Of a stretch of DNA of 64,000 bases, positions 1-64,000 are shown piece after piece. The first letter of the stretch is position 1. Every line of letters starts with the position of its first letter. The translations under genes and the position numbers were made by a program. The DNA is from Salipiger thiooxidans. GTDB taxonomy: Bacteria; Pseudomonadota; Alphaproteobacteria; Rhodobacterales; Rhodobacteraceae. Below the pieces are notes generated by a model. The model did not search any database, was not told the DNA's origin, and saw nothing but the letters and a program-made list of their open reading frames with translations. The stretch covers positions 248,001 through 312,000 of the forward strand of contig NZ_FNAV01000001.1 in the NCBI RefSeq assembly GCF_900102075.1. The letters are read 5' to 3'.

Positions 1-1114
1 CGCTGCGGGCGGCCGGCTCGGGCTGCACCTCGTCGTCATCGTCCCAGGCGGCGTCGAAGTCGGCTTCGAGCTCGGCCCGCACGGCGGCAAGCTCGCGGGC
101 GAGGTCATCCTCGTCCTCGGCGCTGAGGCTGCTCACGGTGTCGGCGCCGCTTTGGCCCGGCACTTCCTCGAGCACGCCGGCGGCGACGGCAGTGTCGAAG
201 CTCGCGCGCTTGACCTTGACCACGCGGGCGCGGCGCAGGGGCGGCGCGGCTTCGGGCGCGACCGGCTTCACGGGCTCTGGCGCGACGAGCGTCTCGTCCT
301 CGTCGAAGCTGTCGCCGAAATCCATGCCCGCGAGCGTGTCCGCGAAAAGGCGATCATCGGAGTCCGAGATCGCCTCGGGCAGCTCCTCGACCACCGGAGC
401 CAGAGACCCGAGCATCGCGGAAACCGCGCCGGTGTCCTCGTCCTCGGTGAACTCGTCCTCGCCACCGGCGTCGGTCGACACGGCGGAAGTGGGGCGCGAC
501 GCCCCCTCGGCGACAACGGCCCTGATGCGGCGCAGCTTGGCAGCAACGCTCTCGGGGTCGTTCAGCGGAGCGGAGGGCGCAGCCGTCGCGGCGACCACCG
601 GCCCTGCGAGTGTGAAGCTGCCCTCGGCGGCAGGCGCATCCTGTGCGGCCACGACCGGCGCCTCGGCGGCCTTGGAGGTGTGCTCTTCGACGACCGCGAC
701 CGGCTCTGTTGTGACGGCGGTCTGGACGACCTCGACCTCATCGGCCCCGGCGTTCGTCGCGACGGCCTCTTCCGCCACCTCGGCCGGCGCTTCCCCATGC
801 GCGGGGCACGCGGCGGCCGGGCGGGCGGCGAGGGCCGCGCCCATGGCTCCGACCGAGGCGCCGTTGCCGCCGTACGGGTTGCGCAGAGTCAGATGCCCCT
901 CCCCCGCTTCGGAGGCCAGCTGCGCCGTGAGAAGTTCGGCGGCGAGCTCCGGGTCGAACCGGGGCGGCTCGGCTCCGAAGAAGCGGTCCTCGTGCACCAC
1001 GCCGCGGAAGAAATGCGTGGTGTCCTTGACCACGCCGAGCGGATCATCGAACCCCTCCGCCGTGCAGGAGAAGGTGCCGTAGGAGACCGTCAGGATTTTG
1101 CTCGAACTCACCAT
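1..1114 (-). CDS. Conserved hypothetical acidic protein (3' end outside window)
   Basis: An uninterrupted reading frame runs from an ATG at 1112-1114 leftward off the window edge, so at least 371 residues are present and the C-terminus is missing. The N-terminus is compact and looks folded, with the run SYGTFSCTAEGFDDP near residues 10-24, followed by an aromatic stretch (TTHFFRGVV, DRFFGAEPPRF). From about residue 90 onward it is Ala/Pro/Glu/Asp-rich and low complexity, with acidic clusters such as DEDE and WDDDDE. No transmembrane segment or signal peptide is visible. I believe this N-terminal motif belongs to a conserved Rhodobacteraceae family without an established function. It is divergent from the thiamine pyrophosphokinase gene. 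The start is chosen as the first ATG; its ribosome binding site is weak. Confidence 0.75.
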   Translation of the reverse strand, partial: MVSSSKILTVSYGTFSCTAEGFDDPLGVVKDTTHFFRGVVHEDRFFGAEPPRFDPELAAELLTAQLASEAGEGHLTLRNPYGGNGASVGAMGAALAARPAAACPAHGEAPAEVAEEAVATNAGADEVEVVQTAVTTEPVAVVEEHTSKAAEAPVVAAQDAPAAEGSFTLAGPVVAATAAPSAPLNDPESVAAKLRRIRAVVAEGASRPTSAVSTDAGGEDEFTEDEDTGAVSAMLGSLAPVVEELPEAISDSDDRLFADTLAGMDFGDSFDEDETLVAPEPVKPVAPEAAPPLRRARVVKVKRASFDTAVAAGVLEEVPGQSGADTVSSLSAEDEDDLARELAAVRAELEADFDAAWDDDDEVQPEPAARS

Positions 1115-1252
1115 GTGCTGCTCACTTTCGATCGGACTTCAACCGAGTATGTACCATGTTTACCAAGACCAAAGCCGATCAAATCTTAGGTAAACACAGT
1201 ATCATTTCATGTTCGGATTGTGTCCTGTTTCGCGAAAAGCCATTAATTCGCC

Positions 1253-1942
1253 ATGAATGACGGTCTCGTTTCCCATCCCGGCCCTGTTCTCCTCGTCGGA
1301 GGCGGCAAAAGCGACCCAGATCAGCTTCGGGAGCTGCTCGACACCTGCGCCCTGCGGGTGGCGGCCGATGGCGGTGCCGAAACGCTGCTTGCGCTCGGCG
1401 TCATGCCGGATGCGGTGATCGGGGACCTGGATTCCCTCACCGACGTGTCGCGCGCCCGCATCCCGGCGGAGCGCGTGCATCACATACCCGAGCAGAACAG
1501 CACCGATTTCGACAAGTGCCTGAGCAACATCACCGCGCCGCTGGTCTACGGGACGGGCTTCCTCGGGCCGCGGGTCGATCACCAGCTTGCCGGGCTCACG
1601 GTGCTGGCGAACCGGCCCGACCGGCGCTGCATCCTGCTGGGCGAGGAAGACGTCATCGCGCTGGCGCCGCCCGAGATCGAGCTCTCACTGCCTGTGGCGA
1701 CGCGGCTGTCTCTCTATCCTCTGGCGGCCATGCGGGGCGAAAGCGAGGGGCTGCGCTGGCCGCTCGACGGCATCGAGTTTGCGCCCGCCCGGCGCGTGGG
1801 AACGTCGAACGAGACCAGCGAGACGCGGGTCCGCCTGCGCTTCGACGCGCCGGCGATGCTGATCATTCTGCCGGTGGAGTCGACACCTGCGCTGTCGCGA
1901 GGGCTGCTTTCTGCGCCCGCGACGTGGCCCGCTCACGCATGA
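1253..1942 (+). CDS. thiN: Thiamine pyrophosphokinase (thiamine diphosphokinase)
   Basis: This 229-residue cytosolic enzyme should transfer pyrophosphate from ATP to thiamine, giving thiamine diphosphate, the cofactor of transketolase and 2-oxoacid dehydrogenases. Family motifs are in the right order: VAADGG (36-41), IGDLDS (56-61), DFDKCL (85-90) and GFLGPRVDH (102-110). The C-terminal beta-rich thiamine-binding part follows, with TSNETSE near 190. Length is normal for the bacterial family. The last 80 bases overlap, antisense, the 3' end of the converging EamA-family gene, so about 26 C-terminal residues are encoded in DNA used on both strands. I see no TPP riboswitch upstream. Confidence 0.9.
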   Translation: MNDGLVSHPGPVLLVGGGKSDPDQLRELLDTCALRVAADGGAETLLALGVMPDAVIGDLDSLTDVSRARIPAERVHHIPEQNSTDFDKCLSNITAPLVYGTGFLGPRVDHQLAGLTVLANRPDRRCILLGEEDVIALAPPEIELSLPVATRLSLYPLAAMRGESEGLRWPLDGIEFAPARRVGTSNETSETRVRLRFDAPAMLIILPVESTPALSRGLLSAPATWPAHA

Positions 1943-2804
1943 GGATATAGAGCCCTGCCGCGATGGTGACGCAGATGCCCACCGTCGCGAGGGGATTCGG
2001 GAGGTCACCGAAGATCATGAAGCCGAGCGCGGTCGCGACCGGTATCTCGAGATACTGCATCGGCGCCAGCGTCGCGCCCGGAGCGTAGCGCAGCGACCAG
2101 GTCATCAGCAGATGCGCCAGCGTGCCGAGCAGGCCGATGGTGAGCAGCAGGCCCCAGGTCGAGGGGTCGAGGGAATCGCCGGCGAGGTTGGTCAGCCGTT
2201 GGCCCGGAAGCAACAGCAGCATGACCCCGATGACCAGCACCGCGATGCTGCCCGAGATCGCCTGAAGCGAAACCGCGTCGATGTCGCGCGAGATCTGCCG
2301 GGTGGTGAGCATGAAGAGCGAGAAATTCAGCGCCACGCCGAGCGGCAGCAGCGCCGGCCAGCCGACGTTCTGGAAGGCGGGCTGAACGACCAAGAGCGTG
2401 CCGATGAACCCGACGGCGCAGGCGATCATCCGGCGCCAGCCGACCTCTTCCCCCAGCACGTAATGGCCGAGCAGAAGCATAAGAAACGGCATGATAAAGG
2501 CGATGGCCACCGCATCGGCCAGCGGCAGGTAGAGCAGCGCGGTGAACATCATGCCGATCCCGAGGATGTGCATGAGCGTGCGCAGCAGGATGATCCAGAA
2601 CACCTTGGACCGCACGCGGAAGCTGCGGCCCGTGAGGACCATGATGGGGATCAGGACAAGCGCCTGCACCCCGAAACGGACAAGCACGAGTTCCGCCAAC
2701 GGGACCTTCCCTCCGAGGAGTTTCGCAACCGCATCGGCAAGCGGCGCAACGATGCAAAAACCAAGCATCAACGTGATGCCGAGAAGGGGCTTGTCATGTT
2801 TCAT
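1863..2804 (-). CDS. EamA/DMT-family transporter
   Basis: A 313-residue, very hydrophobic protein with about ten predicted transmembrane helices in two similar halves, as expected for the drug/metabolite transporter (EamA, formerly DUF6) superfamily. Examples of helices are GITLMLGFCIVAPLADAV at the N-terminus and TVGICVTIAAGLYILM at the C-terminus. Such proteins usually export small metabolites across the inner membrane, but the substrate cannot be read from sequence. An in-frame upstream ATG-like start would add nine residues; I chose the ATG at 2802-2804 because it directly precedes the first helix. The gene converges on and overlaps thiN by 80 bases. Confidence 0.85.
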   Translation of the reverse strand: MKHDKPLLGITLMLGFCIVAPLADAVAKLLGGKVPLAELVLVRFGVQALVLIPIMVLTGRSFRVRSKVFWIILLRTLMHILGIGMMFTALLYLPLADAVAIAFIMPFLMLLLGHYVLGEEVGWRRMIACAVGFIGTLLVVQPAFQNVGWPALLPLGVALNFSLFMLTTRQISRDIDAVSLQAISGSIAVLVIGVMLLLLPGQRLTNLAGDSLDPSTWGLLLTIGLLGTLAHLLMTWSLRYAPGATLAPMQYLEIPVATALGFMIFGDLPNPLATVGICVTIAAGLYILMRERATSRAQKAALATAQVSTPPAE

Positions 2805-3043
2805 GAGGCGAGCGTAGCCGCGGCCGCACAACCGGGCAAGACACTACTTTTGTTATTTTTGGAATATATTATTGCAACCCATACGTGCGTCCGCGCCCTT
2901 CCCCTGCGTGACGCACACGCCGCTTACCGGCCGTCCCGAGGCCGCGCCGCGCGACGCCGGGGCACCGGCATCCATTGCCGGGTTGCGCCGCTGCGCCGCT
3001 TCCCCTACATAGCCCGCCAGAACCGCAGGATCCGGAACTCTCC

Positions 3044-3424
3044 ATGCAGAACGTCATTCTCATCGTTCATCTTCTCCTCGCGCTCTCGCTGATCGGGGTC
3101 GTGCTGCTGCAGCGCTCCGAAGGGGGCGGGCTCGGCATGGGTGGTGGCGGTGGCGCGATGAGCCAGCGCGCAGCGGCTACCGCGCTCGGAAAGATCACCT
3201 GGATTCTTGCCATCTGCTTCATCGCCACGTCGCTCACGCTGACGATCCTGGCGGCGCAGGATGCCTCGGGCGTCTCCGTCATGGACCGCCTCACCGGCGG
3301 CGCGCCCGCGGCCGAAGAGCCCAGCACGCCCGGCGAAATCGACACCGATTCCCTGCTTCCGCCGCCCTCCGCGAGCGGCCGCGAGACCTCGCCGGACGCA
3401 CCGCTCGTGCCTCGCGCCGACTGA
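3044..3424 (+). CDS. secG: Preprotein translocase subunit SecG
   Basis: A 126-residue small subunit of the SecYEG channel. It has two transmembrane helices, at residues 2-22 (VILIVHLLLALSLIGVVLLQ) and about 51-71. The characteristic loop between them reads QRSEGGGLGMGGGGGAMS, which is the SecG signature. The C-terminal 55 residues are Pro/Ser/Glu-rich and acidic, a tail common in alphaproteobacterial SecG. An earlier TTG in frame would add 23 implausible residues; the ATG at 3044 was chosen because it immediately precedes the hydrophobic helix. pyrG follows 171 bases downstream, the usual secG-pyrG order in alphaproteobacteria. Confidence 0.93.
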   Translation: MQNVILIVHLLLALSLIGVVLLQRSEGGGLGMGGGGGAMSQRAAATALGKITWILAICFIATSLTLTILAAQDASGVSVMDRLTGGAPAAEEPSTPGEIDTDSLLPPPSASGRETSPDAPLVPRAD

Positions 3425-3595
3425 GGCACGCACGCAACACCATAGCTTGAGGGCCGCGCCCGAAGCCGCAACAGCATCTTGCGGTCGTCTGGACTTGTTT
3501 GCGCGAATCTCTTATAGATGGACTCCCGTGATGCTGCGGTCCTGACGGGCCGTGGGTGTTCTGAAATTGAGACAAATTCACGGGGTCGCGCCACC

Positions 3596-5239
3596 ATGGC
3601 ACGTTTCATCTTCATCACCGGCGGTGTGGTTTCTTCGCTCGGCAAGGGTCTGGCCTCTGCCGCACTCGGTGCCTTGTTGCAGGCACGCGGCTTTTCGGTC
3701 CGGCTTCGCAAGCTTGACCCCTACCTGAACGTCGATCCGGGCACGATGTCGCCCTTCGAGCACGGCGAGGTCTTCGTGACCGACGACGGTGCCGAGACCG
3801 ACCTCGACCTCGGACACTACGAGCGCTTCACGGGCGTCGCGGCCCGCAGGACCGATTCCATCTCGTCGGGCCGGATCTACATGAACGTGCTCGAAAAGGA
3901 GCGCCGCGGCGACTACCTCGGCAAGACCATCCAGGTCATTCCGCACGTCACCAACGAGATCAAGGATTTCATCTCGATCGGCGAGGATGAGGTCGACTTC
4001 ATGCTCTGCGAGATCGGCGGCACCGTCGGCGACATCGAGGGCCTGCCCTTCTTCGAGGCGATCCGCCAGTTCGCGCAGGACAAGCCGCGCGGCCAGTGCA
4101 TCTTCATGCACCTGACGCTGCTGCCCTACATCAAGGCCTCTGGCGAGCTGAAGACCAAGCCGACCCAGCACTCGGTGAAGGAGCTGCGCTCCATCGGTCT
4201 CGCGCCCGACATCCTCGTGTGCCGCTCGGAAGGCCCGATCCCGCAGAAGGAACGCGAGAAGCTCGCGCTGTTCTGCAACGTGCGCCCGGACAGCGTAATC
4301 GCTGCGCAGGACCTTACGTCGATCTACGATGCGCCGCTGGCCTATCACCGCGAGGGGCTCGACCAGGCGGTTCTGGACGCCTTCCAGATCACCCCGGCCC
4401 CGCGTCCCACGCTCGACAAGTGGGAAGACGTGTCCGAGCGCATCCACAACCCCGAGGGCGAGGTCAACGTCGCCATCGTCGGCAAGTACACGCAGCTCGA
4501 GGACGCCTACAAATCCATCGCCGAGGCGCTGACCCATGGCGGCATCGCCAACCGGGTGAAGGTCAAGCTGAACTGGGTCGACGCAGAGCTCTTCGAGCGC
4601 GAGGACCCGGCCCCCTACCTCGAGAACTACGACGCGATCCTCGTGCCCGGTGGCTTCGGCGAGCGCGGCACCGAGGGCAAGATCAAGGCCGCCAAGTTCG
4701 CGCGCGAGCACAAGGTGCCCTATCTCGGCATCTGCCTCGGCATGCAGATGGCCGTCATCGAGGCCGCCCGCAACGTCGCGGGCGTCAAGAAGGCCGGCTC
4801 CGAGGAGTTCGACCACGAGAAGGGCGAGAAGCGCTTCGAGCCGGTGGTCTACCACCTCAAGGAGTGGGTGCAGGGCAACCAGCGGGTCAACCGCTCGGTC
4901 GCCGACGACAAGGGCGGCACCATGCGCCTCGGCGCCTATGACGCGGTGCTGACCGAGGGCTCGAAGGTGGCGAACGTCTACGGCACCACCACCATCGACG
5001 AGCGCCACCGTCACCGCTACGAGGTCGACATCAAGTACCGCGATGCGCTCGAGAAGGGCGGGCTCTGCTTCTCCGGCATGTCGCCCGATGGCCGCCTGCC
5101 CGAGATCATCGAGTGGCCCGACCACCCGTGGTTCATCGGCGTGCAGTTCCACCCCGAGCTGAAGTCCAAACCCTTCGACCCGCACCCGCTGTTCAAGGAC
5201 TTCGTCCGCGCAGCGAAAGAGGTCAGCCGGCTCGTGTAA
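3596..5239 (+). CDS. pyrG: CTP synthase
   Basis: This 547-residue enzyme converts UTP to CTP using ATP and glutamine, the last step of pyrimidine nucleotide synthesis. The amidoligase domain starts right at the N-terminus with [19 protein letters not shown], the family hallmark. The C-terminal class I glutamine amidotransferase domain carries the nucleophile in YLGICLGMQ (Cys380) and the His519/Glu521 pair in FHPEL. Length matches the family (about 540). The ATG at 3596 was selected over an in-frame ATG 78 bases upstream because CTP synthases begin directly with this strand. It lies downstream of secG, and the two may be co-transcribed. Confidence 0.97.
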
Positions 5240-5301
5240 TTGGTGAGGGGCTGTAGATGTGATACACATCCGGTTGTGCGATCTGGCAACCGGAGTGTCA
5301 C

Positions 5302-5910
5302 ATGCCCCAGCCCCCGGTCACGAAACCTGTCTACCGTGCCGCCGGCGGCCGCACGGTGTGGGTCACGCTCGACGACGGTCCGCATCCCAGCCGCACCTCG
5401 CAGATCCTGTCGGCGCTTGGGCGCCACGGGGTCAAGGCGGTGTTCTTCGTGGTCGGCACCAACGCCAAGGCACAGCCGTCGCTGCTGCGTGACATCTCGG
5501 GCGCCGGTCACCTGATCGGCAACCACACCTGGGACCACCCCGATCTCTCCAGGCTCTCGGCCTCGGCGGTCCGTGACCAACTCGAGCGCACCCGTGACGT
5601 GATCGCCCAGTACCCGGGCGGCACGACGCTGTTCCGCCCGCCCTACGGCGCCCATAACGCCACGGTCGACAAGGTGGTGTCGCAGCTCGGCTACCGCTCG
5701 ATCCTGTGGTCGGTGGACACGCTGGACTGGAACAAGTCCTACAAGCCCGACAAGTGGATCCAGCACGGGCTCGACCAGATCCGCAACCGGACCTCGAGCC
5801 TCGTGCTGGCGCATGACATCCAGAAGACCACGGCGGCGCATTTCGACGCCTTCCTGTCACGCATATCAGCGCTGTCGAAGACCGCCTTCGGAGCGCCGCA
5901 GGACATCTGA
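5302..5910 (+). CDS. Polysaccharide deacetylase (NodB homology domain)
   Basis: A 202-residue carbohydrate esterase family 4 protein consisting almost only of the NodB domain. Metal-dependent deacetylase motifs are visible: TLDDGPHP with the Asp pair at 24-25 (motif 1), GNHTWDH with metal-binding His75 and His79 (motif 2), RPPYG at 112-116 (motif 3), WSVDTLDW around 136-143 (motif 4) and LAHDI near 173 (motif 5). No signal peptide or membrane anchor is seen, so unlike many family members it appears cytosolic or uses an unrecognised export route. Substrate could be peptidoglycan, chitooligosaccharide or another N-acetyl or N-acyl compound. It sits 62 bases after pyrG on the same strand. Confidence 0.85.
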   Translation: MPQPPVTKPVYRAAGGRTVWVTLDDGPHPSRTSQILSALGRHGVKAVFFVVGTNAKAQPSLLRDISGAGHLIGNHTWDHPDLSRLSASAVRDQLERTRDVIAQYPGGTTLFRPPYGAHNATVDKVVSQLGYRSILWSVDTLDWNKSYKPDKWIQHGLDQIRNRTSSLVLAHDIQKTTAAHFDAFLSRISALSKTAFGAPQDI

Positions 5911-5917
5911 CGCCGGA

Positions 5918-5948
5918 CCGGCCGGAACGCGGCAAGCGCCCCGGCCGG
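5918..5948. terminator. Hairpin between convergent genes
   Basis: Two copies of the self-complementary octamer CCGGCCGG (5918-5925 and 5941-5948) flank a 15-base loop in the 45-base gap between the convergent deacetylase and DUF1353 genes. There is no T-run, so it would be a GC-only bidirectional terminator or merely a transcript-end hairpin. Confidence 0.4.
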
Positions 5949-5955
5949 CACCATG

Positions 5956-6786
5956 TCAGCGCGGTTCGAAGATCTCCGGCAGGTCGGTCTGGTCGGGCAC
6001 CTCCGGCTCGCCCTCGACCTCGCCCTCGGGCTCGTAATCGATCTCGATGTCCTGTTCCGACCGGCCCTCGCCGCCGCCCTGCCGCTCGTTGTCGGGGTTC
6101 AGGCTGGGGAAGATGTTGGGATACTGCCGGATGATCCGCTTCTCGAGCCGCTCGAGGTAGAGGATCAGCTCCGAGAGCGTCGGATCGTTCTTCTCGACAT
6201 AGGACTTGGCGTCGCGCATCGCTTGCTGCATCGCCGGCGGCGGCACGGCGGCCATGCTATAGTAGTAGTTCCAGCGCGGTCCGCCGAGCCAGACCGCCGC
6301 GAACATGACCTGCGCTCGCGGCTTGGCGGTGCCACCGGCGACCAGCGCGTCGTAGAACATGCGGTGCACATCCTGCCAGCGGCCGTTGTGGTACATCGCC
6401 CCGCCCTCGTTCCCGACGCCGCAATAGGCGTCGTGCACGGCGCCTGCGTTGACGTATTCCGGGGCGGTGGGATTGCCGACGATGGACACGAAGATCGCGG
6501 GGATCGAGGCGCCATCGGTGAGCGTGCCCGACGGTGCCAGCCATTCCCGGTTCTGCGCGTCCCGAAAGTGCAGCGTCTCCACCACCGGGTAGAAGGTGTA
6601 GGGCCGCTTTGGCAGGGTTACTGGTCGCGACCGGTCGACCTTCAGCGGGCTGTTTTCGTAGGAGCAGGTGGGCCGCGTCGTGCAATTCACATCCGAGAGC
6701 GTCCGGACCTCGTTCACGTCCTGCATGGTGGGGGTGCAGGCCGTGAGCGCCAGCAATAGCCCGGCAGCCATCTTGTATCTGGTCAT
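5956..6786 (-). CDS. DUF1353-domain lipoprotein
   Basis: A 276-residue exported lipoprotein. The N-terminus is a short signal peptide with the lipobox LTAC, giving a lipidated Cys at about residue 17 of the chosen product. The core matches the DUF1353 pattern: TLTDGASIPAIF followed by VHDAYCGVGNEGG, with conserved Asp/His residues of unknown role. The last 50 residues are very acidic (EIDYEPEGEVEGEPEVPDQ). The ATG at 6784-6786 was chosen over one 36 bases upstream because it leaves a normal lipoprotein signal. It is convergent with the deacetylase gene and divergent from a small membrane protein gene across a repeat-rich intergenic region. Function is unknown. Confidence 0.8.
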   Translation of the reverse strand: MTRYKMAAGLLLALTACTPTMQDVNEVRTLSDVNCTTRPTCSYENSPLKVDRSRPVTLPKRPYTFYPVVETLHFRDAQNREWLAPSGTLTDGASIPAIFVSIVGNPTAPEYVNAGAVHDAYCGVGNEGGAMYHNGRWQDVHRMFYDALVAGGTAKPRAQVMFAAVWLGGPRWNYYYSMAAVPPPAMQQAMRDAKSYVEKNDPTLSELILYLERLEKRIIRQYPNIFPSLNPDNERQGGGEGRSEQDIEIDYEPEGEVEGEPEVPDQTDLPEIFEPR

Positions 6787-6850
6787 GTCAATTCCTGAGG
6801 TTCTAAAAAACGGGTCGCGCAATCATGGGGAGAGAATTGCGACAGGCGCC

Positions 6851-6915
6851 AATTGACCCCGAACCGGCCCGGAAGTCAATTTCCCATGTCAGGCCGTGCG
6901 ATTGACCCATGTCAA
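6851..6915. promoter_or_regulatory. Cluster of TTGAC inverted repeats in a divergent promoter region
   Basis: The gap between the DUF1353 lipoprotein gene (minus) and a small membrane protein gene (plus) holds AATTGAC (6851-6857) facing GTCAATT (6875-6881) with a 17-base spacer. It also holds TTGAC (6902-6906) facing GTCAA (6911-6915). The nonamer CCCATGTCA occurs twice in direct orientation (6883-6891 and 6906-6914). These could be -35 elements on both strands or binding sites for a dimeric regulator. Confidence 0.4.
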
Positions 6916-6975
6916 GAAACACATTCCATACCAGTGATATGGAAAAGTTGCGAACGCCCCTTCGGAGAGACCGAC

Positions 6976-7161
6976 ATGCTCAGACTTGCAGGCATTCTCT
7001 ACTCGATGATCGCCACAACCCTTGCGGGCAGCCTCGTGGTCGCGACCCTCGTCACCGGCTACGACACGCTGGCGCCGATCCTGATCGCGGCCGCCGCCGG
7101 CGCGCTCGCGGCATTGCCCGTCACGTGGCTCGTGACGCGGGCGATCTATTCGGAGAGCTGA
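6976..7161 (+). CDS. Small two-helix membrane protein
   Basis: A 61-residue hydrophobic protein with two predicted transmembrane helices (about residues 4-27 and 32-53) and almost no soluble part, ending RAIYSES. The ATG at 6976 is preceded by GGAGAGACCGAC, a good ribosome binding site; an in-frame start farther upstream would add 41 unlikely residues. I recall similar roseobacter proteins sometimes being labelled CTP synthetase in genome records. Nothing in this sequence supports that label, since CTP synthase is already encoded at 3596-5239. Its last 16 bases overlap the 3' end of the converging phosphatase gene. Function is unknown. Confidence 0.75.
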   Translation: MLRLAGILYSMIATTLAGSLVVATLVTGYDTLAPILIAAAAGALAALPVTWLVTRAIYSES

Positions 7162-7601
7162 TCCAGCAGGCCACGCGCCGCGGTCTCGATCAGGTCGAGC
7201 GCCCCGTCGAAATCGCGGGTGTAGTAGGGGTCGGGCACTTCGGTCGCGCCAGTCGTCGGCGCGTAGTCGGTGAAGAGCCGCAGCGTGGCGCGGCCAGCCT
7301 CCGGCTGCATCCGTCGCAGATGCGCGAAGTTCTTGTCGTCCATGGCGAGGATCAGGTCGTAGCGCTCGAAATCCGCGCGCTGCACCTGCCGGGCCCGGAG
7401 CGGCGACAGGTCGTAGCCGCGCGCCTTCGCCGCCTCCTGCATCGGCCCATAGGGCGGCTCTCCCACGTGCCAGTCACCGGTCCCGGCGCTGTCGATCTCC
7501 AGCGCCACGCCGCGCGCCTCGGCCATACGTCGCAGCACGCCCTCGGCCGAGGGCGAGCGGCAGATATTGCCGAGACAGACGAAGAGGATACTCTGGGCCA
7601 T
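7146..7601 (-). CDS. Low-molecular-weight protein-tyrosine phosphatase
   Basis: A 151-residue cytosolic phosphatase of the LMW-PTP family. The P-loop CLGNICRS (Cys9 nucleophile, Arg15) sits at the N-terminus as expected, and the general acid Asp124 lies in VPDPYY near the C-terminus. Length and architecture are those of a single-domain LMW-PTP. No exopolysaccharide kinase (BY-kinase) is encoded nearby, so a role in polysaccharide regulation is not supported by context. It is divergent from the sirtuin gene. Confidence 0.9.
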   Translation of the reverse strand: MAQSILFVCLGNICRSPSAEGVLRRMAEARGVALEIDSAGTGDWHVGEPPYGPMQEAAKARGYDLSPLRARQVQRADFERYDLILAMDDKNFAHLRRMQPEAGRATLRLFTDYAPTTGATEVPDPYYTRDFDGALDLIETAARGLLDQLSE

Positions 7602-7654
7602 CGGGGCACCTCCTTTTGCCCCGAGCCTAGCCTCTGAGAGAAGAAGGGAAAAGC

Positions 7655-8344
7655 ATGGCCGGAAAGATCGTGGTCCTCACCGGTGCGGGGATCTCTGCCG
7701 AAAGCGGGCTGGGCACCTTCCGCGACGAGGGCGGGCTCTGGGCGAAGCACCGCATCGAGGACGTGGCCACGCCCGAGGGCTTCGCCCGCGATCCCGCGCT
7801 CGTCCACCGCTTCTACAACGCCCGGCGGATCCAGGCGGCGGAGGCCCTGCCCAACGCCGCCCACGAGGCGCTGGCGCGGCTGCAGCGCGACTGGCCCGGC
7901 GAGGTGGTCATCGTGACCCAGAACGTCGACGGCCTGCACGAGAAGGCCGGCGCCACGGCGATCCACATGCACGGCGAGCTGTCCTCGGCGCTCTGCTACC
8001 GCTGCGGCCACCGCTGGCCCTCTCCGCCCGAGATGGCCCCGGGCGAGCCTTGCCCCGCCTGTCACGCCCGCGCCGGGCGGCCCGACATCGTCTGGTTCGG
8101 AGAGATGCCCTACCACATGGACGAGATCGCCGACCACCTTCAGACCTGCGATTTATTCGCCTCGATCGGCACCTCGGGGCAGGTCTACCCGGCGGCGGGT
8201 TTCGTGCAAGAGGCGGCCTATGCCGGCGCCCGCACCATCGAGCTCAACCTCGCGGACAGCGAGATCAGCCGTGCCTTCGAGGATCACCGCGTCGGCCCCG
8301 CCAGCCGCGTCGTGCCGCAGTGGGTGGCCGAGCTTCTGGCCTGA
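7655..8344 (+). CDS. cobB: NAD-dependent protein deacylase, Sir2 family
   Basis: A 229-residue sirtuin that removes acyl groups from lysines using NAD. Visible elements are the Rossmann/NAD motif GAGISAESGLGTFRD (10-24), TQNVDGLHEKAG (88-99), the catalytic His106 in HMHGEL, and a zinc ribbon with Cys114/Cys117 and Cys133/Cys136. The pair Tyr54 and Arg57 (FYNAR) is the Y-x-x-R signature of class III sirtuins, which favours desuccinylase/demalonylase activity alongside deacetylation. The start at 7655 follows GAGAGAAGAAGGGAAAAGC. It is a single gene between divergent and convergent neighbours. Confidence 0.92.
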   Translation: MAGKIVVLTGAGISAESGLGTFRDEGGLWAKHRIEDVATPEGFARDPALVHRFYNARRIQAAEALPNAAHEALARLQRDWPGEVVIVTQNVDGLHEKAGATAIHMHGELSSALCYRCGHRWPSPPEMAPGEPCPACHARAGRPDIVWFGEMPYHMDEIADHLQTCDLFASIGTSGQVYPAAGFVQEAAYAGARTIELNLADSEISRAFEDHRVGPASRVVPQWVAELLA

Positions 8345-8367
8345 CGCCCTCCCCCGTCAGCAATGCA

Positions 8368-8401
8368 GAGGCCGCGCGCGGATCCCCGCACGCGGCCCCT
8401 C
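8368..8401. terminator. Bidirectional hairpin between cobB and the copper chaperone gene
   Basis: GAGGCCGCGCGCGG faces CCGCACGCGGCCCCTC, giving a stem of about 14 pairs with a 2-base bulge and one mismatch around a short loop. It sits in the 75-base gap between two converging genes. No T-run follows on either side. Confidence 0.5.
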
Positions 8402-8419
8402 GTCCGGCTGTGAGCCGAC

Positions 8420-8884
8420 TCAGTTGCTCATGGCGCCGTGGCTGCCGTGCTCGGGCTTGCGCTCGAGATCGACGGGGATCTCGACCTCGACGTCGCCGGC
8501 CTTCTCGAAGCTCAGCGTCACCGCGACCGTGCTGCCCTGCTCGAAGGGCGCGGTGAGCCCCATGAACATGACGTGGTCGCCGCCGCGCTGCAGCGTGTGC
8601 TCGCCCTGCGCGGGGATCACGAAGCCCTCCTCGACGTGGACCATCTTCATGACGCCGTTGCCGTCGTCCTTGTGGGTGTGCAGCTCGACCTTGGCCGCCG
8701 CATCCGAGGTGGCCGACACCAGGCGGTCGTCCTCGTCGCCGCTGTTGGCGATCACCATGAAGGCGGCACCGGTCTTGGCGCCGGGCATGGCGCTGCGGGC
8801 ATAGGCCTCCTGCACCGTGATGTCGGCAAGCGCAGGCATGGCAAGGGCCAGCGACGCGGCGCCGGCGAGAATCAGGGATTTCAT
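8420..8884 (-). CDS. Periplasmic copper chaperone, PCu(A)C family
   Basis: A 154-residue exported protein. A clear Sec signal peptide (MKSLILAGAASLALAMPALA) is cleaved at about residue 20. The mature part has the PCu(A)C cupredoxin-like fold signature: ELHTH, then MKM, then GGDHVMFMGL, which supply the His/Met copper(I) ligands. Such proteins deliver copper to the CuA/CuB sites of cytochrome oxidase. The C-terminal tail (KPEHGSHGAMSN) adds two more His. The gene lies just downstream of a small DUF2946-like gene on the same strand (39-base gap), suggesting a two-gene copper unit. Confidence 0.9.
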   Translation of the reverse strand: MKSLILAGAASLALAMPALADITVQEAYARSAMPGAKTGAAFMVIANSGDEDDRLVSATSDAAAKVELHTHKDDGNGVMKMVHVEEGFVIPAQGEHTLQRGGDHVMFMGLTAPFEQGSTVAVTLSFEKAGDVEVEIPVDLERKPEHGSHGAMSN

Positions 8885-8923
8885 GTTGTCGTTCCTTTGT
8901 TCGATCTGGTTGTCCGGATGGGG

Positions 8924-9274
8924 TCAGATCGACGTCGGCGGCCCCCGCGCCTGCGGTGCCGGGCTGCGCTGCCCCTCGGTCCGCAGCGCCACGGCAACGG
9001 GCACGACGGGCACCCAGCGCTCGGCCCGAGCGGCGGGCTCCCAGCCGGAATCGAGGCCGGAGAACAGCGTCAGAAGCCCGTCGGGACAGACATGCACCTG
9101 GCTCACCGGCTGGCCGTTCTCGTCCACCAGCACCGTGACCAGCCCGAGGCCCGAGCAGATCACCAGCTGCCCCGCGGGCGCGGGCTGGGCGCGCGCCACG
9201 GCCATCTGGTAGCCGGTCAGGGCCAGCACCAGGGCAAACAAAAATGCGGTCAGAGGATATCTTTTCCGGGGCAT
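8924..9274 (-). CDS. Small exported/membrane protein, possibly DUF2946-like
   Basis: A 116-residue protein with a basic start (MPRKRYPL) and one hydrophobic segment (FLFALVLALTGYQMAVA) that could be a signal peptide or anchor. The following motif LVICSGLGLVTVLVDENG and then VHVCPDGLL resembles the paired Cys pattern of DUF2946 proteins, which occur near copper genes. I cannot confirm the family without a profile search. The ATG at 9272-9274 was chosen because it immediately precedes the hydrophobic helix; an in-frame start 36 bases upstream would bury it. It is the first gene of a likely pair with the copper chaperone. Confidence 0.65.
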   Translation of the reverse strand: MPRKRYPLTAFLFALVLALTGYQMAVARAQPAPAGQLVICSGLGLVTVLVDENGQPVSQVHVCPDGLLTLFSGLDSGWEPAARAERWVPVVPVAVALRTEGQRSPAPQARGPPTSI

Positions 9275-9313
9275 CAGCCAAGAATTAGGCAGATCATCCC
9301 GTAATGTCACGTG

Positions 9314-9355
9314 ACAAAAGGAAACAGCCCCGGCGCGAACGGCGCCGAGGCTGTT
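9314..9355 (-). terminator. Rho-independent terminator of rpmB
   Basis: On the minus strand AACAGCCTCGGCGC pairs with GCGCCGGGGCTGTT (one T-G wobble) around a CGTTC loop, followed by TTCCTTTTG. It begins 22 bases after the rpmB stop. This is the cleanest intrinsic terminator in the first 10 kb. Confidence 0.85.
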
Positions 9356-9376
9356 GATAACTCTGTGGAGAGCGAA

Positions 9377-9667
9377 TCAGGCCTTGGCGGCCTGTGCCTT
9401 CGCGATCTCTTTCTTGAGCTTCAGAGCGTTGGTGCTGAGCTCGGTGTCCTTGGCCTTGGCCAGGAACTTGTCGAGACCACCGCGGTGATCCACCGAACGA
9501 AGAGCCGACGCGGAGATGCGCAGCTTGACGCCGCGGCCGAGGGTCTCGGACTGCAGCGTCACATCGTTCAGGTTCGGCAGGAAACGCCGCTTGGTCTTGT
9601 TGTTGGCGTGGCTCACGTTATGACCCGTCATCGGGCCTTTGCCGGTCAGTTCGCATACGCGCGACAT
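9377..9667 (-). CDS. rpmB: 50S ribosomal protein L28
   Basis: A 96-residue protein of the large ribosomal subunit. It starts with the typical [20 protein letters not shown], followed by the basic [10 protein letters not shown] segment and the [16 protein letters not shown] core of alphaproteobacterial L28. Length is normal for this group. An in-frame extension upstream to 9796 exists but does not resemble L28 and crosses a terminator hairpin, so I chose the ATG at 9665-9667. It is a monocistronic unit with its own terminator. Confidence 0.96.
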
Positions 9668-9737
9668 GGGTCCATCCTCATTGTCTCGGGGCGGGAAACC
9701 GACTGGCTGGCAGCGCGGGCCGATCATTCCGCCAATA

Positions 9738-9761
9738 TCAAAGGGCGCCACAGTGGCGCCC
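9738..9761 (-). terminator. Rho-independent terminator downstream of the MeaB-hydrolase pair
   Basis: On the minus strand GGGCGCCA-CTG-TGGCGCCC forms an 8-pair perfect hairpin followed by TTTGAT. It lies 112 bases after the hydrolase stop codon and upstream of rpmB, so it insulates rpmB from meaB read-through. Confidence 0.65.
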
Positions 9762-9873
9762 GGAATCTGGTCGGGCTTCTCTAGCTCCAAGCCCAAACCG
9801 CGTCAACCCTTTCGTCGAAAGCCCTTGCGGCAACGACTTCGGGGACATCCGGGCCGCCCTCATGGCATCGGGC

Positions 9874-10677
9874 TCAGCCCTTGTCCACCACCGGAATCAC
9901 CTCTCCTGCCCACGCGGCGAAGCGCCCGGCCAGCGCCTCGCGCCCGTGCCGCGCCGCGACCCGGCCCATGTGCAGGTGATAGCTCGGCGACACCCGCCGC
10001 GCGGCCCTGTGCAACGCGATCAGCGCCTCCGGCCGGGCCTCGCCCTGCGCCAGCGCCGCCTGCATCGCGGGAAAGGCCCCGCCCTGCCGCAGCACCCGGG
10101 TCGGCGGGTGGCCTCCGCCCGCCAGCCGGCAGATTCGCAACCCCGGGAAAAACGCCTGCGCCATCCGCGCATGGGCGAGGTCGTTGGCGACGAACGGATC
10201 GCACAGCACCACGCCCCGCAGCCCGCGCGCCCCGTGCGTGGCGAGATCCCCGAGCGCCGGGTCGAAGTTCCGCGCCTCCGCGCGGTAGCGCAGGTCGAAG
10301 GGCACCACCTTGGGGGCAATCGACACCTGCGGCGCCACCGCGATCACCTGCGACATCCGCAGCGCTCCGGAGAATCGCAACGCCCCGTAGCCGCCCATCG
10401 AGAAGCCCATCGACACCACCCGGCGGAATCGCCCCGCGAGCGCCCGCAACGCCGCCTCCAGCGCCACGGTCTCGGCATTGACGAACCAGTCGTTCCACAG
10501 GCTCTGGATGTGAAGATGCGCATAGCCCCGCGCGGTGAAGGCCCGGACCGGCCGCGCCAGCTCGAAACTGCCGGGCACGCCCACCCGTTGCCGGAAGCTC
10601 ACGAAGAGCCGCTTGCGGTCCGGCCTGAACAGGTCCGCGCGCAGCAGGGCCCCGTCGAAGAGCCGCTCGCCCCTCAT
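9874..10677 (-). CDS. Alpha/beta-hydrolase fold protein coupled to meaB
   Basis: A 267-residue cytosolic protein with an alpha/beta-hydrolase nucleophile elbow GFSMGGYGAL (Ser93). Plausible acid and base are Asp160 (VLCDPF) and His190 (GGGHPP). The elbow lies early, and the C-terminal third (from about 200) is Ala/Arg-rich helix. No signal peptide is seen. The ATG overlaps the meaB stop in an ATGA arrangement, implying translational coupling. Substrate is unknown. The association with meaB hints at acyl-CoA or carboxylic-acid metabolism, but that is inference only. Confidence 0.8.
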   Translation of the reverse strand: MRGERLFDGALLRADLFRPDRKRLFVSFRQRVGVPGSFELARPVRAFTARGYAHLHIQSLWNDWFVNAETVALEAALRALAGRFRRVVSMGFSMGGYGALRFSGALRMSQVIAVAPQVSIAPKVVPFDLRYRAEARNFDPALGDLATHGARGLRGVVLCDPFVANDLAHARMAQAFFPGLRICRLAGGGHPPTRVLRQGGAFPAMQAALAQGEARPEALIALHRAARRVSPSYHLHMGRVAARHGREALAGRFAAWAGEVIPVVDKG

Positions 10678-11663
10678 GCCGGGGCGGATTCTCCCAGGTA
10701 GGTCTCGAGCAGGTCCTCGGCCGCCACCGCGGCGCTGATCTCGCCCGCCTCGACCTGCTGTGCGAGCGCCGCCATGGCCCCCTTCACCGGTTCCCGCCGC
10801 AGCCGCGCCAGCAGCCCCTCGCGCACCTCCGCCTCGAACCAGAACCGCGCCTGTTCGGCCCGGCGGCCGGCGAAATGCCCGGTCTCGCGGCGCCACTCGG
10901 CCAGCGCCGTCATCTCGTCCCAGGCCCGGTCGAGCCCGTGTTCCTCGACCGCCGAGACGGTAAGCGCCTTGGGGTAGCCCTCCGGATCCTGCGGACGCTT
11001 GCGCAGCAGCCGCAGGGCGCCGGCGTAATCCGCGCAGGTGCGGGTGGCGGTGCTCTTGAGCTCGCCGTCGGCCTTGTTCACGAGGATGATGTCCGCCGTC
11101 TCCATGATGCCGCGCTTCACCCCCTGCAGCTCGTCGCCCCCGGCGGGCGCCAGCAGCAGCAGGAACAGGTCCGACATCTCCGCCACCACGGTCTCGGACT
11201 GGCCCACGCCCACGGTCTCGATGAGGATGACGTCGAAGCCCGCCGCCTCGCAAAGATCGATCGCCTCGCGGGTGCGCCGCGCCACCCCGCCCAGGTGCGA
11301 CTGCGACGGTGAGGGCCGGATGAAGGCGCCCGGATCGCGGCTCAGCCGCTCCATGCGGGTCTTGTCTCCAAGGATCGACCCGCCCGACCGCGCCGAGCTC
11401 GGATCCACTGCCAGCACCGCGACCTTCAGCCCCTGCGCGGTCAGCATCATCCCAAAAGCCTCGATGAAGGTCGACTTGCCGACCCCCGGCGTGCCCGAGA
11501 GCCCGACCCGCAGCGCCTCGCGCCCCTGTCCGCGCAGTCCCTCGATCAGTTCGCGCGCCTGCGCCCGGTGATCCGCCCGCCCGCTCTCCACCAGCGTGAT
11601 CGCCCGCGCCAGCGCGCGCCGCTCACCCTTCAGGATGCGTTCCGACAGATCCGCGATGTCCAT
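10674..11663 (-). CDS. meaB: MeaB/ArgK-family P-loop GTPase (methylmalonyl-CoA mutase-associated)
   Basis: A 329-residue G3E-family GTPase. The Walker A motif GTPGVGKS is at 57-64, followed by VDPSSARSGGSILGDKTRM and the switch region IETVGVGQSE, then NKADGE as the guanine-specificity motif. Proteins of this family load and protect the adenosylcobalamin cofactor of methylmalonyl-CoA mutase. Older annotations call it an LAO/AO transport ATPase. No mutase gene is in this window. The start at 11661-11663 follows GGAGAGACGGT. Downstream it overlaps the alpha/beta-hydrolase gene by four bases. A structured intergenic repeat lies upstream, in the divergent gap with hrpB. Confidence 0.9.
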   Translation of the reverse strand: MDIADLSERILKGERRALARAITLVESGRADHRAQARELIEGLRGQGREALRVGLSGTPGVGKSTFIEAFGMMLTAQGLKVAVLAVDPSSARSGGSILGDKTRMERLSRDPGAFIRPSPSQSHLGGVARRTREAIDLCEAAGFDVILIETVGVGQSETVVAEMSDLFLLLLAPAGGDELQGVKRGIMETADIILVNKADGELKSTATRTCADYAGALRLLRKRPQDPEGYPKALTVSAVEEHGLDRAWDEMTALAEWRRETGHFAGRRAEQARFWFEAEVREGLLARLRREPVKGAMAALAQQVEAGEISAAVAAEDLLETYLGESAPA

Positions 11664-11750
11664 ACCGTCTCTCCACCCGTTGACGCCCCCGAATTGACCC
11701 GCAGCGCCCCCCGATGTCCACCCCGTTTCCGGGACCGCGCCGCGCCCGCC

Positions 11751-11819
11751 CTTCATCTTGCCGGGTAAACTCCGGGGGTGAGGCCGCAGGCCGAGGGGGC
11801 AGCGCCCCCTTTCACCCCC
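11751..11819 (-). repeat. Structured intergenic repeat, copy 1
   Basis: Read on the minus strand: a first hairpin GGGGGC-GCT-GCCCCC, a second small hairpin GGCC-TGC-GGCC, then CACCCCCGGAGTTTACC and GGCAAGATGAAG. It shares this plan with copies at 14377, 15974 and 17020. This copy lies in the divergent gap between meaB and hrpB, so here it cannot act as a simple terminator of a neighbouring gene. Confidence 0.75.
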
Positions 11820-11918
11820 GCCACCGGCACCACGCCCCTCCCGACCCACCACACCGACCAGACCACCGACAAAGCCACCCCTCTCGACGCCACGCCCGCC
11901 ATCGCGCATAACCCCGCC

Positions 11919-14378
11919 ATGACCCGCCTGCCCATCGACGACGCCCTGCCTTCGCTCATCGCCGCGCTTCGTACGCGGGGCCGTGCCGTGCTGCAGGCGC
12001 CGCCGGGCGCCGGCAAGACCACGCGGGTGCCGCTTGCGATGCTCGACGCAGGGCTCACCACCGACAGGATCGTCATGCTCGAACCCCGACGCCTCGCCGC
12101 ACGGGCGGCGGCGCAGCGCATGGCAGAGACGCTGGGCGAGGCCCCGGGCGAGACCGTCGGCTACCGCATCCGCGGCGAGGCCAAGGTCTCGGACGCAACC
12201 CGGATCGAGGTGGTGACCGAGGGCATCCTCACCCGCATGATCCAGTCCGACCCGGCGCTCACCGGCGTCGGCGCGGTGGTCTTCGACGAATTCCACGAAC
12301 GCTCGCTCAACGCCGATCTCGGCCTCGCCCTCTGCCTCGAGATCGCCGGCGCCCTGCGCGACGACCTGCTGCTGCTGGCGATGTCCGCCACCCTCGACGC
12401 GGAGCCCGTGGCCGAGCTGATGGACGCGCCCATCGTCACCTCCGAGGGACGCGCCTTCCCGGTCGAGACCCGCTGGCTCGACGCCACGCTGCCGAAACAG
12501 CGCCGCTTCGAGGAGGCGATGGCCGATCTCGTCGCCCGCGCCGCCTCCGAGACCGAGGGCGGCATCCTCGCCTTCCTGCCCGGCGAGGGCGAGATCCGCC
12601 GCACCGAGGCGCTGCTCCGCAAGCGCCTGCCGCCGCAGGTGCGCGTCCACACCCTCTTCGGCGCCATGGAGTTCGCCGCGCAACGCGCCGCGATCCGCCC
12701 CGAGACCGAGCGCGGGGTGCGCAAGCTGGTGCTCGCCACCTCCATCGCCGAGACCTCGCTCACCATCGAGGACATCCGCGTGGTGGTCGACGGCGGCCGC
12801 GCCCGGCGCGCCCGCTTCGACCCGGGCTCCGGCATGTCCCGGCTGGTGACCGAGCGGGTCACCCGCGCCGAGGCCACTCAGCGCGCCGGTCGGGCCGGAC
12901 GGGTCGCCCCGGGCACCGCCTACCGGCTGTGGACCAAGGGCGAGGAAGGCGCGATGCTGCCCTACCCGCCCGCCGAGATCGAAAGCGCCGACCTCGCCGG
13001 GCTGGCACTGGAGCTGGCGCTCTGGGGTGCACAGCCCTCGGAGCTGCCCTTCCTCAGCGCTCCGGGCGCGGGCGCGCTGGCCGAGGCGCAGGCGCTGCTC
13101 ACCATGCTGGGCGCGCTCGACGAAACCGGACGGATCACCGAGCATGGCAAGATCCTCGCCAGGCTGCCGCTGCATCCGCGTCTGGGCCACATGCTGACGC
13201 TGGCGGGACCGCGCGCCGCGGATCTCGCCGCACTGCTGGCGGATCGCGACCCGCTGGTTGGGGCGCCCACGGATCTTGCGCTGCGGCTCGAGGCGATGAC
13301 CGACCTGCGCCGCTTTGCCGAGAGCCGCCCGCACCAGGTCAACCGCGCCGCGCTCGAGCGCATCCGAACCGAGGCCAGACGCCTGCGCCGGCAGGCCCCG
13401 CGCGACGCCGGCCGCGGCTACGGGGACCTCGGACCCGCCGCCATGGCGGCGCTGGCCTACCCCGACCGCATCGGTCTGCGCCGCAAGGGCGACGCGCCGC
13501 GCTTCCAGCTCTCGGGCGGCAAGGGCGCGGTGCTCGAGCCGTCGGACCCGCTCGCCTCGGCCCGGCTGATCGTGGTGACCGACACCGACGGCGACCCGCG
13601 CGAGGCCCGCATCCGGCAGGCGGTCCAGATCACCGAGAGTGAGCTGCGCGACCTCTTCCCCGAGACGATCCGCTGGCAGGACAGCTGCCACTGGTCCAAA
13701 CGCGACCGCCGCGTCGTGGCGCGACAGCAGGAAAGGCTCGGCGCCATCGCGCTCGACGACCGCGCGTGGAAGGATGCCCCGTCCGAGGCCATGGCCCGCG
13801 CCATGCTCGAAGGCGTGCGCGAGCTCGGCCTGTCCCTGACCGACGCCGCGCGGCGCTTCTGCGCCCGGGCCGAGATCGGGCGCGAGGGCGGGCTCGACCT
13901 GCCCGACATGCGCGAGCCCGCGCTGCTCGAGACGCTCGAGGACTGGCTGCTGCCCTATATCGAGGGCGTGAGGAGTGCCGAGGGCTGGAAGCGCTTCGAT
14001 CCGCTGCCCGCGCTGCGCGCGCGTCTTGACTGGGCGCAGCAGCAGGCGCTCGATGCAGCGGTGCCGGGCAAGTTCACCACCCCGCTCGGGCGCGAGATCG
14101 CCATCGACTATTCCGGAGAGCACCCGGAGATCGCGCTGCGCCTGCAGGAGATGTTCGGCCAGCGCACCCATCCGATGGTGGGGCGCAGGCCGCTGCGGGT
14201 CACGCTGCTCTCGCCCGCCCGGCGCCCGGTGCAGACCACCATGGACCTGCCCGGTTTCTGGGAGGGCTCCTACGCCGACGTGCGCAAGGACATGAAAGTG
14301 CAGTACCCGCGCCACCCCTGGCCCGAGGACCCGCGCGAAGCGGACCCGACCCTGCGCGCCAAGCCCCGGGGGCAGTGA
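11919..14378 (+). CDS. hrpB: ATP-dependent helicase HrpB
   Basis: An 819-residue DExH-box helicase. Motif I GAGKT (30-34), motif II DEFH (123-126), motif III SATLD, TSIAETSLTIEDIRVVVDGG and motif VI QRAGRAGR (321-328) are all present in order, followed by the helicase-associated and HrpB C-terminal domains. Length is typical of HrpB (about 800). Its physiological role is poorly defined; it is presumed to unwind RNA. The ATG at 11919 was chosen because upstream codons are low-complexity and cross the intergenic repeat. The stop codon at 14376-14378 overlaps the start of repeat copy 2. Confidence 0.95.
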   Translation: MTRLPIDDALPSLIAALRTRGRAVLQAPPGAGKTTRVPLAMLDAGLTTDRIVMLEPRRLAARAAAQRMAETLGEAPGETVGYRIRGEAKVSDATRIEVVTEGILTRMIQSDPALTGVGAVVFDEFHERSLNADLGLALCLEIAGALRDDLLLLAMSATLDAEPVAELMDAPIVTSEGRAFPVETRWLDATLPKQRRFEEAMADLVARAASETEGGILAFLPGEGEIRRTEALLRKRLPPQVRVHTLFGAMEFAAQRAAIRPETERGVRKLVLATSIAETSLTIEDIRVVVDGGRARRARFDPGSGMSRLVTERVTRAEATQRAGRAGRVAPGTAYRLWTKGEEGAMLPYPPAEIESADLAGLALELALWGAQPSELPFLSAPGAGALAEAQALLTMLGALDETGRITEHGKILARLPLHPRLGHMLTLAGPRAADLAALLADRDPLVGAPTDLALRLEAMTDLRRFAESRPHQVNRAALERIRTEARRLRRQAPRDAGRGYGDLGPAAMAALAYPDRIGLRRKGDAPRFQLSGGKGAVLEPSDPLASARLIVVTDTDGDPREARIRQAVQITESELRDLFPETIRWQDSCHWSKRDRRVVARQQERLGAIALDDRAWKDAPSEAMARAMLEGVRELGLSLTDAARRFCARAEIGREGGLDLPDMREPALLETLEDWLLPYIEGVRSAEGWKRFDPLPALRARLDWAQQQALDAAVPGKFTTPLGREIAIDYSGEHPEIALRLQEMFGQRTHPMVGRRPLRVTLLSPARRPVQTTMDLPGFWEGSYADVRKDMKVQYPRHPWPEDPREADPTLRAKPRGQ

Positions 14379-14440
14379 GGGGCGCTGCCCCTCTGCGGCT
14401 TTCGCCGCATTCACCCCGGGATATTTTCGGCCAATAGAAG
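14377..14440 (+). repeat. Structured intergenic repeat, copy 2
   Basis: Hairpin 1 GAGGGGC-GCT-GCCCCTC (14377-14393), hairpin 2 TGCGGC-TTTC-GCCGCA (14394-14409), then CACCCCGGGATATTTTCGG and CCAATAGAAG. It starts within the hrpB stop codon and lies between convergent hrpB and gnd, a good place for a terminator. Confidence 0.75.
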
Positions 14441-14463
14441 CTGCGGACGAGGCGCGGGGTGGC

Positions 14464-15864
14464 TCAGTCCCACCACGGCCCGTGCGGGCGATCCTCGCCG
14501 TCGACGCGGTCAAACCCGTGCCGCCCGAAGAAGTCGCGCTGCGCCTGGATGAGGTTTGCCGTGCCCTCGGGGCGGCGCATGGTGTCCCAGAACGCCAGCG
14601 CCGAGGCCAGCACCGGCAGCGGGAAACCCGCCGCGACCGAGGCCGCGACGACACGGCGCAGTGCCGGGATACCCGCCTCGAAGATCGCCCCGAAGCGCGG
14701 CGCCAGCACCAGCTGGTCGAGCGGCGGGCCCTCGCGGAAGGCCTCCGAGATGTCGTCGAGCAGCTTGGCGCGGATGATGCAGCCGGCCCGCCAGACCTCG
14801 GCGACGCGGGCGAAGTCGAGCTCCCAGGCGAATTCCTCCGAGGCGGCGGCCAGGATGCGGAAGCCCTGCGCATATTCCAGCACCCGCGCCGAAAGAAGCG
14901 CCGTCTCCAGCAGCTCCGGATCGAGCTCCAGCGTCTCGCGCCCATCGCCGAACGCGTCGCCCAGGGCACTGCGCAGATCCTTCTCGGAGGACCACGCCCG
15001 CGCCGCCACGGCGCCCTCGATCATGGTGGCGGACTGGCCGAGCCGCACGGCCTCGATCGCAGTCCAGCGCCCGGTGCCCTTCTGCCCGGCGACGTCGAGG
15101 ATCGCATCCACCATGACGCCGTCGCCAAGCGGATCCTGCGCCCGCAGCACCTTGGCAGTGATCTCGTAGAGGTAGCTGCCGAGAGGGCCGTCGTTCCAGG
15201 CCTCGAAACGGTCCGCGACCTGCTCCGGCGACAGGCCCGTGCCATGGCGCAGCAGGTCATAGACCTCGGCGATCATCTGCATGTCGGCGTATTCGATGCC
15301 GTTGTGAACGGTCTTGACGAAATGCCCGGCGCCGTCGGGGCCCATGCGGCCGACGCAAGGGTCCTCGCCGAAACGCGCGGCGATGGGCTCGAGCAGCGGC
15401 TGCAGCCCCGCCCAGCTTTCCTCAGAGCCGCCGAACATCATCGAGGGTCCATGGCGCGCGCCGTCCTCGCCGCCCGAGACGCCAAGTCCCACGAAATGCA
15501 TGCCATGCTCGGCAAGACGTGCAGCGCGGCGGCGGGTGTCGTGGAAATCCGCGTTGCCCGCATCAATCACCGTGTCGCCCGCGTCGAGCAGCGGAATGAC
15601 CTCGTCGAGCAGCGCATCGAGCGGCCCGGTCGAGGGGATCATCGCCAGCAGCAGGCGCGGCCTCGGCAGCGCCGCCACCAGCGCCGGCAGATCGGGCGCC
15701 GTGGTGACATCGCCGGCGAGCGGCTCGGCGCGCTGCGCGAAGGCTCCGATCGGCTCGTCGCTGCGGTTCGAGACCGCAATCGGCACGCCCTTTTCCGCCA
15801 TGTTCAGCGCCAGTGCCGAGCCCATCGTGCCCAGCCCGTAAATCCCGATCCGAGGTGCCGCCAT
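14464..15864 (-). CDS. gnd: 6-phosphogluconate dehydrogenase, decarboxylating
   Basis: A 466-residue enzyme of the oxidative pentose phosphate pathway that oxidises 6-phosphogluconate to ribulose 5-phosphate with NADP. The Rossmann motif GLGTMG is at 10-15. The active-site stretch GVSGGEDGARHGPSMMFGG and the K-x-x-H-N element HFVKTVHNGIEYADMQ follow, and CIIRA lies in the C-terminal helical domain. The usual Pro of the family motif (...MPGG) is replaced by Phe, a notable change. Two adjacent start codons (GTG then ATG) are possible; I chose the ATG at 15862-15864, eight bases after GGGAGA. It is a single gene flanked by repeat copies 2 and 3. Confidence 0.94.
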   Translation of the reverse strand: MAAPRIGIYGLGTMGSALALNMAEKGVPIAVSNRSDEPIGAFAQRAEPLAGDVTTAPDLPALVAALPRPRLLLAMIPSTGPLDALLDEVIPLLDAGDTVIDAGNADFHDTRRRAARLAEHGMHFVGLGVSGGEDGARHGPSMMFGGSEESWAGLQPLLEPIAARFGEDPCVGRMGPDGAGHFVKTVHNGIEYADMQMIAEVYDLLRHGTGLSPEQVADRFEAWNDGPLGSYLYEITAKVLRAQDPLGDGVMVDAILDVAGQKGTGRWTAIEAVRLGQSATMIEGAVAARAWSSEKDLRSALGDAFGDGRETLELDPELLETALLSARVLEYAQGFRILAAASEEFAWELDFARVAEVWRAGCIIRAKLLDDISEAFREGPPLDQLVLAPRFGAIFEAGIPALRRVVAASVAAGFPLPVLASALAFWDTMRRPEGTANLIQAQRDFFGRHGFDRVDGEDRPHGPWWD

Positions 15865-15973
15865 CACTGTCTCCCGTGTTCAGCCACGGAGCAATGGTAG
15901 CGGCAACAAGCGCGGGAGCAATGCGCCCCTCTGCACAGCCGCGGTGCGGCGGCTCGGAGCACGGCTCCCCTCG

Positions 15974-16020
15974 TTCATCTTGCCCCTAAACTCCGGGGAG
16001 CGCGAGGGGCTGGCCCCTCG
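15974..16020 (-). repeat. Structured intergenic repeat, copy 3 (short form)
   Basis: On the minus strand: hairpin GAGGGGC-CA-GCCCCTC, then directly CTCCCCGGAGTTTAGGGGCAAGATGAA without the second hairpin seen in the other copies. It lies 44 bases beyond the argF stop codon, between argF and gnd. Confidence 0.7.
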
Positions 16021-16064
16021 CAGGCCCGGCGCCGGCCACACGGGCGCCGCCGGGGCATAGGCGC

Positions 16065-16991
16065 TCAGCCCTCCACGCACCAGCGCATGATCGCCTTCTG
16101 GGCGTGCAGCCGGTTCTCGGCCTCGTCCCAGATCACCGATTGCGGGCCGTCCATGACCTCGGAGGTCACTTCCTCGCCGCGGTGCGCCGGCAGGCAGTGC
16201 ATGAAAAGCGCATCCTTGCCCGCGGCCTCCATCAGCGCCTCGTTGACCTGGTAGGGGCGCAGCATGTTGTGGCGCCGCTCGCGGGCGGATTGCGCGTCGT
16301 GCATCGACACCCAGGTGTCCGCCACCACCAGATCCGCGCCCTCGACCGCCTTGAACGGATCGCGCTCGATGGTGACCGCGGCGCCCGCCTGCCGGGCAAG
16401 CCCAACGAACTCCATCTCGGGGTCGAGCTGGACCGGGCCGGTGAAGGTCAGATCGAACCCGAACTGCCCGGCGGCGTGCAGGAACGAGGCGCAGACGTTG
16501 TTGCCGTCGCCGCACCAGACCACCTTCTTGCCCTCGATCGGGCCGCGGTGCTCTTCGAAGGTCATCACGTCGGCCATGATCTGGCAGGGGTGGGTGCGGT
16601 CCGTCAGGCCGTTGATCACCGGCACGGAGGCGTATTCCGCCATCTCGATCAGGACGCTCTCGTCGAAGGTCCGGATCATGATCATGTCGACGAAGCGCGA
16701 CATCACGCGGGCGGTGTCGGCGATGGTCTCGCCGTGGCCGAGCTGCATGTCGCTGCCCGAGAGCACCATGGTCTGACCGCCCATCTGGCGCACGCCCACG
16801 TCGAAGGAGGTGCGGGTCCGGGTCGAGGGCTTCTCGAAGATCAGCGCGACCATGTGGTCCTTGAGCGGCAGATCGTCGTCGAGCGCCGCCCGGCGCCGGC
16901 CGCTGCGGGCGTTCTTGATGTCCTTGGCGCTGTCGATGATCGACCTGAGCGCCGCCTTGTCGGTTTTGTGGATGTCGAGGAAATGGTTCAT
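16065..16991 (-). CDS. argF: Ornithine carbamoyltransferase
   Basis: A 308-residue enzyme that makes citrulline from ornithine and carbamoyl phosphate in arginine synthesis. Carbamoyl-phosphate binding motif STRTRT (56-61), HPCQ (134-137) and [11 protein letters not shown] (from 265) are intact; SMHDA near 229-233 fits the ornithine-binding loop region. An in-frame upstream start would add 21 residues from repeat DNA, so the ATG at 16989-16991 was chosen ([11 protein letters not shown]). It follows argD on the same strand, an argD-argF order common in Rhodobacterales, though a repeat element separates them. Confidence 0.96.
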
Positions 16992-17019
16992 TCTATTGTT
17001 CTTCTTGTCTGGCGGGGCG

Positions 17020-17084
17020 GAGGGGCGCTGCCCCTCTGGGCGCTTCGCGCCCATTCACCCCGGAGTTTTCTCGGCAAGATGAAG
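17020..17084 (+). repeat. Structured intergenic repeat, copy 4
   Basis: Hairpin 1 GAGGGGC-GCT-GCCCCTC (17020-17036), hairpin 2 GGGCGC-TTC-GCGCCC (17038-17052), then CACCCCGGAGTTTTCTC and GGCAAGATGAAG. It lies between argD and argF but is oriented against their transcription. Confidence 0.75.
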
Positions 17085-17091
17085 GACCGGG

Positions 17092-18267
17092 TCAGGCCGC
17101 TTCGAGCGAGGCCGCGGCGAGATCGAGGCGCGTGACGGCCTCGGCGATCTCGTCGTCGGAGATGGTCAGGGCGGGAAGCAGGCGCACCACGTTGTCGGCG
17201 GCGGGCACGGTGATCACCAGCGCGTTGTAGCCGGCCTTCACCAGGTCCGCGGGCGCGATCCTGCACTTGAGCCCGATCATCAGGCCCGAGCCACGGACCT
17301 CCTCGAAGACCTCCGGATGAGCCGCGACCAGCCCCTCGAGCTTCTGGCGCAGGAGGCCCGCCTTGCGGTTGACCTCGGCGAGGAACTCGGGATCGGCGAC
17401 GTGGTCCATCACCGCGCAGCCGACGGCACAGCCCAGCGGGTTGCCGCCGTAGGTCGAGCCGTGGGTGCCCACGGTCATCCCCGAGGCGGCCTCTTCGGTG
17501 GCCAGCACCGCGCCCAGCGGGAAGCCCCCGCCGATGCCCTTGGCGACCATCATGATGTCCGGGGTGACCCCGGCCCATTCATGCGCGAAGAGACGCCCCG
17601 TGCGACCCATGCCGCACTGCACCTCGTCGAGGATCAGCAGGCAGCCCTTGTCGTCGCAGAGCGCGCGCAGGGCCTTCAGCTCGTCGTCGGGCATCGGGCG
17701 GATGCCGCCTTCGCCCTGCACCGGCTCGATCAGCACGGCGGCGGTGTTGTCGTCGATGGCGGCCTCGAGCCCGGCCATGTCGCGCCACTCGAGGTGCTTG
17801 AACCCCGGCAGCAGCGGGCCGAAGCCCTTGACCATCTTCTCGGACCCGGCGGCGGCGATGCCTGCCGAGGAGCGGCCGTGGAACGAGCCCGAGAAGGCGA
17901 TGATGTCGGTCTTGTCGGGCTGGCCCTTCTCGTACCAGTACTTGCGCGCCATCTTCACCGCGAGCTCGCAGGCCTCGGTGCCGGAGTTGGTGAAGAACAC
18001 GGTGTCGGCGAAGCTCGACGCGACCAGCTTGTCGGCCAGCGCCTGCTGCTGCGGGATCTCGTAGAGGTTCGACACGTGCCAGAGGTTCTGCGCCTGGTCG
18101 GTCAGCGCCTTGACCAGCGCGGGATGGGCGTGGCCGAGCGCGTTCACCGCGATGCCGCTGCCGAGATCGAGGAAGCGTCGGCCGTCCTCCTCCACGAGCC
18201 AGGAGCCTTCGCCCTTCACGAAATGCAGGGGAGCGCGGGAATAGGTCGGCAGGACGGACGGGATCAT
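17092..18267 (-). CDS. argD: Acetylornithine/succinylornithine aminotransferase
   Basis: A 391-residue class III pyridoxal-phosphate aminotransferase for the fourth step of arginine synthesis (and possibly the lysine pathway). PLP-binding features are SGTEACE (95-101), Asp214 in LILDEVQCGMGRTG, and the Schiff-base Lys243 in VAKGIGGGFPLGA. Candidate starts at 18384, 18273 and 18267 are in frame. I chose the ATG at 18265-18267 because GAGGA lies about eight bases upstream and family members begin MIPSVLPTY. A TTGACT -35-like element lies at 18319-18324 on this strand. Confidence 0.95.
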   Translation of the reverse strand: MIPSVLPTYSRAPLHFVKGEGSWLVEEDGRRFLDLGSGIAVNALGHAHPALVKALTDQAQNLWHVSNLYEIPQQQALADKLVASSFADTVFFTNSGTEACELAVKMARKYWYEKGQPDKTDIIAFSGSFHGRSSAGIAAAGSEKMVKGFGPLLPGFKHLEWRDMAGLEAAIDDNTAAVLIEPVQGEGGIRPMPDDELKALRALCDDKGCLLILDEVQCGMGRTGRLFAHEWAGVTPDIMMVAKGIGGGFPLGAVLATEEAASGMTVGTHGSTYGGNPLGCAVGCAVMDHVADPEFLAEVNRKAGLLRQKLEGLVAAHPEVFEEVRGSGLMIGLKCRIAPADLVKAGYNALVITVPAADNVVRLLPALTISDDEIAEAVTRLDLAAASLEAA

Positions 18268-18523
18268 CAGCATATCCTCGGTGAATGAGGCCCGATTGGT
18301 GCCAAGGGCATGGGGCCAAGTCAAGTTTGCAGGGATGGTTTGGGGGTGTTGGACGGGCGACCGGAACGATCCGGCGTGCGACAAGGCGCCTTCCCGGATC
18401 GGGGAGGCGTCTGGAAGAGCGTTCAGGCTCGTCGGATTCGGGTCGCGTGCGTCATGGTTGCGCTGATAGCGGGCTTTGGCCGTCGCGCAAAGGGTTTTCT
18501 TGACCGAAGGTCAGGAGGGCGGC

Positions 18524-19291
18524 TCAGCAGAACGGATCGTCGGGGTAGCCCACGCCGGTGAGGTAGAGCCCGTCGGGCGGGCAGACCGGCCCGCAGGCGG
18601 CGCGGTCGCGGGCCTCGAGCGCGTGCTTCACGTCCTCGGGCGCCCAGGAACCTGCCCCCACCCGTTCCAGCGTGCCGACGATGGAGCGGACCTGGTTGTG
18701 CAGGAAGCTGCGGGCACGCAGGTGGACGCGATACTCGGGGCCGGCGCCGGTATCGCATTCCTCGATGCGGATCTCGTCCAGCGTCTTCACCGGCGACGCC
18801 GCCTGGCACATGGTCGAGCGGAAGGTGGTGAAGTCGTGCAGCCCGAGCAGGTGGGCGGCGCCCTCCTGCATGGCGCCGAGATCGAGCGGGTTCATCACCC
18901 GCCAGACCTGCCCGGCCTCAAGCGTCGCGGGCGCGCGGCGTGCCAGCAGGCGGAAGGTGTAGCGCCGCTCGACCGCCGAGAAGCGCGCATGCCAGTCGTC
19001 GGCCACGGCGGCGCAGGCGCGGATCGCGACGGGGGCCGGTTTCAGGTGGAAGTTCAGCGCCTCGGACAGGCGGAACGGGTCCCAGGCCTTGGCCATGTCG
19101 CAATGCGCCACCTGCCCGCGCGCGTGCACGCCGGCGTCGGTCCGCCCGGCGGCGGCGATGGTGTGCTCGCGCGGCTCGAGCCGGGCGAGCGCGGCCTCGA
19201 TCGCCCCCTGCACCGAGGGCTGGTCGGCCTGTCTCTGCCAGCCCGCGAAGGGGCCGCCATCATATTCCACGAGAAGCGCGTATCTGGGCAT
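18524..19291 (-). CDS. truA: tRNA pseudouridine(38-40) synthase TruA
   Basis: A 255-residue enzyme that isomerises uridines 38-40 in the anticodon arm of many tRNAs. The N-terminal [19 protein letters not shown] and the catalytic motif [10 protein letters not shown] (Asp52) are diagnostic, and [13 protein letters not shown] is the conserved C-terminal motif. The ATG at 19289-19291 was preferred over one 36 bases upstream because family members begin with this strand. It is a monocistronic gene; the 256-base gap toward argD holds the putative argD promoter and nothing else I recognise. Confidence 0.96.
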
Positions 19292-19443
19292 GTCCGTCCC
19301 AATACCCAAGCAGCGTGTTTGCCACAATGCCGCAATGTTCTTTGCCCACCCCTTGCCTCGCCGGGCGTTTGTAACATTTTAATGAATACCGCCGACCATG
19401 ATCCCGCCCACCGCAACCCGACCGCAAAGTCCGCATCCGCCCC

Positions 19444-19908
19444 ATGATCTCGACCGTCTTCAAGAGCTACATCGCCCCCATGCTGCGCCGCCCTCCGCGG
19501 TTCCAGATCGCGGCCCTGTGCCATCGAAACGGCCAGGACGGGCCCGAAGTTCTGCTGATCACCTCACGCGACACGCATCGCTGGATCCTGCCCAAGGGCT
19601 GGCCGATGTATGACACCGATGCCGGGGGTGCGGCGGTGCAGGAAGCTTGGGAAGAGGCCGGCGTCGAGATCTGCGAGGGCGACCGGCCCCGGCGCATCGG
19701 ACGCTACCGCTACGACAAGGTGATGGAGGGCGGTTTGCCCGTCGCCACTGACGTCGACGTCTACGCGGTCGAAGTCCGGCGCCTGCACGACAGCTACCCG
19801 GAAGTCGGTCAGCGCGAACGGCGCTGGCTCTCTCCCCTTGCAGCGGCGGAGATGGTAGACGAAGACGAGTTGAAGGACCTGCTTCGCAACCTCCCCGACC
19901 TGCTGTAG
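19444..19908 (+). CDS. Nudix hydrolase, alphaproteobacterial variant
   Basis: A 154-residue Nudix-fold hydrolase, probably acting on nucleoside or inositol diphosphate-linked substrates. The Nudix box lies in LPKGWPMYDTDAGG followed by AAVQEAWEEAGVE. The metal-binding EAWEEAG part is intact, but the usual first Glu is Thr and the usual Arg of RE is Gln, so the box is degenerate at two standard positions. I recall this LPKGWPM...QEAWEEAG form as common in related alphaproteobacteria. No second domain is present. It sits at the start of a plus-strand run, 55 bases before the PiT transporter gene. Confidence 0.85.
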   Translation: MISTVFKSYIAPMLRRPPRFQIAALCHRNGQDGPEVLLITSRDTHRWILPKGWPMYDTDAGGAAVQEAWEEAGVEICEGDRPRRIGRYRYDKVMEGGLPVATDVDVYAVEVRRLHDSYPEVGQRERRWLSPLAAAEMVDEDELKDLLRNLPDLL

Positions 19909-19963
19909 CGCATGTACCCGGGCTGAGCGCGGCACGCGGTCAGGGGCTCCGGGAACAGGCAAG

Positions 19964-21445
19964 GTGGCAGGTCACAACAGCGCGCCAGAATGGAAGGCTC
20001 TCGATCAGGATCTCGGCCGCTTCTCGCGGCTCGAGGCGGCGACCATGTATGCCGCGCGCCCGCTGGTGGGCGTCGGCATCAGCCTTGCCTTCGTCACCAT
20101 CGCCACGCTGGCGGCGCTGATCCTGACGGGCGGCGAGCCGGGAAGCCTCGCGGTCGTGGCCGCCGCAGCCTTCGGCGCCTACATGGCGCTCAACATCGGG
20201 GCCAACGACGTCGCCAACAACATGGGCCCGGCGGTGGGCGCGCGGGCGCTGCCGATGCTCGGCGCCATCGCCATCGCGGCGGTCTGCGAGAGCGCCGGTG
20301 CGCTGCTGGCGGGCGGAAACGTGGTTCGCACCATCGCCCATGACATCGTCGACCCCGCGACCGTGACCGACAAGCTGGTCTTCGTGCGCGGGATGCTGGC
20401 GGCGCTGCTCGCCGCGTCGGTCTGGATCAACATCGCCACATGGATCGGCGCGCCGGTCTCGACCACCCACGCGGTGGTGGGCGGCGTGGTGGGCGCGGGC
20501 GTGGTCTCGGTGGGCGCGGCGGCGGTCAACTGGTCCACGGTCGGGCTCATCGCGACAAGCTGGACCTTCTCCCCGCTCCTGGGGGCGCTGGTCGCGGTGG
20601 CGATGCTCGCCTTCATCGAGTGGCGCATCGTGCAGGTCGAGGACAAGATCGCCGCCGCCCGGCGCTGGGTGCCGCTGCTGATCGGGCTGATGGCCGGAGC
20701 CTTCACCACCTACCTCACCGACCGGGCGCTCTCGCATCTCGTCGACATCACCTTCGGGCAGTCGCTGCTGGCAGGCGTCGCGGTCGGTTGCGTGACGAGT
20801 GCCATCGCGGTGCCCTTCGTGCGGAAACAGTCCGCGGGGCTCGAGAACCGCAACCGCTCGCTCAAGACGCTGTTCCGCCTGCCGCTGGTGGCCTCGGCCG
20901 GACTGCTCTCCTTTGCGCACGGAGCCAACGACGTCGCCAACGCGGTCGGGCCGCTGGCCGCCGTGGTCTACATCCACAGCCACGCACCCACGACCGGTGA
21001 TGTGGCGATGCCGCCCTGGGTGCTGCTGATCGGCGCGCTCGGCATCTCGTTCGGGCTCGTGCTCTTCGGGCCCAAGCTGATCGGCATGGTCGGCAGCCAG
21101 ATCACGAAACTGAACCCGATGCGCGCCTATTGCGTGGCGCTTTCCACCGCGGTGACGGTGATCGCCGCCTCGGGCGCAGGCCTCCCGGTGAGCTCGACCC
21201 ACATCGCCGTGGGCAGCGTCTTCGGGGTGGGCTTTTTCCGCGAGTGGTACCAGAACCACCGGTCGAGCAAGCAGCAGAGCGCGCGCAAGGACACCCGCAC
21301 CATGGCCCCGCAGGAGCGGACCCGGCGACGGCTGGTGCGGCGCTCGCATTTCCTGACCATCGTCGCGGCCTGGGTGATCACCGTTCCGGCGGCGGCGCTG
21401 CTTGCGGCCATCAACGTCTGGCTGCTGCAGCAGGTGGCTTTCTGA
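19964..21445 (+). CDS. Inorganic phosphate transporter, PiT family
   Basis: A 493-residue inner-membrane phosphate (metal-phosphate/proton) symporter. The two PiT signature repeats are clear: IGANDVANNMGP near 78-89 and HGANDVANAVGP near 319-330, one in each inverted half. About ten or more transmembrane helices are predicted, with a basic cytosolic loop (SSKQQSARKDTRT) around 430-455 before the last helix. The start is a GTG at 19964 preceded by a weak purine-rich site; an ATG 81 bases later is an alternative. No PhoU-like gene is adjacent. Confidence 0.9.
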   Translation: MAGHNSAPEWKALDQDLGRFSRLEAATMYAARPLVGVGISLAFVTIATLAALILTGGEPGSLAVVAAAAFGAYMALNIGANDVANNMGPAVGARALPMLGAIAIAAVCESAGALLAGGNVVRTIAHDIVDPATVTDKLVFVRGMLAALLAASVWINIATWIGAPVSTTHAVVGGVVGAGVVSVGAAAVNWSTVGLIATSWTFSPLLGALVAVAMLAFIEWRIVQVEDKIAAARRWVPLLIGLMAGAFTTYLTDRALSHLVDITFGQSLLAGVAVGCVTSAIAVPFVRKQSAGLENRNRSLKTLFRLPLVASAGLLSFAHGANDVANAVGPLAAVVYIHSHAPTTGDVAMPPWVLLIGALGISFGLVLFGPKLIGMVGSQITKLNPMRAYCVALSTAVTVIAASGAGLPVSSTHIAVGSVFGVGFFREWYQNHRSSKQQSARKDTRTMAPQERTRRRLVRRSHFLTIVAAWVITVPAAALLAAINVWLLQQVAF

Positions 21446-21529
21446 GCGCCGCTCTGGCAACCGCGCCGCCCCGGCTCTAGATAGAGAGAGCGCGCGAGCA
21501 GACGAGACGGGCAGAGGAAGAGGCAGACA

Positions 21530-22957
21530 TTGGTCATCGGAACCATCGCCGACACGATTACCAGAAGCGTCGAGAGCGTGACCGACACGTTGACGTCCCC
21601 CTTCACCGAACCGGTGATCCGGCTCGGGGTCACCGGGCTGGCACGGGCAGGGAAGACGGTGTTCATCACCTCGCTGGTGGCCAACCTTCTGGACCGCGGC
21701 CGCATGCCGCAGCTGGTGGCCGAGGCCGAGGGCCGGATCCTCGCGGCCTACCTGCAGCCGCAGCCCGACGACACCATGCCGCGCTTCGACTACGAGACCC
21801 ATCTCGGCGCGCTCACCGCCCATGTGCCGCACTGGCCGGACAGCACCCGCGCCGTGTCGCAGCTGCGCCTGTCGCTGAAGCTGCGCCCCACCGGCCTGCT
21901 GGCGGGGGTCTCCGGGGCCCGCAAGATCCACCTCGACATCGTCGACTACCCCGGCGAATGGCTGCTCGACCTGCGGCTGATGGACAAGAGCTACACCGAG
22001 TGGGCCGAGGAGACGCTGGCGCGCATCGCCACCCGTCCCGGCGGCGCCGATTACGTCGCCATGGCCCGCGCCGAGGACAGCGCCCGCCGCTTCGAGGAGC
22101 CCCGCGCCAAGGCGCTGGCGGCGCGCTACACCGAGGCGCTCCACATGGCCCGCAACGCCGGTTTCTCCGACTGCACCCCGGGCCGCTTCCTGCTGCCGGG
22201 CGAGAAGGAGGGCAGCCCCGCGCTGACCTTCGCGCCCCTGCCCCGCATCGACCAGCCGCCGCGGCAGTCGCTCTGGCGCGAGATGGAGCGCCGCTTCGAG
22301 GCCTACAAGGCGCAGATCGTGAAACCGTTCTTCCGCGACCACTTCAGCCGCATCGACCGGCAGGTGGTGCTGGTGGATGCGCTCGGGGCCATCCACTCGG
22401 GCCCCGCGGCGATGGAGGACCTGCGCCGCACCATGGCCGAGATCCTCGGCGCCTTCCGCCCCGGCGGCAACGCCTTCCTCAGCCAGCTGCTGCGCGGGCG
22501 GCGGGTCGAGAAGATCCTGTTTGCGGCGACCAAGGCCGACCACCTGCACCACGCCCAGCACGGGCGCCTGACCGCGATCATGGAGGCGCTGACCCGCGAT
22601 GCCCGCGACCGCGCGCGCTTTGCCGGGGCCGAGACCGGCGCCATGGCCATCGCCGCGCTGCGCGCCACGGTCGAGCAGGCGCTGCCCCACAACGGCCGCC
22701 AGCTCGACTGCGTACGCGGCACGTTGCTGCAGGATGACGGCACGCGCGGGCGCGAGGCCGCGTTCTACCCCGGCGAGTTGCCCGAGGACCCCGGCCGCCT
22801 GCTGGGGCCCGCCCGCGACGGCGCCGAGCGCTGGCTCGACGGCGATTACGCGATCATGCGCTTCGCCCCGGCGGCGCTCACCCTGAAGCCCGGCGAGGGC
22901 CCGCCCCACATCCGCCTCGACCGCGCCGCGCAGTTCCTGTTCGGAGACCGGCTGTGA
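21530..22957 (+). CDS. ycjX: YcjX-family P-loop NTPase
   Basis: A 475-residue protein of the YcjX (formerly DUF463) family, predicted GTP-binding and stress-associated in enterobacteria. The P-loop GLARAGKT is at 36-43, and IVDYPGEWLLDL (Asp139 region) follows as the expected second motif. It starts with TTG at 21530 preceded by the strong site AGAGGAAGAGGCAGAC; no ATG lies nearby in frame. Its stop overlaps the next start (GTGA, four bases), and ycjF lies one gene further, so the usual ycjX-ycjF pair is present with an acetyltransferase inserted. Confidence 0.92.
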   Translation: MVIGTIADTITRSVESVTDTLTSPFTEPVIRLGVTGLARAGKTVFITSLVANLLDRGRMPQLVAEAEGRILAAYLQPQPDDTMPRFDYETHLGALTAHVPHWPDSTRAVSQLRLSLKLRPTGLLAGVSGARKIHLDIVDYPGEWLLDLRLMDKSYTEWAEETLARIATRPGGADYVAMARAEDSARRFEEPRAKALAARYTEALHMARNAGFSDCTPGRFLLPGEKEGSPALTFAPLPRIDQPPRQSLWREMERRFEAYKAQIVKPFFRDHFSRIDRQVVLVDALGAIHSGPAAMEDLRRTMAEILGAFRPGGNAFLSQLLRGRRVEKILFAATKADHLHHAQHGRLTAIMEALTRDARDRARFAGAETGAMAIAALRATVEQALPHNGRQLDCVRGTLLQDDGTRGREAAFYPGELPEDPGRLLGPARDGAERWLDGDYAIMRFAPAALTLKPGEGPPHIRLDRAAQFLFGDRL

Positions 22958-23433
22958 CGCCCCGGCTGCGCCCGGCGCGCCCCACCGACGCCGGCAGGCT
23001 TGGCGCGATGATGTCCGACGCGGCGACGGAGCGGCCGTGGAAACCGCGTCTTCACAGTGGCGCCGAGGACATTGCCCATGCCGGCCAGATGATCGACGCG
23101 GGCTGGGTCACCGTGGCCGAGGATGACGCGGACGGCGCGCTGCTGGGCTTCCTCGCACGCGAGGACGTCTACGTGCATGCGCTCTTCATCGCCCCGGCAG
23201 CGCAGGGCACGGGCATCGGCCGGGCGCTGATGGCCGAGGCGCAGCGTCACTGTCCCACGCTCGAGCTCTGGACCTTCGAGGCCAACCACGGCGCGCAGCG
23301 CTTCTACGAGCGCGCGGGCTTTACCGTCGTCGGACGCAGCGACGGCTCGCAGAACGACGAGGGCCTGCCCGACATCCATTACCGCTGGCATGCCCCCGCC
23401 CGCGACGGCAGCGAAAGCGAGATCCGCCCATGA
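22954..23433 (+). CDS. GNAT-family N-acetyltransferase
   Basis: A 159-residue single-domain acetyltransferase. Acetyl-CoA binding motif A is visible as ALFIAPAAQGTGIGRALM (Q/RxxGxG/A), followed by ANHGAQRFYERAGF, a typical motif B. The substrate is unknown. It starts with GTG overlapping the ycjX stop by four bases, and its own stop overlaps the ycjF start by four bases, so all three are translationally coupled. Placement between ycjX and ycjF suggests a linked role, but this is inference. Confidence 0.88.
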   Translation: MTPRLRPARPTDAGRLGAMMSDAATERPWKPRLHSGAEDIAHAGQMIDAGWVTVAEDDADGALLGFLAREDVYVHALFIAPAAQGTGIGRALMAEAQRHCPTLELWTFEANHGAQRFYERAGFTVVGRSDGSQNDEGLPDIHYRWHAPARDGSESEIRP

Positions 23434-24464
23434 CCGACGATCCCGACCGCAAGGGCCGCAGCGGCCCGGTGCTCTTCGAACTCGAGGACGACAGCGCCCC
23501 TGCATCGCCCGCCGAGGCGCCGCCTGTGCCCGAGCCCGAGACCCAGCCCACCCTGCCCGAGGGCCGCGCCATGGCGACCGCCGCGGCGCTGGCTGCCCGC
23601 CGACCGTCGCGGCTGGCCCGCTGGTTCTGGGCGCTGCTCGGGACGCTCGTCTCGACGCTGATTTCGGTCGCCGCATGGCGCTTCGTCACCGATCTTATCG
23701 CCTCGGTGCCGCTGCTGGGCTACGCGGTGACCGCGCTCATGGTGCTGTTCCTGCTGGTAATCCTGCTGATCGTCATCAAGGAACTGGCCGCGCTGTCGCG
23801 CCTGTCGCGGGTCGATGCGCTGCACCGGGCGGCCACGGCGGCGCTGGCCGACGACGATCTCGCCGCCGCCCGCGCGGTGACCGGCAAGCTGACGGCGCTT
23901 TACGCCGGGCGCGACGACACCCGCTGGGGGCGCGAGCGGATGCGCGACCGGGGGCCCGAGATCTTCGACGCACAGGGCGTGATCGGCCTTGCCGAGACCG
24001 AGCTGCTAGCACCGCTCGACGCCGCCGCCCGGCGCGAGGTCGAGGCCGCGGCCCGGCAGGTGGCCACCGTCACCGCGCTGGTGCCGCTGGCACTGGCGGA
24101 CGTGGCCGCGGCGCTGGGGTCGAACCTGCGGATGATCCGCCGCATCGCCGACATCTACGGCGGCCGTTCCGGCACGCTCGGCAGCTGGCGCCTGATCCGC
24201 GCCGTCATGTCCCACCTCGTGGCGACCGGCGCCGTTGCGGTGGGCGACGACATGCTCGAGCCGATCCTCGGCGGCGGGCTGCTCGGCAAGCTGTCGCGGC
24301 GCTTCGGCGAGGGGCTGGTCAACGGCGCGCTCACCGCCCGGGTCGGCGTCGCCGCCATGGAGGTCTGCCGCCCCCTGCCCTTTGCCACCACCAGGCGTCC
24401 CTCGGCGCGGTCGGTGGTGCGCACGGCGCTGTCGGGGCTGGTCAGGACCTCGGACCGGGACTGA
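23430..24464 (+). CDS. ycjF: YcjF-family membrane protein (TIGR01620/DUF697)
   Basis: A 344-residue inner-membrane protein. The N-terminal 60 residues are acidic and Pro-rich, two transmembrane helices follow (about 66-83 and 95-117), and the C-terminal two thirds form the soluble DUF697-like domain with Gly/Ala-rich stretches. This matches the YcjF family that is usually encoded next to ycjX. Function is unknown; the family is induced by envelope or heat stress in enterobacteria. It is the last gene of the coupled ycjX-GNAT-ycjF unit. Confidence 0.88.
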   Translation: MTDDPDRKGRSGPVLFELEDDSAPASPAEAPPVPEPETQPTLPEGRAMATAAALAARRPSRLARWFWALLGTLVSTLISVAAWRFVTDLIASVPLLGYAVTALMVLFLLVILLIVIKELAALSRLSRVDALHRAATAALADDDLAAARAVTGKLTALYAGRDDTRWGRERMRDRGPEIFDAQGVIGLAETELLAPLDAAARREVEAAARQVATVTALVPLALADVAAALGSNLRMIRRIADIYGGRSGTLGSWRLIRAVMSHLVATGAVAVGDDMLEPILGGGLLGKLSRRFGEGLVNGALTARVGVAAMEVCRPLPFATTRRPSARSVVRTALSGLVRTSDRD

Positions 24465-24547
24465 ACCGCACGCGCCCGCGCGGCGTTTGATCCATCTCAT
24501 TCCCGCCCGCCGCCGCCTGCGCCATGGTCGCCGCAGAGAGGCGAGCC

Positions 24548-25231
24548 ATGACCCAAGCCAGCCCTGCAAAACCCGATGGCCACGGCCATCTCCGCGACAT
24601 CATCTACGGGGCGCTCGACGGCTCCGTCACCACCTTTGCCATCGTCGCGGGCGTGGCGGGGGCCGGGCTCGACCCGTTCGTGATCCTCGCGCTCGGTTTC
24701 GCCAACCTCTTTGCCGACGGCTTCTCGATGGCGGCGGGCAACTACTCGGGCACCAAGGCCGAGCTCGACGACCTCAACCGGCTGCGGCGGCTCGAGGCGG
24801 AGCGCATCGCCCGCGACCCGTCCGGCGTGCGGGCGGAACTGCACGACATCCTCGCCGCCAAGGGGCTCTCCGACGACACGCTCGAGGCCGCGACGGGGCA
24901 GATCGCCCGGGTCCCGCGCCACAGTCTCGCGATGATCCTCGATGGCACCCACGGGCTGGCAGCCGCGGATCCGCACCCGCTGAAGGCGGCCTTCGCCACC
25001 TTCGGCGCCTTCCTCGCGGCGGGGCTGGTGCCGCTGCTGCCCTTCATCCTGGACGTGCCCGAGGCCTTCCCCGTGGCCGCGGTGCTTACGCTCGCCACCT
25101 TCTTCGCCATCGGCGCCTACAAGAGCCGCTGGTCGCTGGCGAGCTGGTGGCGGTCCGGGGTCGAGACCACGCTCATCGGCGGGCTCGCGGCGACGATCGC
25201 CTACGCGGTGGGGGTGATCTTCACGCTCTGA
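24548..25231 (+). CDS. VIT1/CCC1-type transporter family protein
   Basis: A 227-residue membrane protein of the vacuolar iron transporter (CCC1/VIT1, DUF125) family, which moves Fe2+ or Mn2+. The family start DIIYGALDGSVTTFAIVAGVAGAGL and the second helix motif GFANLFADGFSMAAGNYSG are clear. A charged helical cytosolic domain (about 75-130) and three C-terminal helices follow. An in-frame ATG 24 bases upstream exists, but the ATG at 24548 has the better site (AGAGAGGCGAGCC). It converges on a small minus-strand gene 27 bases away. Confidence 0.88.
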   Translation: MTQASPAKPDGHGHLRDIIYGALDGSVTTFAIVAGVAGAGLDPFVILALGFANLFADGFSMAAGNYSGTKAELDDLNRLRRLEAERIARDPSGVRAELHDILAAKGLSDDTLEAATGQIARVPRHSLAMILDGTHGLAAADPHPLKAAFATFGAFLAAGLVPLLPFILDVPEAFPVAAVLTLATFFAIGAYKSRWSLASWWRSGVETTLIGGLAATIAYAVGVIFTL

Positions 25232-25258
25232 GAGATCCGGGAGGGTCGCAAGGCCAAG

Positions 25259-25462
25259 TCAGTGCAGCTCGATGGCCTGCGCCTCGATCGGGGACTCGAG
25301 GCTGTCGCGGGTCGTGCTGACCGCATCGACCCCCACCAGCGCGCCGAGCACGAGCAGCACAGCGAACACGAGGATCGCGGCACGGTCGAGCTTGCGGAGA
25401 TCGGCAGCCGCAAAGCTCTCGTGGGGCGGCGTGCCCTTCAGGTCTTCCTGGAATCGGGTCAT
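25259..25462 (-). CDS. Small single-helix membrane protein
   Basis: A 67-residue protein starting MTRFQEDLKGTPPHES, with one transmembrane helix (AAILVFAVLLVLGALVGVDAV) and a short acidic tail ending EAQAIELH. A longer in-frame version to 25606 would add 48 residues that look non-coding. I do not recognise the family. The N-in, C-out arrangement is suggested by the charge distribution. Confidence 0.55.
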   Translation of the reverse strand: MTRFQEDLKGTPPHESFAAADLRKLDRAAILVFAVLLVLGALVGVDAVSTTRDSLESPIEAQAIELH

Positions 25463-25780
25463 GGCAGCACTTGAAAGATGGGTTAACAGACTTCGGTTCT
25501 CTGCCTGCGTTTCGGGGGCCTGTCGCGCTTTATTCCGAAGGCCCTGGCGGTTGGGCGGCGCTTCGCCCAATGCGTGCAGAGGTTGCGCTGTTTCTCGCCG
25601 CTTCACCTTTCAGGCATGATTACGCCGGAGGCGACGGGCGCCTCCGGCGTGCTTGGATCGGGCGTGGCGTCCCTTGCTTTTCTGACCTCTCCGCCCCCGT
25701 CCGCGTCCTCCGTGAGTGATGGCGGGGTGTGCCGGGGATATGACCCGGTCGGGGGCGGCGTATGGCCGGACCGCGTACGG
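25463..25780. other. 318-base intergenic stretch with two hairpins
   Basis: No convincing gene is seen between two small minus-strand genes. It holds a 7-pair hairpin TTGGGCG/CGCCCAA (25551-25570) and an 11-pair hairpin (25623-25649, listed separately). The remainder shows nothing I can assign. Confidence 0.5.
25623..25649 (-). terminator. Strong hairpin downstream of the Pro/Ala-rich small protein gene
   Basis: An 11-pair perfect stem CGCCGGAGGCG / CGCCTCCGGCG around a 5-base loop, 132 bases past the stop of the gene at 25781. No T-run follows on the minus strand, so termination is plausible but not certain. Confidence 0.4.
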
Positions 25781-26104
25781 TTACTCGGCCGGCGCGGCGG
25801 GGACTGCGGGCTCTGCGCCTTCGTCGGTCATCGGAGCGGTGGTGGTGTCGGCAGGCGCTGCGGCATCGGGTGCGACGCCGGTGGTGCCGGCCTCGGGGAC
25901 CGTCTCGGTCGCGGTTGCCGGTGCCGGGTTCTCGACGGCGTCGTCGCCGCCCATGAAGCTGACACCGATGACGAGACCGATGATCACCAGCACGGCCACC
26001 ACAAGGCCGGTGACGGTCCCGCGCGAGCGGGTGCTGGTTGCCATGTTCATCTGCGGGTCGGCCCGCAGGTTCGAGCGACGCTCTTCTTCGTTGTAATAGG
26101 CCAT
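25781..26104 (-). CDS. Small membrane protein with Ala/Pro/Thr-rich C-terminus
   Basis: A 107-residue protein. The start MAYYNEEERRSNLRADPQ is preceded by AAGGAGGTCCGAC, a near-perfect ribosome binding site, which decides the start over a longer upstream frame. One transmembrane helix (TVTGLVVAVLVIIGLVIGVSFMG) follows a basic stretch, and the C-terminal 55 residues are Ala/Pro/Thr/Glu-rich and probably periplasmic and disordered. I recognise no domain. The strong translation signal and a 13-base motif shared with the DUF1127 promoter region suggest a highly expressed or stress-linked product. Confidence 0.7.
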   Translation of the reverse strand: MAYYNEEERRSNLRADPQMNMATSTRSRGTVTGLVVAVLVIIGLVIGVSFMGGDDAVENPAPATATETVPEAGTTGVAPDAAAPADTTTAPMTDEGAEPAVPAAPAE

Positions 26105-26564
26105 GTCGGACCTCCTTGTCCGTGGGTTCACGAGGTTCGTTGGTCTGGGGCGCCACCTCCTGCAGCGCCTTCGATACCCAGTGAACCACGACCGCTGGGA
26201 CCCGGTTGCATCCCCCCCGCGCTGGACGCGCTTTCTGGCAGAAGACTGCCGGATGCTGCATCTGCGATGCGCCAATCCCCGCCGCGCCGCATTGCGGCAT
26301 CGCGGGAACCGGCGGGAGAGCGCCTGAAGTCCCGCCCGATCCGGGGATTTCCGCCCATTCCGTCACCTGCCCCGCGTCGCTTGCAGGCACTGGACCATCG
26401 CGAGTCGCAAGCCTATAAGGCCGCTCATGATGGGCCGTTTCGAGATCATCATTCGAATTACATGCCCGGCGCTCTGACCACACGAGCCGCCGGGACAAGG
26501 CGTATGAACCACCGCGCCGACCGAACATTCCCATGCCACGAATAAAGAACCGGGACCGCAGATC
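26105..26564. other. 460-base divergent intergenic region upstream of ileS
   Basis: No gene is supported here. It holds the ribosome binding site of the 25781-26104 gene, the 13-mer ATGCTGCATCTGC (26253-26265) also found upstream of the DUF1127 gene, a candidate ileS promoter (26391-26419), and otherwise nothing I recognise. No T-box or other riboswitch is visible. Confidence 0.5.
26391..26419 (+). promoter_or_regulatory. Candidate sigma-70-type promoter for ileS
   Basis: TGGACC (26391-26396) and TATAAG (26414-26419) are separated by 17 bases, a reasonable match to TTGACA/TATAAT for a high-GC genome. It would give a leader of about 140 bases before the ileS start. Confidence 0.4.
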
Positions 26565-29500
26565 ATGTGCGCCGAAACGCCTGACCAGATGCCTGACTAC
26601 AAGGACACGCTGAACCTCCCCAAGACCGACTTCCCGATGCGCGCGGGCCTGCCCCAGCGCGAACCGGCGTGGCTCGACCGCTGGGCGAAACTCGGCGTCT
26701 ACGACCGCCTGCGCGAGAAAGCCGAGGGTCGCCCCCCCTTCACGCTGCACGACGGCCCGCCGTATGCGAACGGCCACCTGCACATCGGCCACGCGCTGAA
26801 CAAGACGATCAAGGACATGATCGTCCGGTCGCACCAGATGATGGGCCACGAGGCGCGCTACGTCCCCGGCTGGGACTGCCACGGCCTGCCCATCGAGTGG
26901 AAGATCGAGGAGCAGTACCGCGCCAAGGGCCTGGACAAGGACGACGTGCCGGTCATCGACTTCCGGCAGGAATGCCGCAAGTTCGCCGAGGGCTGGGTCG
27001 ACATCCAGCGCGAGGAGTTCAAGCGTCTCGGCATCACCGGCAACTGGGCCGATCCCTACCTGACCATGAACTTCCACGCCGAGCGCGTGATCGCCGAGGA
27101 GTTCATGAAGTTCCTGATGACCGGCACGCTCTACCAGGGCTCGAAGCCGGTCATGTGGTCGCCGGTCGAGCAGACCGCGCTGGCCGAGGCCGAGGTCGAG
27201 TACCATGACAAGGAAAGCTTCACCATCTGGGTGAAGTTCAAGGTTACCGACTTCGACTCGCCGGAAGCCGACCGCCCGAGCGAAGAGGAAAGCAGCGAGT
27301 CGCGCCACGCCGTCGCCAAGGCGGTGGAAGAGGTGCGCGAGAAGTTCCTCGGCGCCTACGTGGTGATCTGGACCACCACGCCCTGGACCATCCCGTCGAA
27401 CAAGGCGGTCGTCTTCGGCGCGGACTACCAGTACGGGCTCTACGAGATCACCGACACCCCGGACGAGTGCTGGGCTTCGAAGGGCGAGCGCTACATCCTT
27501 GCCGACAAGCTTGCGGCACAGACCTTTGCCCGGGCACGGCTCGAGGAAGGCCAGTGGACGCGCGTGTCGGACGTGACGCCGCAGCAGCTCGCCGCCATGA
27601 GCCTGCAGCACCCGCTGGCCGGGGCCGAGGGCTCGGACGGCGAGTGGGACCAGCCCCGCGACTTCCGCGCCGCCGATTTCGTCACCGACGAGGAAGGCAC
27701 CGGCTTCGTGCACTGCGCCCCCTCGCACGGAATGGAGGAATTCGAGCTCTACCGCGATCTCGGGATGCTCGAGCAGGTCATCACCTACAACGTGATGGAG
27801 GACGGCTCCTTCCGCGCCGACCTGCCGTTCTTCGGCGGCAAGATGATCCTCAAGCCCAACGGCAAGGAAGGCGACGCCAACAAGATGGTGATCGACAAGC
27901 TCGCCGAGGTCGGCGGCCTGCTGGCGCGCGGCAAGATCAAGCACTCCTACCCGCACTCGTGGCGCTCCAAGGCGCCGGTGATCTACCGCAACACCCCGCA
28001 GTGGTTCGCCTCGATCGACCGCGCCGTGGGCGACGGGCAGGACACCTACGGCACCACCATCCGCGAGCGCGCGCTGCGGTCCATCGACGAGCTGGTGAAG
28101 TTCACCCCGCAGTCGGGCCGCAACCGTCTCTATTCGATGATCGAGGCGCGCCCTGACTGGGTGCTGTCGCGCCAGCGCGCCTGGGGCGTGCCGCTGACCT
28201 GCTTCGTGAAGAAGGGCGCCCTGCCCACGGACGAGGGCTTCCTGCTGCGCGACCCCGAGGTCAACGCCCGCATCTGCGAGGCCTTCGAGTCCGAGGGCGC
28301 CGACTGCTGGTACGCCGAGGGCGCCAAGGAACGCTTCCTCGGCGACGGCTACGACGCCGCCGAGTGGGAGCAGGTGTTCGACGTGCTCGACGTCTGGTTC
28401 GACAGTGGCTCGACCCATGCCTTCGTGCTGCGTGACCGAGCCGACGGCACCGAGGACGGAATCGCAGACGTCTACATGGAAGGCACCGACCAGCACCGCG
28501 GCTGGTTCCACTCCTCCATGCTGCAGGCCTGCGGCACCATGGGCCGCGCGCCCTACCGCAACGTGGTGACCCACGGCTTCACGCTGGACGAGAAGGGCAA
28601 CAAGATGTCCAAGTCGCTCGGCAACACCATCGTCCCCGAAGAGGTGGTGAAGCAGTACGGCGCCGACATCCTGCGGCTCTGGGTGGCCCAGACCGACTAC
28701 ACCGCCGACCAGCGGATCGGGCCGGAGATCCTCAAGGGCGTGGCCGACAGCTACCGCCGCCTGCGCAACACGATGCGCTTCATGCTGGGCGCGCTGGGGC
28801 ACTTCTCCGAGGCCGACCGGGTCGAACCCGCCGACATGCCCGAGCTCGAGCGCTGGGTGCTGCACCGTCTCGCCGAGCTCGACGCGAAGGTGCAGGAGGG
28901 CTACCGGAGCTACGACTTCCAGTCGGTGTTCCAGTCGGTCTTCACCTTCTGCACCGTGGACCTGTCGGCCTTCTACTTCGACATCCGCAAGGACGCGCTC
29001 TACTGCGACGGCGACACCGCCCGGCGCCGCGCGGCCCGCACGGTCATGGACCTGCTGTTCCACCGCCTGACCACCTGGCTGGCGCCGATCCTCGTCTTCA
29101 CCATGGAAGACGTCTGGCTCGACCGCTTCCCCGGCGACGAGAGCTCGGTGCACCTCGTGGACTTCCCCGAGACGCCCGCCGCATGGCGCGACGAGGCGCT
29201 GGCCGAGAAGTGGTCCAAGGTCCGCGCTGCCCGCCGTGCCGTCACCGCGGCGCTCGAGATCCAGCGCACCGACAAGGTGATCGGCGCCTCGCTCGAGGCC
29301 GCACCGGTGGTCCATGTCGACGACGCCGACATGCTGGCGGCGCTGAAGTCGGTCGCCTTCGATGACCTCTGCATCACCTCGGGCATCGCGCTCACTGCCG
29401 ACCCGGCACCGCAGGAAGCCTTCCGAATGGCCGAAGTGCCGGGCGTGGGCGTGGTCTTCGAGAAGGCGGACGGCAACAAGTGCCAGCGCTGCTGGAAGAT

Positions 29501-29567
29501 CCTGCCGGACGTGGGCACCCATTCCCACGCCGCCACCTGCGCCCGCTGCGACGAGGCGCTGGCCTGA
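26565..29567 (+). CDS. ileS: Isoleucyl-tRNA synthetase
   Basis: A 1000-residue class I aminoacyl-tRNA synthetase that charges tRNA-Ile. The HIGH motif appears as HIGH at 73-76 in GHLHIGHALNKTIKD, and KMSKS at 680-684. The large CP1 editing domain lies between them. The C-terminus carries the zinc finger with Cys973, Cys976, Cys992 and Cys995, as in bacterial-type IleRS. An inserted acidic stretch (DSPEADRPSEEESSES, near 230-245) is typical of alphaproteobacterial enzymes. The start at 26565 is the first ATG; an ATG eight codons later (MPDYKDTLNLPKTDFPM) is possible. Confidence 0.97.
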   Translation: MCAETPDQMPDYKDTLNLPKTDFPMRAGLPQREPAWLDRWAKLGVYDRLREKAEGRPPFTLHDGPPYANGHLHIGHALNKTIKDMIVRSHQMMGHEARYVPGWDCHGLPIEWKIEEQYRAKGLDKDDVPVIDFRQECRKFAEGWVDIQREEFKRLGITGNWADPYLTMNFHAERVIAEEFMKFLMTGTLYQGSKPVMWSPVEQTALAEAEVEYHDKESFTIWVKFKVTDFDSPEADRPSEEESSESRHAVAKAVEEVREKFLGAYVVIWTTTPWTIPSNKAVVFGADYQYGLYEITDTPDECWASKGERYILADKLAAQTFARARLEEGQWTRVSDVTPQQLAAMSLQHPLAGAEGSDGEWDQPRDFRAADFVTDEEGTGFVHCAPSHGMEEFELYRDLGMLEQVITYNVMEDGSFRADLPFFGGKMILKPNGKEGDANKMVIDKLAEVGGLLARGKIKHSYPHSWRSKAPVIYRNTPQWFASIDRAVGDGQDTYGTTIRERALRSIDELVKFTPQSGRNRLYSMIEARPDWVLSRQRAWGVPLTCFVKKGALPTDEGFLLRDPEVNARICEAFESEGADCWYAEGAKERFLGDGYDAAEWEQVFDVLDVWFDSGSTHAFVLRDRADGTEDGIADVYMEGTDQHRGWFHSSMLQACGTMGRAPYRNVVTHGFTLDEKGNKMSKSLGNTIVPEEVVKQYGADILRLWVAQTDYTADQRIGPEILKGVADSYRRLRNTMRFMLGALGHFSEADRVEPADMPELERWVLHRLAELDAKVQEGYRSYDFQSVFQSVFTFCTVDLSAFYFDIRKDALYCDGDTARRRAARTVMDLLFHRLTTWLAPILVFTMEDVWLDRFPGDESSVHLVDFPETPAAWRDEALAEKWSKVRAARRAVTAALEIQRTDKVIGASLEAAPVVHVDDADMLAALKSVAFDDLCITSGIALTADPAPQEAFRMAEVPGVGVVFEKADGNKCQRCWKILPDVGTHSHAATCARCDEALA

Positions 29568-29605
29568 TACCCGTTCTGATCCGAGCGGTCATGTCACACC
29601 ATAAC

Positions 29606-29625
29606 GGGCGCCCACGCGGGCGCCC
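29606..29625 (+). terminator. Hairpin terminator after ileS
   Basis: GGGCGCCC-ACGC-GGGCGCCC forms an 8-pair stem 38 bases after the ileS stop, followed by a GC-rich stretch and then CATTTTAC. Confidence 0.5.
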
Positions 29626-29645
29626 GGGCCCTCGGCGCGAGGCAT

Positions 29646-29667
29646 TTTACTTGAAAATGCAAGTAAA
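29646..29667. promoter_or_regulatory. AT-rich palindrome, candidate operator
   Basis: TTTACTTG (29646-29653) and CAAGTAAA (29660-29667) form a perfect 8-base inverted repeat with a 6-base AAAATG spacer. It stands out as AT-rich in a GC-rich gap. TTGACC (29668-29673), a good -35 element, abuts it. It is typical in size and symmetry of a dimeric repressor site; the regulator is unknown. Confidence 0.45.
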
Positions 29668-29759
29668 TTGACCAGTCGCCCCGCGCTTGCTTGCAGCGCC
29701 CGGAAACGTACCGGAACGGCCCCCAGGCGAAGGGCGATTCCGGCCGTGGGGAGGATTGA

Positions 29760-29882
29760 ATGAATCGACGCAACCCGATGACGCTGGCGCTGCCCTGCCC
29801 CCCGCCGCTCGAATACGGCGAACTCGCCATTCTGCGCGCCGATGCGGAGGGCCGGGTCAGCATCGGGCGCCGCCGCGACTGA
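29760..29882 (+). CDS. Possible 40-residue small ORF ahead of the cobA leader
   Basis: An ATG at 29760 is preceded by GGGGAGGATTGA, one of the best ribosome binding sites in the window. The frame encodes 40 residues, starting MNRRNPMTLALPCPPP and ending GRRRD, then TGA. Composition is mixed, with hydrophobic, Pro-rich and basic parts, and there is no clear membrane helix. It lies between a palindromic candidate operator and the structured leader of the methyltransferase gene, so it could be a leader peptide, a small regulator or a chance frame. I do not recognise it. Confidence 0.4.
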   Translation: MNRRNPMTLALPCPPPLEYGELAILRADAEGRVSIGRRRD

Positions 29883-30041
29883 TCCGGGCGATCCCCGCGG
29901 TCCTGCCCGCAAAACGCGCATCCGTCGGCCCAGGAACCCGCTGCAAGGGCTCTTGCTAGCCGGTAGCCGCAAAAACCTGTTGATCGAATCCCCGACCCGC
30001 GCTTTTGCTCGCTCCATTGCGGCAACGGCGCCGCAACAGTC

Positions 30042-30126
30042 TCCCGAACGTCCGGGACCGATGAGCAAAGCTGCTCGATCCGTCGCATCTATCGCTGCGA
30101 CGCATCGGCGGCTTTTTTTGTTTTTG
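30042..30126 (+). promoter_or_regulatory. Leader RNA resembling the ANTAR (NasT-type) two-hairpin antiterminator with intrinsic terminator
   Basis: Hairpin P1 is TCCCG/CGGGA (30042-30046 with 30053-30057) with hexaloop AACGTC. Hairpin P2 is GAGC/GCTC (30063-30066 with 30073-30076), extendable by GAT/ATC, with hexaloop AAAGCT. Both loops have A at position 1 and G at position 4, the signature of RNA bound by ANTAR-domain antiterminators such as NasT and NasR. Five bases separate the hairpins. A competing terminator follows: CGTCGCA/TGCGACG (30081-30087 with 30096-30102), extended by CCGATG/CATCGG, then CGGC and the run TTTTTTTGTTTTT (30113-30125). It ends about 30 bases before the cobA start. 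Confidence 0.7.
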
Positions 30127-30156
30127 GCACTCATGTTCTGCATGGAGACGGACCAG

Positions 30157-30930
30157 ATGACCCAGCAAGACCTCCAGTCGCGCAAAGCCGGCCACATCGC
30201 CCTCGTGGGCGCCGGGCCCGGTGCGCGGGACCTTCTCACCCTGCGTGCGCTCGAGCGCATCCAATGCGCCGACGTGCTGCTTTACGACCGGCTCGTCGAC
30301 CCCGAGATCATGGAGCTTGCCTCGCCGCGGGCCGAGCGCATCTACGTCGGCAAGGAGGTGGGGCGCTGCGCCTGGCCTCAGGGCCGCATCGACCGGCTGA
30401 TCGTGGCCAAGGCCAGGCTCGGGCTGCGCGTCGTGCGGCTGAAATCCGGCGACCCGTCGATCTTCGGGCGCGCCTGCGAAGAGATAGCCGCCGCCCGCGC
30501 CTCCGGCATCGAGGTCGAGATCGTGCCCGGCATCACCGCCGCCTCCGCCGCCGCAGCCTCCATCTGCCATCCACTCACGGAGCGTGGCGAGACGGATACC
30601 TTCGCGGTGACCACCGGCACCTGCCGCCCCGGCGACGCCAACCCCGACCGCGCCCGGCTTGCGCACCCGGGCACCTCGATGGCCTTCTACATGGCGGTGG
30701 AACGTGCCGCGGTGGTGCGCGACGACCTCATCGGCGCCGGCGCCCCGGCGGAATGCCCGGTCGAGATCGTGGCCTCGGTCAGTACCCCGCAGGAGCGCCA
30801 CGTCAGCACCACCCTGGGCGCGCTGGCCGAGACCATCGCGGCCGAGGGCATCCGCAACCCGGCGATCCTTTTCGTGCGCTATCCCAAGTCGCTGGCGCGG
30901 GCGATCCGGGGCATCTCGGCCGTCGCCTGA
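30157..30930 (+). CDS. cobA: Uroporphyrinogen-III C-methyltransferase
   Basis: A 257-residue SAM-dependent enzyme that methylates uroporphyrinogen III at C-2 and C-7, giving precorrin-2 for siroheme or cobalamin. Motifs are VGAGPGARDLLTLRA (from 17), LYDRLV, VRLKSGDPSIFGRACEE and the SAM-binding PGITAASAAAA. Only the methyltransferase domain is present, without the CysG oxidase/chelatase part. Several in-frame ATGs lie upstream; the one at 30157 has GGAG nine bases before it. The ANTAR-type leader suggests nitrate/nitrite control through NasT, which fits siroheme supply to assimilatory nitrite reductase; no nitrite reductase gene is in the window. Confidence 0.93.
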   Translation: MTQQDLQSRKAGHIALVGAGPGARDLLTLRALERIQCADVLLYDRLVDPEIMELASPRAERIYVGKEVGRCAWPQGRIDRLIVAKARLGLRVVRLKSGDPSIFGRACEEIAAARASGIEVEIVPGITAASAAAASICHPLTERGETDTFAVTTGTCRPGDANPDRARLAHPGTSMAFYMAVERAAVVRDDLIGAGAPAECPVEIVASVSTPQERHVSTTLGALAETIAAEGIRNPAILFVRYPKSLARAIRGISAVA

Positions 30931-31050
30931 GCGACCCACCGCCGCAGTGCAGCGATTCCCCGGCGCGCTCGGCTTGATTTCCCGCGCACGGAGGCCGACC
31001 TTTGTGGAGACGCGGCCGCCGCCCCGGCCGCCCCAACGGGAGGCCGGAAC

Positions 31051-32307
31051 ATGACCTTGCTCGCGGATCTGCTGTCCACCGTCTTCGAACGCCGCACCCG
31101 GATCGGGCCGATCCTGCGGCGCGACCCGCGCAGCACCGACGCGCTGATCGCCGACCTGATGGGGACGACCTCCGAGACCGCCGCGCTGGCGCTCGCCCGC
31201 CGCGTGCTGCAGCGCTACGCCGAGATGGACGACGCTTCACGGCTGGCGCTGTTCCGGCACATCGCCGAGGCCTACGACCTCGATCCCGCGGCGCTGCGGG
31301 CGGCGCTGGATGCCTACGAGGCCGCGCCCTCGGGGGCCAGCTACCGCGCCTTCACCCACGCCACCGAGGCGCCCCGGCAGGCGCTGATCCGGCAGTTGAA
31401 CCAGGTTCCGGGCGGCACCGAGCGGCTGGTGCAGATGCGCGCCGACCTGCTGCGGCTGGGCGTCGACGATCCGGCGCTTCAGGCGCTCGATCTCGATTTC
31501 CGCAACCTCTTCCGGTCGTGGTTCAACCGCGGCTTCCTCGTGCTGCGGCCGATCAGCTGGGAGAGCCCCGCGCATATCCTCGAGAAGATCATCGCCTACG
31601 AGGCGGTGCACACGATCCAGTCCTGGGACGACCTGCGCCGCCGCCTGCAACCGGCCGACCGGCGCTGCTTTGCCTTCTTCCACCCGGCGATGCCCGACGA
31701 GCCGCTGATCTTCGTCGAGGTGGCGCTCTCGCGCGGGACGCCGGGCTCCATCCAGGCGCTGCTGGCCGAGGACCGCACCCCGGGCAGCGCCGAAGTGGCC
31801 GATACCGCAGTGTTCTACTCGATCTCGAACTGCCAGCCGGGGCTGGCCGGGATCTCGTTCGGCAACTCGCTGATCAAGCAGGTGGTCTCGGACCTCGCCG
31901 CCGAACTGCCGGGGCTCAAGACCTTCGTCACGCTGTCGCCGATCCCCGGCCTCGTGCGCTGGCTCGAGCGGCAGGGCATCCGCTACGAACCGCGCGACGG
32001 CAAGGCCATGGCGGGGCACGCCGCCCATTACCTGCTGAACGCCAAGCGCGCCGACGGCCAGCCCGTCGACCCGGTGGCGCGCTTCCACCTCGGCAACGGC
32101 GCCATGGTGCAGGCGGTGCATGCCGGTGCCGACATCTCGGAGAACGGGCTGCGGCAATCCGGCGGGGTGATGGTCAACTACCTCTACGATCTCGGCAAGG
32201 TCGAGAAGTACCACGACCGCTACGCGGAGCTGCGCGAGGTGAAGGCCGCCCAGCCGGTCCGCGCCCTCAGCACCGCCCGCGAGAAATCCACCGGCGCAGG
32301 AGCCTGA
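31051..32307 (+). CDS. Malonyl-CoA decarboxylase
   Basis: A 418-residue enzyme converting malonyl-CoA to acetyl-CoA and CO2. The N-terminal helical domain is followed by the GNAT-like catalytic domain with FRSWFNRGFLVLRPISWESPA, LSPIPGL (Ser296), RFHLGNGA (His346) and MVNYLYDL (from 374), all conserved in bacterial MatA-type and eukaryotic enzymes. Length is typical of bacterial forms. No malonate transporter or malonyl-CoA synthetase (matB) is adjacent, so a malonate catabolic operon is not seen here. A strong hairpin lies downstream. Confidence 0.93.
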   Translation: MTLLADLLSTVFERRTRIGPILRRDPRSTDALIADLMGTTSETAALALARRVLQRYAEMDDASRLALFRHIAEAYDLDPAALRAALDAYEAAPSGASYRAFTHATEAPRQALIRQLNQVPGGTERLVQMRADLLRLGVDDPALQALDLDFRNLFRSWFNRGFLVLRPISWESPAHILEKIIAYEAVHTIQSWDDLRRRLQPADRRCFAFFHPAMPDEPLIFVEVALSRGTPGSIQALLAEDRTPGSAEVADTAVFYSISNCQPGLAGISFGNSLIKQVVSDLAAELPGLKTFVTLSPIPGLVRWLERQGIRYEPRDGKAMAGHAAHYLLNAKRADGQPVDPVARFHLGNGAMVQAVHAGADISENGLRQSGGVMVNYLYDLGKVEKYHDRYAELREVKAAQPVRALSTAREKSTGAGA

Positions 32308-32410
32308 CGGACACGGGAAAGACGCTCTTCGGCAGGCCTTTTGCGAAACATACAGGGCGCGACAGACCCTTCCCGCCCCTCACCGCTGCAGCCGTCCTGG
32401 TGTTGGTGTC

Positions 32411-32454
32411 GCGCGGATGCGCCCCCGCCGACCGGGGAATGCCCGCATCCGCGC
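32411..32454. terminator. Bidirectional hairpin between malonyl-CoA decarboxylase and ureG
   Basis: GCGCGGATGCG (32411-32421) pairs perfectly with CGCATCCGCGC (32444-32454), with an inner CCCC/GGGG stem. It lies between convergent genes. There is no T-run. Confidence 0.5.
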
Positions 32455-32472
32455 CAGCGCGGCGAGCGGCGG

Positions 32473-33105
<633 letters not shown>

Positions 33106-33116
33106 GTTTGCCTCCG

Positions 33117-33752
33117 TTAAGATCTGAAGAGCCGCGAATAGAGCATGTCATGCCGCTGGCTTGCAATGTCGATGAGGGGCGCGAAGCCGCCGATCTGGTC
33201 GAGGTCCGCGCCCTGCGCCTGATCCGCCAGCACCGCGCAGAGCGGCGACAGCGCCTGCACCACGCGCTGCCCGTCGGTCTGCCCGAGCGGGATCAGCCGC
33301 ACGCCCGCAGCGGCGAGGTTGGAGGCGAAGGCCTGCAGGTAGAGCCGCAGCGCGTCGCCCAGCGGCAGTTCCAGCGCCGCGACGGCGAGCCCCACCGCCA
33401 CCGGGTAGGGCGCGGGCGGGATCTCGATGCCCCAGACGCCCGAGACCGTGGCCGCAAAGGCGCTGCCCTGCTGCCCGGTCTCGAGCCGCCGCTCGGCGGA
33501 GGGCGAGAGCGCCAGCCCCAGCTCGGTCAGCTCTGCAGCGTCGCCGCCCTGCGCCGCATGGGCGAGCAGCACCGCGTCGGACCAGCCGGCCCCGTGCCGC
33601 AGCACCGTCTCGAGCCAGTCCCGGAGATCGGTCGCGTCGCGCACCCGCCCCTCCTGCACCGCGGTCTCGAGCCCGTGCGAATAGGCGAAGGCGCCCACGG
33701 GGAAGGCGGGCGAGAAGAGCTGGTGCAGCGTCAGCGCCGCGTCAGTGGTCAT
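33117..33752 (-). CDS. ureF: Urease accessory protein UreF
   Basis: A 211-residue all-helical accessory protein that bridges UreD-bound urease and UreG during nickel insertion. The N-terminal [16 protein letters not shown] and the later [17 protein letters not shown] are typical. The frame is open for another 53 codons upstream, but those are the antisense-free shadow of the ureE His tail; the ATG at 33750-33752 gives the normal UreF start and overlaps the end of ureE by 11 bases, implying translational coupling. Confidence 0.95.
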
Positions 33753-34296
33753 GGCTGTGCGGCAGGTGCCCGTGCGCGTGGGAATGGCTGTGCGAATGGC
33801 CGCCGCCGTCGCTGTGCGTGTGCGAGTCCGGCCCGTGCGAATGGCTGTGATCGTGGCCATGGGTGCGACCGTGGCCATAGGCGCCGCCCTCGGGGGTGAA
33901 GGGCTCGTCAACCTCGGTCACCGTGGCGCCGATGCGCTCGAGCATGTCGCGGATCACGTGGTCGCGCTGGATCAGCAGCCGGTCGGGCTCGATCTGGCAG
34001 GGCGTGTGGCGGTTGCCGATGTGCCATGCGATGCGCGGCAGGTCGGCACCGGTCACCGCCAGCAGCGGCTCGACCGCGGCCCGCACCGCCACCAGAGAGC
34101 CGTCACCGAGGCGGAAGGCATCGCCCTCGTCGAGACTTTCGGTATGGGCGAGATCGACCAGGAACCCGGCACCGGTGCCCGCCGTCAGCACCTTGCGGCG
34201 CAGGAAGCGGTCCTCGTAGGACAGCGTCACCGTATCGGCGGCGTCGCTCCAATGGCCTTTGCGGGCGATCTCGTGCGCAGTGGGGAGGCTGGTCAT
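33742..34296 (-). CDS. ureE: Urease nickel metallochaperone UreE with His-rich tail
   Basis: A 184-residue chaperone that binds Ni2+ and delivers it to the UreDFG complex. The peptide-binding N-terminal domain (ending near 80) and the metal-binding domain with WHIGNRHTPCQIE (91-103) are normal. The C-terminal 43 residues (142-184) contain 17 histidines in HDHSHSHG-like repeats and end SHDH, giving a high-capacity nickel buffer. The ATG at 34294-34296 lies 136 bases after the DUF1127 gene, with a terminator in between, so ureEFG may have its own promoter. Confidence 0.96.
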   Translation of the reverse strand: MTSLPTAHEIARKGHWSDAADTVTLSYEDRFLRRKVLTAGTGAGFLVDLAHTESLDEGDAFRLGDGSLVAVRAAVEPLLAVTGADLPRIAWHIGNRHTPCQIEPDRLLIQRDHVIRDMLERIGATVTEVDEPFTPEGGAYGHGRTHGHDHSHSHGPDSHTHSDGGGHSHSHSHAHGHLPHSHDH

Positions 34297-34339
34297 GTCC
34301 GGTCCTTTGGTCCTGCGGGACCGGCGAACACGGTCCCGG

Positions 34340-34384
34340 AAACGAAGAAGGCCACGCCCCGGACGATACCGGGCGCGTGGCCTT
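34340..34384 (-). terminator. Rho-independent terminator of the DUF1127 gene
   Basis: On the minus strand AAGGCCACGC-G-CCCGG pairs with CCGGG-GCGTGGCCTT (34348-34384), followed by CTTCGTTTCC. It lies 49 bases after the DUF1127 stop and before ureE. Confidence 0.75.
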
Positions 34385-34432
34385 GATGATATGCACCGGC
34401 CCGCGCGCGAAGGCACGCGGGAAAACCGGGGC

Positions 34433-34651
34433 TCAGAGGTAGTACACGTCGTGGAAGACGTGACGCACGATGTCTTCGCGGCGCAGGCCCTTGGCGGCGA
34501 GTTCTGCATCCGACAGACGCTGCAGCGCTTCCACGCGACGCAGGCGCGGGTTTGCTTCGCCGATCGCGACGATCGCATCGCCGAAGCCGGCGAGGATGCG
34601 CGAAAGCAGGGGTGCGTTTTCGTGACGATGAGATGCGCTCAGAAATGCCAT
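34433..34651 (-). CDS. DUF1127-domain small protein
   Basis: A 72-residue protein with the DUF1127 core LQRLSDAELAAKGLRREDIVRHVF near the C-terminus, preceded by a helical region (LLSRILAGFGDAIVAIGEANPRLRR). It starts at an ATG with AAGGAAGG nine bases upstream. DUF1127 proteins of alphaproteobacteria include small RNA-binding regulators such as CcaF1 of Rhodobacter sphaeroides; similarity to it is by domain only. The gene sits inside the urease cluster but has its own candidate promoter and a strong terminator, so it is probably an independent transcription unit. Confidence 0.85.
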   Translation of the reverse strand: MAFLSASHRHENAPLLSRILAGFGDAIVAIGEANPRLRRVEALQRLSDAELAAKGLRREDIVRHVFHDVYYL

Positions 34652-34694
34652 GGGAAACCTTCCTTTGTTGGCTCAGGTCCCCTCCCGTGCTCGA

Positions 34695-34723
34695 TAGGTA
34701 AGGCATTCTGTCCGAAGCATCAA
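34695..34723 (-). promoter_or_regulatory. Candidate promoter of the DUF1127 gene
   Basis: On the minus strand TTGATG (34718-34723) and TACCTA (34695-34700) are 17 bases apart. The 13-mer GCAGATGCAGCAT (34724-34736) directly precedes the -35 element and also occurs upstream of the 25781-26104 gene. The gap is AT-rich for this genome. Confidence 0.35.
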
Positions 34724-34804
34724 ATGCTGCATCTGCAAACTCGGGTTTCTGCAGGTGCATAACTCGAAAATCGTTCAATGTTAAACAAATAAGGGGTTCG
34801 GCGC

Positions 34805-35389
34805 TCATCGCACCGCCTCGATGGCGGTGTAGACATAGTGATCCTCGCCGTGCGCATGGCTGGATTGCACCAGATAGGACAGTCCGAGCGCGGGAATCCA
34901 GTTCACGTAGTCGGTTACCTCATAGAGATCCGGGCTGTAGGTCTGGCGAACTTGAATCATGTCGTAGCTGCAACGCCCCAGCCCGATGCGGGTCAGCGGG
35001 CCGAAGCTGTAGCTCTGATGCTCCTGCTCGGAATAGCCCGCCTCCTCGACGGTGACGTCCACGGTCCAGTCGGTCTCGGGCGCGGGTTCGGGCATCTCGG
35101 CGCTGGTCATGGGGAAGTCGAAATGGATCTGCGTCTCGGGCAGCACCTCGCCATCTGCGAGCGCCACGTTGTCGAGCACGTAGAGCCCCTGTCCCAGCAG
35201 CGCCTCGCTCCCCTCTTCGCCGCTGAGATAGGTCGAGCGTACCACGTCGTCGCTGACACGGCGGAACAGCTCGGTGTCGCCGCCGAGCGTGTAGAGCAGG
35301 ATGCCCCGGTCGAGGTCCGCCGCGGTCGGGCAGACGGCCTGCGCCGCCGCCGGAAAGACCAGGAGAGGGGCGATGAGCGCGGCCCGCAC
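34805..35389 (-). CDS. Hypothetical exported protein in the urease cluster
   Basis: A 194-residue protein starting with GTG at 35387-35389, which gives a clean Sec signal peptide (MRAALIAPLLVFPAAAQA). The start lies 10 bases after the ureC stop codon. The mature protein has two Cys (AVCPTAAD near the start and GRCSYDMIQ) that could form a disulfide, and is rich in beta-type sequence. I recognise no domain. Position directly after ureC suggests co-expression with urease, although urease itself is cytosolic. Longer in-frame starts run into ureC and destroy the signal peptide. Confidence 0.7.
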   Translation of the reverse strand: MRAALIAPLLVFPAAAQAVCPTAADLDRGILLYTLGGDTELFRRVSDDVVRSTYLSGEEGSEALLGQGLYVLDNVALADGEVLPETQIHFDFPMTSAEMPEPAPETDWTVDVTVEEAGYSEQEHQSYSFGPLTRIGLGRCSYDMIQVRQTYSPDLYEVTDYVNWIPALGLSYLVQSSHAHGEDHYVYTAIEAVR

Positions 35390-35399
35390 GGTGTCGCGC

Positions 35400-37148
<1,749 letters not shown>

Positions 37149-37167
37149 ATCGGCTCTTCCTTGTCTG

Positions 37168-37548
37168 TCAAACCGGCGTTTTGTCGTCGCCGTCGGAGGC
37201 AGGCGCGGGCGACATCTCGGTCGGCACCGTCGCACCCCGGTGCCGGCGCAGCTTGGAGCTGCTGTCGGTCGAGGGAACGGCCTTGAGCAGCGCCACGCGA
37301 CCGGCACGCGGGCGCGGCAGCGGGCGGGTGACCGCCCCCGCCAGCGCCATCGGGCCGCAGATGCCCATGGTCACCGGCGCGGACATCCGCGTCGGCATCG
37401 GCAGGGGCGTACGCAGCCCCCACATCGCCTTCTGTTGCTGGAGGCCGGCCTCGAACAGCACCTGGGCGACGCGCATCTGCGCCCCCATGATCTGCGTTCC
37501 CATCTGCAGCGCCGCAACGCTCCAGTCCAGCGGGGTCAGGGGAAACAT
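37168..37548 (-). CDS. Hypothetical protein between ureB and ureC (126 aa)
   Basis: A 126-residue protein with a helical, Met/Gln-rich N-terminus ([19 protein letters not shown]) followed by a Pro/Arg-rich, probably disordered C-terminus. The start at 37546-37548 has a very strong site, AAGGAGGAGG, in the upstream sequence. No membrane helix or catalytic motif is seen. It pairs with the neighbouring 103-residue protein, and both recall phasin-like or scaffold-type helical proteins, but that resemblance is weak. Co-transcription with urease is clear from the spacing (38 and 19 bases). Confidence 0.65.
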
Positions 37549-37586
37549 CGGCCGTCCTCCTCCTTGGTCAGATCCCTGTCTCGCCG

Positions 37587-37898
37587 TCAGAACGGCAGGT
37601 TCGGCCCACGCCGCGCGAGCCGCCTGCGGTTCGACCGCGCCTTGCGCTCGAGCGGTCCGGACCAGGCGTCGAGCACCCGGTTCGGCGCGGCCCCGCCCAT
37701 CGCGGCGCGGCTCGCCCCCATCCAGCTCTGCATGAGCGCGGGGCCCTTCTCGTAGACCATCTGCACCGCCTCCGAGGACGGTACCGACCAGACCCCGCCG
37801 AACCCCATGGTCCGGTAGGCGATCACCTGCTGCGCCTCTGTGGCGAGAGACACCATGCGCAGCATGCTCCGCTGCCACCCCAGAATTTCGTCAAACAT
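37587..37898 (-). CDS. Hypothetical protein following ureB (103 aa)
   Basis: A 103-residue helical protein (MFDEILGWQRSMLRMVSLAT, then a Gly/Met-rich middle) ending in a basic tail, KARSNRRRLARRGP, that suggests nucleic acid or membrane binding. Its ATG directly follows the ureB stop with no gap, so it is translationally coupled. I believe similar proteins occur in roseobacter urease clusters, sometimes under the unsupported label antifreeze protein. No known domain is recognised. Confidence 0.7.
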   Translation of the reverse strand: MFDEILGWQRSMLRMVSLATEAQQVIAYRTMGFGGVWSVPSSEAVQMVYEKGPALMQSWMGASRAAMGGAAPNRVLDAWSGPLERKARSNRRRLARRGPNLPF

Positions 37899-38204
37899 TC
37901 ATAGTGCTCCCATGACCTTTTGGTTGAATCCGTAGATCCGCCGCGCGCCTGCAATCGGGATCAGCGCGACTTCGCGGCGCTGACCCGGCTCGAACCGAAC
38001 GGCGGTGCCCGCCGCAATGTCGAGCCGGAGTCCCATCGCCGCCTCGCGGTCGAAATCGAGGGCGGGGTTGGTTTCGGCGAAATGGTAGTGCGAGCCGACC
38101 TGCACGGGCCGATCGCCGGTATTCGCGACCATCAGTGTGACAACCTCGCGGCCCGCATTCAGTTCCAGATCCCCGTCGCCGGGAAAGAGCTCGCCCGGGA
38201 TCAT
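37899..38204 (-). CDS. ureB: Urease subunit beta
   Basis: A 101-residue structural subunit. The family start [20 protein letters not shown] and the motif [18 protein letters not shown], then [14 protein letters not shown] ending, are diagnostic. It overlaps the preceding 57-residue gene by four bases (ATGA) and abuts the next small gene without a gap. Confidence 0.96.
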
Positions 38205-38374
38205 GCCTCGGCCTTCAGCCGCTTGAGGATCATCCGTCCGCCCAGCGTCGCCACGCCGAGGAACGCCACCGTCGACAGCCAGAGCGCCCCGTCATGGGGA
38301 TGCACGTGCGGAGCGGTGCCGGAATGGGCCATCGCGGGGCCTGCGAGCAGGACCAGGGGAGCGGCGAGTTTCAA
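38201..38374 (-). CDS. Small exported His-containing protein between ureA and ureB
   Basis: A 57-residue frame starting with TTG at 38372-38374, preceded by AACAGGAGGATTTCGC, a very strong ribosome binding site. The product begins with a signal-like segment ([16 protein letters not shown]), then [14 protein letters not shown] with four His, then one transmembrane helix and a basic end (KRLKAEA). The stop overlaps the ureB start (ATGA). Its length and TTG start make it easy to miss. The His cluster next to a membrane helix suggests metal (nickel) contact at the envelope, which is inference. Confidence 0.75.
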
Positions 38375-38393
38375 GCGAAATCCTCCTGTTGGA

Positions 38394-38696
38394 TCAGCGG
38401 ATCGGGTTGTGAACGGTGACGAGCTTGGTACCGTCGGGAAAGGTCGCCTCGACCTGGACCTCGTGAATCATCTCGGGCACGCCTTCCATGCACTGACCGG
38501 CGGTGATGACCTGCGCCCCGGCCTCCATCATCTCGGCGACGCTGCGCCCGTCGCGCGCGCCCTCGACCACCGCGTCGGTGATCAGCGCCACCGCCTCGGG
38601 GTAGTTCAGCTTCACGCCGCGGCTCAGGCGTTTGCGGGCCACTTCGGCGGCCATGGCGACAAGAAGCTTGTCCTTTTCGCGGGGGGTCAGTTGCAT
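38394..38696 (-). CDS. ureA: Urease subunit gamma
   Basis: The 100-residue smallest structural subunit. [20 protein letters not shown] and [22 protein letters not shown] are the family hallmarks, with [20 protein letters not shown] at the end. It starts three bases after the ureD stop. Confidence 0.97.
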
Positions 38697-38699
38697 CGG

Positions 38700-39536
38700 T
38701 CAGATCATCCAGGGTCGTGGCAGGTCTGCGCCGCTCAGTCGGCGCAGGACAGGGGCAAGGTGGCCTCGCAGCGCGAAACCGTCAACGGAAACCAGACGCA
38801 TGAGCAGCAGATCCTCGGAAATGGCCGAGACCCCAGCCGTTTCCGGCAGCATCGCGCGCAGCGGATCGCGCATTGCGGCGGCACCAGGGGCGGCGTGGAC
38901 CACCGTGGCCATCGCCCCGGCCCCGCCCGCCACGTGGGCCTGTGCCAGCGTCGCCGCGGCGTCGCCGTCGAGCCGCAGCCGGTCGGCGAGCACCAGCCGC
39001 CCGTCCACCCGGACGTCGATACGGTCGCACAGCCGCAGGTCGTGCAGCACCTCGCCCATGGCGTGGCGCCCGAAGATCAGCGCCTCGCAGGCGATGAGCC
39101 GAGCGTCGCGGGCCATCCCGACCGACAGCCGCCGGTCGAGCGCCGCACCCTCGAAGAGGATGGTCTCCTGCGGCAACCAGTCGAGCCGTGCGCCGGGCTC
39201 GAGCGTCAGCCGTGTGTCGACCCGCCCGGTTTCGCCCGGCAGCGCGCGGTAGATGCGCTCGGCCGCCTGCGTGGTCATCACCAGGTGGGCATTCTCCTGC
39301 GCGCGGGCCTCGATCTCGAAGGCGTCGCCGCCGGTCACCCCGCCGGAGCTGTTGAGATAGACCGCCTGAAGCGCGTCTTTCGCCCGTGGAAACAGCAGCT
39401 TGGAGCTGCCGGACATGTGCAGGTCGGCAATCGCCGTGCGGTCGGCGCGGGCCTTCGCACCCAGACGGGCGCGGCCGCGGGCGCGCTGCGCCGCGATGGT
39501 CGGCGCGCCTGTCATCTCGGACCTGTCGTACGGCAT
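38700..39536 (-). CDS. ureD: Urease accessory protein UreD
   Basis: A 278-residue accessory protein that binds apo-urease and recruits UreF and UreG. Conserved segments include SSKLLFPRA, LNSSGGVTGGDAFEIE and TTQAAERIYRA. It is the first gene of the cluster. The ATG at 39534-39536 has AAGGAGACCGGGCAG just upstream; an ATG seven codons later is an alternative, and the frame is open further upstream. Confidence 0.94.
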   Translation of the reverse strand: MPYDRSEMTGAPTIAAQRARGRARLGAKARADRTAIADLHMSGSSKLLFPRAKDALQAVYLNSSGGVTGGDAFEIEARAQENAHLVMTTQAAERIYRALPGETGRVDTRLTLEPGARLDWLPQETILFEGAALDRRLSVGMARDARLIACEALIFGRHAMGEVLHDLRLCDRIDVRVDGRLVLADRLRLDGDAAATLAQAHVAGGAGAMATVVHAAPGAAAMRDPLRAMLPETAGVSAISEDLLLMRLVSVDGFALRGHLAPVLRRLSGADLPRPWMI

Positions 39537-39644
39537 CTGCCCGGTCTCCTTCGCAGCGAAGATCCGACGGCGGAGGCGCAACCGCAAGCCGGTCGCCGCC
39601 TTTCTGCCCGCGCGACGTGCATTACCACGGATTTTGCCCGGTTT

Positions 39645-40124
39645 TCAGGCACCTGCTGTCGGATCCGGCCGCTTCGCATGATCGCAGCGCGCCGGCTTGA
39701 GGTCGATGAGCGGCGTGCCGTCAAGGCAGTCGAGCCCGCGCACCACCAGCACCGTCCCCTCGCGCCGCACGAGCCTCACCACCGAGGTGCCGATAGGGTT
39801 GGGCCGGTTGGGCGAGCGCAGGCTGAAGGTGCCGCGCAGGTCACCGCTGCCGCGCGGGCTCTGGGTCAGCAGGTCACGGCGCGAGCGGTCGAGCCAGTAG
39901 AGCAGTTCGATGGTCTCCGAGCGGTCGATGCCGTCGAGCGCGGGCTCGAGCTCCGGGATCAGCTCGACGCGGCATTCGGGGCCGTCGAGGCTGCCTTGCC
40001 GGGGACAGTCGGCGCGCTCGAGGAACGGCGTGCGAATGCGGCCGATGAAGCGCAGCCAGGCGTCCTGCGCCGGCGGCAGTTCGACCGTGGTTTCGCCCGG
40101 CCTGAGCTCTGCGTCCTGAGCCAT
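39645..40124 (-). CDS. trmO: tRNA (N6-threonylcarbamoyladenosine-37-N6)-methyltransferase TrmO
   Basis: A 159-residue SAM-dependent enzyme of the TsaA/TrmO (UPF0066) family that methylates t6A37 in a tRNA. The signature GTFSLRSPNRPNPIGTS is intact, as is GLDCLDGTPLIDLKP near the C-terminus, together forming the beta-barrel active site. The family C-terminal extension of the E. coli enzyme is absent, which is normal for short forms. It lies upstream of the urease cluster on the same strand, 108 bases away. Confidence 0.92.
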   Translation of the reverse strand: MAQDAELRPGETTVELPPAQDAWLRFIGRIRTPFLERADCPRQGSLDGPECRVELIPELEPALDGIDRSETIELLYWLDRSRRDLLTQSPRGSGDLRGTFSLRSPNRPNPIGTSVVRLVRREGTVLVVRGLDCLDGTPLIDLKPARCDHAKRPDPTAGA

Positions 40125-40217
40125 CGCGACCCTCCCCCTGCTTGTCCGGTATCTCCGGTGTCCCGCGCGGGCCGAGCCTAGCCCTTCTCGCGCGGATTGC
40201 CCATGGCGCCCACGCGC

Positions 40218-41078
40218 CTAGGTGCCCTTATAGGCGGCCTTCAGCCCCTCGAGCGCCAGCCGCGTCCCGTCCGCTAGCACCACCGGCACCGCCTGCGCGG
40301 CGAGCGCGGCGTGCCACGGGCGGGCGGCGTTGGCCTCGTCCACCAGCGCGACGCTCTGGCCAAGCCAATAAGGCTTGGCGGCGGCAAGCTCCATCCCGAG
40401 CAAGAGGCCAAGCGCGCGCGAGCTGGCCGCAGCCGGGTCGAGCCCGGCGAGGCGAAGTTCGGCCAGCACCGTCGCGAGATCGCCGGCAACCCCCGCCGGG
40501 CGGCCCATGGCGTGGTCGACGGCCTCGAGGAAGGCGGCCTCGTCCCAGTCGCCGGCAAGCCCCTCCAGATCGCGCAGCATCGCGAAGAGCGCGCCGGTGA
40601 GGAAGCTGCGGAAGCTGACGATCTCGCCTGCGCTCACGTGTACCCAGCGGGTCTGGCGCGGGCCGGGCAGGCAGAGCACGCCGTCGAACCGGGGGTTCAG
40701 CGCGACGAAGCCCGCGACGCGCGTCTCCTCGCCTTCCAGCAGGTCGACGGGCTTCTGCTGGGCGACGCCGGGCAGCCGCAGGAGGCCCTGAGCGGCCTGG
40801 GCCGCGTCGCGAAGCGGCGGCTTGCAGGGCACGGCGGGGGCGGGCATCTGACCGGCACCGCTGACCAGCACCGGAACATCTGCGGGCCGGCCGGGCAGCA
40901 GACGGTCGAGCGCCGCGGCGAGGTCGTCGGTGGCACCAAGGCCCTCGCCACTTTCGACTTTGGCCAGCACGGTGCCGCCCCGCGACAATGCCCAAGCGCG
41001 CAGCGTCGCGGGTGTCCGCTCTGCCGCGACCCAGCTGACCGAGGCCCAGTCCAGGGCATTTGCATCGGTTCGGTTCAT
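40218..41078 (-). CDS. Diverged 2-dehydro-3-deoxygalactonokinase (DgoK-like)
   Basis: A 286-residue protein resembling DgoK, the kinase phosphorylating 2-keto-3-deoxygalactonate. Family-like parts are the GEETRVAGF segment, LCLPGPRQTRWVHV, and EIVSFRSFLTGALFAML. The N-terminal phosphate loop, normally D-W-G-T-T/S-x-L-R-A, is altered: LDW is followed by ASVSWVAAERTPATLRAW, so the Gly-Thr core is missing. ATP binding may be changed or lost. It pairs with an unassigned TIM-barrel-like gene upstream on the same strand. Confidence 0.7.
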   Translation of the reverse strand: MNRTDANALDWASVSWVAAERTPATLRAWALSRGGTVLAKVESGEGLGATDDLAAALDRLLPGRPADVPVLVSGAGQMPAPAVPCKPPLRDAAQAAQGLLRLPGVAQQKPVDLLEGEETRVAGFVALNPRFDGVLCLPGPRQTRWVHVSAGEIVSFRSFLTGALFAMLRDLEGLAGDWDEAAFLEAVDHAMGRPAGVAGDLATVLAELRLAGLDPAAASSRALGLLLGMELAAAKPYWLGQSVALVDEANAARPWHAALAAQAVPVVLADGTRLALEGLKAAYKGT

Positions 41079-41147
41079 CGCCTGTCTCCCTTTCGCGGCG
41101 AGAGGTAGACGCCGGGAAAGACCCGCGCAACCCCTGCCCCGGTCGGG

Positions 41148-42137
41148 TCAGGCGGCGCGGTCGGTGTGAGCCTTGAGCAGCGGGCAGGTCAGTTCCGCGT
41201 CGTCCTGCAGCGCGCGGTTCGGGGTCAGCCCCTCGCGCCGCAGGTCGTCGTGGTAGGCCTTGACCGCCTCGAACGAGGACATGCCCTCGCGCACGATCCG
41301 GCGCATGGCGGCGAGCATCAGCACCGGATCCTCGCAGACAAAGCTCTCGCGGCTAAAACTGGCGAGCCGCGCGCCATGCTTCTCGGCCTGCGCGAGACGT
41401 TCGAGGCAATCGCGGGTGGTGCCGCCCGCGCAGCTGGTGATGCCGACCACGAGCTTGGCGGGATGCCAGTTCGCGAGCTCCTCCATGGAGGCGGGGCCGT
41501 GGTAGTCGACCTCGATGAACACCGGTCGCTCGCGTCGCGCGATCCCCGCGAGGCTGCGGATCAGGATGTCGTTGCGATAGGCGGCGTAGTCGACATCGCC
41601 GGTATCGATGCGGAACGACGGATCGGAGAGCTGCAGGAAATGCCGGATCCCCACCCGGTTGGCGAGGTCGCGGAAGTCGGAATAGGCCTGCAGCGTGGCA
41701 TGGTCCTGCACCGGGTCGTTGTAGAAGGTCAGCCCGTAGAGCCCAAGGTTCGACACCGGCTTCACCGCGTCGAGCCGGGACGAGCGGAAGGGCAGCGCCG
41801 GATAGGCCGGATAGGCGCCGCCGCGAACGCGCCAGCGGTCGGTCGGATCGTTGAGCCGCACCGCCGGCGTCACGCTCGAATGGCTGTAGGCGCCGCTTTC
41901 GGCCAGCATCTCGGCGGTGGAGAGCGACGTCAGCACGACGTCGGCCTGATCGCTTTCGATGACCCGCTTCACGTCGGCGCGGTAGGCGGCGAGCGGCCTT
42001 GGCCTGCCCTGCGCATCGACGCCCGTCGCCGAGCAGCCGCGCAGCAGGTCCGCGTCCTTGCCGAAGGTCATGATGAAATCACGTGGGCCGTAGTTGCCCG
42101 AGGTGATGTTGGCCAGTTTCTCGTCGATCCGTCTCAT
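41148..42137 (-). CDS. Unassigned TIM-barrel-like protein, possibly aldolase-related
   Basis: A 329-residue soluble protein starting MRRIDEKLANITSGNYGPRD. Alternating beta/alpha segments suggest a TIM barrel. Notable runs are QADVVLTSLSTAEML, LYGLTFYNDP, RPVFIEVDYHG, KLVVGITSCAGGTTRD and a Cys-containing FVCEDP. The layout resembles class I aldolases of the DeoC/LacD type, but I cannot place the Schiff-base lysine with confidence. The ATG at 42135-42137 was chosen because upstream codons look non-coding. Its neighbour is a DgoK-like kinase, so a sugar-acid or sugar-phosphate aldolase is a reasonable guess only. Confidence 0.6.
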   Translation of the reverse strand: MRRIDEKLANITSGNYGPRDFIMTFGKDADLLRGCSATGVDAQGRPRPLAAYRADVKRVIESDQADVVLTSLSTAEMLAESGAYSHSSVTPAVRLNDPTDRWRVRGGAYPAYPALPFRSSRLDAVKPVSNLGLYGLTFYNDPVQDHATLQAYSDFRDLANRVGIRHFLQLSDPSFRIDTGDVDYAAYRNDILIRSLAGIARRERPVFIEVDYHGPASMEELANWHPAKLVVGITSCAGGTTRDCLERLAQAEKHGARLASFSRESFVCEDPVLMLAAMRRIVREGMSSFEAVKAYHDDLRREGLTPNRALQDDAELTCPLLKAHTDRAA

Positions 42138-42287
42138 GCCACGCCACCTTGCCGCGCCCTGCCCGGAACCGGGCCCCGCCCCGCAGGCGTCATGCCCGCG
42201 AAGCGCGCGACAGGATCCCGCCGTCAGCGGCAGCGCGTCGCGCAGGCGCATTTTAGGGTCAGAGACCTTTAGCGAAGGTAAACCTGT

Positions 42288-43166
42288 TCAGACCGGGATC
42301 ACGTCGACCTGGTGCGTGGTCTCGTGCGAGCCCTCCGAACGCAGAGAGCCCTTGGCCGGTGCCACGTCGGAATAGTCCCGGCCGATGGCGACGGTCACGT
42401 GGTCGGTGCCGGCACGGATGGCGTTGGTGGGGTCGAACTCGACCCAGCCGACCTCGCCGCCGACCCAGGCCCGGACCCAGGCGTGCATGGCGTCCGCGCC
42501 TTCGAGCCGCGCCTGCCCTTCGGGCGGGATGGTGCGCAGGAAGCCCGAGACATAACCCGCAGGGATCCCCAGGGACCGCAGCGCGGTGATCATCACGTGG
42601 CTGATGTCCTGGCAGACGCCGCGGCGGGCCCGGAACGCCTCGATCGGGGTGGTGGTGACTTCGGTGGCTTCGGGGTCGAAGTCGAAGGCCTCGTTGAGCG
42701 CGAGACTCACCGCGTCCGCCGCCGCCAGCGTGGACATGCCCCTCTCGATGCAGTCGCGGGCAAAGGCGGCGATCTCGGGCTCGTGGCGCAGCCGGGGCGA
42801 GGCGCCGAGGAAATGGTGCGGGCTGTCGGCGGCGATGCTCTGGATCTGCACGACCTCGGCGGCAAGCGCGCCGAGCCCGCAGGACAGATCCAGCCCTCCG
42901 GCGGGCCGGTGCCGCCGCACCCGCCCCTCGAAGCGGAAGTCGATCTCGGAGAGACGCCGCTCGTGCGCCACCTCGGTGACCGGGTTGCCGAAGAAGTCGA
43001 GGTCGTCGAGCCGGTAGTCCGGCGCCGGATCGGTGGTCACCACACCGTAGAGCAGCTGCTGGTCCGGAAGGTTGCGCGGCAGCATCCGCAGCAGCGCCCG
43101 GTGCGCCGCGGCCGGGCTGTCGTAGACATAGCTGATCTTGAGCTTGATGTCGTAGGTCTGGCTCAT
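42288..43166 (-). CDS. Transglutaminase-like cysteine protease-fold protein
   Basis: A 292-residue protein with an N-terminal beta-rich transglutaminase-associated domain and a catalytic transglutaminase-like core. The predicted triad is Cys185 (RRGVCQD), His228 (DAMHAW) and Asp245 (EFDPTN). No signal peptide is seen, so it acts in the cytosol. It is the third gene of an operon with a permuted ATP-grasp/alpha-E protein (18 bases upstream) and a large transglutaminase-DUF2126 protein. By analogy with amidoligase systems it could cleave or transfer peptides made by the ATP-grasp enzyme. Confidence 0.9.
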   Translation of the reverse strand: MSQTYDIKLKISYVYDSPAAAHRALLRMLPRNLPDQQLLYGVVTTDPAPDYRLDDLDFFGNPVTEVAHERRLSEIDFRFEGRVRRHRPAGGLDLSCGLGALAAEVVQIQSIAADSPHHFLGASPRLRHEPEIAAFARDCIERGMSTLAAADAVSLALNEAFDFDPEATEVTTTPIEAFRARRGVCQDISHVMITALRSLGIPAGYVSGFLRTIPPEGQARLEGADAMHAWVRAWVGGEVGWVEFDPTNAIRAGTDHVTVAIGRDYSDVAPAKGSLRSEGSHETTHQVDVIPV

Positions 43167-43184
43167 GTCGGGCTCATACGCGGC

Positions 43185-45590
43185 TCAGCTCAGGTACTGC
43201 GCGGTCAGCGCCTCGGAGATCGCCCCGAGCTCGCGCCGCAGGCGGGTCAGGCGGCGGGTGTAGATCAGTTCGGGCGTGGCGACGGCGAGCGAGGTCTGCA
43301 GCGTCAGGATGCGCCGCGACGCCTCGCCCATCTGGGTGAGGCCGGCCATCTCGGCGAGCTTCTCTTCCTCTTCGCGCAGCCGGTCGAGCTGGAACAGGAT
43401 CGAGCGCGGGTTGTCGCGGTCGAGCGCCAGCAGGTCGATCACCGTGTTGCGGTTGCTCTCGACCGAGTAGCGGCGGCGGTGGGTCATCACGCTGTCGCCG
43501 ATCTCGACCGAGACGTCGAAGCCGCCGTCGCTGGCCTCGGGGTCGGCGAAGACCGAGAGCACTGCCGCCATGTGGTCGGCGCGCTCGAGCGCCCGGCCCA
43601 TGGTCAGGAAGCGCCAGCCGAGGAAGCGGAACATGTTGTCGTGCACGAGGCCCGCGAAGCCGGCGGTCTTGCGCAGCAGCACGCTCATGGCGCGGGCGGC
43701 GTCGTCGCCCTGCTGGACCTTGGTAGCGAGCTCGTGGGCGGATTCCGAGAGGTCGTTGAGCGCGTTCCAGCCATCCGTGGAGAAGCGGTCGCGCACCTTG
43801 CCGGCGCAATGCAGCGCGGCGTCGAACTGGTGCAGAAGCGTGGGCGGCACTGCGGCATCGGGGTCGAGCCCGTAGCCCTCGAGGAACACGCTCAGCGCAT
43901 CCACCAGCGGCACGGCACGGCGGCCGTGCTCTTCGAGCCGCAGGTGGTAGGCGCGCAGCACCCGCACGTTGCCCTCGGCGCGCTCGACGTAGCGGCCGAG
44001 CCAGAACATGTTGTCGGCGGCGCGCGCGGGCAGCAGCCCCGGCATCCGCCGCAGGAAGGGACCGGTGTCGGTCTGGGTCAGCGTGTCGCGCGCCACCGGC
44101 TCGTCCGCCATCACCCAGACGTCGGCCACCGAGCCGCCGGCCTGCATCGCAAGCGCCGTGGGATCGCCGCTCTGGCCGATGCGGGCGTAGCCGCCGGGCA
44201 TCACCGTCCAGCCCTCGGGCGTGCGGGTGGCGAAGACCCGCACCACCATCGGGCGCGGCGTCAGCCTGCCATGCGACATCGCGGGCGTGGTCGAGAGCGT
44301 CACTGCCTCCTGCCCGACCAGCGAGGCGCCCTCGCGGCCGATCCAGTCGGAGACCGGAGCCTGCGCGGTGCCGCGGAAACGCCCGCCCAGCGCGGTGGTG
44401 GCGTCGATGTCGAAGGGCAGCTTGGTCGACAGCGCCGGGCCGATCATCATGCGCTCGAGGTTCTCGAGCACGTAGGCGCGCTCGGCCGGCTGGCCGCACC
44501 ACCACGTGGCGATGTTGGGAAGCTTCAGCGGCTCGCCCATCAGGTGGCGGCAGATGCGCGGCAGGAAGGCCATCAGCGCCCGTGCCTCGAGCACGCCGGA
44601 GCCAAGGCAGTTGACCATGTCGACCGCCCCGGAGCGCAGCGCCGAGACCATGCCGGGGGTGCCCAGCGCCGAGGTCTCGTCAAGCTCCAGCGGATCGGCG
44701 AAGCGCGAGTCGAGGCGCCGCCAGAGCACCGAGACCGGCTCGGGCCCGTTGATCGTGCGCACGGTGAGACGTCCGTCGCGCACCGTCAGGTCCTCGCATT
44801 CCAGCAGCAGGAAGCCGAGGTAGCGGGCGATGTAGGCGTGCTCGTAATAGGTGTCGGTGTGCTGGCCCGGGGTCAGGATCGCGACCCGTCCGCCGTGGTC
44901 CCCGCGCATGCCGTTCATCGCGTCGCGGAAGCCGCGGAAGAAGCCGGCGAGCCGCTCGACATTGCTCCTGGGGAAGACGTCGTGGAACACCCGGCTCGTG
45001 GCCATGCGGTTTTCCAGCGCGAAACCGGCCCCCGAGGGCGCCTGCGTGCGGTCGCCCAGAACGAACCACGTGCCATCGGGCGAGCGGCCGATCTCGAAGG
45101 CGAGGAAATGCAGGAAGTTGCCCGAGCGCGGCCGCATGCCCACCATCGGGCGCAGCCATTCCGGGTTCTGCGCGATCAGGTCCGCCGGCAGGAAGCCGTC
45201 GCGCACGAGGTCGCCGCGGCCATAGAGGTCGGCCATGACGCGCTCGAGCAGCTCGGCGCGCTGCACGATGCCCTCGGCAAGGCCATCCCATTCGGAGCGG
45301 TCGATGATCACCGGCAGGTGGCTCAGCGGCCAGTCGCGCACGGTGGAATCGTCGCCGGAGTATTGCCGGAAGTAGACCCCGGTGTCGTGCAGGTACTGGT
45401 CGCCGCGGGCGAAGGCGCGGGCGAGCTTCTCGGTGCTCTGCCCGGCAAGGTAGCGCATCAGCGGCGCCCACACGGGCCGCAGGGACCCGTCGGGACGCTT
45501 CAGTTCGTCGGCCACGCCCTCGAGCGGGGCGTAGCCGGCGAGAAACCGCGTCAGCGCATCGGGCGCGATGGTCTTCGCCTTGTCGTCCAC
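43185..45590 (-). CDS. Circularly permuted ATP-grasp ligase fused to alpha-E domain
   Basis: An 801-residue fusion. The N-terminal 480 residues match the circularly permuted ATP-grasp family (COG2308, DUF407), with landmarks YEHAYIARYLGFLLLE, GSGVLEARALMAFLP and the VSDWIGREGASL region. The C-terminal part from about 490 is the all-helical alpha-E domain (DUF403), starting FLRRMPGLLPARAADNMFWLGRYVERAEG. In many bacteria these two domains are separate neighbouring genes; here they form one protein. Such enzymes are predicted to ligate amino acids or peptides. It is cytosolic and sits between two transglutaminase-fold genes. Confidence 0.92.
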   Translation of the reverse strand: MDDKAKTIAPDALTRFLAGYAPLEGVADELKRPDGSLRPVWAPLMRYLAGQSTEKLARAFARGDQYLHDTGVYFRQYSGDDSTVRDWPLSHLPVIIDRSEWDGLAEGIVQRAELLERVMADLYGRGDLVRDGFLPADLIAQNPEWLRPMVGMRPRSGNFLHFLAFEIGRSPDGTWFVLGDRTQAPSGAGFALENRMATSRVFHDVFPRSNVERLAGFFRGFRDAMNGMRGDHGGRVAILTPGQHTDTYYEHAYIARYLGFLLLECEDLTVRDGRLTVRTINGPEPVSVLWRRLDSRFADPLELDETSALGTPGMVSALRSGAVDMVNCLGSGVLEARALMAFLPRICRHLMGEPLKLPNIATWWCGQPAERAYVLENLERMMIGPALSTKLPFDIDATTALGGRFRGTAQAPVSDWIGREGASLVGQEAVTLSTTPAMSHGRLTPRPMVVRVFATRTPEGWTVMPGGYARIGQSGDPTALAMQAGGSVADVWVMADEPVARDTLTQTDTGPFLRRMPGLLPARAADNMFWLGRYVERAEGNVRVLRAYHLRLEEHGRRAVPLVDALSVFLEGYGLDPDAAVPPTLLHQFDAALHCAGKVRDRFSTDGWNALNDLSESAHELATKVQQGDDAARAMSVLLRKTAGFAGLVHDNMFRFLGWRFLTMGRALERADHMAAVLSVFADPEASDGGFDVSVEIGDSVMTHRRRYSVESNRNTVIDLLALDRDNPRSILFQLDRLREEEEKLAEMAGLTQMGEASRRILTLQTSLAVATPELIYTRRLTRLRRELGAISEALTAQYLS

Positions 45591-45617
45591 ACTCTCTCCG
45601 ACATCAGGAACACGACA

Positions 45618-48600
45618 TCAAAGCCCGGTCATCCTCCGCAGATCCAGCGTCATCGGAAACTCGGGATGCGGCTGCTCGGGAAGGGGCCAGTAAGACCCCG
45701 GCGTATGACCCATCTTCTCGAATCGCGCAAGACGGCGCGCATCGGCCTCGTTGGTGTTGACCGGGAAGGTGTCGTAGTTGCGCCCGCCCGGATGCGCCAC
45801 GTGATAGGTGCAGCCGCCGAGCGCCCGCCCGGTCCAGGTGTCGAAGATGTCGAACACAAGCGGCGCGTTCACCGGCAGCGTCGGGTGCAGCGCCTCGGCC
45901 GGCTGCCACGCCTTGAAACGCACCCCACCCACCGAGACACCGCTGGCGTTGGTCGCGGTCAGCGGCACCGGTCGGCGGTTGCAGGTGACGATGTAGCGCT
46001 CGGGGTCCATGGCGGTCAGCTGCACCTGCATGCGCTCGACCGAGCTGTCGGTATAGCGCACGGTGCCGCCGATGGCGCCGCGCTCGCCCAGCACATGCCA
46101 GGGCTCGAGCGCCTGGTTGAGCTGAAGATGCACACCCTCGTAGTCGACCTCGCCCGCGAAGGGGAAGCGGAACTCCTTCTGCGCCTCGTACCAGTCGCTG
46201 CGGAAGTCGAAGCCATGGCTGCGCAGGTCGCGCAGCACCTCGAGGAAGTCCTCCCACACGAAGTAGGGCAGCATGAAGCGGTCGTGCAGCGTGGTGCCCC
46301 AGCGCACCGGGCGGCCCTGCACCGGCGACTTCCAGAACCGCGCCAGCAGCGCCCGGATCAGCACCTGCTGGGCAAGGCTCATCTTGGCGTCGGGCGGCAT
46401 CTCGAAGCCGCGGAACTCGACCAGACCGAGCCGCCCGGTGGGACCGTCGGGCGAGAACAGCTTGTCGATGCAGATCTCCGCCCGGTGGGTGTTGCCGGTG
46501 ACGTCGATCAGCATGTTGCGCAGCAGCCGGTCGGTGAGCCACGGCTGCGGCGGCTCGCCCTGCCCCGGCGCCGGGAAATGCGAGAGCGCGATCTCGAGCT
46601 CGTAGAGGCTGTCGTGCCGGGCCTCGTCGATGCGCGGCGCCTGCGAGGTCGGGCCGATGAAGAGCCCCGAGAACAGGTAGCTGAGCGACGGGTGCCGCAG
46701 CCAGTAGAGGATCAGCGAGCGCATCAGGTCGGGGCGCCGCAGGAACGGGCTGTCGAGCGTCGTTGCCCCGCCCACCACCACGTGGTTGCCGCCGCCGGTG
46801 CCGGTGTGCTTGCCGTCGATCATGAACTTGTCGGTGCCGAGGCGGCTCTGCCGGGCCTCCTCGTAGACCGCCGCAGTGATCGACTTGCAGTCCTCCCAGC
46901 TGTGGGCCGGGTGCACGTTCACCTCGATCACGCCCGGATCGGGCGCCACGCGGATCACGTTCATGCGGCTGTCGTGCGGCGGCGTGTAGCCCTCGATGTG
47001 GATCGGCAGGCCGAGCTCTTCGGCGGTTTCCTCGGCGGTGGCGAGCAGCTCGAGATAGTCCTCGAGATCCTCGACCGGCGGCATGAAGAGGCAGAGCCGC
47101 CCGTCGCGCGGCTCGATGGCGATGGCGGTGCGGACCTGACCGCCCGCCGGATCGACGCCCTGCTCCATGACCTTCTGTCGGTGCCCGGCGTCGCGCGCCT
47201 CGCTCACCGGCTGGGCATGGCCCGGCGTGACCTCGGGCAGCATCTCGGCCTGTTCGCGGGCGATCTGCGCCTCTTCGCGGGCGATCTTCTCAAGCTCGTC
47301 CATCAGCAGCCGGCGCTTCTCGGCGCGGTCGGCGTGGAAGTCGGGCAGCGCCTGCACCGGGACCGAGGGATCCGTCGGGTAGACATAGGGATAGGCCGAG
47401 GGCGGGATGTAGGGCAGCGAGCCCAACGGCAGGCGGAAGCCCACCGGGCTGTCGCCGGGGATCAGAAACAGATGACCGCGCCGGGTCTTCCAGTGCTCGG
47501 AGCGCCAGCGCATCGAGGGCGTATGCTTGCTCTGCCACATGCGCTGGAGCGGCAGCACGAAGCCCGCCGCGGTATCCAGCCCGCGCGAGAACACCCGTGC
47601 GATGCGGGCGCGGGCCTCGGGGTCCTTGAGCTTGTTGTCCTCGGGGGTGACGTTCGACGGCAGGTCCGCCTCCTTGAGGATCCAGTCGACCGGATCCTCG
47701 AAAGTCGGGTGCACGTAATCCGCGCCGAGCCCGAGGTTCTCGGCGAAGGTCGACAGGAAGCGGTCGGCCTGCTCGGCATCGGCGCCATGCGCGCCCTCCT
47801 TCGCCACGAGGTCCGAGTTCTTCCAGATCGGCAGCCCGTCGCGGCGCCAGTAGAGCGAGAAGGTCCACCGCGGCAGGGTCTCGCCCGGGTACCACTTGCC
47901 CTGTCCGTAATGCAGAAAACCGCCCGGCGCGAAGCGGTCGCGCAAGCGCCGGATCAGCGTGTCGGCCCGGCTGCGCTTGGTCGGACCCACGGCGGCGGTG
48001 TTCCACTCGGCGCTCTCGAAATCGTCGATCGAGACGAAGGTGGGCTCACCGCCCATGGTGAGCCGCATGTCCTGCTCGGCGATGGTCGCGTCAACCTTGT
48101 GGCCGAGCGCGTCGAGCGCCTCCCACGCCTCGTCCGAGAACGGCTTGGTGATGCGCGGATGCTCGGCGGTGCGTGTCACCGTCATGTCGAAGTCGAAAGA
48201 CACGTGCGGGTTGCCCGCCGCCGAGAAGCCGCCGGTAATCGGGGCGGCGGTGCGGTAATGCGGCGTGGCAGCCAGCGGGATATGGCTCTCGCCGGTCAGC
48301 AGGCCAGACGTCGGGTCGAGCCCGATCCAGCCGGCACCGGGCAGGAAGACCTCGCACCAGGCGTGCAGGTCGGTGAAGTCGTGATCGGTGCCCGAGGGCC
48401 CGTCGAGCGCCTGCAGGTCGGGCTTGAGCTGAATCAGGTAGCCCGAGCAGAACCGCGCCGCGAAACCGAGATTGCGCAGGATCTGCACCAGCAGCCACGA
48501 GGTGTCCCGGCACGAGCCGCGCTTGTGCTGCAGAGTCTCTTCGGGGGTCTGCACGCCGGGCTCCATCCGCACGATGTAGTCGATGTGCTTCTGGAGCTTC

Positions 48601-49049
48601 ATGTTGATGTCGACGAGGAAATCGACGGTGCCGGTCGTCTCGCGCGGGATGCCTTCCATGTAGGCGGCAAGATGCGGGCCCATCGGCTCGGGCTCGCGGT
48701 AGATCAGCAGGTCGTCGCGGAATTCCTCGGGATACTCGAACGGCCACTCCTGCCCCTCTTCGTCCACGAAGAAGTCGAAGGGGTTGTAGACCGTCATGTC
48801 GGCGACGAGATCGACCTCGATCTTGAACTCCGTCACCGGCTCGGGGAACACGTAGCGCGCCAGCCAGTTGCCGTAGGGGTCCTGCTGGTGATTCACGAAG
48901 TGCCCCTCGGGCGACACCTTGAGCGAGTGTGAGATCACCCGGGTCCGCGAATGCGGCGCCGGGCGCAGCCGGATCAGCTGGGGCCCAAGCGTGACCGGAC
49001 GATCATACTTGTAATGGGTCAGGTGATGGATGCTTGCCGTGATCGCCAT
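45618..49049 (-). CDS. Transglutaminase-like protein with DUF2126 C-terminal domain
   Basis: A 1143-residue protein. The N-terminal 290 residues form a transglutaminase-like domain with predicted triad Cys180 (KRGSCRDTSW), His229 (DLHAWCEV) and Asp245 (GLDPTSG). The remaining 850 residues are DUF2126, a large domain found only in this context, with runs such as LTMGGEPTFVSIDD, GKWYPGETLPRW and GTGGGNHVVVGG. No signal peptide is seen. It is the first gene of the three-gene operon; the ATG at 49047-49049 was preferred over one five codons upstream. Function of the system is unknown. Confidence 0.92.
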   Translation of the reverse strand: MAITASIHHLTHYKYDRPVTLGPQLIRLRPAPHSRTRVISHSLKVSPEGHFVNHQQDPYGNWLARYVFPEPVTEFKIEVDLVADMTVYNPFDFFVDEEGQEWPFEYPEEFRDDLLIYREPEPMGPHLAAYMEGIPRETTGTVDFLVDINMKLQKHIDYIVRMEPGVQTPEETLQHKRGSCRDTSWLLVQILRNLGFAARFCSGYLIQLKPDLQALDGPSGTDHDFTDLHAWCEVFLPGAGWIGLDPTSGLLTGESHIPLAATPHYRTAAPITGGFSAAGNPHVSFDFDMTVTRTAEHPRITKPFSDEAWEALDALGHKVDATIAEQDMRLTMGGEPTFVSIDDFESAEWNTAAVGPTKRSRADTLIRRLRDRFAPGGFLHYGQGKWYPGETLPRWTFSLYWRRDGLPIWKNSDLVAKEGAHGADAEQADRFLSTFAENLGLGADYVHPTFEDPVDWILKEADLPSNVTPEDNKLKDPEARARIARVFSRGLDTAAGFVLPLQRMWQSKHTPSMRWRSEHWKTRRGHLFLIPGDSPVGFRLPLGSLPYIPPSAYPYVYPTDPSVPVQALPDFHADRAEKRRLLMDELEKIAREEAQIAREQAEMLPEVTPGHAQPVSEARDAGHRQKVMEQGVDPAGGQVRTAIAIEPRDGRLCLFMPPVEDLEDYLELLATAEETAEELGLPIHIEGYTPPHDSRMNVIRVAPDPGVIEVNVHPAHSWEDCKSITAAVYEEARQSRLGTDKFMIDGKHTGTGGGNHVVVGGATTLDSPFLRRPDLMRSLILYWLRHPSLSYLFSGLFIGPTSQAPRIDEARHDSLYELEIALSHFPAPGQGEPPQPWLTDRLLRNMLIDVTGNTHRAEICIDKLFSPDGPTGRLGLVEFRGFEMPPDAKMSLAQQVLIRALLARFWKSPVQGRPVRWGTTLHDRFMLPYFVWEDFLEVLRDLRSHGFDFRSDWYEAQKEFRFPFAGEVDYEGVHLQLNQALEPWHVLGERGAIGGTVRYTDSSVERMQVQLTAMDPERYIVTCNRRPVPLTATNASGVSVGGVRFKAWQPAEALHPTLPVNAPLVFDIFDTWTGRALGGCTYHVAHPGGRNYDTFPVNTNEADARRLARFEKMGHTPGSYWPLPEQPHPEFPMTLDLRRMTGL

Positions 49050-49109
49050 GAATGATGTCCGCACAGTGAGAAATTGGGGCTCTTGCCGTCACTTGAGCCC
49101 GGAAGCCAT

Positions 49110-49124
49110 GGACTTGTAAAGTCC
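49110..49124. promoter_or_regulatory. Perfect palindrome in the divergent promoter gap
   Basis: GGACTT-GTA-AAGTCC is a 6-base inverted repeat with a 3-base centre, 61 bases upstream of the transglutaminase-DUF2126 start and in the 294-base gap shared with the GAF-Fis regulator gene. The rest of the gap shows nothing I can assign. Confidence 0.35.
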
Positions 49125-49343
49125 GGGACACCGAACTCGCGCGCCGAGGGCGCGTCAGGGCCGCCGCAATGCCAAGCGCTTGCGCAGCCACCGGCCTGCA
49201 GGGCGCCCGCCTCGTCCATTGGTCGCATAGTCGCCGGCGTCCGCACGGTTGTAGGGTGTCCGGATCAGGACCAAAGGCACCCTTGCCCGGATGGCGGCAC
49301 CCGGTCCGTGACCCCACATCGACCCATATCGAGGAGAGCGCCG

Positions 49344-50300
49344 ATGACACCCGCCGCCCACCACATCGACAAGGTCATGCGCACGGCCTCCAGCGACGCC
49401 GCCGCCGCGCGGTCCTCCCTCGCCGCCTCGTGGCGGCGCTCGCTGGAGCACTACGGGCTGGACCCGGCGCAGCGCAGCGCCGGCGCACGACTGGACGGCA
49501 CCGCGCTGCGGCACGGGCGCGACCGGCTGGGCGCGCTGCTCGCCATCGCCGTGCCGAAGCTCGACCAGCTCTTCGGGCTGGTCGGCGGTTCGGGCTGCGG
49601 CGTGCTGCTGACGGATGAGCACGGCATCGTGCTCGACCAGCGCCGCAACGACGCGGATGCGGCGGCCTTCGGCGACTGGGGCCTCGTGCCCGGTGCCGAC
49701 TGGAGCGAGGCCGCCGAGGGCACCAACGGCATCGGCACCTGCCTTGCCGACCGGCGCCGGGTGACGATCCACCGCGGCGACCACTTCCTTGCCCGCAACA
49801 TCGGCATGAGCTGCATCGACGCGCCGATCTTCGGTCCCGACGGCGGCGTCGCCGCGGCGCTCGACGTCTCGTCCGCCCGCACCGACCAGACCGAGGGGCT
49901 GAACCGGCTGATCGCCGCAACCGTCTCGCAGACCGCCCGCGCCATCGAGGCCGATTTCTTCCGCGCCAGCTTTCCCGGCGCCCGCATCGTGGTCGGCGGC
50001 AGCGACGACATGGAGGCCTCGGCCCTGCTCGCCATCGACGCCGACGACCTTGTGGTCGGCGCGACCCGCGCCGCCCGCAAGGCCTTCGGGCTCGAGGCCA
50101 GGGGCGCGCTGAAACCGCTGCCCGCCGCCGATCTCTTCGGCCGCGACGATGGCCCGGGCGGCTTCGAACGGGCCGAGCGGGCGGCGCTGGTGCGGGCGCT
50201 GGCCCGTGCCGACGGCAACGCCAGCCAGGCAGCGCGGGCGCTCGGGATCGGGCGCGCGACGCTCTACCGCCGGATGAAGCGGCTGGGGCTCGGCGCCTGA
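49344..50300 (+). CDS. GAF-domain/Fis-type HTH transcriptional regulator (short AcoR-like)
   Basis: A 318-residue regulator. The N-terminal region (about 20-60) carries the AcoR-like start RSSLAASWRRSLEHYGLDP; a GAF sensor domain follows (about 70-200, with DWSEAAEGTNGIGTCLAD). The C-terminal Fis-type helix-turn-helix is ADGNASQAARALGIGRATLY (about 290-310). The AAA+ sigma-54 activator domain of AcoR is absent, so it must work without remodelling sigma-54 holoenzyme. The start at 49344 has GAGGAGAG upstream. It is divergent from the transglutaminase/ATP-grasp operon, which it might regulate, and is followed by a strong terminator. Confidence 0.85.
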   Translation: MTPAAHHIDKVMRTASSDAAAARSSLAASWRRSLEHYGLDPAQRSAGARLDGTALRHGRDRLGALLAIAVPKLDQLFGLVGGSGCGVLLTDEHGIVLDQRRNDADAAAFGDWGLVPGADWSEAAEGTNGIGTCLADRRRVTIHRGDHFLARNIGMSCIDAPIFGPDGGVAAALDVSSARTDQTEGLNRLIAATVSQTARAIEADFFRASFPGARIVVGGSDDMEASALLAIDADDLVVGATRAARKAFGLEARGALKPLPAADLFGRDDGPGGFERAERAALVRALARADGNASQAARALGIGRATLYRRMKRLGLGA

Positions 50301-50327
50301 CCATTCGCCGGACCTGAGACGCAGCCC

Positions 50328-50368
50328 CACCGGCGGAGCGCCCGACAAAGCGGCACCGCCGGTGTTTT
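50328..50368 (+). terminator. Rho-independent terminator of the GAF-Fis regulator gene
   Basis: CACCGGCGG (50328-50336) pairs with CCGCCGGTG (50356-50364) over 9 perfect pairs, followed directly by TTTT. It lies 27 bases after the stop codon. Confidence 0.8.
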
Positions 50369-50587
50369 CGCGTCCCGAACCGCCCGTTCCGGCGTGCATG
50401 TCCCCGCGCCCGCCGCTACCGTCCGCCCGATCCCGGGGGCGCGCCCGCCGCCGCCCGCGACAGCGTTCCGGCCCGAGCCGCGGCCATCTCGCCCCGCGGC
50501 GGGCCCCGTCCGGACGCGCATGAAGACCTCCGCGGGCCGGACGCAGCCCCCGAGCTGCCTTCGCACGTTCAAGACAGGAAGACCTGC

Positions 50588-51790
50588 ATGACCACGACCG
50601 AGCAGACGACCGAAAGCGTCCGCGGCGCGCTGCCCTTTGCCACCGCCGCCTTCGCCTTCCTCGTCACCATGATGGGCACCACCATGCCCACGCCGATCTA
50701 CGCCTTCTACATGCAGGCCTACGGACTGTCGCAGCTCTGGGTGACGGTGATCTACGCGATCTATGCGGGCGGCGTGGTGGCGGCGCTGCTGATCACCGGC
50801 ACGTGGTCCGACCAGATCGGGCGCAAGCCGCCGCTCTTCGCGGGCCTCGCCTTCGCGCTGGCCAGCAGCCTGCTCTTTGCCGTCTCGCACGGGCTCGGCC
50901 CGATCCTGCTGGCGCGGCTCCTGTCCGGGCTATCGGCCGGGATCTTCGCCAGCACCGCCACGGCGATGATCATGGACCTCGTGCCGCTGGGGCGCGAGAA
51001 GCTCGGCGTGCTGACCGCCACCGCGGCGAACATGGGCGGGCTCGGGCTGGGGCCGATGCTCGCGGGCGTGGTGGCGAACGGCGCGGCGGCACCGATGGTG
51101 ACGCCCTACCTCATCCACGTCGCCCTGCTTTGCATCGCGGGCCTGCTGCTCGTGACCGTGCCGGAATCCGTCGCTCGGGTCGCCCGCCCGGACCTGTCGC
51201 CGCAGCGCCCCGCCCTCCCGCGCGAGGTGGTGCCGGCCTTCATCCCCGCCGCCCTTCTGGCGCTGGCGGCGTTCATGGTGGCGGGGTTCTACTCGGCGGT
51301 GGTGCCGGGCTTCCTGTCGAAGGTCATGGGCCTGCACAGCCCCGCGCTCATCGGCGTGCTCACCGGGTTCTTCTTCATCTGCTCGACGCTGGGACAGGCC
51401 CTGGCAACGCACCTGCCCGCCCGCGGCCAGCTCGGCCAGTCCTGCGCCATGCTCATCGTCGGCGTCGGCACAGTCGCGGTGGCCTTCCAGGGCGAGTGGC
51501 TGGCGCTGCTGACGCTGGGCACGCTGATCACCGGCATGGGCCACGGCTTCGTCTTCCGCAGCGGGCTCGGCGCTCTTGGACAGGCCGCTCCGGCGCACCG
51601 GCGGGGCGGGGTCATCGCGCTCTATTTCGTCGTCTGCTACCTCGCCATCTCGGTGCCGGTGATCGGCGTGGGCCTGCTGAGCGCGGCCCTGCCCCTGAAG
51701 CCCGTCAGCGTGGGCTTCGCGGCGCTGTCTGTCGCGTTCAGCTTCGCCGCGCTGCTCTGGCTGCGGCGCGGTGCGGTCGCGAGGCCGTGA
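50588..51790 (+). CDS. Major facilitator superfamily transporter
   Basis: A 400-residue inner-membrane protein with about twelve predicted helices. The MFS signature between helices 2 and 3 is GTWSDQIGRKPPLFAG. Helix 5 contains the Gly-rich AANMGGLGLGPMLAG, resembling the antiporter motif C of drug exporters. The central loop (about 195-220) is basic/Pro-rich. This suggests a proton-driven exporter, but the substrate is unknown. It starts with an ATG at 50588 after the 287-base gap that holds the terminator of the preceding gene. Confidence 0.9.
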   Translation: MTTTEQTTESVRGALPFATAAFAFLVTMMGTTMPTPIYAFYMQAYGLSQLWVTVIYAIYAGGVVAALLITGTWSDQIGRKPPLFAGLAFALASSLLFAVSHGLGPILLARLLSGLSAGIFASTATAMIMDLVPLGREKLGVLTATAANMGGLGLGPMLAGVVANGAAAPMVTPYLIHVALLCIAGLLLVTVPESVARVARPDLSPQRPALPREVVPAFIPAALLALAAFMVAGFYSAVVPGFLSKVMGLHSPALIGVLTGFFFICSTLGQALATHLPARGQLGQSCAMLIVGVGTVAVAFQGEWLALLTLGTLITGMGHGFVFRSGLGALGQAAPAHRRGGVIALYFVVCYLAISVPVIGVGLLSAALPLKPVSVGFAALSVAFSFAALLWLRRGAVARP

Positions 51791-51862
51791 CCCCAGGTCG
51801 TTTCCCATCCGCTTGACTTCCCCCACGAGCGCCGCCCTTCTCGGCGGCGAAAGGCAGGACCC

Positions 51863-53107
51863 ATGACACACACATTCGATCAGGAACTCGAGGACCGCCT
51901 CGTCCGCTACGCCGCCATCGACAGCCAGAGCGACGCGGATTCGCCCAGCTCGCCCAGCACCGAGATCCAGTTCGGCATGCTGCGCCTGCTGGAGCAGGAG
52001 CTTGGCGAGATCGGCGCCAAGGACGTGCAGGTCACCGAGTACGGCGCCGTGCTCGCCACCATCCCCGGCACCACCGAAGGGCCGACCGTCGGCCTGCTCG
52101 CCCATGTCGACACCGCGCCGCAGTTCAACGCCACGGGCGTGAAGCCGAGGGTCGTGAAGGGCTACAACGGCGGCGAGATCACCTACCCCGACGACCCCGC
52201 GCTGGTGCTGTCGCCCGAGGAATACCCCTATCTCGCCGAGAAGCGCGGCCATGACATCGTCACCGCCTCGGGCACCACGCTGCTCGGCGCCGACGACAAG
52301 GCCGGGGTCGCGATCATCATGACGGCGGCGCGCCACCTGCTCGCCAACCCCGGGATCCCGCACGGGCCGGTGCGCATCGCCTTCACCCCCGACGAGGAGA
52401 TCGGCCGCGGCGTCGATCCGAAGCTGCCCGCCGATCTCGGCGCGGATTTCGCCTACACCTTCGACGGCGGCCGCGTCGGCGAGATCGAGTACGAGACCTT
52501 CTCGGCCGATGGTGCCGAGGTGCGGATCACCGGCGTTTCGATCCACCCGGGCTTTGCCAAGGGCAAGATGGTCAACGCCATCCACCTCGCCTCGCGCATC
52601 GTCGAGATCCTGCCGCAGGCGACCATGACGCCCGAGGTGACCGACGGGCTCGAGGGCTTCGTGCACGCAACCGAAATGACCGGTGGCTCGTCCGAGATGA
52701 AGATCAAGTTCATCATCCGCGACTTCGAACGCGAGGGCCTCGCGGCCAAGGGCGAGATGCTGCGGCAGGTCTGTGCCGCGGTGCAGGCCACCGAGCCGCG
52801 CGCCACGATCACCTGCGAGATCCGCCCGCAGTACCGCAACATGCGCTACTGGCTCGAAGAGGACATGACGCCGGTGGACCTCGCCCGCGACGCCTGCCGC
52901 GATCTGGGTCTCGAGCCGGTCTCCGTCCCGATCCGCGGCGGCACCGACGGCTCGCGCCTGACCGAGATGGGGGTGCCGACGCCGAACCTCTTCACCGGCA
53001 TGCAGAACATCCACGGTCCGCTGGAATGGATCTCGGTGCAGGACATGGCAAAAGCCACCGACCTGTGCCTGACCCTGCTCGGCAAGGCCGCCACGGCGCG
53101 TCGCTGA
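51863..53107 (+). CDS. pepT: Peptidase T (tripeptide aminopeptidase)
   Basis: A 414-residue cytosolic M20B zinc peptidase that removes N-terminal residues from tripeptides. Metal ligands and catalytic residues are in the expected motifs: HVDTAPQF (His81, catalytic Asp83), GADDKAG (Asp144), TPDEEIG (Glu178/Glu179), FTFDGG-like AYTFDGG and, near the C-terminus, IRGGTDGSRLTEMGVPTPNLFTG. Length and order match PepT closely. The start at 51863 follows AAAGGCAGGACCC. It converges on the YegD-like gene. Confidence 0.96.
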   Translation: MTHTFDQELEDRLVRYAAIDSQSDADSPSSPSTEIQFGMLRLLEQELGEIGAKDVQVTEYGAVLATIPGTTEGPTVGLLAHVDTAPQFNATGVKPRVVKGYNGGEITYPDDPALVLSPEEYPYLAEKRGHDIVTASGTTLLGADDKAGVAIIMTAARHLLANPGIPHGPVRIAFTPDEEIGRGVDPKLPADLGADFAYTFDGGRVGEIEYETFSADGAEVRITGVSIHPGFAKGKMVNAIHLASRIVEILPQATMTPEVTDGLEGFVHATEMTGGSSEMKIKFIIRDFEREGLAAKGEMLRQVCAAVQATEPRATITCEIRPQYRNMRYWLEEDMTPVDLARDACRDLGLEPVSVPIRGGTDGSRLTEMGVPTPNLFTGMQNIHGPLEWISVQDMAKATDLCLTLLGKAATARR

Positions 53108-53112
53108 CCTCC

Positions 53113-53143
53113 CCCCCTCGCGCGGCGGATCGCGGCGCGGGGG
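53113..53143. terminator. GC hairpin between pepT and the Hsp70-like gene
   Basis: CCCC-T-CGCGC faces GCGCG-GGGG within the 39-base gap of two convergent genes. There is no T-run, so it is a weak bidirectional terminator candidate. Confidence 0.35.
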
Positions 53144-53146
53144 CCC

Positions 53147-54406
53147 TTAGCGGGCCGCAGCTGTCGCCGGGGACCCGCCCGCGGCGATGGCCAGCCCGTC
53201 GACGATGGCGGTGAAGGCATTCTCGGTGCGGATCGCGGCGCCGGGGAAACGTGCGCGCATCTCGTCGCCCACAAAGCGCATCAGGCTCGAGCCGCCGACC
53301 AGCACCACGTCCTCGACCTGCGCAGGCGTCAGCCCCGCCAGCGTCATCGTCTCGGCCGCCGCCTCGCCCAGCGCGGTGCGGTGGCTTGCAAGCGCCTGCC
53401 CGAGATCCTCCTGCGTCAGCCCGGCCGACAGACCCATTTCCACCACGTCGAGCAGGATGCGCCCCGCCGGTCCCTGACCGTTGGCGGCGATCTTGCCGCG
53501 TTCCACGGCAAAGGCGATCTGGTGGCCGGTCTCGTGCTCGAGCACCGAGCGGAACCGCTCGAGCCGCTCGGGCTCGACCGCCATGCGCGCCATGTCGGCG
53601 GCCAGTCGGCGCGTCTCGGGCGCGTAGAGGAACGGGATCTTGGCCCAGCTCGCGAGATCGACGAAGGGCGCGCGCGGGACCGGCAGGCGCCCATCGCCCA
53701 TTTCGCGGCGCAGCTCGCCGCCCAGCCCCAGCAAGGGCATCACATGCGCCAGCGACAGCGCCTGGTCGAAATCCGTGCCGCCCAGCCGGATGCCGTGGCT
53801 GGCAAGGATCTCGACCCGCCCACCCTCGGCCCGGAACAGCGAGAAATCCGACGTGCCGCCGCCGATGTCGACGATCAGCCCGACCCGGCCCGAGGGCCCC
53901 GACCTGTGGCTGGCGATGGCCGCGGCCTCGGGCTCGGCGAGGAACTCCACCGCCTCGAACCCGGCGGCGAGATAGCAGGCCCGCAGGTCCGCCTCGGCCT
54001 GCGCGTCCTTCTCCGGATCGGCGGTGTGGAAATGCACCGGCCGCCCGGAGAGCGCGCGGCGCAGGGTCAGCCCGGTCGCCGCCTCGGAGCGCACGCGCAG
54101 CTCGGCAAGAAAGGCCGCGATGATGTCCGCAAGGGTCTGGCGCCTGCCGCCGATCAGCCGCTTTTCGTGCAGGAGCGGCAGGCCGAGGACGCTCTTGAGG
54201 GCGCGCATGTAGCGCCCCTCCTCGCCCGAGATCAGCGCCTCGCCGGCCGAGGCCCCGATGCGCATCCGGTTGCTGCCCTCGGGGAAGAACACCGCCGTCG
54301 GCAGCGTGTCGTTGCCCCGTTCCAGCGGCACGCGGTAGACGCCGGCGCCGTGCGGCAGAGCCACCGCCGAGTTCGATGTGCCGAAGTCTATCGCTAGCGT
54401 GATCAT
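53147..54406 (-). CDS. Hsp70-family protein, YegD-like
   Basis: A 419-residue actin-like ATPase lacking the DnaK substrate-binding domain. Nucleotide-binding elements are AIDFGTSNSAVAL (5-17, phosphate 1), VDIGGGTSDFSLF (phosphate 2) and VVLVGGSSLMRFV (adenosine motif). EFLAEPEAAA precedes phosphate 2 as in DnaK. The domain layout matches YegD, a putative chaperone of unknown clients. It is divergent from the dioxygenase operon, with a 230-base gap holding the candidate operon promoter. Confidence 0.92.
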   Translation of the reverse strand: MITLAIDFGTSNSAVALPHGAGVYRVPLERGNDTLPTAVFFPEGSNRMRIGASAGEALISGEEGRYMRALKSVLGLPLLHEKRLIGGRRQTLADIIAAFLAELRVRSEAATGLTLRRALSGRPVHFHTADPEKDAQAEADLRACYLAAGFEAVEFLAEPEAAAIASHRSGPSGRVGLIVDIGGGTSDFSLFRAEGGRVEILASHGIRLGGTDFDQALSLAHVMPLLGLGGELRREMGDGRLPVPRAPFVDLASWAKIPFLYAPETRRLAADMARMAVEPERLERFRSVLEHETGHQIAFAVERGKIAANGQGPAGRILLDVVEMGLSAGLTQEDLGQALASHRTALGEAAAETMTLAGLTPAQVEDVVLVGGSSLMRFVGDEMRARFPGAAIRTENAFTAIVDGLAIAAGGSPATAAAR

Positions 54407-54571
54407 GCCGGACCGCCCTGTTCGAGAAAGCCGCCGTGATAGGCAAGCGCCGCCACGCTGGCAAGGCGTTTACCCCTGTCTCGACCCCGGCTTGGCTCCA
54501 ACCTGACCCGGGCATCGCCGGGCCGCCGCGGGCCCGCGCGACCGCGCCAACGGTTCGGGTGACGGCGAGCT

Positions 54572-54600
54572 TTGGAGACTCACCCAGAACGTGTTAGGGT
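54572..54600 (+). promoter_or_regulatory. Candidate promoter of the seven-gene dioxygenase operon
   Basis: TTGGAG (54572-54577) and TAGGGT (54595-54600) are separated by exactly 17 bases and lie 36 bases before the ATG of the dioxygenase gene, in the gap divergent from the YegD-like gene. Confidence 0.45.
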
Positions 54601-54636
54601 GTGGTATTTTTCGCGCCCATATTGATCGGAAGCGAC

Positions 54637-56433
54637 ATGTCATTGCTCGGAACGCTCGCCCGCGCGACGGAATCCCGCCGTGTCTGGTTCAAATTCCCCT
54701 TCGTGCCCGCGATCATGATCATTCTCGGCCACCGCGAGAACCTGCGGCAGGGCAACCTCATCGACCTCGAGACCAAACCGCCCACGCCCAAGCCGGTTGA
54801 CGACCCGGTGAACTTCCGCACCGCCGATGGCAGCTACAACGACCTCGGCGCGCCCTGGATGGGCATGGCCGGCACGCGCTTCGGTCGCAACGTGAAGCCC
54901 GAGGCGGCGTTCGGCGAGACCGGCGAGGCGCTGCGGACCCCCTCTCCCCGTCTGGTGTCGAACCGGCTTCTGGCGCGCGGCGACTTTACCCCGGTGCCGC
55001 ATCTCAACGTACTGGCGGCGGCGTGGATCCAGTTCATGGTGCACGACTGGCTGTCGCACGGGTCGAACGACAAGGACCGGCTGCACGACATCCCGCTCCC
55101 CGAGGGCGACGACTGGGACGGCCCGATGAAGGTGCCCGCCACCACGCTCTCGCCCGCCGGAGACGGCGACGCCGGGCGCCCCCCCGCCTACACCAATGCC
55201 GAGACCCACTGGTGGGACGCCAGCCAGATCTACGGCTCGAGCGCCGAGCGGCTGGCCATGGTGCGCACCGGCTCGGGCACCGAGGTTCGGTCCGACGGCA
55301 CGCTGGCGCTGGACGAGCGCGGCCTGCTGCCCATCGACAGCCCCTCGGGCGTGGCCGACCTCGAGCTGAGCGGTGTCAACGGCAACTGGTGGATCGGGCT
55401 TTCGGTGCTGCACACGCTCTTCGTGCGCGAGCACAATGCCGTGGTGGCGCGACTCAGGGTCGATTATCCGACCGCCTCCGGGGAATGGCTCTTCGGCAAG
55501 GCGCGGCTCGTGGTTTCGGCGCTGCTGGCCAAGATCCACACGGTGGAATGGACGCCCGCGCTGATGGACAGCCCGGTCGGACGCATGGCCATGCGGGGCA
55601 ACTTCTGGGGCCTGATCGGCGAGCGTGCCACCGTCGCCAACGGGCGTTTCTCGGAAAGCGAGGTGGTCAACGGCATCCCCGGCTCGCCCGCCGATCACCA
55701 CGGTGCGCCCTATGCGATGACCGAGGAATTCGCCGCGGTCTACAGGCTGCACTCGCTGATGCCCGACGACTACGATTTCCGCCGCGCCGCCGATGACAGC
55801 CCGGTCTTGAAGACCGACCTTGCCGGCGTCAGCCACGGTGCCGCGCACCGGCTCTACCGCGAACTCGGGTTCGACGACGTGCTCTACTCGCTCTGCACCG
55901 AGCACCCGGGCGCGCTGGTGCTGCACAACTTTCCCAGGGGCCTGCGCAACCTGCACCGCGAGAACGGCCGGATGGTCGACCTTGCCGCCATCGACATCCT
56001 GCGCGACCGCGAGCGCGGTGTGCCGCGCTTTGCCGAGTTCCGGCGGCAGATCGGCATGTCCGTGCCGCAGACCTTCGGGGACATCACCTCGAACCCCGAA
56101 TGGGCGGCGGAACTGCGCGACGTCTACGGCACCGTCGACAAGGTCGACCTGCTGGTCGGCACGCTGGCGGAATCGCAGTCCGCCCGAGGCCAGCCGCCGC
56201 GCTTCGGCTTCTCGGACACCGCCTTCCGCATCTTCATCCTGATGGCCTCGCGCCGGCTCAAGTCCGACCGTTTCTTCACCGAGGATTTCCGCCCCGAGAT
56301 CTACACCGACGCGGGCTACCAGTGGGTCCTGCGCAACTCGATGCGCAGCGTGGTCGAACGCCACTGCCCCGGCCTGGCCCATGCCTTCGGCGACGCCCGC
56401 AACATGTTCTTTCCCTGGACGCGCGCGTCATGA
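54637..56433 (+). CDS. Animal-haem-peroxidase-family fatty acid dioxygenase (alpha-DOX/cyclooxygenase-like)
   Basis: A 598-residue soluble protein of the animal haem peroxidase superfamily. The distal haem motif WIQFMVHDWLSHG places His136, and HWWDASQIYG (191-200) follows, both as in plant alpha-dioxygenases. FVREHN (262-267) is also conserved. The proximal region EEFAAVYRLHSLMPDDY has Tyr369 three residues before proximal His372, the arrangement of the radical-forming tyrosine in cyclooxygenases and alpha-dioxygenases. It should therefore oxygenate fatty acids rather than act as a plain peroxidase. The ATG at 54637 was chosen over one 36 bases upstream. It is the first gene of the operon and overlaps the next gene by four bases. 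Confidence 0.88.
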   Translation: MSLLGTLARATESRRVWFKFPFVPAIMIILGHRENLRQGNLIDLETKPPTPKPVDDPVNFRTADGSYNDLGAPWMGMAGTRFGRNVKPEAAFGETGEALRTPSPRLVSNRLLARGDFTPVPHLNVLAAAWIQFMVHDWLSHGSNDKDRLHDIPLPEGDDWDGPMKVPATTLSPAGDGDAGRPPAYTNAETHWWDASQIYGSSAERLAMVRTGSGTEVRSDGTLALDERGLLPIDSPSGVADLELSGVNGNWWIGLSVLHTLFVREHNAVVARLRVDYPTASGEWLFGKARLVVSALLAKIHTVEWTPALMDSPVGRMAMRGNFWGLIGERATVANGRFSESEVVNGIPGSPADHHGAPYAMTEEFAAVYRLHSLMPDDYDFRRAADDSPVLKTDLAGVSHGAAHRLYRELGFDDVLYSLCTEHPGALVLHNFPRGLRNLHRENGRMVDLAAIDILRDRERGVPRFAEFRRQIGMSVPQTFGDITSNPEWAAELRDVYGTVDKVDLLVGTLAESQSARGQPPRFGFSDTAFRIFILMASRRLKSDRFFTEDFRPEIYTDAGYQWVLRNSMRSVVERHCPGLAHAFGDARNMFFPWTRAS

Positions 56434-57275
56434 GGGTGCCCGGGCTCATCGACATCGTCACCGTGCGCGACCCCGCCGCGCTGCGGGCGATGGCGGCGGA
56501 CCCGAGGCTCGACCGGCCGCAGACCGGGCGCGGACCGCTTCTCAACCGGCTGATCGCGCGGCTCGCCCGCGACACGCTCAAGGCCGACAATCACCTTCTG
56601 CCGAGCGGCCGCGCCCATGGCGACCACCGCCGCCACGACCTGCGCGCGGCGCTTTCGGCCCGGCTCACGGCACCGGGGCTGGAGGCGGCGCTGGACGGGC
56701 CGGTGCGCGACGCCGCAGTCTACGTGGCGGGCGGCGCGGGCGATCCGCTGCGGCTGGCGCAGGGGCTGCTGGGCCCGGTGCTGATCGACGGCTTCACCCC
56801 CAGCGACGACACCGTCGCGGCAGCAGCCACCATCGGCAGGCCGCTGAGCGGCGGCACGGGGCAGCAGGTGCTCGACTGGCTCACCGGGCGCTCGCGGCGG
56901 GCCCGCAAGCTGCTTTACGGTGCGGCCAACGGCGACCTGAACGCGGTGCACGCCATCGGCATCGCGTCGCAGAACCTTGCCGCCAGCCTCGATGCGATGC
57001 GCGCTGCCGGGGCTGCCACCCCCGCCGCCAAGATGCTTGCCCATGCCATGATCGCGCCCAAGAGGGTCCTGCGGCAGGGCACCGCCCCCGCGGAAACGCT
57101 GGGCGGGCCGGTGCGCGCCGGCACGCTGGTGCTGCTCTCGGTCGAGGATGCCACGAGGCGCACGCTCGACCCGCGCGTCGCCTTCCTGCGCGATGCCTGG
57201 AGCGGCTGCCCGGCGCATGGCTTCGTGCCCGCGCTCCTGCGGCGGATATGGACCGAGGCCGGGGGCGCGTCATGA
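56430..57275 (+). CDS. Short, degenerate cytochrome P450-like protein
   Basis: A 281-residue protein that I place near the P450 fold by pattern. IVTVRDPAALRAMAADPRLDR (9-29) looks like the P450 N-terminal beta region, and HGDHRRHDLRAALSARLTAP (63-82) like helix C (H-x-R-x-R-R). PKRVLRQGTAPAETLGG then PVRAGTLVLLSVEDA (210-241) resembles the segment after helix K. Cys260 in WSGCPAHGF is a candidate haem thiolate. The E-x-x-R of helix K is not recognisable, and the protein is over 100 residues shorter than usual. It overlaps the dioxygenase and OYE genes by four bases each. Loss of haem, or a specialised hydroperoxide-rearranging role, is possible. Confidence 0.55.
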   Translation: MRVPGLIDIVTVRDPAALRAMAADPRLDRPQTGRGPLLNRLIARLARDTLKADNHLLPSGRAHGDHRRHDLRAALSARLTAPGLEAALDGPVRDAAVYVAGGAGDPLRLAQGLLGPVLIDGFTPSDDTVAAAATIGRPLSGGTGQQVLDWLTGRSRRARKLLYGAANGDLNAVHAIGIASQNLAASLDAMRAAGAATPAAKMLAHAMIAPKRVLRQGTAPAETLGGPVRAGTLVLLSVEDATRRTLDPRVAFLRDAWSGCPAHGFVPALLRRIWTEAGGAS

Positions 57276-58606
57276 CCAAAGACGATCCGATCTTCGAGCC
57301 GCTGACCTTCCGCAGCCTCACGGTCAAGAACCGAATCTTCCGCTCGAACATCTCGGGCCGCTTCGACAACGAGGACGGCTCGCTCACCCAGACCCGGATC
57401 AACTGGGAATGCCGCTTCGCCGCCGGCGGGGCGGGCGCGGTGATCTCGTCCTATGTGCCGGTGCGCATGGACGGGCGCATCATCGCGGGCTACGCCACCA
57501 TCCATCGCGACGACTTCATCCCCGCCTGGGCCAAGCTCGGCGAGGCGGTGCGGGCCCACGGCGCGCGCTACATCCTCCAGCTCAGCCATTCCGGCCGGCA
57601 GATGGACCTGCCGGGCGTGCACAACATGCAACGGGCGTCGCCCTCGCCCACCTCGGCGCCCGAGACCCTGCACGGCTTTCTCACGCAGGCGATGTCCACC
57701 GGGCAGGTCCGGCAGATGGTGCGCGATTTCGCCCGCGCCGCGTGGCGCGCCCGCGAGGCCGGACTCGACGGCATCGAGTTGCACGCCGCCAACGGCTATC
57801 TCTTCACCCAGTTCCTGAGCTCGGCCATCAACGACCGCAAGGACGCCTACGGCGGCGGGCTGCGCAATCGCGCCCGCTTTCTGCTCGAGGTCATCGCCGC
57901 GATCCGCGAGACCGTCGGCCGCGAGTTCCACCTGCAGGTCAAGCTCTCGGCCACCGACCACAACAACGTCATCCCGTGGGAGGGCCGCGGCAACACCGTC
58001 GCCGACACCATCAAGGTGGCGCAATGGTGCGAGGCCATGGGCGCCGATGCCCTGCACATCTCGACCGGCTCGCTCTTTCCGCACCCGCTGAACCCGCCGG
58101 GGGACCTGCCGCTCGACCTGCTTGCGATCGCCTACGACGCGATGATCTCGAGCGGCATCCACGGCTTCCGCAACTTCCTGCTGTTCCGCTATCCGGCGCT
58201 GCGGCCGATCTTCCGCTGGATCTGGTTCCGCATGAAGGCGGGCCGCCCGGTGCAGGGCGTCGGGCTCGACGAGGCACGGATGATCCGCGAGGCAGTGACG
58301 ATCCCGGTGATCTCGACCGGCGGCTGGCAGAGCGCCACCGCGATTCGCGATGCCCTGACCAAGGTCGACGCGGTGTCGATCGCCCGCTCGCTCGTCGCCA
58401 ACCCCGATTTGCCGCAGCACTGGGCCGCCGGAAACGACCTGCCGCCCCGCCCCTGCACCTATTGCAACAAGTGCCTCGTCGGGGCGCCCAAGCTGCCGAT
58501 GGGCTGCCACGAGCTGTCGCGCTTCCCCTCGCGCGAGTCGATGATCGACCAGCTGATGGAGGTCTACGCCACCAAGCCCGTCCTCCGCATCCCGGAGGCG
58601 CGATGA
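57272..58606 (+). CDS. Old Yellow Enzyme family NADH:flavin oxidoreductase
   Basis: A 444-residue FMN-dependent enone reductase-type TIM barrel. The substrate-binding pair is His171/Asn174 with proton donor Tyr176 in ELHAANGYLFTQFLS, followed by DAYGGGLRNRARFLLEV. FMN contacts at the end of the barrel are seen in VISTGGW and SIARSLVANPDLP. The C-terminus has four Cys (395, 398, 401, 412) in PCTYCNKC and GC, close to the iron-sulfur site of dienoyl-CoA reductases, but the additional FAD domain is missing. It is the third gene of the operon, overlapping both neighbours by four bases. Confidence 0.9.
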   Translation: MTKDDPIFEPLTFRSLTVKNRIFRSNISGRFDNEDGSLTQTRINWECRFAAGGAGAVISSYVPVRMDGRIIAGYATIHRDDFIPAWAKLGEAVRAHGARYILQLSHSGRQMDLPGVHNMQRASPSPTSAPETLHGFLTQAMSTGQVRQMVRDFARAAWRAREAGLDGIELHAANGYLFTQFLSSAINDRKDAYGGGLRNRARFLLEVIAAIRETVGREFHLQVKLSATDHNNVIPWEGRGNTVADTIKVAQWCEAMGADALHISTGSLFPHPLNPPGDLPLDLLAIAYDAMISSGIHGFRNFLLFRYPALRPIFRWIWFRMKAGRPVQGVGLDEARMIREAVTIPVISTGGWQSATAIRDALTKVDAVSIARSLVANPDLPQHWAAGNDLPPRPCTYCNKCLVGAPKLPMGCHELSRFPSRESMIDQLMEVYATKPVLRIPEAR

Positions 58607-60102
58607 CCTATCACAGCGCCGTCGAAGCCGAACTCGCCCGCCGCCGCCGTCTCTGGCGGCCCCTGCTGGTGCTTGTGCTGATCGTATTGCTGGCGGTGGT
58701 GGTGCTGGGCATCGCGGTGGTGCTGCGCGTGCTGCCCTCGGGCACGCCCCATTACCGCTCGGAGGATGCGCATTTCCGCCATGGCTCGATCGGGGCCGAG
58801 CCAGAGTCCGGCATCCCCTACAAGGTCTGGATGGCGCTGCCCGAGCTCTTCCCCGAGCGCTTCGCGCCGCAGGGCGACTACTCGGCCTTTGGCTTCCTCT
58901 ATGACGGTGAGACGCTTCCGGTGGGCATCTCGCGCCGCACCGTGAGCGGCGTCGAGCTGGTCTGGTTCAACTGCGCCGTCTGCCACACCGGCACCGTGCG
59001 CGCCAACGCCGAGGCCGCGCCCGAGCTGATCTCGGGGATGCCCGCGCAGCAGCTCGACCTGCATGGCTTCACCCGCTTCATCCTCGACGCCGCCACCGAT
59101 CCGCGGGTCTCGCCCGAGAGCCTGCGCGCCGCAATGCGCGACAGCGGCAACGCGCTCGGCCCAGTCGAGGCCCTGATCTGGCGCTTCGCCGTCTTCCCGC
59201 GGCTGCGCGAGGGCATGATCGACCGCGCCGCACGGCTGTCGCCGCTGCTCGACCGCCAGCCCGCGTGGGGGCCGGGCCGGGTCGACACGTTCAACCCCTA
59301 CAAGGTGCTGGCCTTCCGCCAGCACGCACGCGAGCTGACCGAGGGCGAGGTGGTCGGCGCCTCGGACTTCCCGTCGATCTTCCTGCAGGGCCCGCGCGAG
59401 GGGATGCAGCTGCACTGGGACGGCAACAACACCAGCCTCGCCGAGCGCAACCTCTCGGCGGCGCTCGGGGCCGGGGTCACGCCCGCCACCGCCGATCATC
59501 CGGCCATCGAGCGCATCGCCCGCTGGCTGCGCGAGCTGCCTCCACCGCCAAGCCCGCACCGCCCCGACCCCGCCGCCGTGGACCGGGGCCGCGCGGTCTA
59601 TGCCCGCGACTGCGCCGGATGCCACGGCCGGCAGGGCGACGACGGCTATGTCTTCGAGGGCGCCCGGCTGGGCACCGTCGAGCCGCTCGCCAACGTGGGC
59701 ACCGACCGCGCGAGGCTCGACAGCTACACCCAGAGCTTCCGGGATGCGCAGGTGCGCGAACTTTTCAAAGGCACGCCCCACGCGTTCCGCAACTTCACCA
59801 AGACCGACGGCTACGCCAACGCGCCGCTCGACGGGCTCTGGCTGCGCGGGCCCTACCTGCACAACGGCTCGGTGCCGACGCTGGCCGACCTGCTGGCCCC
59901 TCCCGAGGCGCGCCCGCCCCGCTTCCGCCGGGGCGGCGACGTCATCGACCCGCAGGGCGGCTTCGTCTCGCCCCCCTGCGATGGCGGGCCCGGCTGCTTC
60001 GACACCGCCCTGCGCGGCAATTCCAACGCCGGGCATCTCTGGGGGACGGGGCTGCCCGTCCCCGAGAAATCCGACCTTCTCGCCTATCTTCTGACCTTCT
60101 GA
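58603..60102 (+). CDS. Membrane-anchored diheme c-type cytochrome
   Basis: A 499-residue protein with an N-terminal transmembrane anchor (about 20-42) and a periplasmic domain with two haem c motifs, CAVCH (124-128) and CAGCH (337-341). The C-terminal region has RGPYLHNGSVPTLADLL, a stretch seen in RoxA-like and other di-haem oxidases/peroxidases. No signal peptidase site is evident, so it stays anchored. It would move electrons or oxidise a substrate on the periplasmic face. The start overlaps the OYE stop by four bases. The partner and direction of electron flow are unknown. Confidence 0.85.
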   Translation: MTYHSAVEAELARRRRLWRPLLVLVLIVLLAVVVLGIAVVLRVLPSGTPHYRSEDAHFRHGSIGAEPESGIPYKVWMALPELFPERFAPQGDYSAFGFLYDGETLPVGISRRTVSGVELVWFNCAVCHTGTVRANAEAAPELISGMPAQQLDLHGFTRFILDAATDPRVSPESLRAAMRDSGNALGPVEALIWRFAVFPRLREGMIDRAARLSPLLDRQPAWGPGRVDTFNPYKVLAFRQHARELTEGEVVGASDFPSIFLQGPREGMQLHWDGNNTSLAERNLSAALGAGVTPATADHPAIERIARWLRELPPPPSPHRPDPAAVDRGRAVYARDCAGCHGRQGDDGYVFEGARLGTVEPLANVGTDRARLDSYTQSFRDAQVRELFKGTPHAFRNFTKTDGYANAPLDGLWLRGPYLHNGSVPTLADLLAPPEARPPRFRRGGDVIDPQGGFVSPPCDGGPGCFDTALRGNSNAGHLWGTGLPVPEKSDLLAYLLTF

Positions 60103-60112
60103 GGAGCCCGCC

Positions 60113-60532
60113 ATGAGCACCCTATCCATCGGCTGGACACAGGCAGACGCCCATCGGTCCCTGACCCGCTTCCGCCGGCTGCTGGCGGTGAACCTCGCCC
60201 TGCAATCGCTGGTCGCCCTGCTCTGCGTCCTCGCCCCCTCCTGCGGCGCCTGGATCACCGGCATCGAGCCGTCGCTGGCGCGGCCGCTGCTGCCGGTCTG
60301 GGGCGGGCTGGTGCTGCTGGTCTCGGCGCTGCAGGTGCTGGCATGGCTCGACCCGGTCCGGCAGCGGTTCCAGGTGGCGATCGCGCTGGCGGGGCGGGTG
60401 CTGATGGCGCTGATCTACCTCTGCCTCGGCTGGCAGTTCTGGCGCTTCGCGATCTTCGACGCGGGCTTCGCGCTGGCGCTGGGGATGCTTTTCCACCGCG
60501 CCCTGATCGCCGAGATACAGACCCGGACCTGA
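60113..60532 (+). CDS. Four-helix integral membrane protein
   Basis: A 139-residue protein with four predicted transmembrane helices and short loops (LLAVNLALQSLVALLCVL, LLPVWGGLVLLVSALQVLAW, IALAGRVLMALIYLCLGW, FAIFDAGFALALGMLF). The layout resembles small DoxX-like or cytochrome-partner membrane proteins, but no signature is present. It starts 10 bases after the cytochrome gene with GAGGAGCCCGCC upstream, so it is part of the operon. It may anchor or receive electrons from the cytochrome, which is inference. Confidence 0.8.
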   Translation: MSTLSIGWTQADAHRSLTRFRRLLAVNLALQSLVALLCVLAPSCGAWITGIEPSLARPLLPVWGGLVLLVSALQVLAWLDPVRQRFQVAIALAGRVLMALIYLCLGWQFWRFAIFDAGFALALGMLFHRALIAEIQTRT

Positions 60533-60563
60533 CCGCCGGGCCAAGCGAAGGAGGGCCAGCACA

Positions 60564-62600
60564 ATGAACGGAACCCCCAACAAGCGCGCCGCCGTGGTGA
60601 TCGGGGTCAGCACCTCTGCGGGCCTGACGCCACTCGTGTCGGCCCCGTCAAGCGCCAGCGAGATCGGCGACTGGCTGCGGCAGCTCGAGCCCGGCTACGA
60701 CGTCACGGTCATCACCGACAAGGACGGCACCCCCGTCACCCGCAAGCAGATCTTCGACGCCGTCTCGCACTACCTGACGCCCACGCGCTACGAGATGCTG
60801 GTGATCTACTACATCGGTCACGGCCTCTTCCAGAACGCCAGCGACGTCTGGATGCTGAGCGGCGCCCCCGGAGATCCCGCGGAATGCGTGAACTTCGACG
60901 AGAGCCGGGATTCCGCCAAGTTCTGCGGGGTCAAGAACGTGGTCTTCGTCTCGGACGCGTGCCGCTCGCTGCCCGCCACGCTGGGGCAGGCGCGGCTGCA
61001 GCCGAGCAGCATCTTCCCCTTTCTCGACCGCTTCCCGCGCCCGACCGGCGAAATCGACTATTTCTGCGCCACCGCCGAGGGGCTCCCGGCCTACGAGGGC
61101 ACCATCGAGGGCACGCGCCAGTCCTTCCTGACCCACGCCATCCGCGCCGCCTACCGCACGCCGCGCCCGAACATGCTGCGGGTGGTGGATTACGACGGCA
61201 AGGCCCGGCAGGTGGTGCCGAACCGGGCGCTCAAGGCCTTCCTGCGCGACACCATCACCGAGACGCTGAGCGACGTCGACTTCACCAAGATCCAGCCGGT
61301 GGAGGTCAACGTGGTCGCGGACGACGACGTGTTCATGGCGGTCCCCGATCCCGCGCCGCCCGTCCCGCCGACGCCCGAGGCGCCGCTGCCGCGCGGCACC
61401 CCGCAGCCGGCGGGAGCCGCGAAGCCCGATGGTCCGGCCCCCGCCGGCGTCGCACCGGGGCTCTTCCGCAGCCGCCCGAAGACGGTCGACGACCTGACCA
61501 AGATCCATGGCATCGGCAGGGTGATGCGCGACCGCCTGCAGGCGCTCGGCGTCTACCGCTTCGCGCAGATTGCCGAATGGGAGGCGCCCGAGATCGACTG
61601 GGTCGCCGCCCGGCTGCGCGGCTACCGCGGCCGGATCGACCTTGACGACTGGGTCGCACAGGCGCGCAACCTGACGGCAGCGCCCGCCGCCCCGCCCGAA
61701 TACCGCGAGCCGCAAGAGATCGTGCGCCGCGCCCTCACCGGACAGCCGGTGGTGCCCGGGGCACCGATGGCCACGGCACTCTCGGAAGACATGCGCGCCC
61801 GGATGCCCGACGCAAGGGTGCAGAGCTTCGAGACCGAAACCGGCTTCACCCTCAGCGGCGCCAAGATCCGCAAGGTCGCGGTGTCGCAGCACCCGATGGG
61901 CGGGGGCCGTGCCGAACGCGCCCCCGAGAAGGTCTCGGGCACGGATCTCGGCGTGATCCGGGTCTATCCCAACGGCCCCGCCGGTCAGATCGCCATCCGC
62001 CTCGCCGACGGGCGCTGCCTGCTGGTGCCGTTCCTGCAAGGCTACATCGGCCACATTCACATGGAGCCCTCGGGCATGGCGGCGCTCTCCTACGTGCCCA
62101 GCATCTACTCCCCCCGCTCGGCACAGCTCGGCGGACAGCGCCCCGAGCTCGACACGCTGCGTGCCGCCGCGACGCTGGCGCTGGACGAGCGCCGCTTCGA
62201 CGCGGGCGCGGCCGCCCGCGGAAACGGCCTTGCGAATGCGATCCGCACCGGCGGCATCATCGACCCGGTGCTCGGGCTTTACGCGGCCTACGCCTATTCC
62301 GACGCCAGCCAGGATGACCTAATCCCCGGGCTCTCGAGCGAGATCGTGGCCGACCTTGCCGCCGATCTCTTCGACGTGCGGCTTCTGTCGCATCGCAGGT
62401 GGACCGAGGCCGGGCTGCCGCCGGTGGTGCCCGCCTGCCCGCTGCTGACCCGCGGCTGGAACCTGCTGCCCTCGCGCGGCGCCACGCTGGCGCCCGCCCT
62501 GCAGGAGGCCGGTGCCCATCTGACCAACGCGCTCTGGACCACCTTCGGCCCCGAGGCCTCGGGGCCGATCTTCGACGCCATTCAGAAAGGAGAGATCTGA
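60564..62600 (+). CDS. Caspase-like (C14) protease with helix-hairpin-helix domain
   Basis: A 678-residue cytosolic protein. The N-terminal caspase-fold domain has the catalytic dyad His86 (YYIGHGLFQ) and Cys133 (VSDACRS). A Pro/Ala-rich linker (about 261-297) follows, then a helix-hairpin-helix type domain (about 306-370; KIHGIGRVMRDRLQALGVYRFAQIAEW when written in two parts, KIHGIGRVMRDRL and QALGVYRFAQIAEW). The last 300 residues are unassigned and contain two long beta-rich segments. It starts 31 bases after the membrane protein gene with GAAGGAGGGCC upstream, and its stop overlaps the hydrolase start (TGATG). Confidence 0.85.
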   Translation: MNGTPNKRAAVVIGVSTSAGLTPLVSAPSSASEIGDWLRQLEPGYDVTVITDKDGTPVTRKQIFDAVSHYLTPTRYEMLVIYYIGHGLFQNASDVWMLSGAPGDPAECVNFDESRDSAKFCGVKNVVFVSDACRSLPATLGQARLQPSSIFPFLDRFPRPTGEIDYFCATAEGLPAYEGTIEGTRQSFLTHAIRAAYRTPRPNMLRVVDYDGKARQVVPNRALKAFLRDTITETLSDVDFTKIQPVEVNVVADDDVFMAVPDPAPPVPPTPEAPLPRGTPQPAGAAKPDGPAPAGVAPGLFRSRPKTVDDLTKIHGIGRVMRDRLQALGVYRFAQIAEWEAPEIDWVAARLRGYRGRIDLDDWVAQARNLTAAPAAPPEYREPQEIVRRALTGQPVVPGAPMATALSEDMRARMPDARVQSFETETGFTLSGAKIRKVAVSQHPMGGGRAERAPEKVSGTDLGVIRVYPNGPAGQIAIRLADGRCLLVPFLQGYIGHIHMEPSGMAALSYVPSIYSPRSAQLGGQRPELDTLRAAATLALDERRFDAGAAARGNGLANAIRTGGIIDPVLGLYAAYAYSDASQDDLIPGLSSEIVADLAADLFDVRLLSHRRWTEAGLPPVVPACPLLTRGWNLLPSRGATLAPALQEAGAHLTNALWTTFGPEASGPIFDAIQKGEI

Positions 62601-63466
62601 TGAGGATCCTGTTCGTTCACGGCCGCGCGCAGGGCGGCAAGAGCTCGGCCTCGCTGCTGGCCGAATGGCGCAAGGCGCTGGACCGGGGGCTGGGCTCGGC
62701 GGCGCTGTCGCTACCGGGATCGGTGAGCTTCGACCAGCCGTTCTACGGCGACACGCTCGACGACTTCGTCACCCGCGCCAAACTGCCCTCGACGCAGGAG
62801 CTGGTGCAGATGGGCCCCGGGCAGGATCAGGGCTACGAGCTCTTCGCCCAGTCGGTGCTGCAGGAGATGAGCACCAGCGCCGAGATCTCCGAGACCGAGA
62901 TCCGCCAGCAGATGCCCGAGGGCGAGCTGCAGGAAATGGGGCCGCAGAACTGGGAATGGGTGCAGGCGCTGGTGCAGGTCATCGACGGGCACTGGCCGGC
63001 GATCTCGGGCGTGACGATCGAGAAGTTCCTGACCGACGTCTACCTCTACCTCGACAAGCCCGCGGTGCGGAAGACGATCGACGGCATCGTCGAGGCGGCG
63101 CTGACCGACCAGCCGACGGTGGTGGTGGGCCACTCGCTGGGCAGCGTCGTGGCCTACAACGTGCTGGTGAAGCACGCCCCACGCATGAAGCTGGCGGGCT
63201 TCCTGACCATCGGCTCGCCGCTGGGGATCAAGGCGATCACCGCGCTTCTCGGGCTGCCGCGCAACCCCGCCGCCGGGCGCTGGGTGAACGCCTACGACAA
63301 GCGCGACATCGTGGCGCTGAACCCGCTGAACGCCAAGCACTTCCCAGTGGCGCCGCCGGTCTCGAACTTCTCCGGCGTGCGCAACCACACCGACAACCGC
63401 CACGGCATCGCGGGCTACCTCGACGATCCCACGGTGGCCAGGCAACTGGTGGCCTTCGCGACCTGA
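62600..63466 (+). CDS. Alpha/beta-hydrolase (lipase/esterase-like) coupled to the caspase gene
   Basis: A 288-residue cytosolic alpha/beta-hydrolase. It starts with the family strand RILFVHGRAQGGKSS (oxyanion region), the nucleophile elbow is VVVGHSLGSVVAYN (Ser179), and the predicted base is His268 in DNRHGIAGYL; the acid may be Asp233 or Asp236 in AYDKRDIV. A helical insertion of about 110 residues (60-170) forms a lid. Its ATG overlaps the caspase stop by one base, indicating strict co-translation. It may be a lipase supplying fatty acids to the dioxygenase, or an effector activated by the protease. Confidence 0.87.
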   Translation: MRILFVHGRAQGGKSSASLLAEWRKALDRGLGSAALSLPGSVSFDQPFYGDTLDDFVTRAKLPSTQELVQMGPGQDQGYELFAQSVLQEMSTSAEISETEIRQQMPEGELQEMGPQNWEWVQALVQVIDGHWPAISGVTIEKFLTDVYLYLDKPAVRKTIDGIVEAALTDQPTVVVGHSLGSVVAYNVLVKHAPRMKLAGFLTIGSPLGIKAITALLGLPRNPAAGRWVNAYDKRDIVALNPLNAKHFPVAPPVSNFSGVRNHTDNRHGIAGYLDDPTVARQLVAFAT

Positions 63467-63513
63467 CGGCCTGGGGCGCTGGCGTTCGGGCGATGGTTCC
63501 GACGGTCGGAGCC

Positions 63514-63529
63514 GGGCGGTCTGCCGCCC
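63514..63529 (+). terminator. Weak hairpin at the end of the seven-gene operon
   Basis: GGGCGG-TCTG-CCGCCC, 6 pairs, 47 bases past the hydrolase stop, without a T-run. The 193-base gap around it shows nothing else I recognise and suggests that the next gene is a separate unit. Confidence 0.3.
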
Positions 63530-63659
63530 CTCCCAAAGCCCCGCGAGGGCCCCGCTCCGACGCCCCGCAACCTGACCGAAAACCGCCGCGAGGTCACCGC
63601 ATTGCCGTTCTGCACGACCCCATGCTACTGTGCCGCGAAATGAGGCAGAGCAGCCCCGG

Positions 63660-64000
63660 ATGACGGCACTCAAACAGTATCAAAGACTGGAAGCGTCAGG
63701 ACTCTGGCGGCCCGAGCCGGCTGCCCAGAGGCGCGAGGTGATCGTGTCCCTTGGCGATGCCTCGCTGACCATTTCCGAGTTCTCCGGACGCGCGCTGGCG
63801 CACTGGTCCCTGCCTGCCGTGCGCCGCGCCAACCGCGGCCAGACCCCCGCCATCTACCACCCCGACGGCGACCCCGGCGAGACGCTGGAACTGGCCGAGG
63901 ACGAAAGCACGATGATCGACGCCATCGAGCGCCTGCTGCGCGCGATCGAGCGTCGCCGTCCCCGTCCGGGCAAGCTTCGGCTCTACCTGCTCGGCGCCTT
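63660..64000 (+). CDS. Conserved hypothetical protein (3' end outside window)
   Basis: A frame open to the window edge, at least 113 residues. It starts MTALKQYQRLEASGLWRPEP, continues with REVIVSLGDASLTISEFSG and LAHWSLPAVRR, and includes an acidic DGDPGETLELAEDES stretch, then a helical basic region (RLLRAIERRRPRPGKLRLYLLG). I recall the N-terminal pattern as a conserved Rhodobacteraceae family without a defined function. No signal peptide is seen in the visible part. It lies 193 bases after the operon and is probably transcribed separately. Confidence 0.65.
   Translation, partial: MTALKQYQRLEASGLWRPEPAAQRREVIVSLGDASLTISEFSGRALAHWSLPAVRRANRGQTPAIYHPDGDPGETLELAEDESTMIDAIERLLRAIERRRPRPGKLRLYLLGA

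Follow-up and report, generated by a model that had tools for sequence, protein, structure and literature searches.

Do the seven closely spaced genes at this locus of Salipiger thiooxidans form one system, as proposed in a preliminary description, or more than one? The window, meaning the whole stretch of 64,000 nucleotides analyzed here, is part of a 462-kb contig in a genome of 5.87 Mb. The seven plus-strand open reading frames of that description were confirmed, with gaps of -4, -4, -4, +10, +31 and -1 bases. The seven genes fall into two modules, and a reading as one system is not supported (Table 1). Most likely, the first five genes (module A) are a bacterial fatty-acid oxygenation module and genes 6 and 7 (module B) a separate caspase-hydrolase module; this pair, probably unrelated to module A, is found alone in other bacteria as well.

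No terminator-like match and no promoter-like match lies in the junction between the modules. A scan for sigma-70 promoters found 0 against 0.4 expected, and the terminator scan gave two terminator-like sites against 3.2 expected. Since the junction has no terminator-like site, the seven genes could form one transcript, and judging from the sequence, co-transcription of the two modules in the window is possible.

Table 1. Positions in the window of the two modules, their genes and the junction
Feature	Position	Strand	Remarks
Module A	54637-60532	+	alpha-dioxygenase, P450-fold protein, Old Yellow Enzyme, diheme cytochrome c, small hydrophobic protein
Gene 1 (module A), alpha-dioxygenase-like (animal haem peroxidase family), 598 aa	54637..56433	+	PF03098 E 2.3e-104
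Gene 2 (module A), short P450-fold protein, 281 aa, invariant Cys260	56430..57275	+	
Gene 3 (module A), Old Yellow Enzyme family, 444 aa, Cys395/398/401/412 motif	57272..58606	+	PF00724 E 1e-59
Gene 4 (module A), RoxA-like diheme cytochrome c, 499 aa	58603..60102	+	PF21419 E 4.2e-14
Gene 5 (module A), small hydrophobic protein, 139 aa	60113..60532	+	same place in seven loci
Junction between modules A and B	60533..60563	+	31 bases
Module B	60564-63466	+	caspase + alpha/beta hydrolase
Gene 6 (module B gene 1), caspase-fold protease	60564..62600	+	caspase about 6-260; HHH stretch about 302-372; C-terminal region about 420-678
Gene 7 (module B gene 2), alpha/beta hydrolase-like, 288 aa, GHSLG nucleophile motif	62600..63466	+	adjoins caspase elsewhere

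Proteins of module A

The gene 1 product matches the rice alpha-dioxygenase (alpha-DOX) 4kvj over its whole length (4kvj residues 36-617, E 2.8e-103). Its Y369 aligns with the position at which 4kvj has Tyr and 4kvl has Phe; we take this to be the catalytic tyrosine, numbered Tyr379. H136 and H372, presumably with distal and proximal haem roles, are invariant together with Y369 in all 12 sequences compared. The match, the aligned Tyr and the invariant His residues agree with the alpha-DOX/COX-like haem dioxygenase first described here, and suggest an alpha-dioxygenase-like enzyme with the catalytic Tyr and the haem-binding His in place. No match to alpha-DOX was found in the viral contigs searched.

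The P450-like nature previously claimed for gene 2 was borne out by its predicted structure, in which the P450 fold was found. On the strength of this model, gene 2 appears to have a P450 fold despite the lack of support from the Pfam p450 profile, which matched 0 of 15 family members at E up to 1. A profile of gene 2 searched against PDB sequences gave two chance matches only. The closest named relative belongs to Salipiger sp. HF18 and is 98% identical. A small P450 of this kind was not found described in the literature searched, and gene 2 may represent a new short P450-fold family.

In gene 3, the Oxidored_FMN domain PF00724 scores 203 bits against a cut-off of 27. The four cysteines of the motif (C-x2-C-x2-C-x10-C) are invariant in 8 of 8 sequences and, as we assume, resemble the iron-sulfur motif of FadH/BaiCD-type enzymes; the top NCBIfam matches are also of this kind, far below their cut-offs (177 of 793 and 173 of 825 bits). 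Among solved structures, the top matches are NADPH dehydrogenases of the YqjM type, and none of the best 60 of 138 is an OPR by name. The identification of gene 3 as an Old Yellow Enzyme (OYE) therefore stands, and its earlier comparison with OPR3 is not supported, the best matches being of the YqjM type and the four-Cys motif invariant.

Gene 4 matches PF21419 with 52.3 bits (cut-off 26.7), and the top solved match of its profile is RoxA, 4b2n (E 2e-23). It falls narrowly under the NCBIfam cut-off for diheme peroxidases (148.3 of 150). Both CxxCH motifs are invariant in 11 of 11 sequences, and the N-terminus is hydrophobic when read by eye. Gene 5 has no match in Pfam or NCBIfam.

Distribution and variants of module A

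Five genes in the same order were found in seven loci: the window, Alloyangia pacifica, Roseibium sp., Tateyamaria sp., Neoroseomonas eburnea, L075 (a genome of another family) and L086 (a second genome with the Tateyamaria genus code). The named loci span Rhodobacterales, Hyphomicrobiales and Acetobacterales, with lineages looked up for three of them. No internal stop interrupts any of the 35 matched protein stretches (five genes in seven loci). Pairwise distance matrices of the five genes correlate with r of 0.83-0.97, values reached in 1 to 19 of 5040 permutations, identity included; this matched divergence could also stem from co-inheritance of linked genes alone. Shared order and matched divergence suggest that genes 1-5 are a conserved unit. 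Conservation of gene order beyond close relatives thus holds for the five-gene set and fails, in the samples taken, for the set of seven.

Module A is rare and sporadic in the sampled genomes. At E 1e-60, alpha-DOX was found in 2 of 385 genomes of the class, 4 of 341 of the order and 5 of 20 of the genus (the window's genome is counted, and the samples partly overlap), and the P450-like gene in 3 of 295 genomes of the family, the window's included. The four named loci beside the window were found by a strict peptide pattern built round the gene 2 Cys, which picked out 4 relatives among 49 stretches; other module A loci will therefore have been missed. Contexts were fetched for part of the matches, namely 5 of 28 plasmid records for alpha-DOX and 2 of 46 for the diheme protein.

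Several related clusters differ in content. In Qingshengfaniella, alpha-DOX and the P450-like gene are present, and the OYE is replaced by a diheme gene and an FAD-binding protein on the opposite strand. On two rhizobial plasmids, an OYE (49%) and a diheme protein (45%) adjoin a second diheme-like stretch; the small protein between them is weakly like gene 5 (hhalign probability 17). Next to these, both plasmids also encode a GMC oxidoreductase and a large protein that matches cytochrome c, and the first of them a patatin. Some related clusters have patatin phospholipase genes in their vicinity, and one such gene follows module A in L075. Alpha-DOX without the P450-like gene was found at eight loci (L047-L050, L072-L074 and L087), so the pathway reading rests on the seven loci and one variant. 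In 3 of 3 cases scanned, from Rhizobium phaseoli, Phyllobacterium and one genome of the window's genus, a catalase-family domain precedes alpha-DOX in a fusion. Two further genomes of the window's genus have open frames similar in length to this fusion.

A putative fatty-acid oxygenation route

The division into two modules bears on the oxylipin pathway proposed for the whole locus: the idea therefore fits module A, and a single system that includes a caspase and a hydrolase for fatty-acid release is not supported. Gene 1 would place O2 on C2 of a free fatty acid, and the resulting 2-hydroperoxide would be rearranged or reduced by the short P450, which lacks the ExxR motif and so may not be a monooxygenase. 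The OYE could then remove or add a double bond beside the new oxygen function. Gene 4, presumably anchored in the membrane with its haems outside the inner membrane, may re-oxygenate the lipid or accept electrons. The outcome would be an oxidized, oxylipin-like fatty-acid product, possibly exported. The swap of the second haem partner in relatives, where a catalase-family domain is fused to alpha-DOX, gives indirect support to a role of gene 2 in handling the hydroperoxide, in line with the Nostoc pair of 10S-DOX and catalase-related lyase described below.

Rather unlikely, in our estimate, is a catabolic module A, serving alpha-oxidation of fatty acids or other hydrophobic compounds or the removal of peroxidized lipids instead of signal-making. 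Plant alpha-DOX initiates alpha-oxidation to aldehydes, according to the available text of PMC8720084, and RoxA, the top solved match of gene 4, cleaves rubber, according to that of PMC4496055. The patatin or GMC oxidoreductase genes near some related clusters also fit such a role, as do two proteins encoded close to the L087 alpha-DOX, an SDR and a 3-hydroxyacyl-CoA dehydrogenase/thioesterase protein. However, no aldehyde dehydrogenase or acyl-CoA ligase was seen among 20 neighboring proteins scanned (part of the neighbors), and the sporadic distribution, with so few genomes carrying the P450-like gene, argues against a catabolic function.

That gene 2 is a degenerate, non-catalytic P450, merely holding haem or acting as a scaffold for the dioxygenase, is unlikely. 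The protein is short, has diverged more than the other three larger proteins of module A, and has a Cys loop unlike FGxGxHxCxG. The ExxR motif is a hallmark of P450s, and reading by eye did not reveal it before the Cys in the 15 gene 2 sequences. Against degeneration, Cys260, the candidate axial Cys, is invariant in 15 of 15 sequences, and so are Trp257, Phe252, His174 and Asn182, which suggests a working site.

Fungal Ppo proteins are fusions of a linoleate dioxygenase and a CYP. Fusions of this kind comprise diol, epoxyalcohol and allene oxide synthases, in which the P450 acts on the hydroperoxide of the dioxygenase, as described in the available part of PMC13049297. The likeness lies in a COX-like haem dioxygenase with a P450 partner for the hydroperoxide. 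In contrast to the fungal enzymes, module A has two separate genes, its dioxygenase is an alpha-DOX and not an 8-, 9- or 10-DOX, and its P450 fold is much shorter and without the usual Cys loop. The 10S-DOX of Nostoc, described in the same source, works with a catalase-related hydroperoxide lyase (PMC13049297), so that here too a haem dioxygenase of bacterial origin is paired with another haem protein that acts on the hydroperoxide. It belongs to another dioxygenase branch, and in the window a P450-fold protein takes the place of the lyase. A catalase-family partner is seen in relatives, as the domain fused to alpha-DOX.

The oleate-diol synthase of Pseudomonas aeruginosa, PA2077/PA2078 (FadCcp), consists of RoxA-like diheme proteins that act on fatty acids in the periplasm, according to the available text of PMC4496055. 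Gene 4 is likewise a RoxA-like diheme protein, a likeness by description and not by sequence; a haem-peroxidase-type dioxygenase, a P450 and an OYE are not named as parts of FadCcp in that text. Alpha-DOX in Proteobacteria has already been reported by phylogeny, together with the cyanobacterial CalDOX and LepDOX (PMC8720084, available text). These are of the same enzyme family as gene 1; unlike it, they are presented as single enzymes, and "gene cluster" occurs 0 times in the main text of that paper.

No described system with the combined gene set of module A was found in the literature searched, chiefly openly readable papers. Module A may be new as a set; bacterial fatty-acid oxygenation and proteobacterial alpha-DOX were already known. 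Bacterial oxylipin routes in the literature searched are few, namely the P. aeruginosa diol synthase and the cyanobacterial 10S-DOX with its lyase. If the proposed route is true, module A adds a bacterial one, with the dioxygenase-P450 partnership as split genes in Alphaproteobacteria and a very small P450 (281 residues) that profile annotation missed. It is possible, although we put it forward tentatively, that module A represents a bacterial counterpart, so far undescribed, to the dioxygenase-P450 pathway of fungi, with a new family of very short P450s processing the 2-hydroperoxide, an iron-sulfur OYE, a membrane-anchored diheme enzyme and a new class of lipid mediators as products, the caspase-hydrolase death pair being coupled to its transcript in one lineage.

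The caspase-hydrolase pair and its meeting with module A

Gene 6 has a caspase fold with a His/Cys dyad (His86, Cys133). It reaches 30 of 140 bits, below the cut-off, with the NCBIfam model of EACC1-associated caspases, and among the PADLOC protein models it matches that of the caspase only (E 0.0012, residues 33-148). NCBIfam sees its HHH stretch also in models for NuoE, L21, PhaH and S2. Matches to the whole caspase protein (272 of 295 genomes) were rejected as a count, because nearly all of those listed fall on the HHH stretch with its flanking parts (about residues 199-424); among the matches listed, the caspase part was hit only in the window and in genome G106. In gene 7, Ser179, Asp233, Asp236 and His268 are invariant in 7 of 7 sequences.

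Away from module A, the hydrolase adjoins the caspase in 15 of 16 caspase loci (L051-L055, L065-L067, L070, L076, with L017 the same place, L088-L091, L098 and L099), and module A is absent from the stretches fetched round all 16. Four of these (L065, L066, L067 and L070) were reached through the hydrolase, so its presence there is no test; in the other 12, which include two Sinorhizobium plasmids resembling near-duplicates, the count is 11. The single miss is L091, where the caspase part alone was matched, and in L090 an in-frame stop interrupts both genes. Contexts were fetched for 5 of 16 plasmid records of the caspase and 7 of 61 of the hydrolase. Genome G678, of the window's genus, has the caspase pair without any alpha-DOX match.

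In three other loci, relatives of gene 7 lie beside a CHAT protein or an AAA ATPase. With such partners, and with patatins near some of the clusters related to module A, the release of fatty acid first attributed to gene 7 is not supported. A role of gene 7 as a fatty-acid releaser specific to this pathway was rejected; the alpha/beta hydrolase near the alpha-DOX of Qingshengfaniella is not truly similar to gene 7 (BLASTP E 0.49).

Among the stretches fetched, just two have the modules side by side, the window and that of Alloyangia pacifica. The caspase of Alloyangia is matched in three frames, with no match for residues 69-166, which include His86 and Cys133; for the hydrolase, the matching frame shifts and the match ends at residue 227. 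Module A is matched there without an internal stop. A second pair, apparently whole, lies on another contig of this genome. Module A is thus retained where module B is decaying, and module B also exists without module A. An integrated seven-gene system, in which lipids oxidized by genes 1-5 are sensed or executed upon by the caspase and hydrolase, would suit the tight spacing, the junction without a terminator-like site and the same gene order in Alloyangia, but it is very improbable given that the stretches fetched round five other module A loci and one variant show no module B, that 15 of 16 caspase loci away from module A have the hydrolase and lack module A, and that a broken module B lies beside an open module A in Alloyangia. 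The same order in two related genomes makes the association at least as old as their split. The best explanation is that module B came to lie behind module A in the Salipiger/Alloyangia lineage, where it may ride on the module A transcript without sharing its job.

Within module B, the caspase probably cleaves and so activates the lipase- or esterase-like hydrolase, which would be a cell-death or defense effector. Alpha/beta-hydrolases are among the effector domains of EACC1-type caspase systems (PMC8195603, available text), and in an antiphage nuclease-protease pair the nuclease is activated by the protease, according to the available text of PMC12799240. Both resemble module B in pairing a caspase or protease with an effector; unlike the EACC1-type systems, module B has its partner as a separate alpha/beta hydrolase gene, and Pfam and NCBIfam scans reported no EACC1 domain in gene 6 or gene 7. 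A caspase-alpha/beta-hydrolase pair was not found described in the literature searched. The pair is a widely scattered candidate module for cell death or defense with a clear two-gene definition. In viral contigs, the hydrolase gave three weak partial matches (28-35%).

HHH stretch of the caspase gene

When the whole protein of gene 6, the caspase gene of module B, was used as the query, matches were found in 272 of the 295 genomes of the window's family (E 0.001), and among the matches listed the HHH stretch was mostly responsible. This stretch is a lineage-wide add-on domain, and it deserves separate study.

Coordinates of the stretch, related loci and neighboring gene
Feature	Location	Strand	Basis
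HHH stretch of gene 6	window 61467-61679
Catalase-family domain with alpha-DOX behind, one protein	L050:4954-7782; L049:4870-7719; L072:6150-8861		PF00199
Alpha-DOX, 64% identical, divergent from FAD_binding_4 oxidase gene	L087:8243-11648
Streptomyces plasmid alpha-DOX neighborhood	L048:1-7940
Rhizobial plasmid cluster	L062:5443-15386; L063:5433-15389
Caspase-hydrolase pair, apparently whole, Alloyangia pacifica	L099:2932-5762
Gene 7 relatives beside non-caspase partners	L064:5001-7006; L068:4995-10360; L069:4986-10357
Annotated hydrolase with extra N-terminal stretch, two Sinorhizobium plasmids	L052:7716-8681; L054:7716-8681
Hsp70/actin-like chaperone ORF (identity by eye), divergent from module A	window 53147-54406	minus

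Alpha-DOX and OYE in other gene settings

Fusions of a catalase-family domain to alpha-DOX, in which PF00199 scored 26.5-42.2 bits, above the 25-bit cut-off, were detected on rhizobial-type plasmids and in one genome of the window's genus. These fusions look like a dioxygenase and a hydroperoxide enzyme in a single protein. In L087, neither P450-like nor OYE matches were found near alpha-DOX; the divergent placement of a FAD_binding_4 oxidase gene recurs in Qingshengfaniella. On a Streptomyces plasmid, alpha-DOX is adjoined by benzoylformate decarboxylase, FAD-linked oxidase, P450, and alpha/beta hydrolase genes.

The rhizobial cluster shares OYE and the diheme protein with module A; no alpha-DOX match, however, lies within its two stretches. 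It also contains a small membrane-type protein, a second diheme-like stretch, a large cytochrome c-like protein, a GMC oxidoreductase and, as annotated in L062, a patatin.

Partners of the gene 7 hydrolase

The Alloyangia pacifica pair is additional to the broken pair behind module A and is located on a different contig. In Sinorhizobium fredii, a CHAT-domain protein, not a caspase, adjoins the relative of gene 7, and in Streptomyces plasmids, 4.5-kb AAA ATPase genes replace the caspase. The extra stretch at the start of the two Sinorhizobium hydrolases looks, by eye, like a twin-arginine signal; if so, export of these hydrolases would follow.
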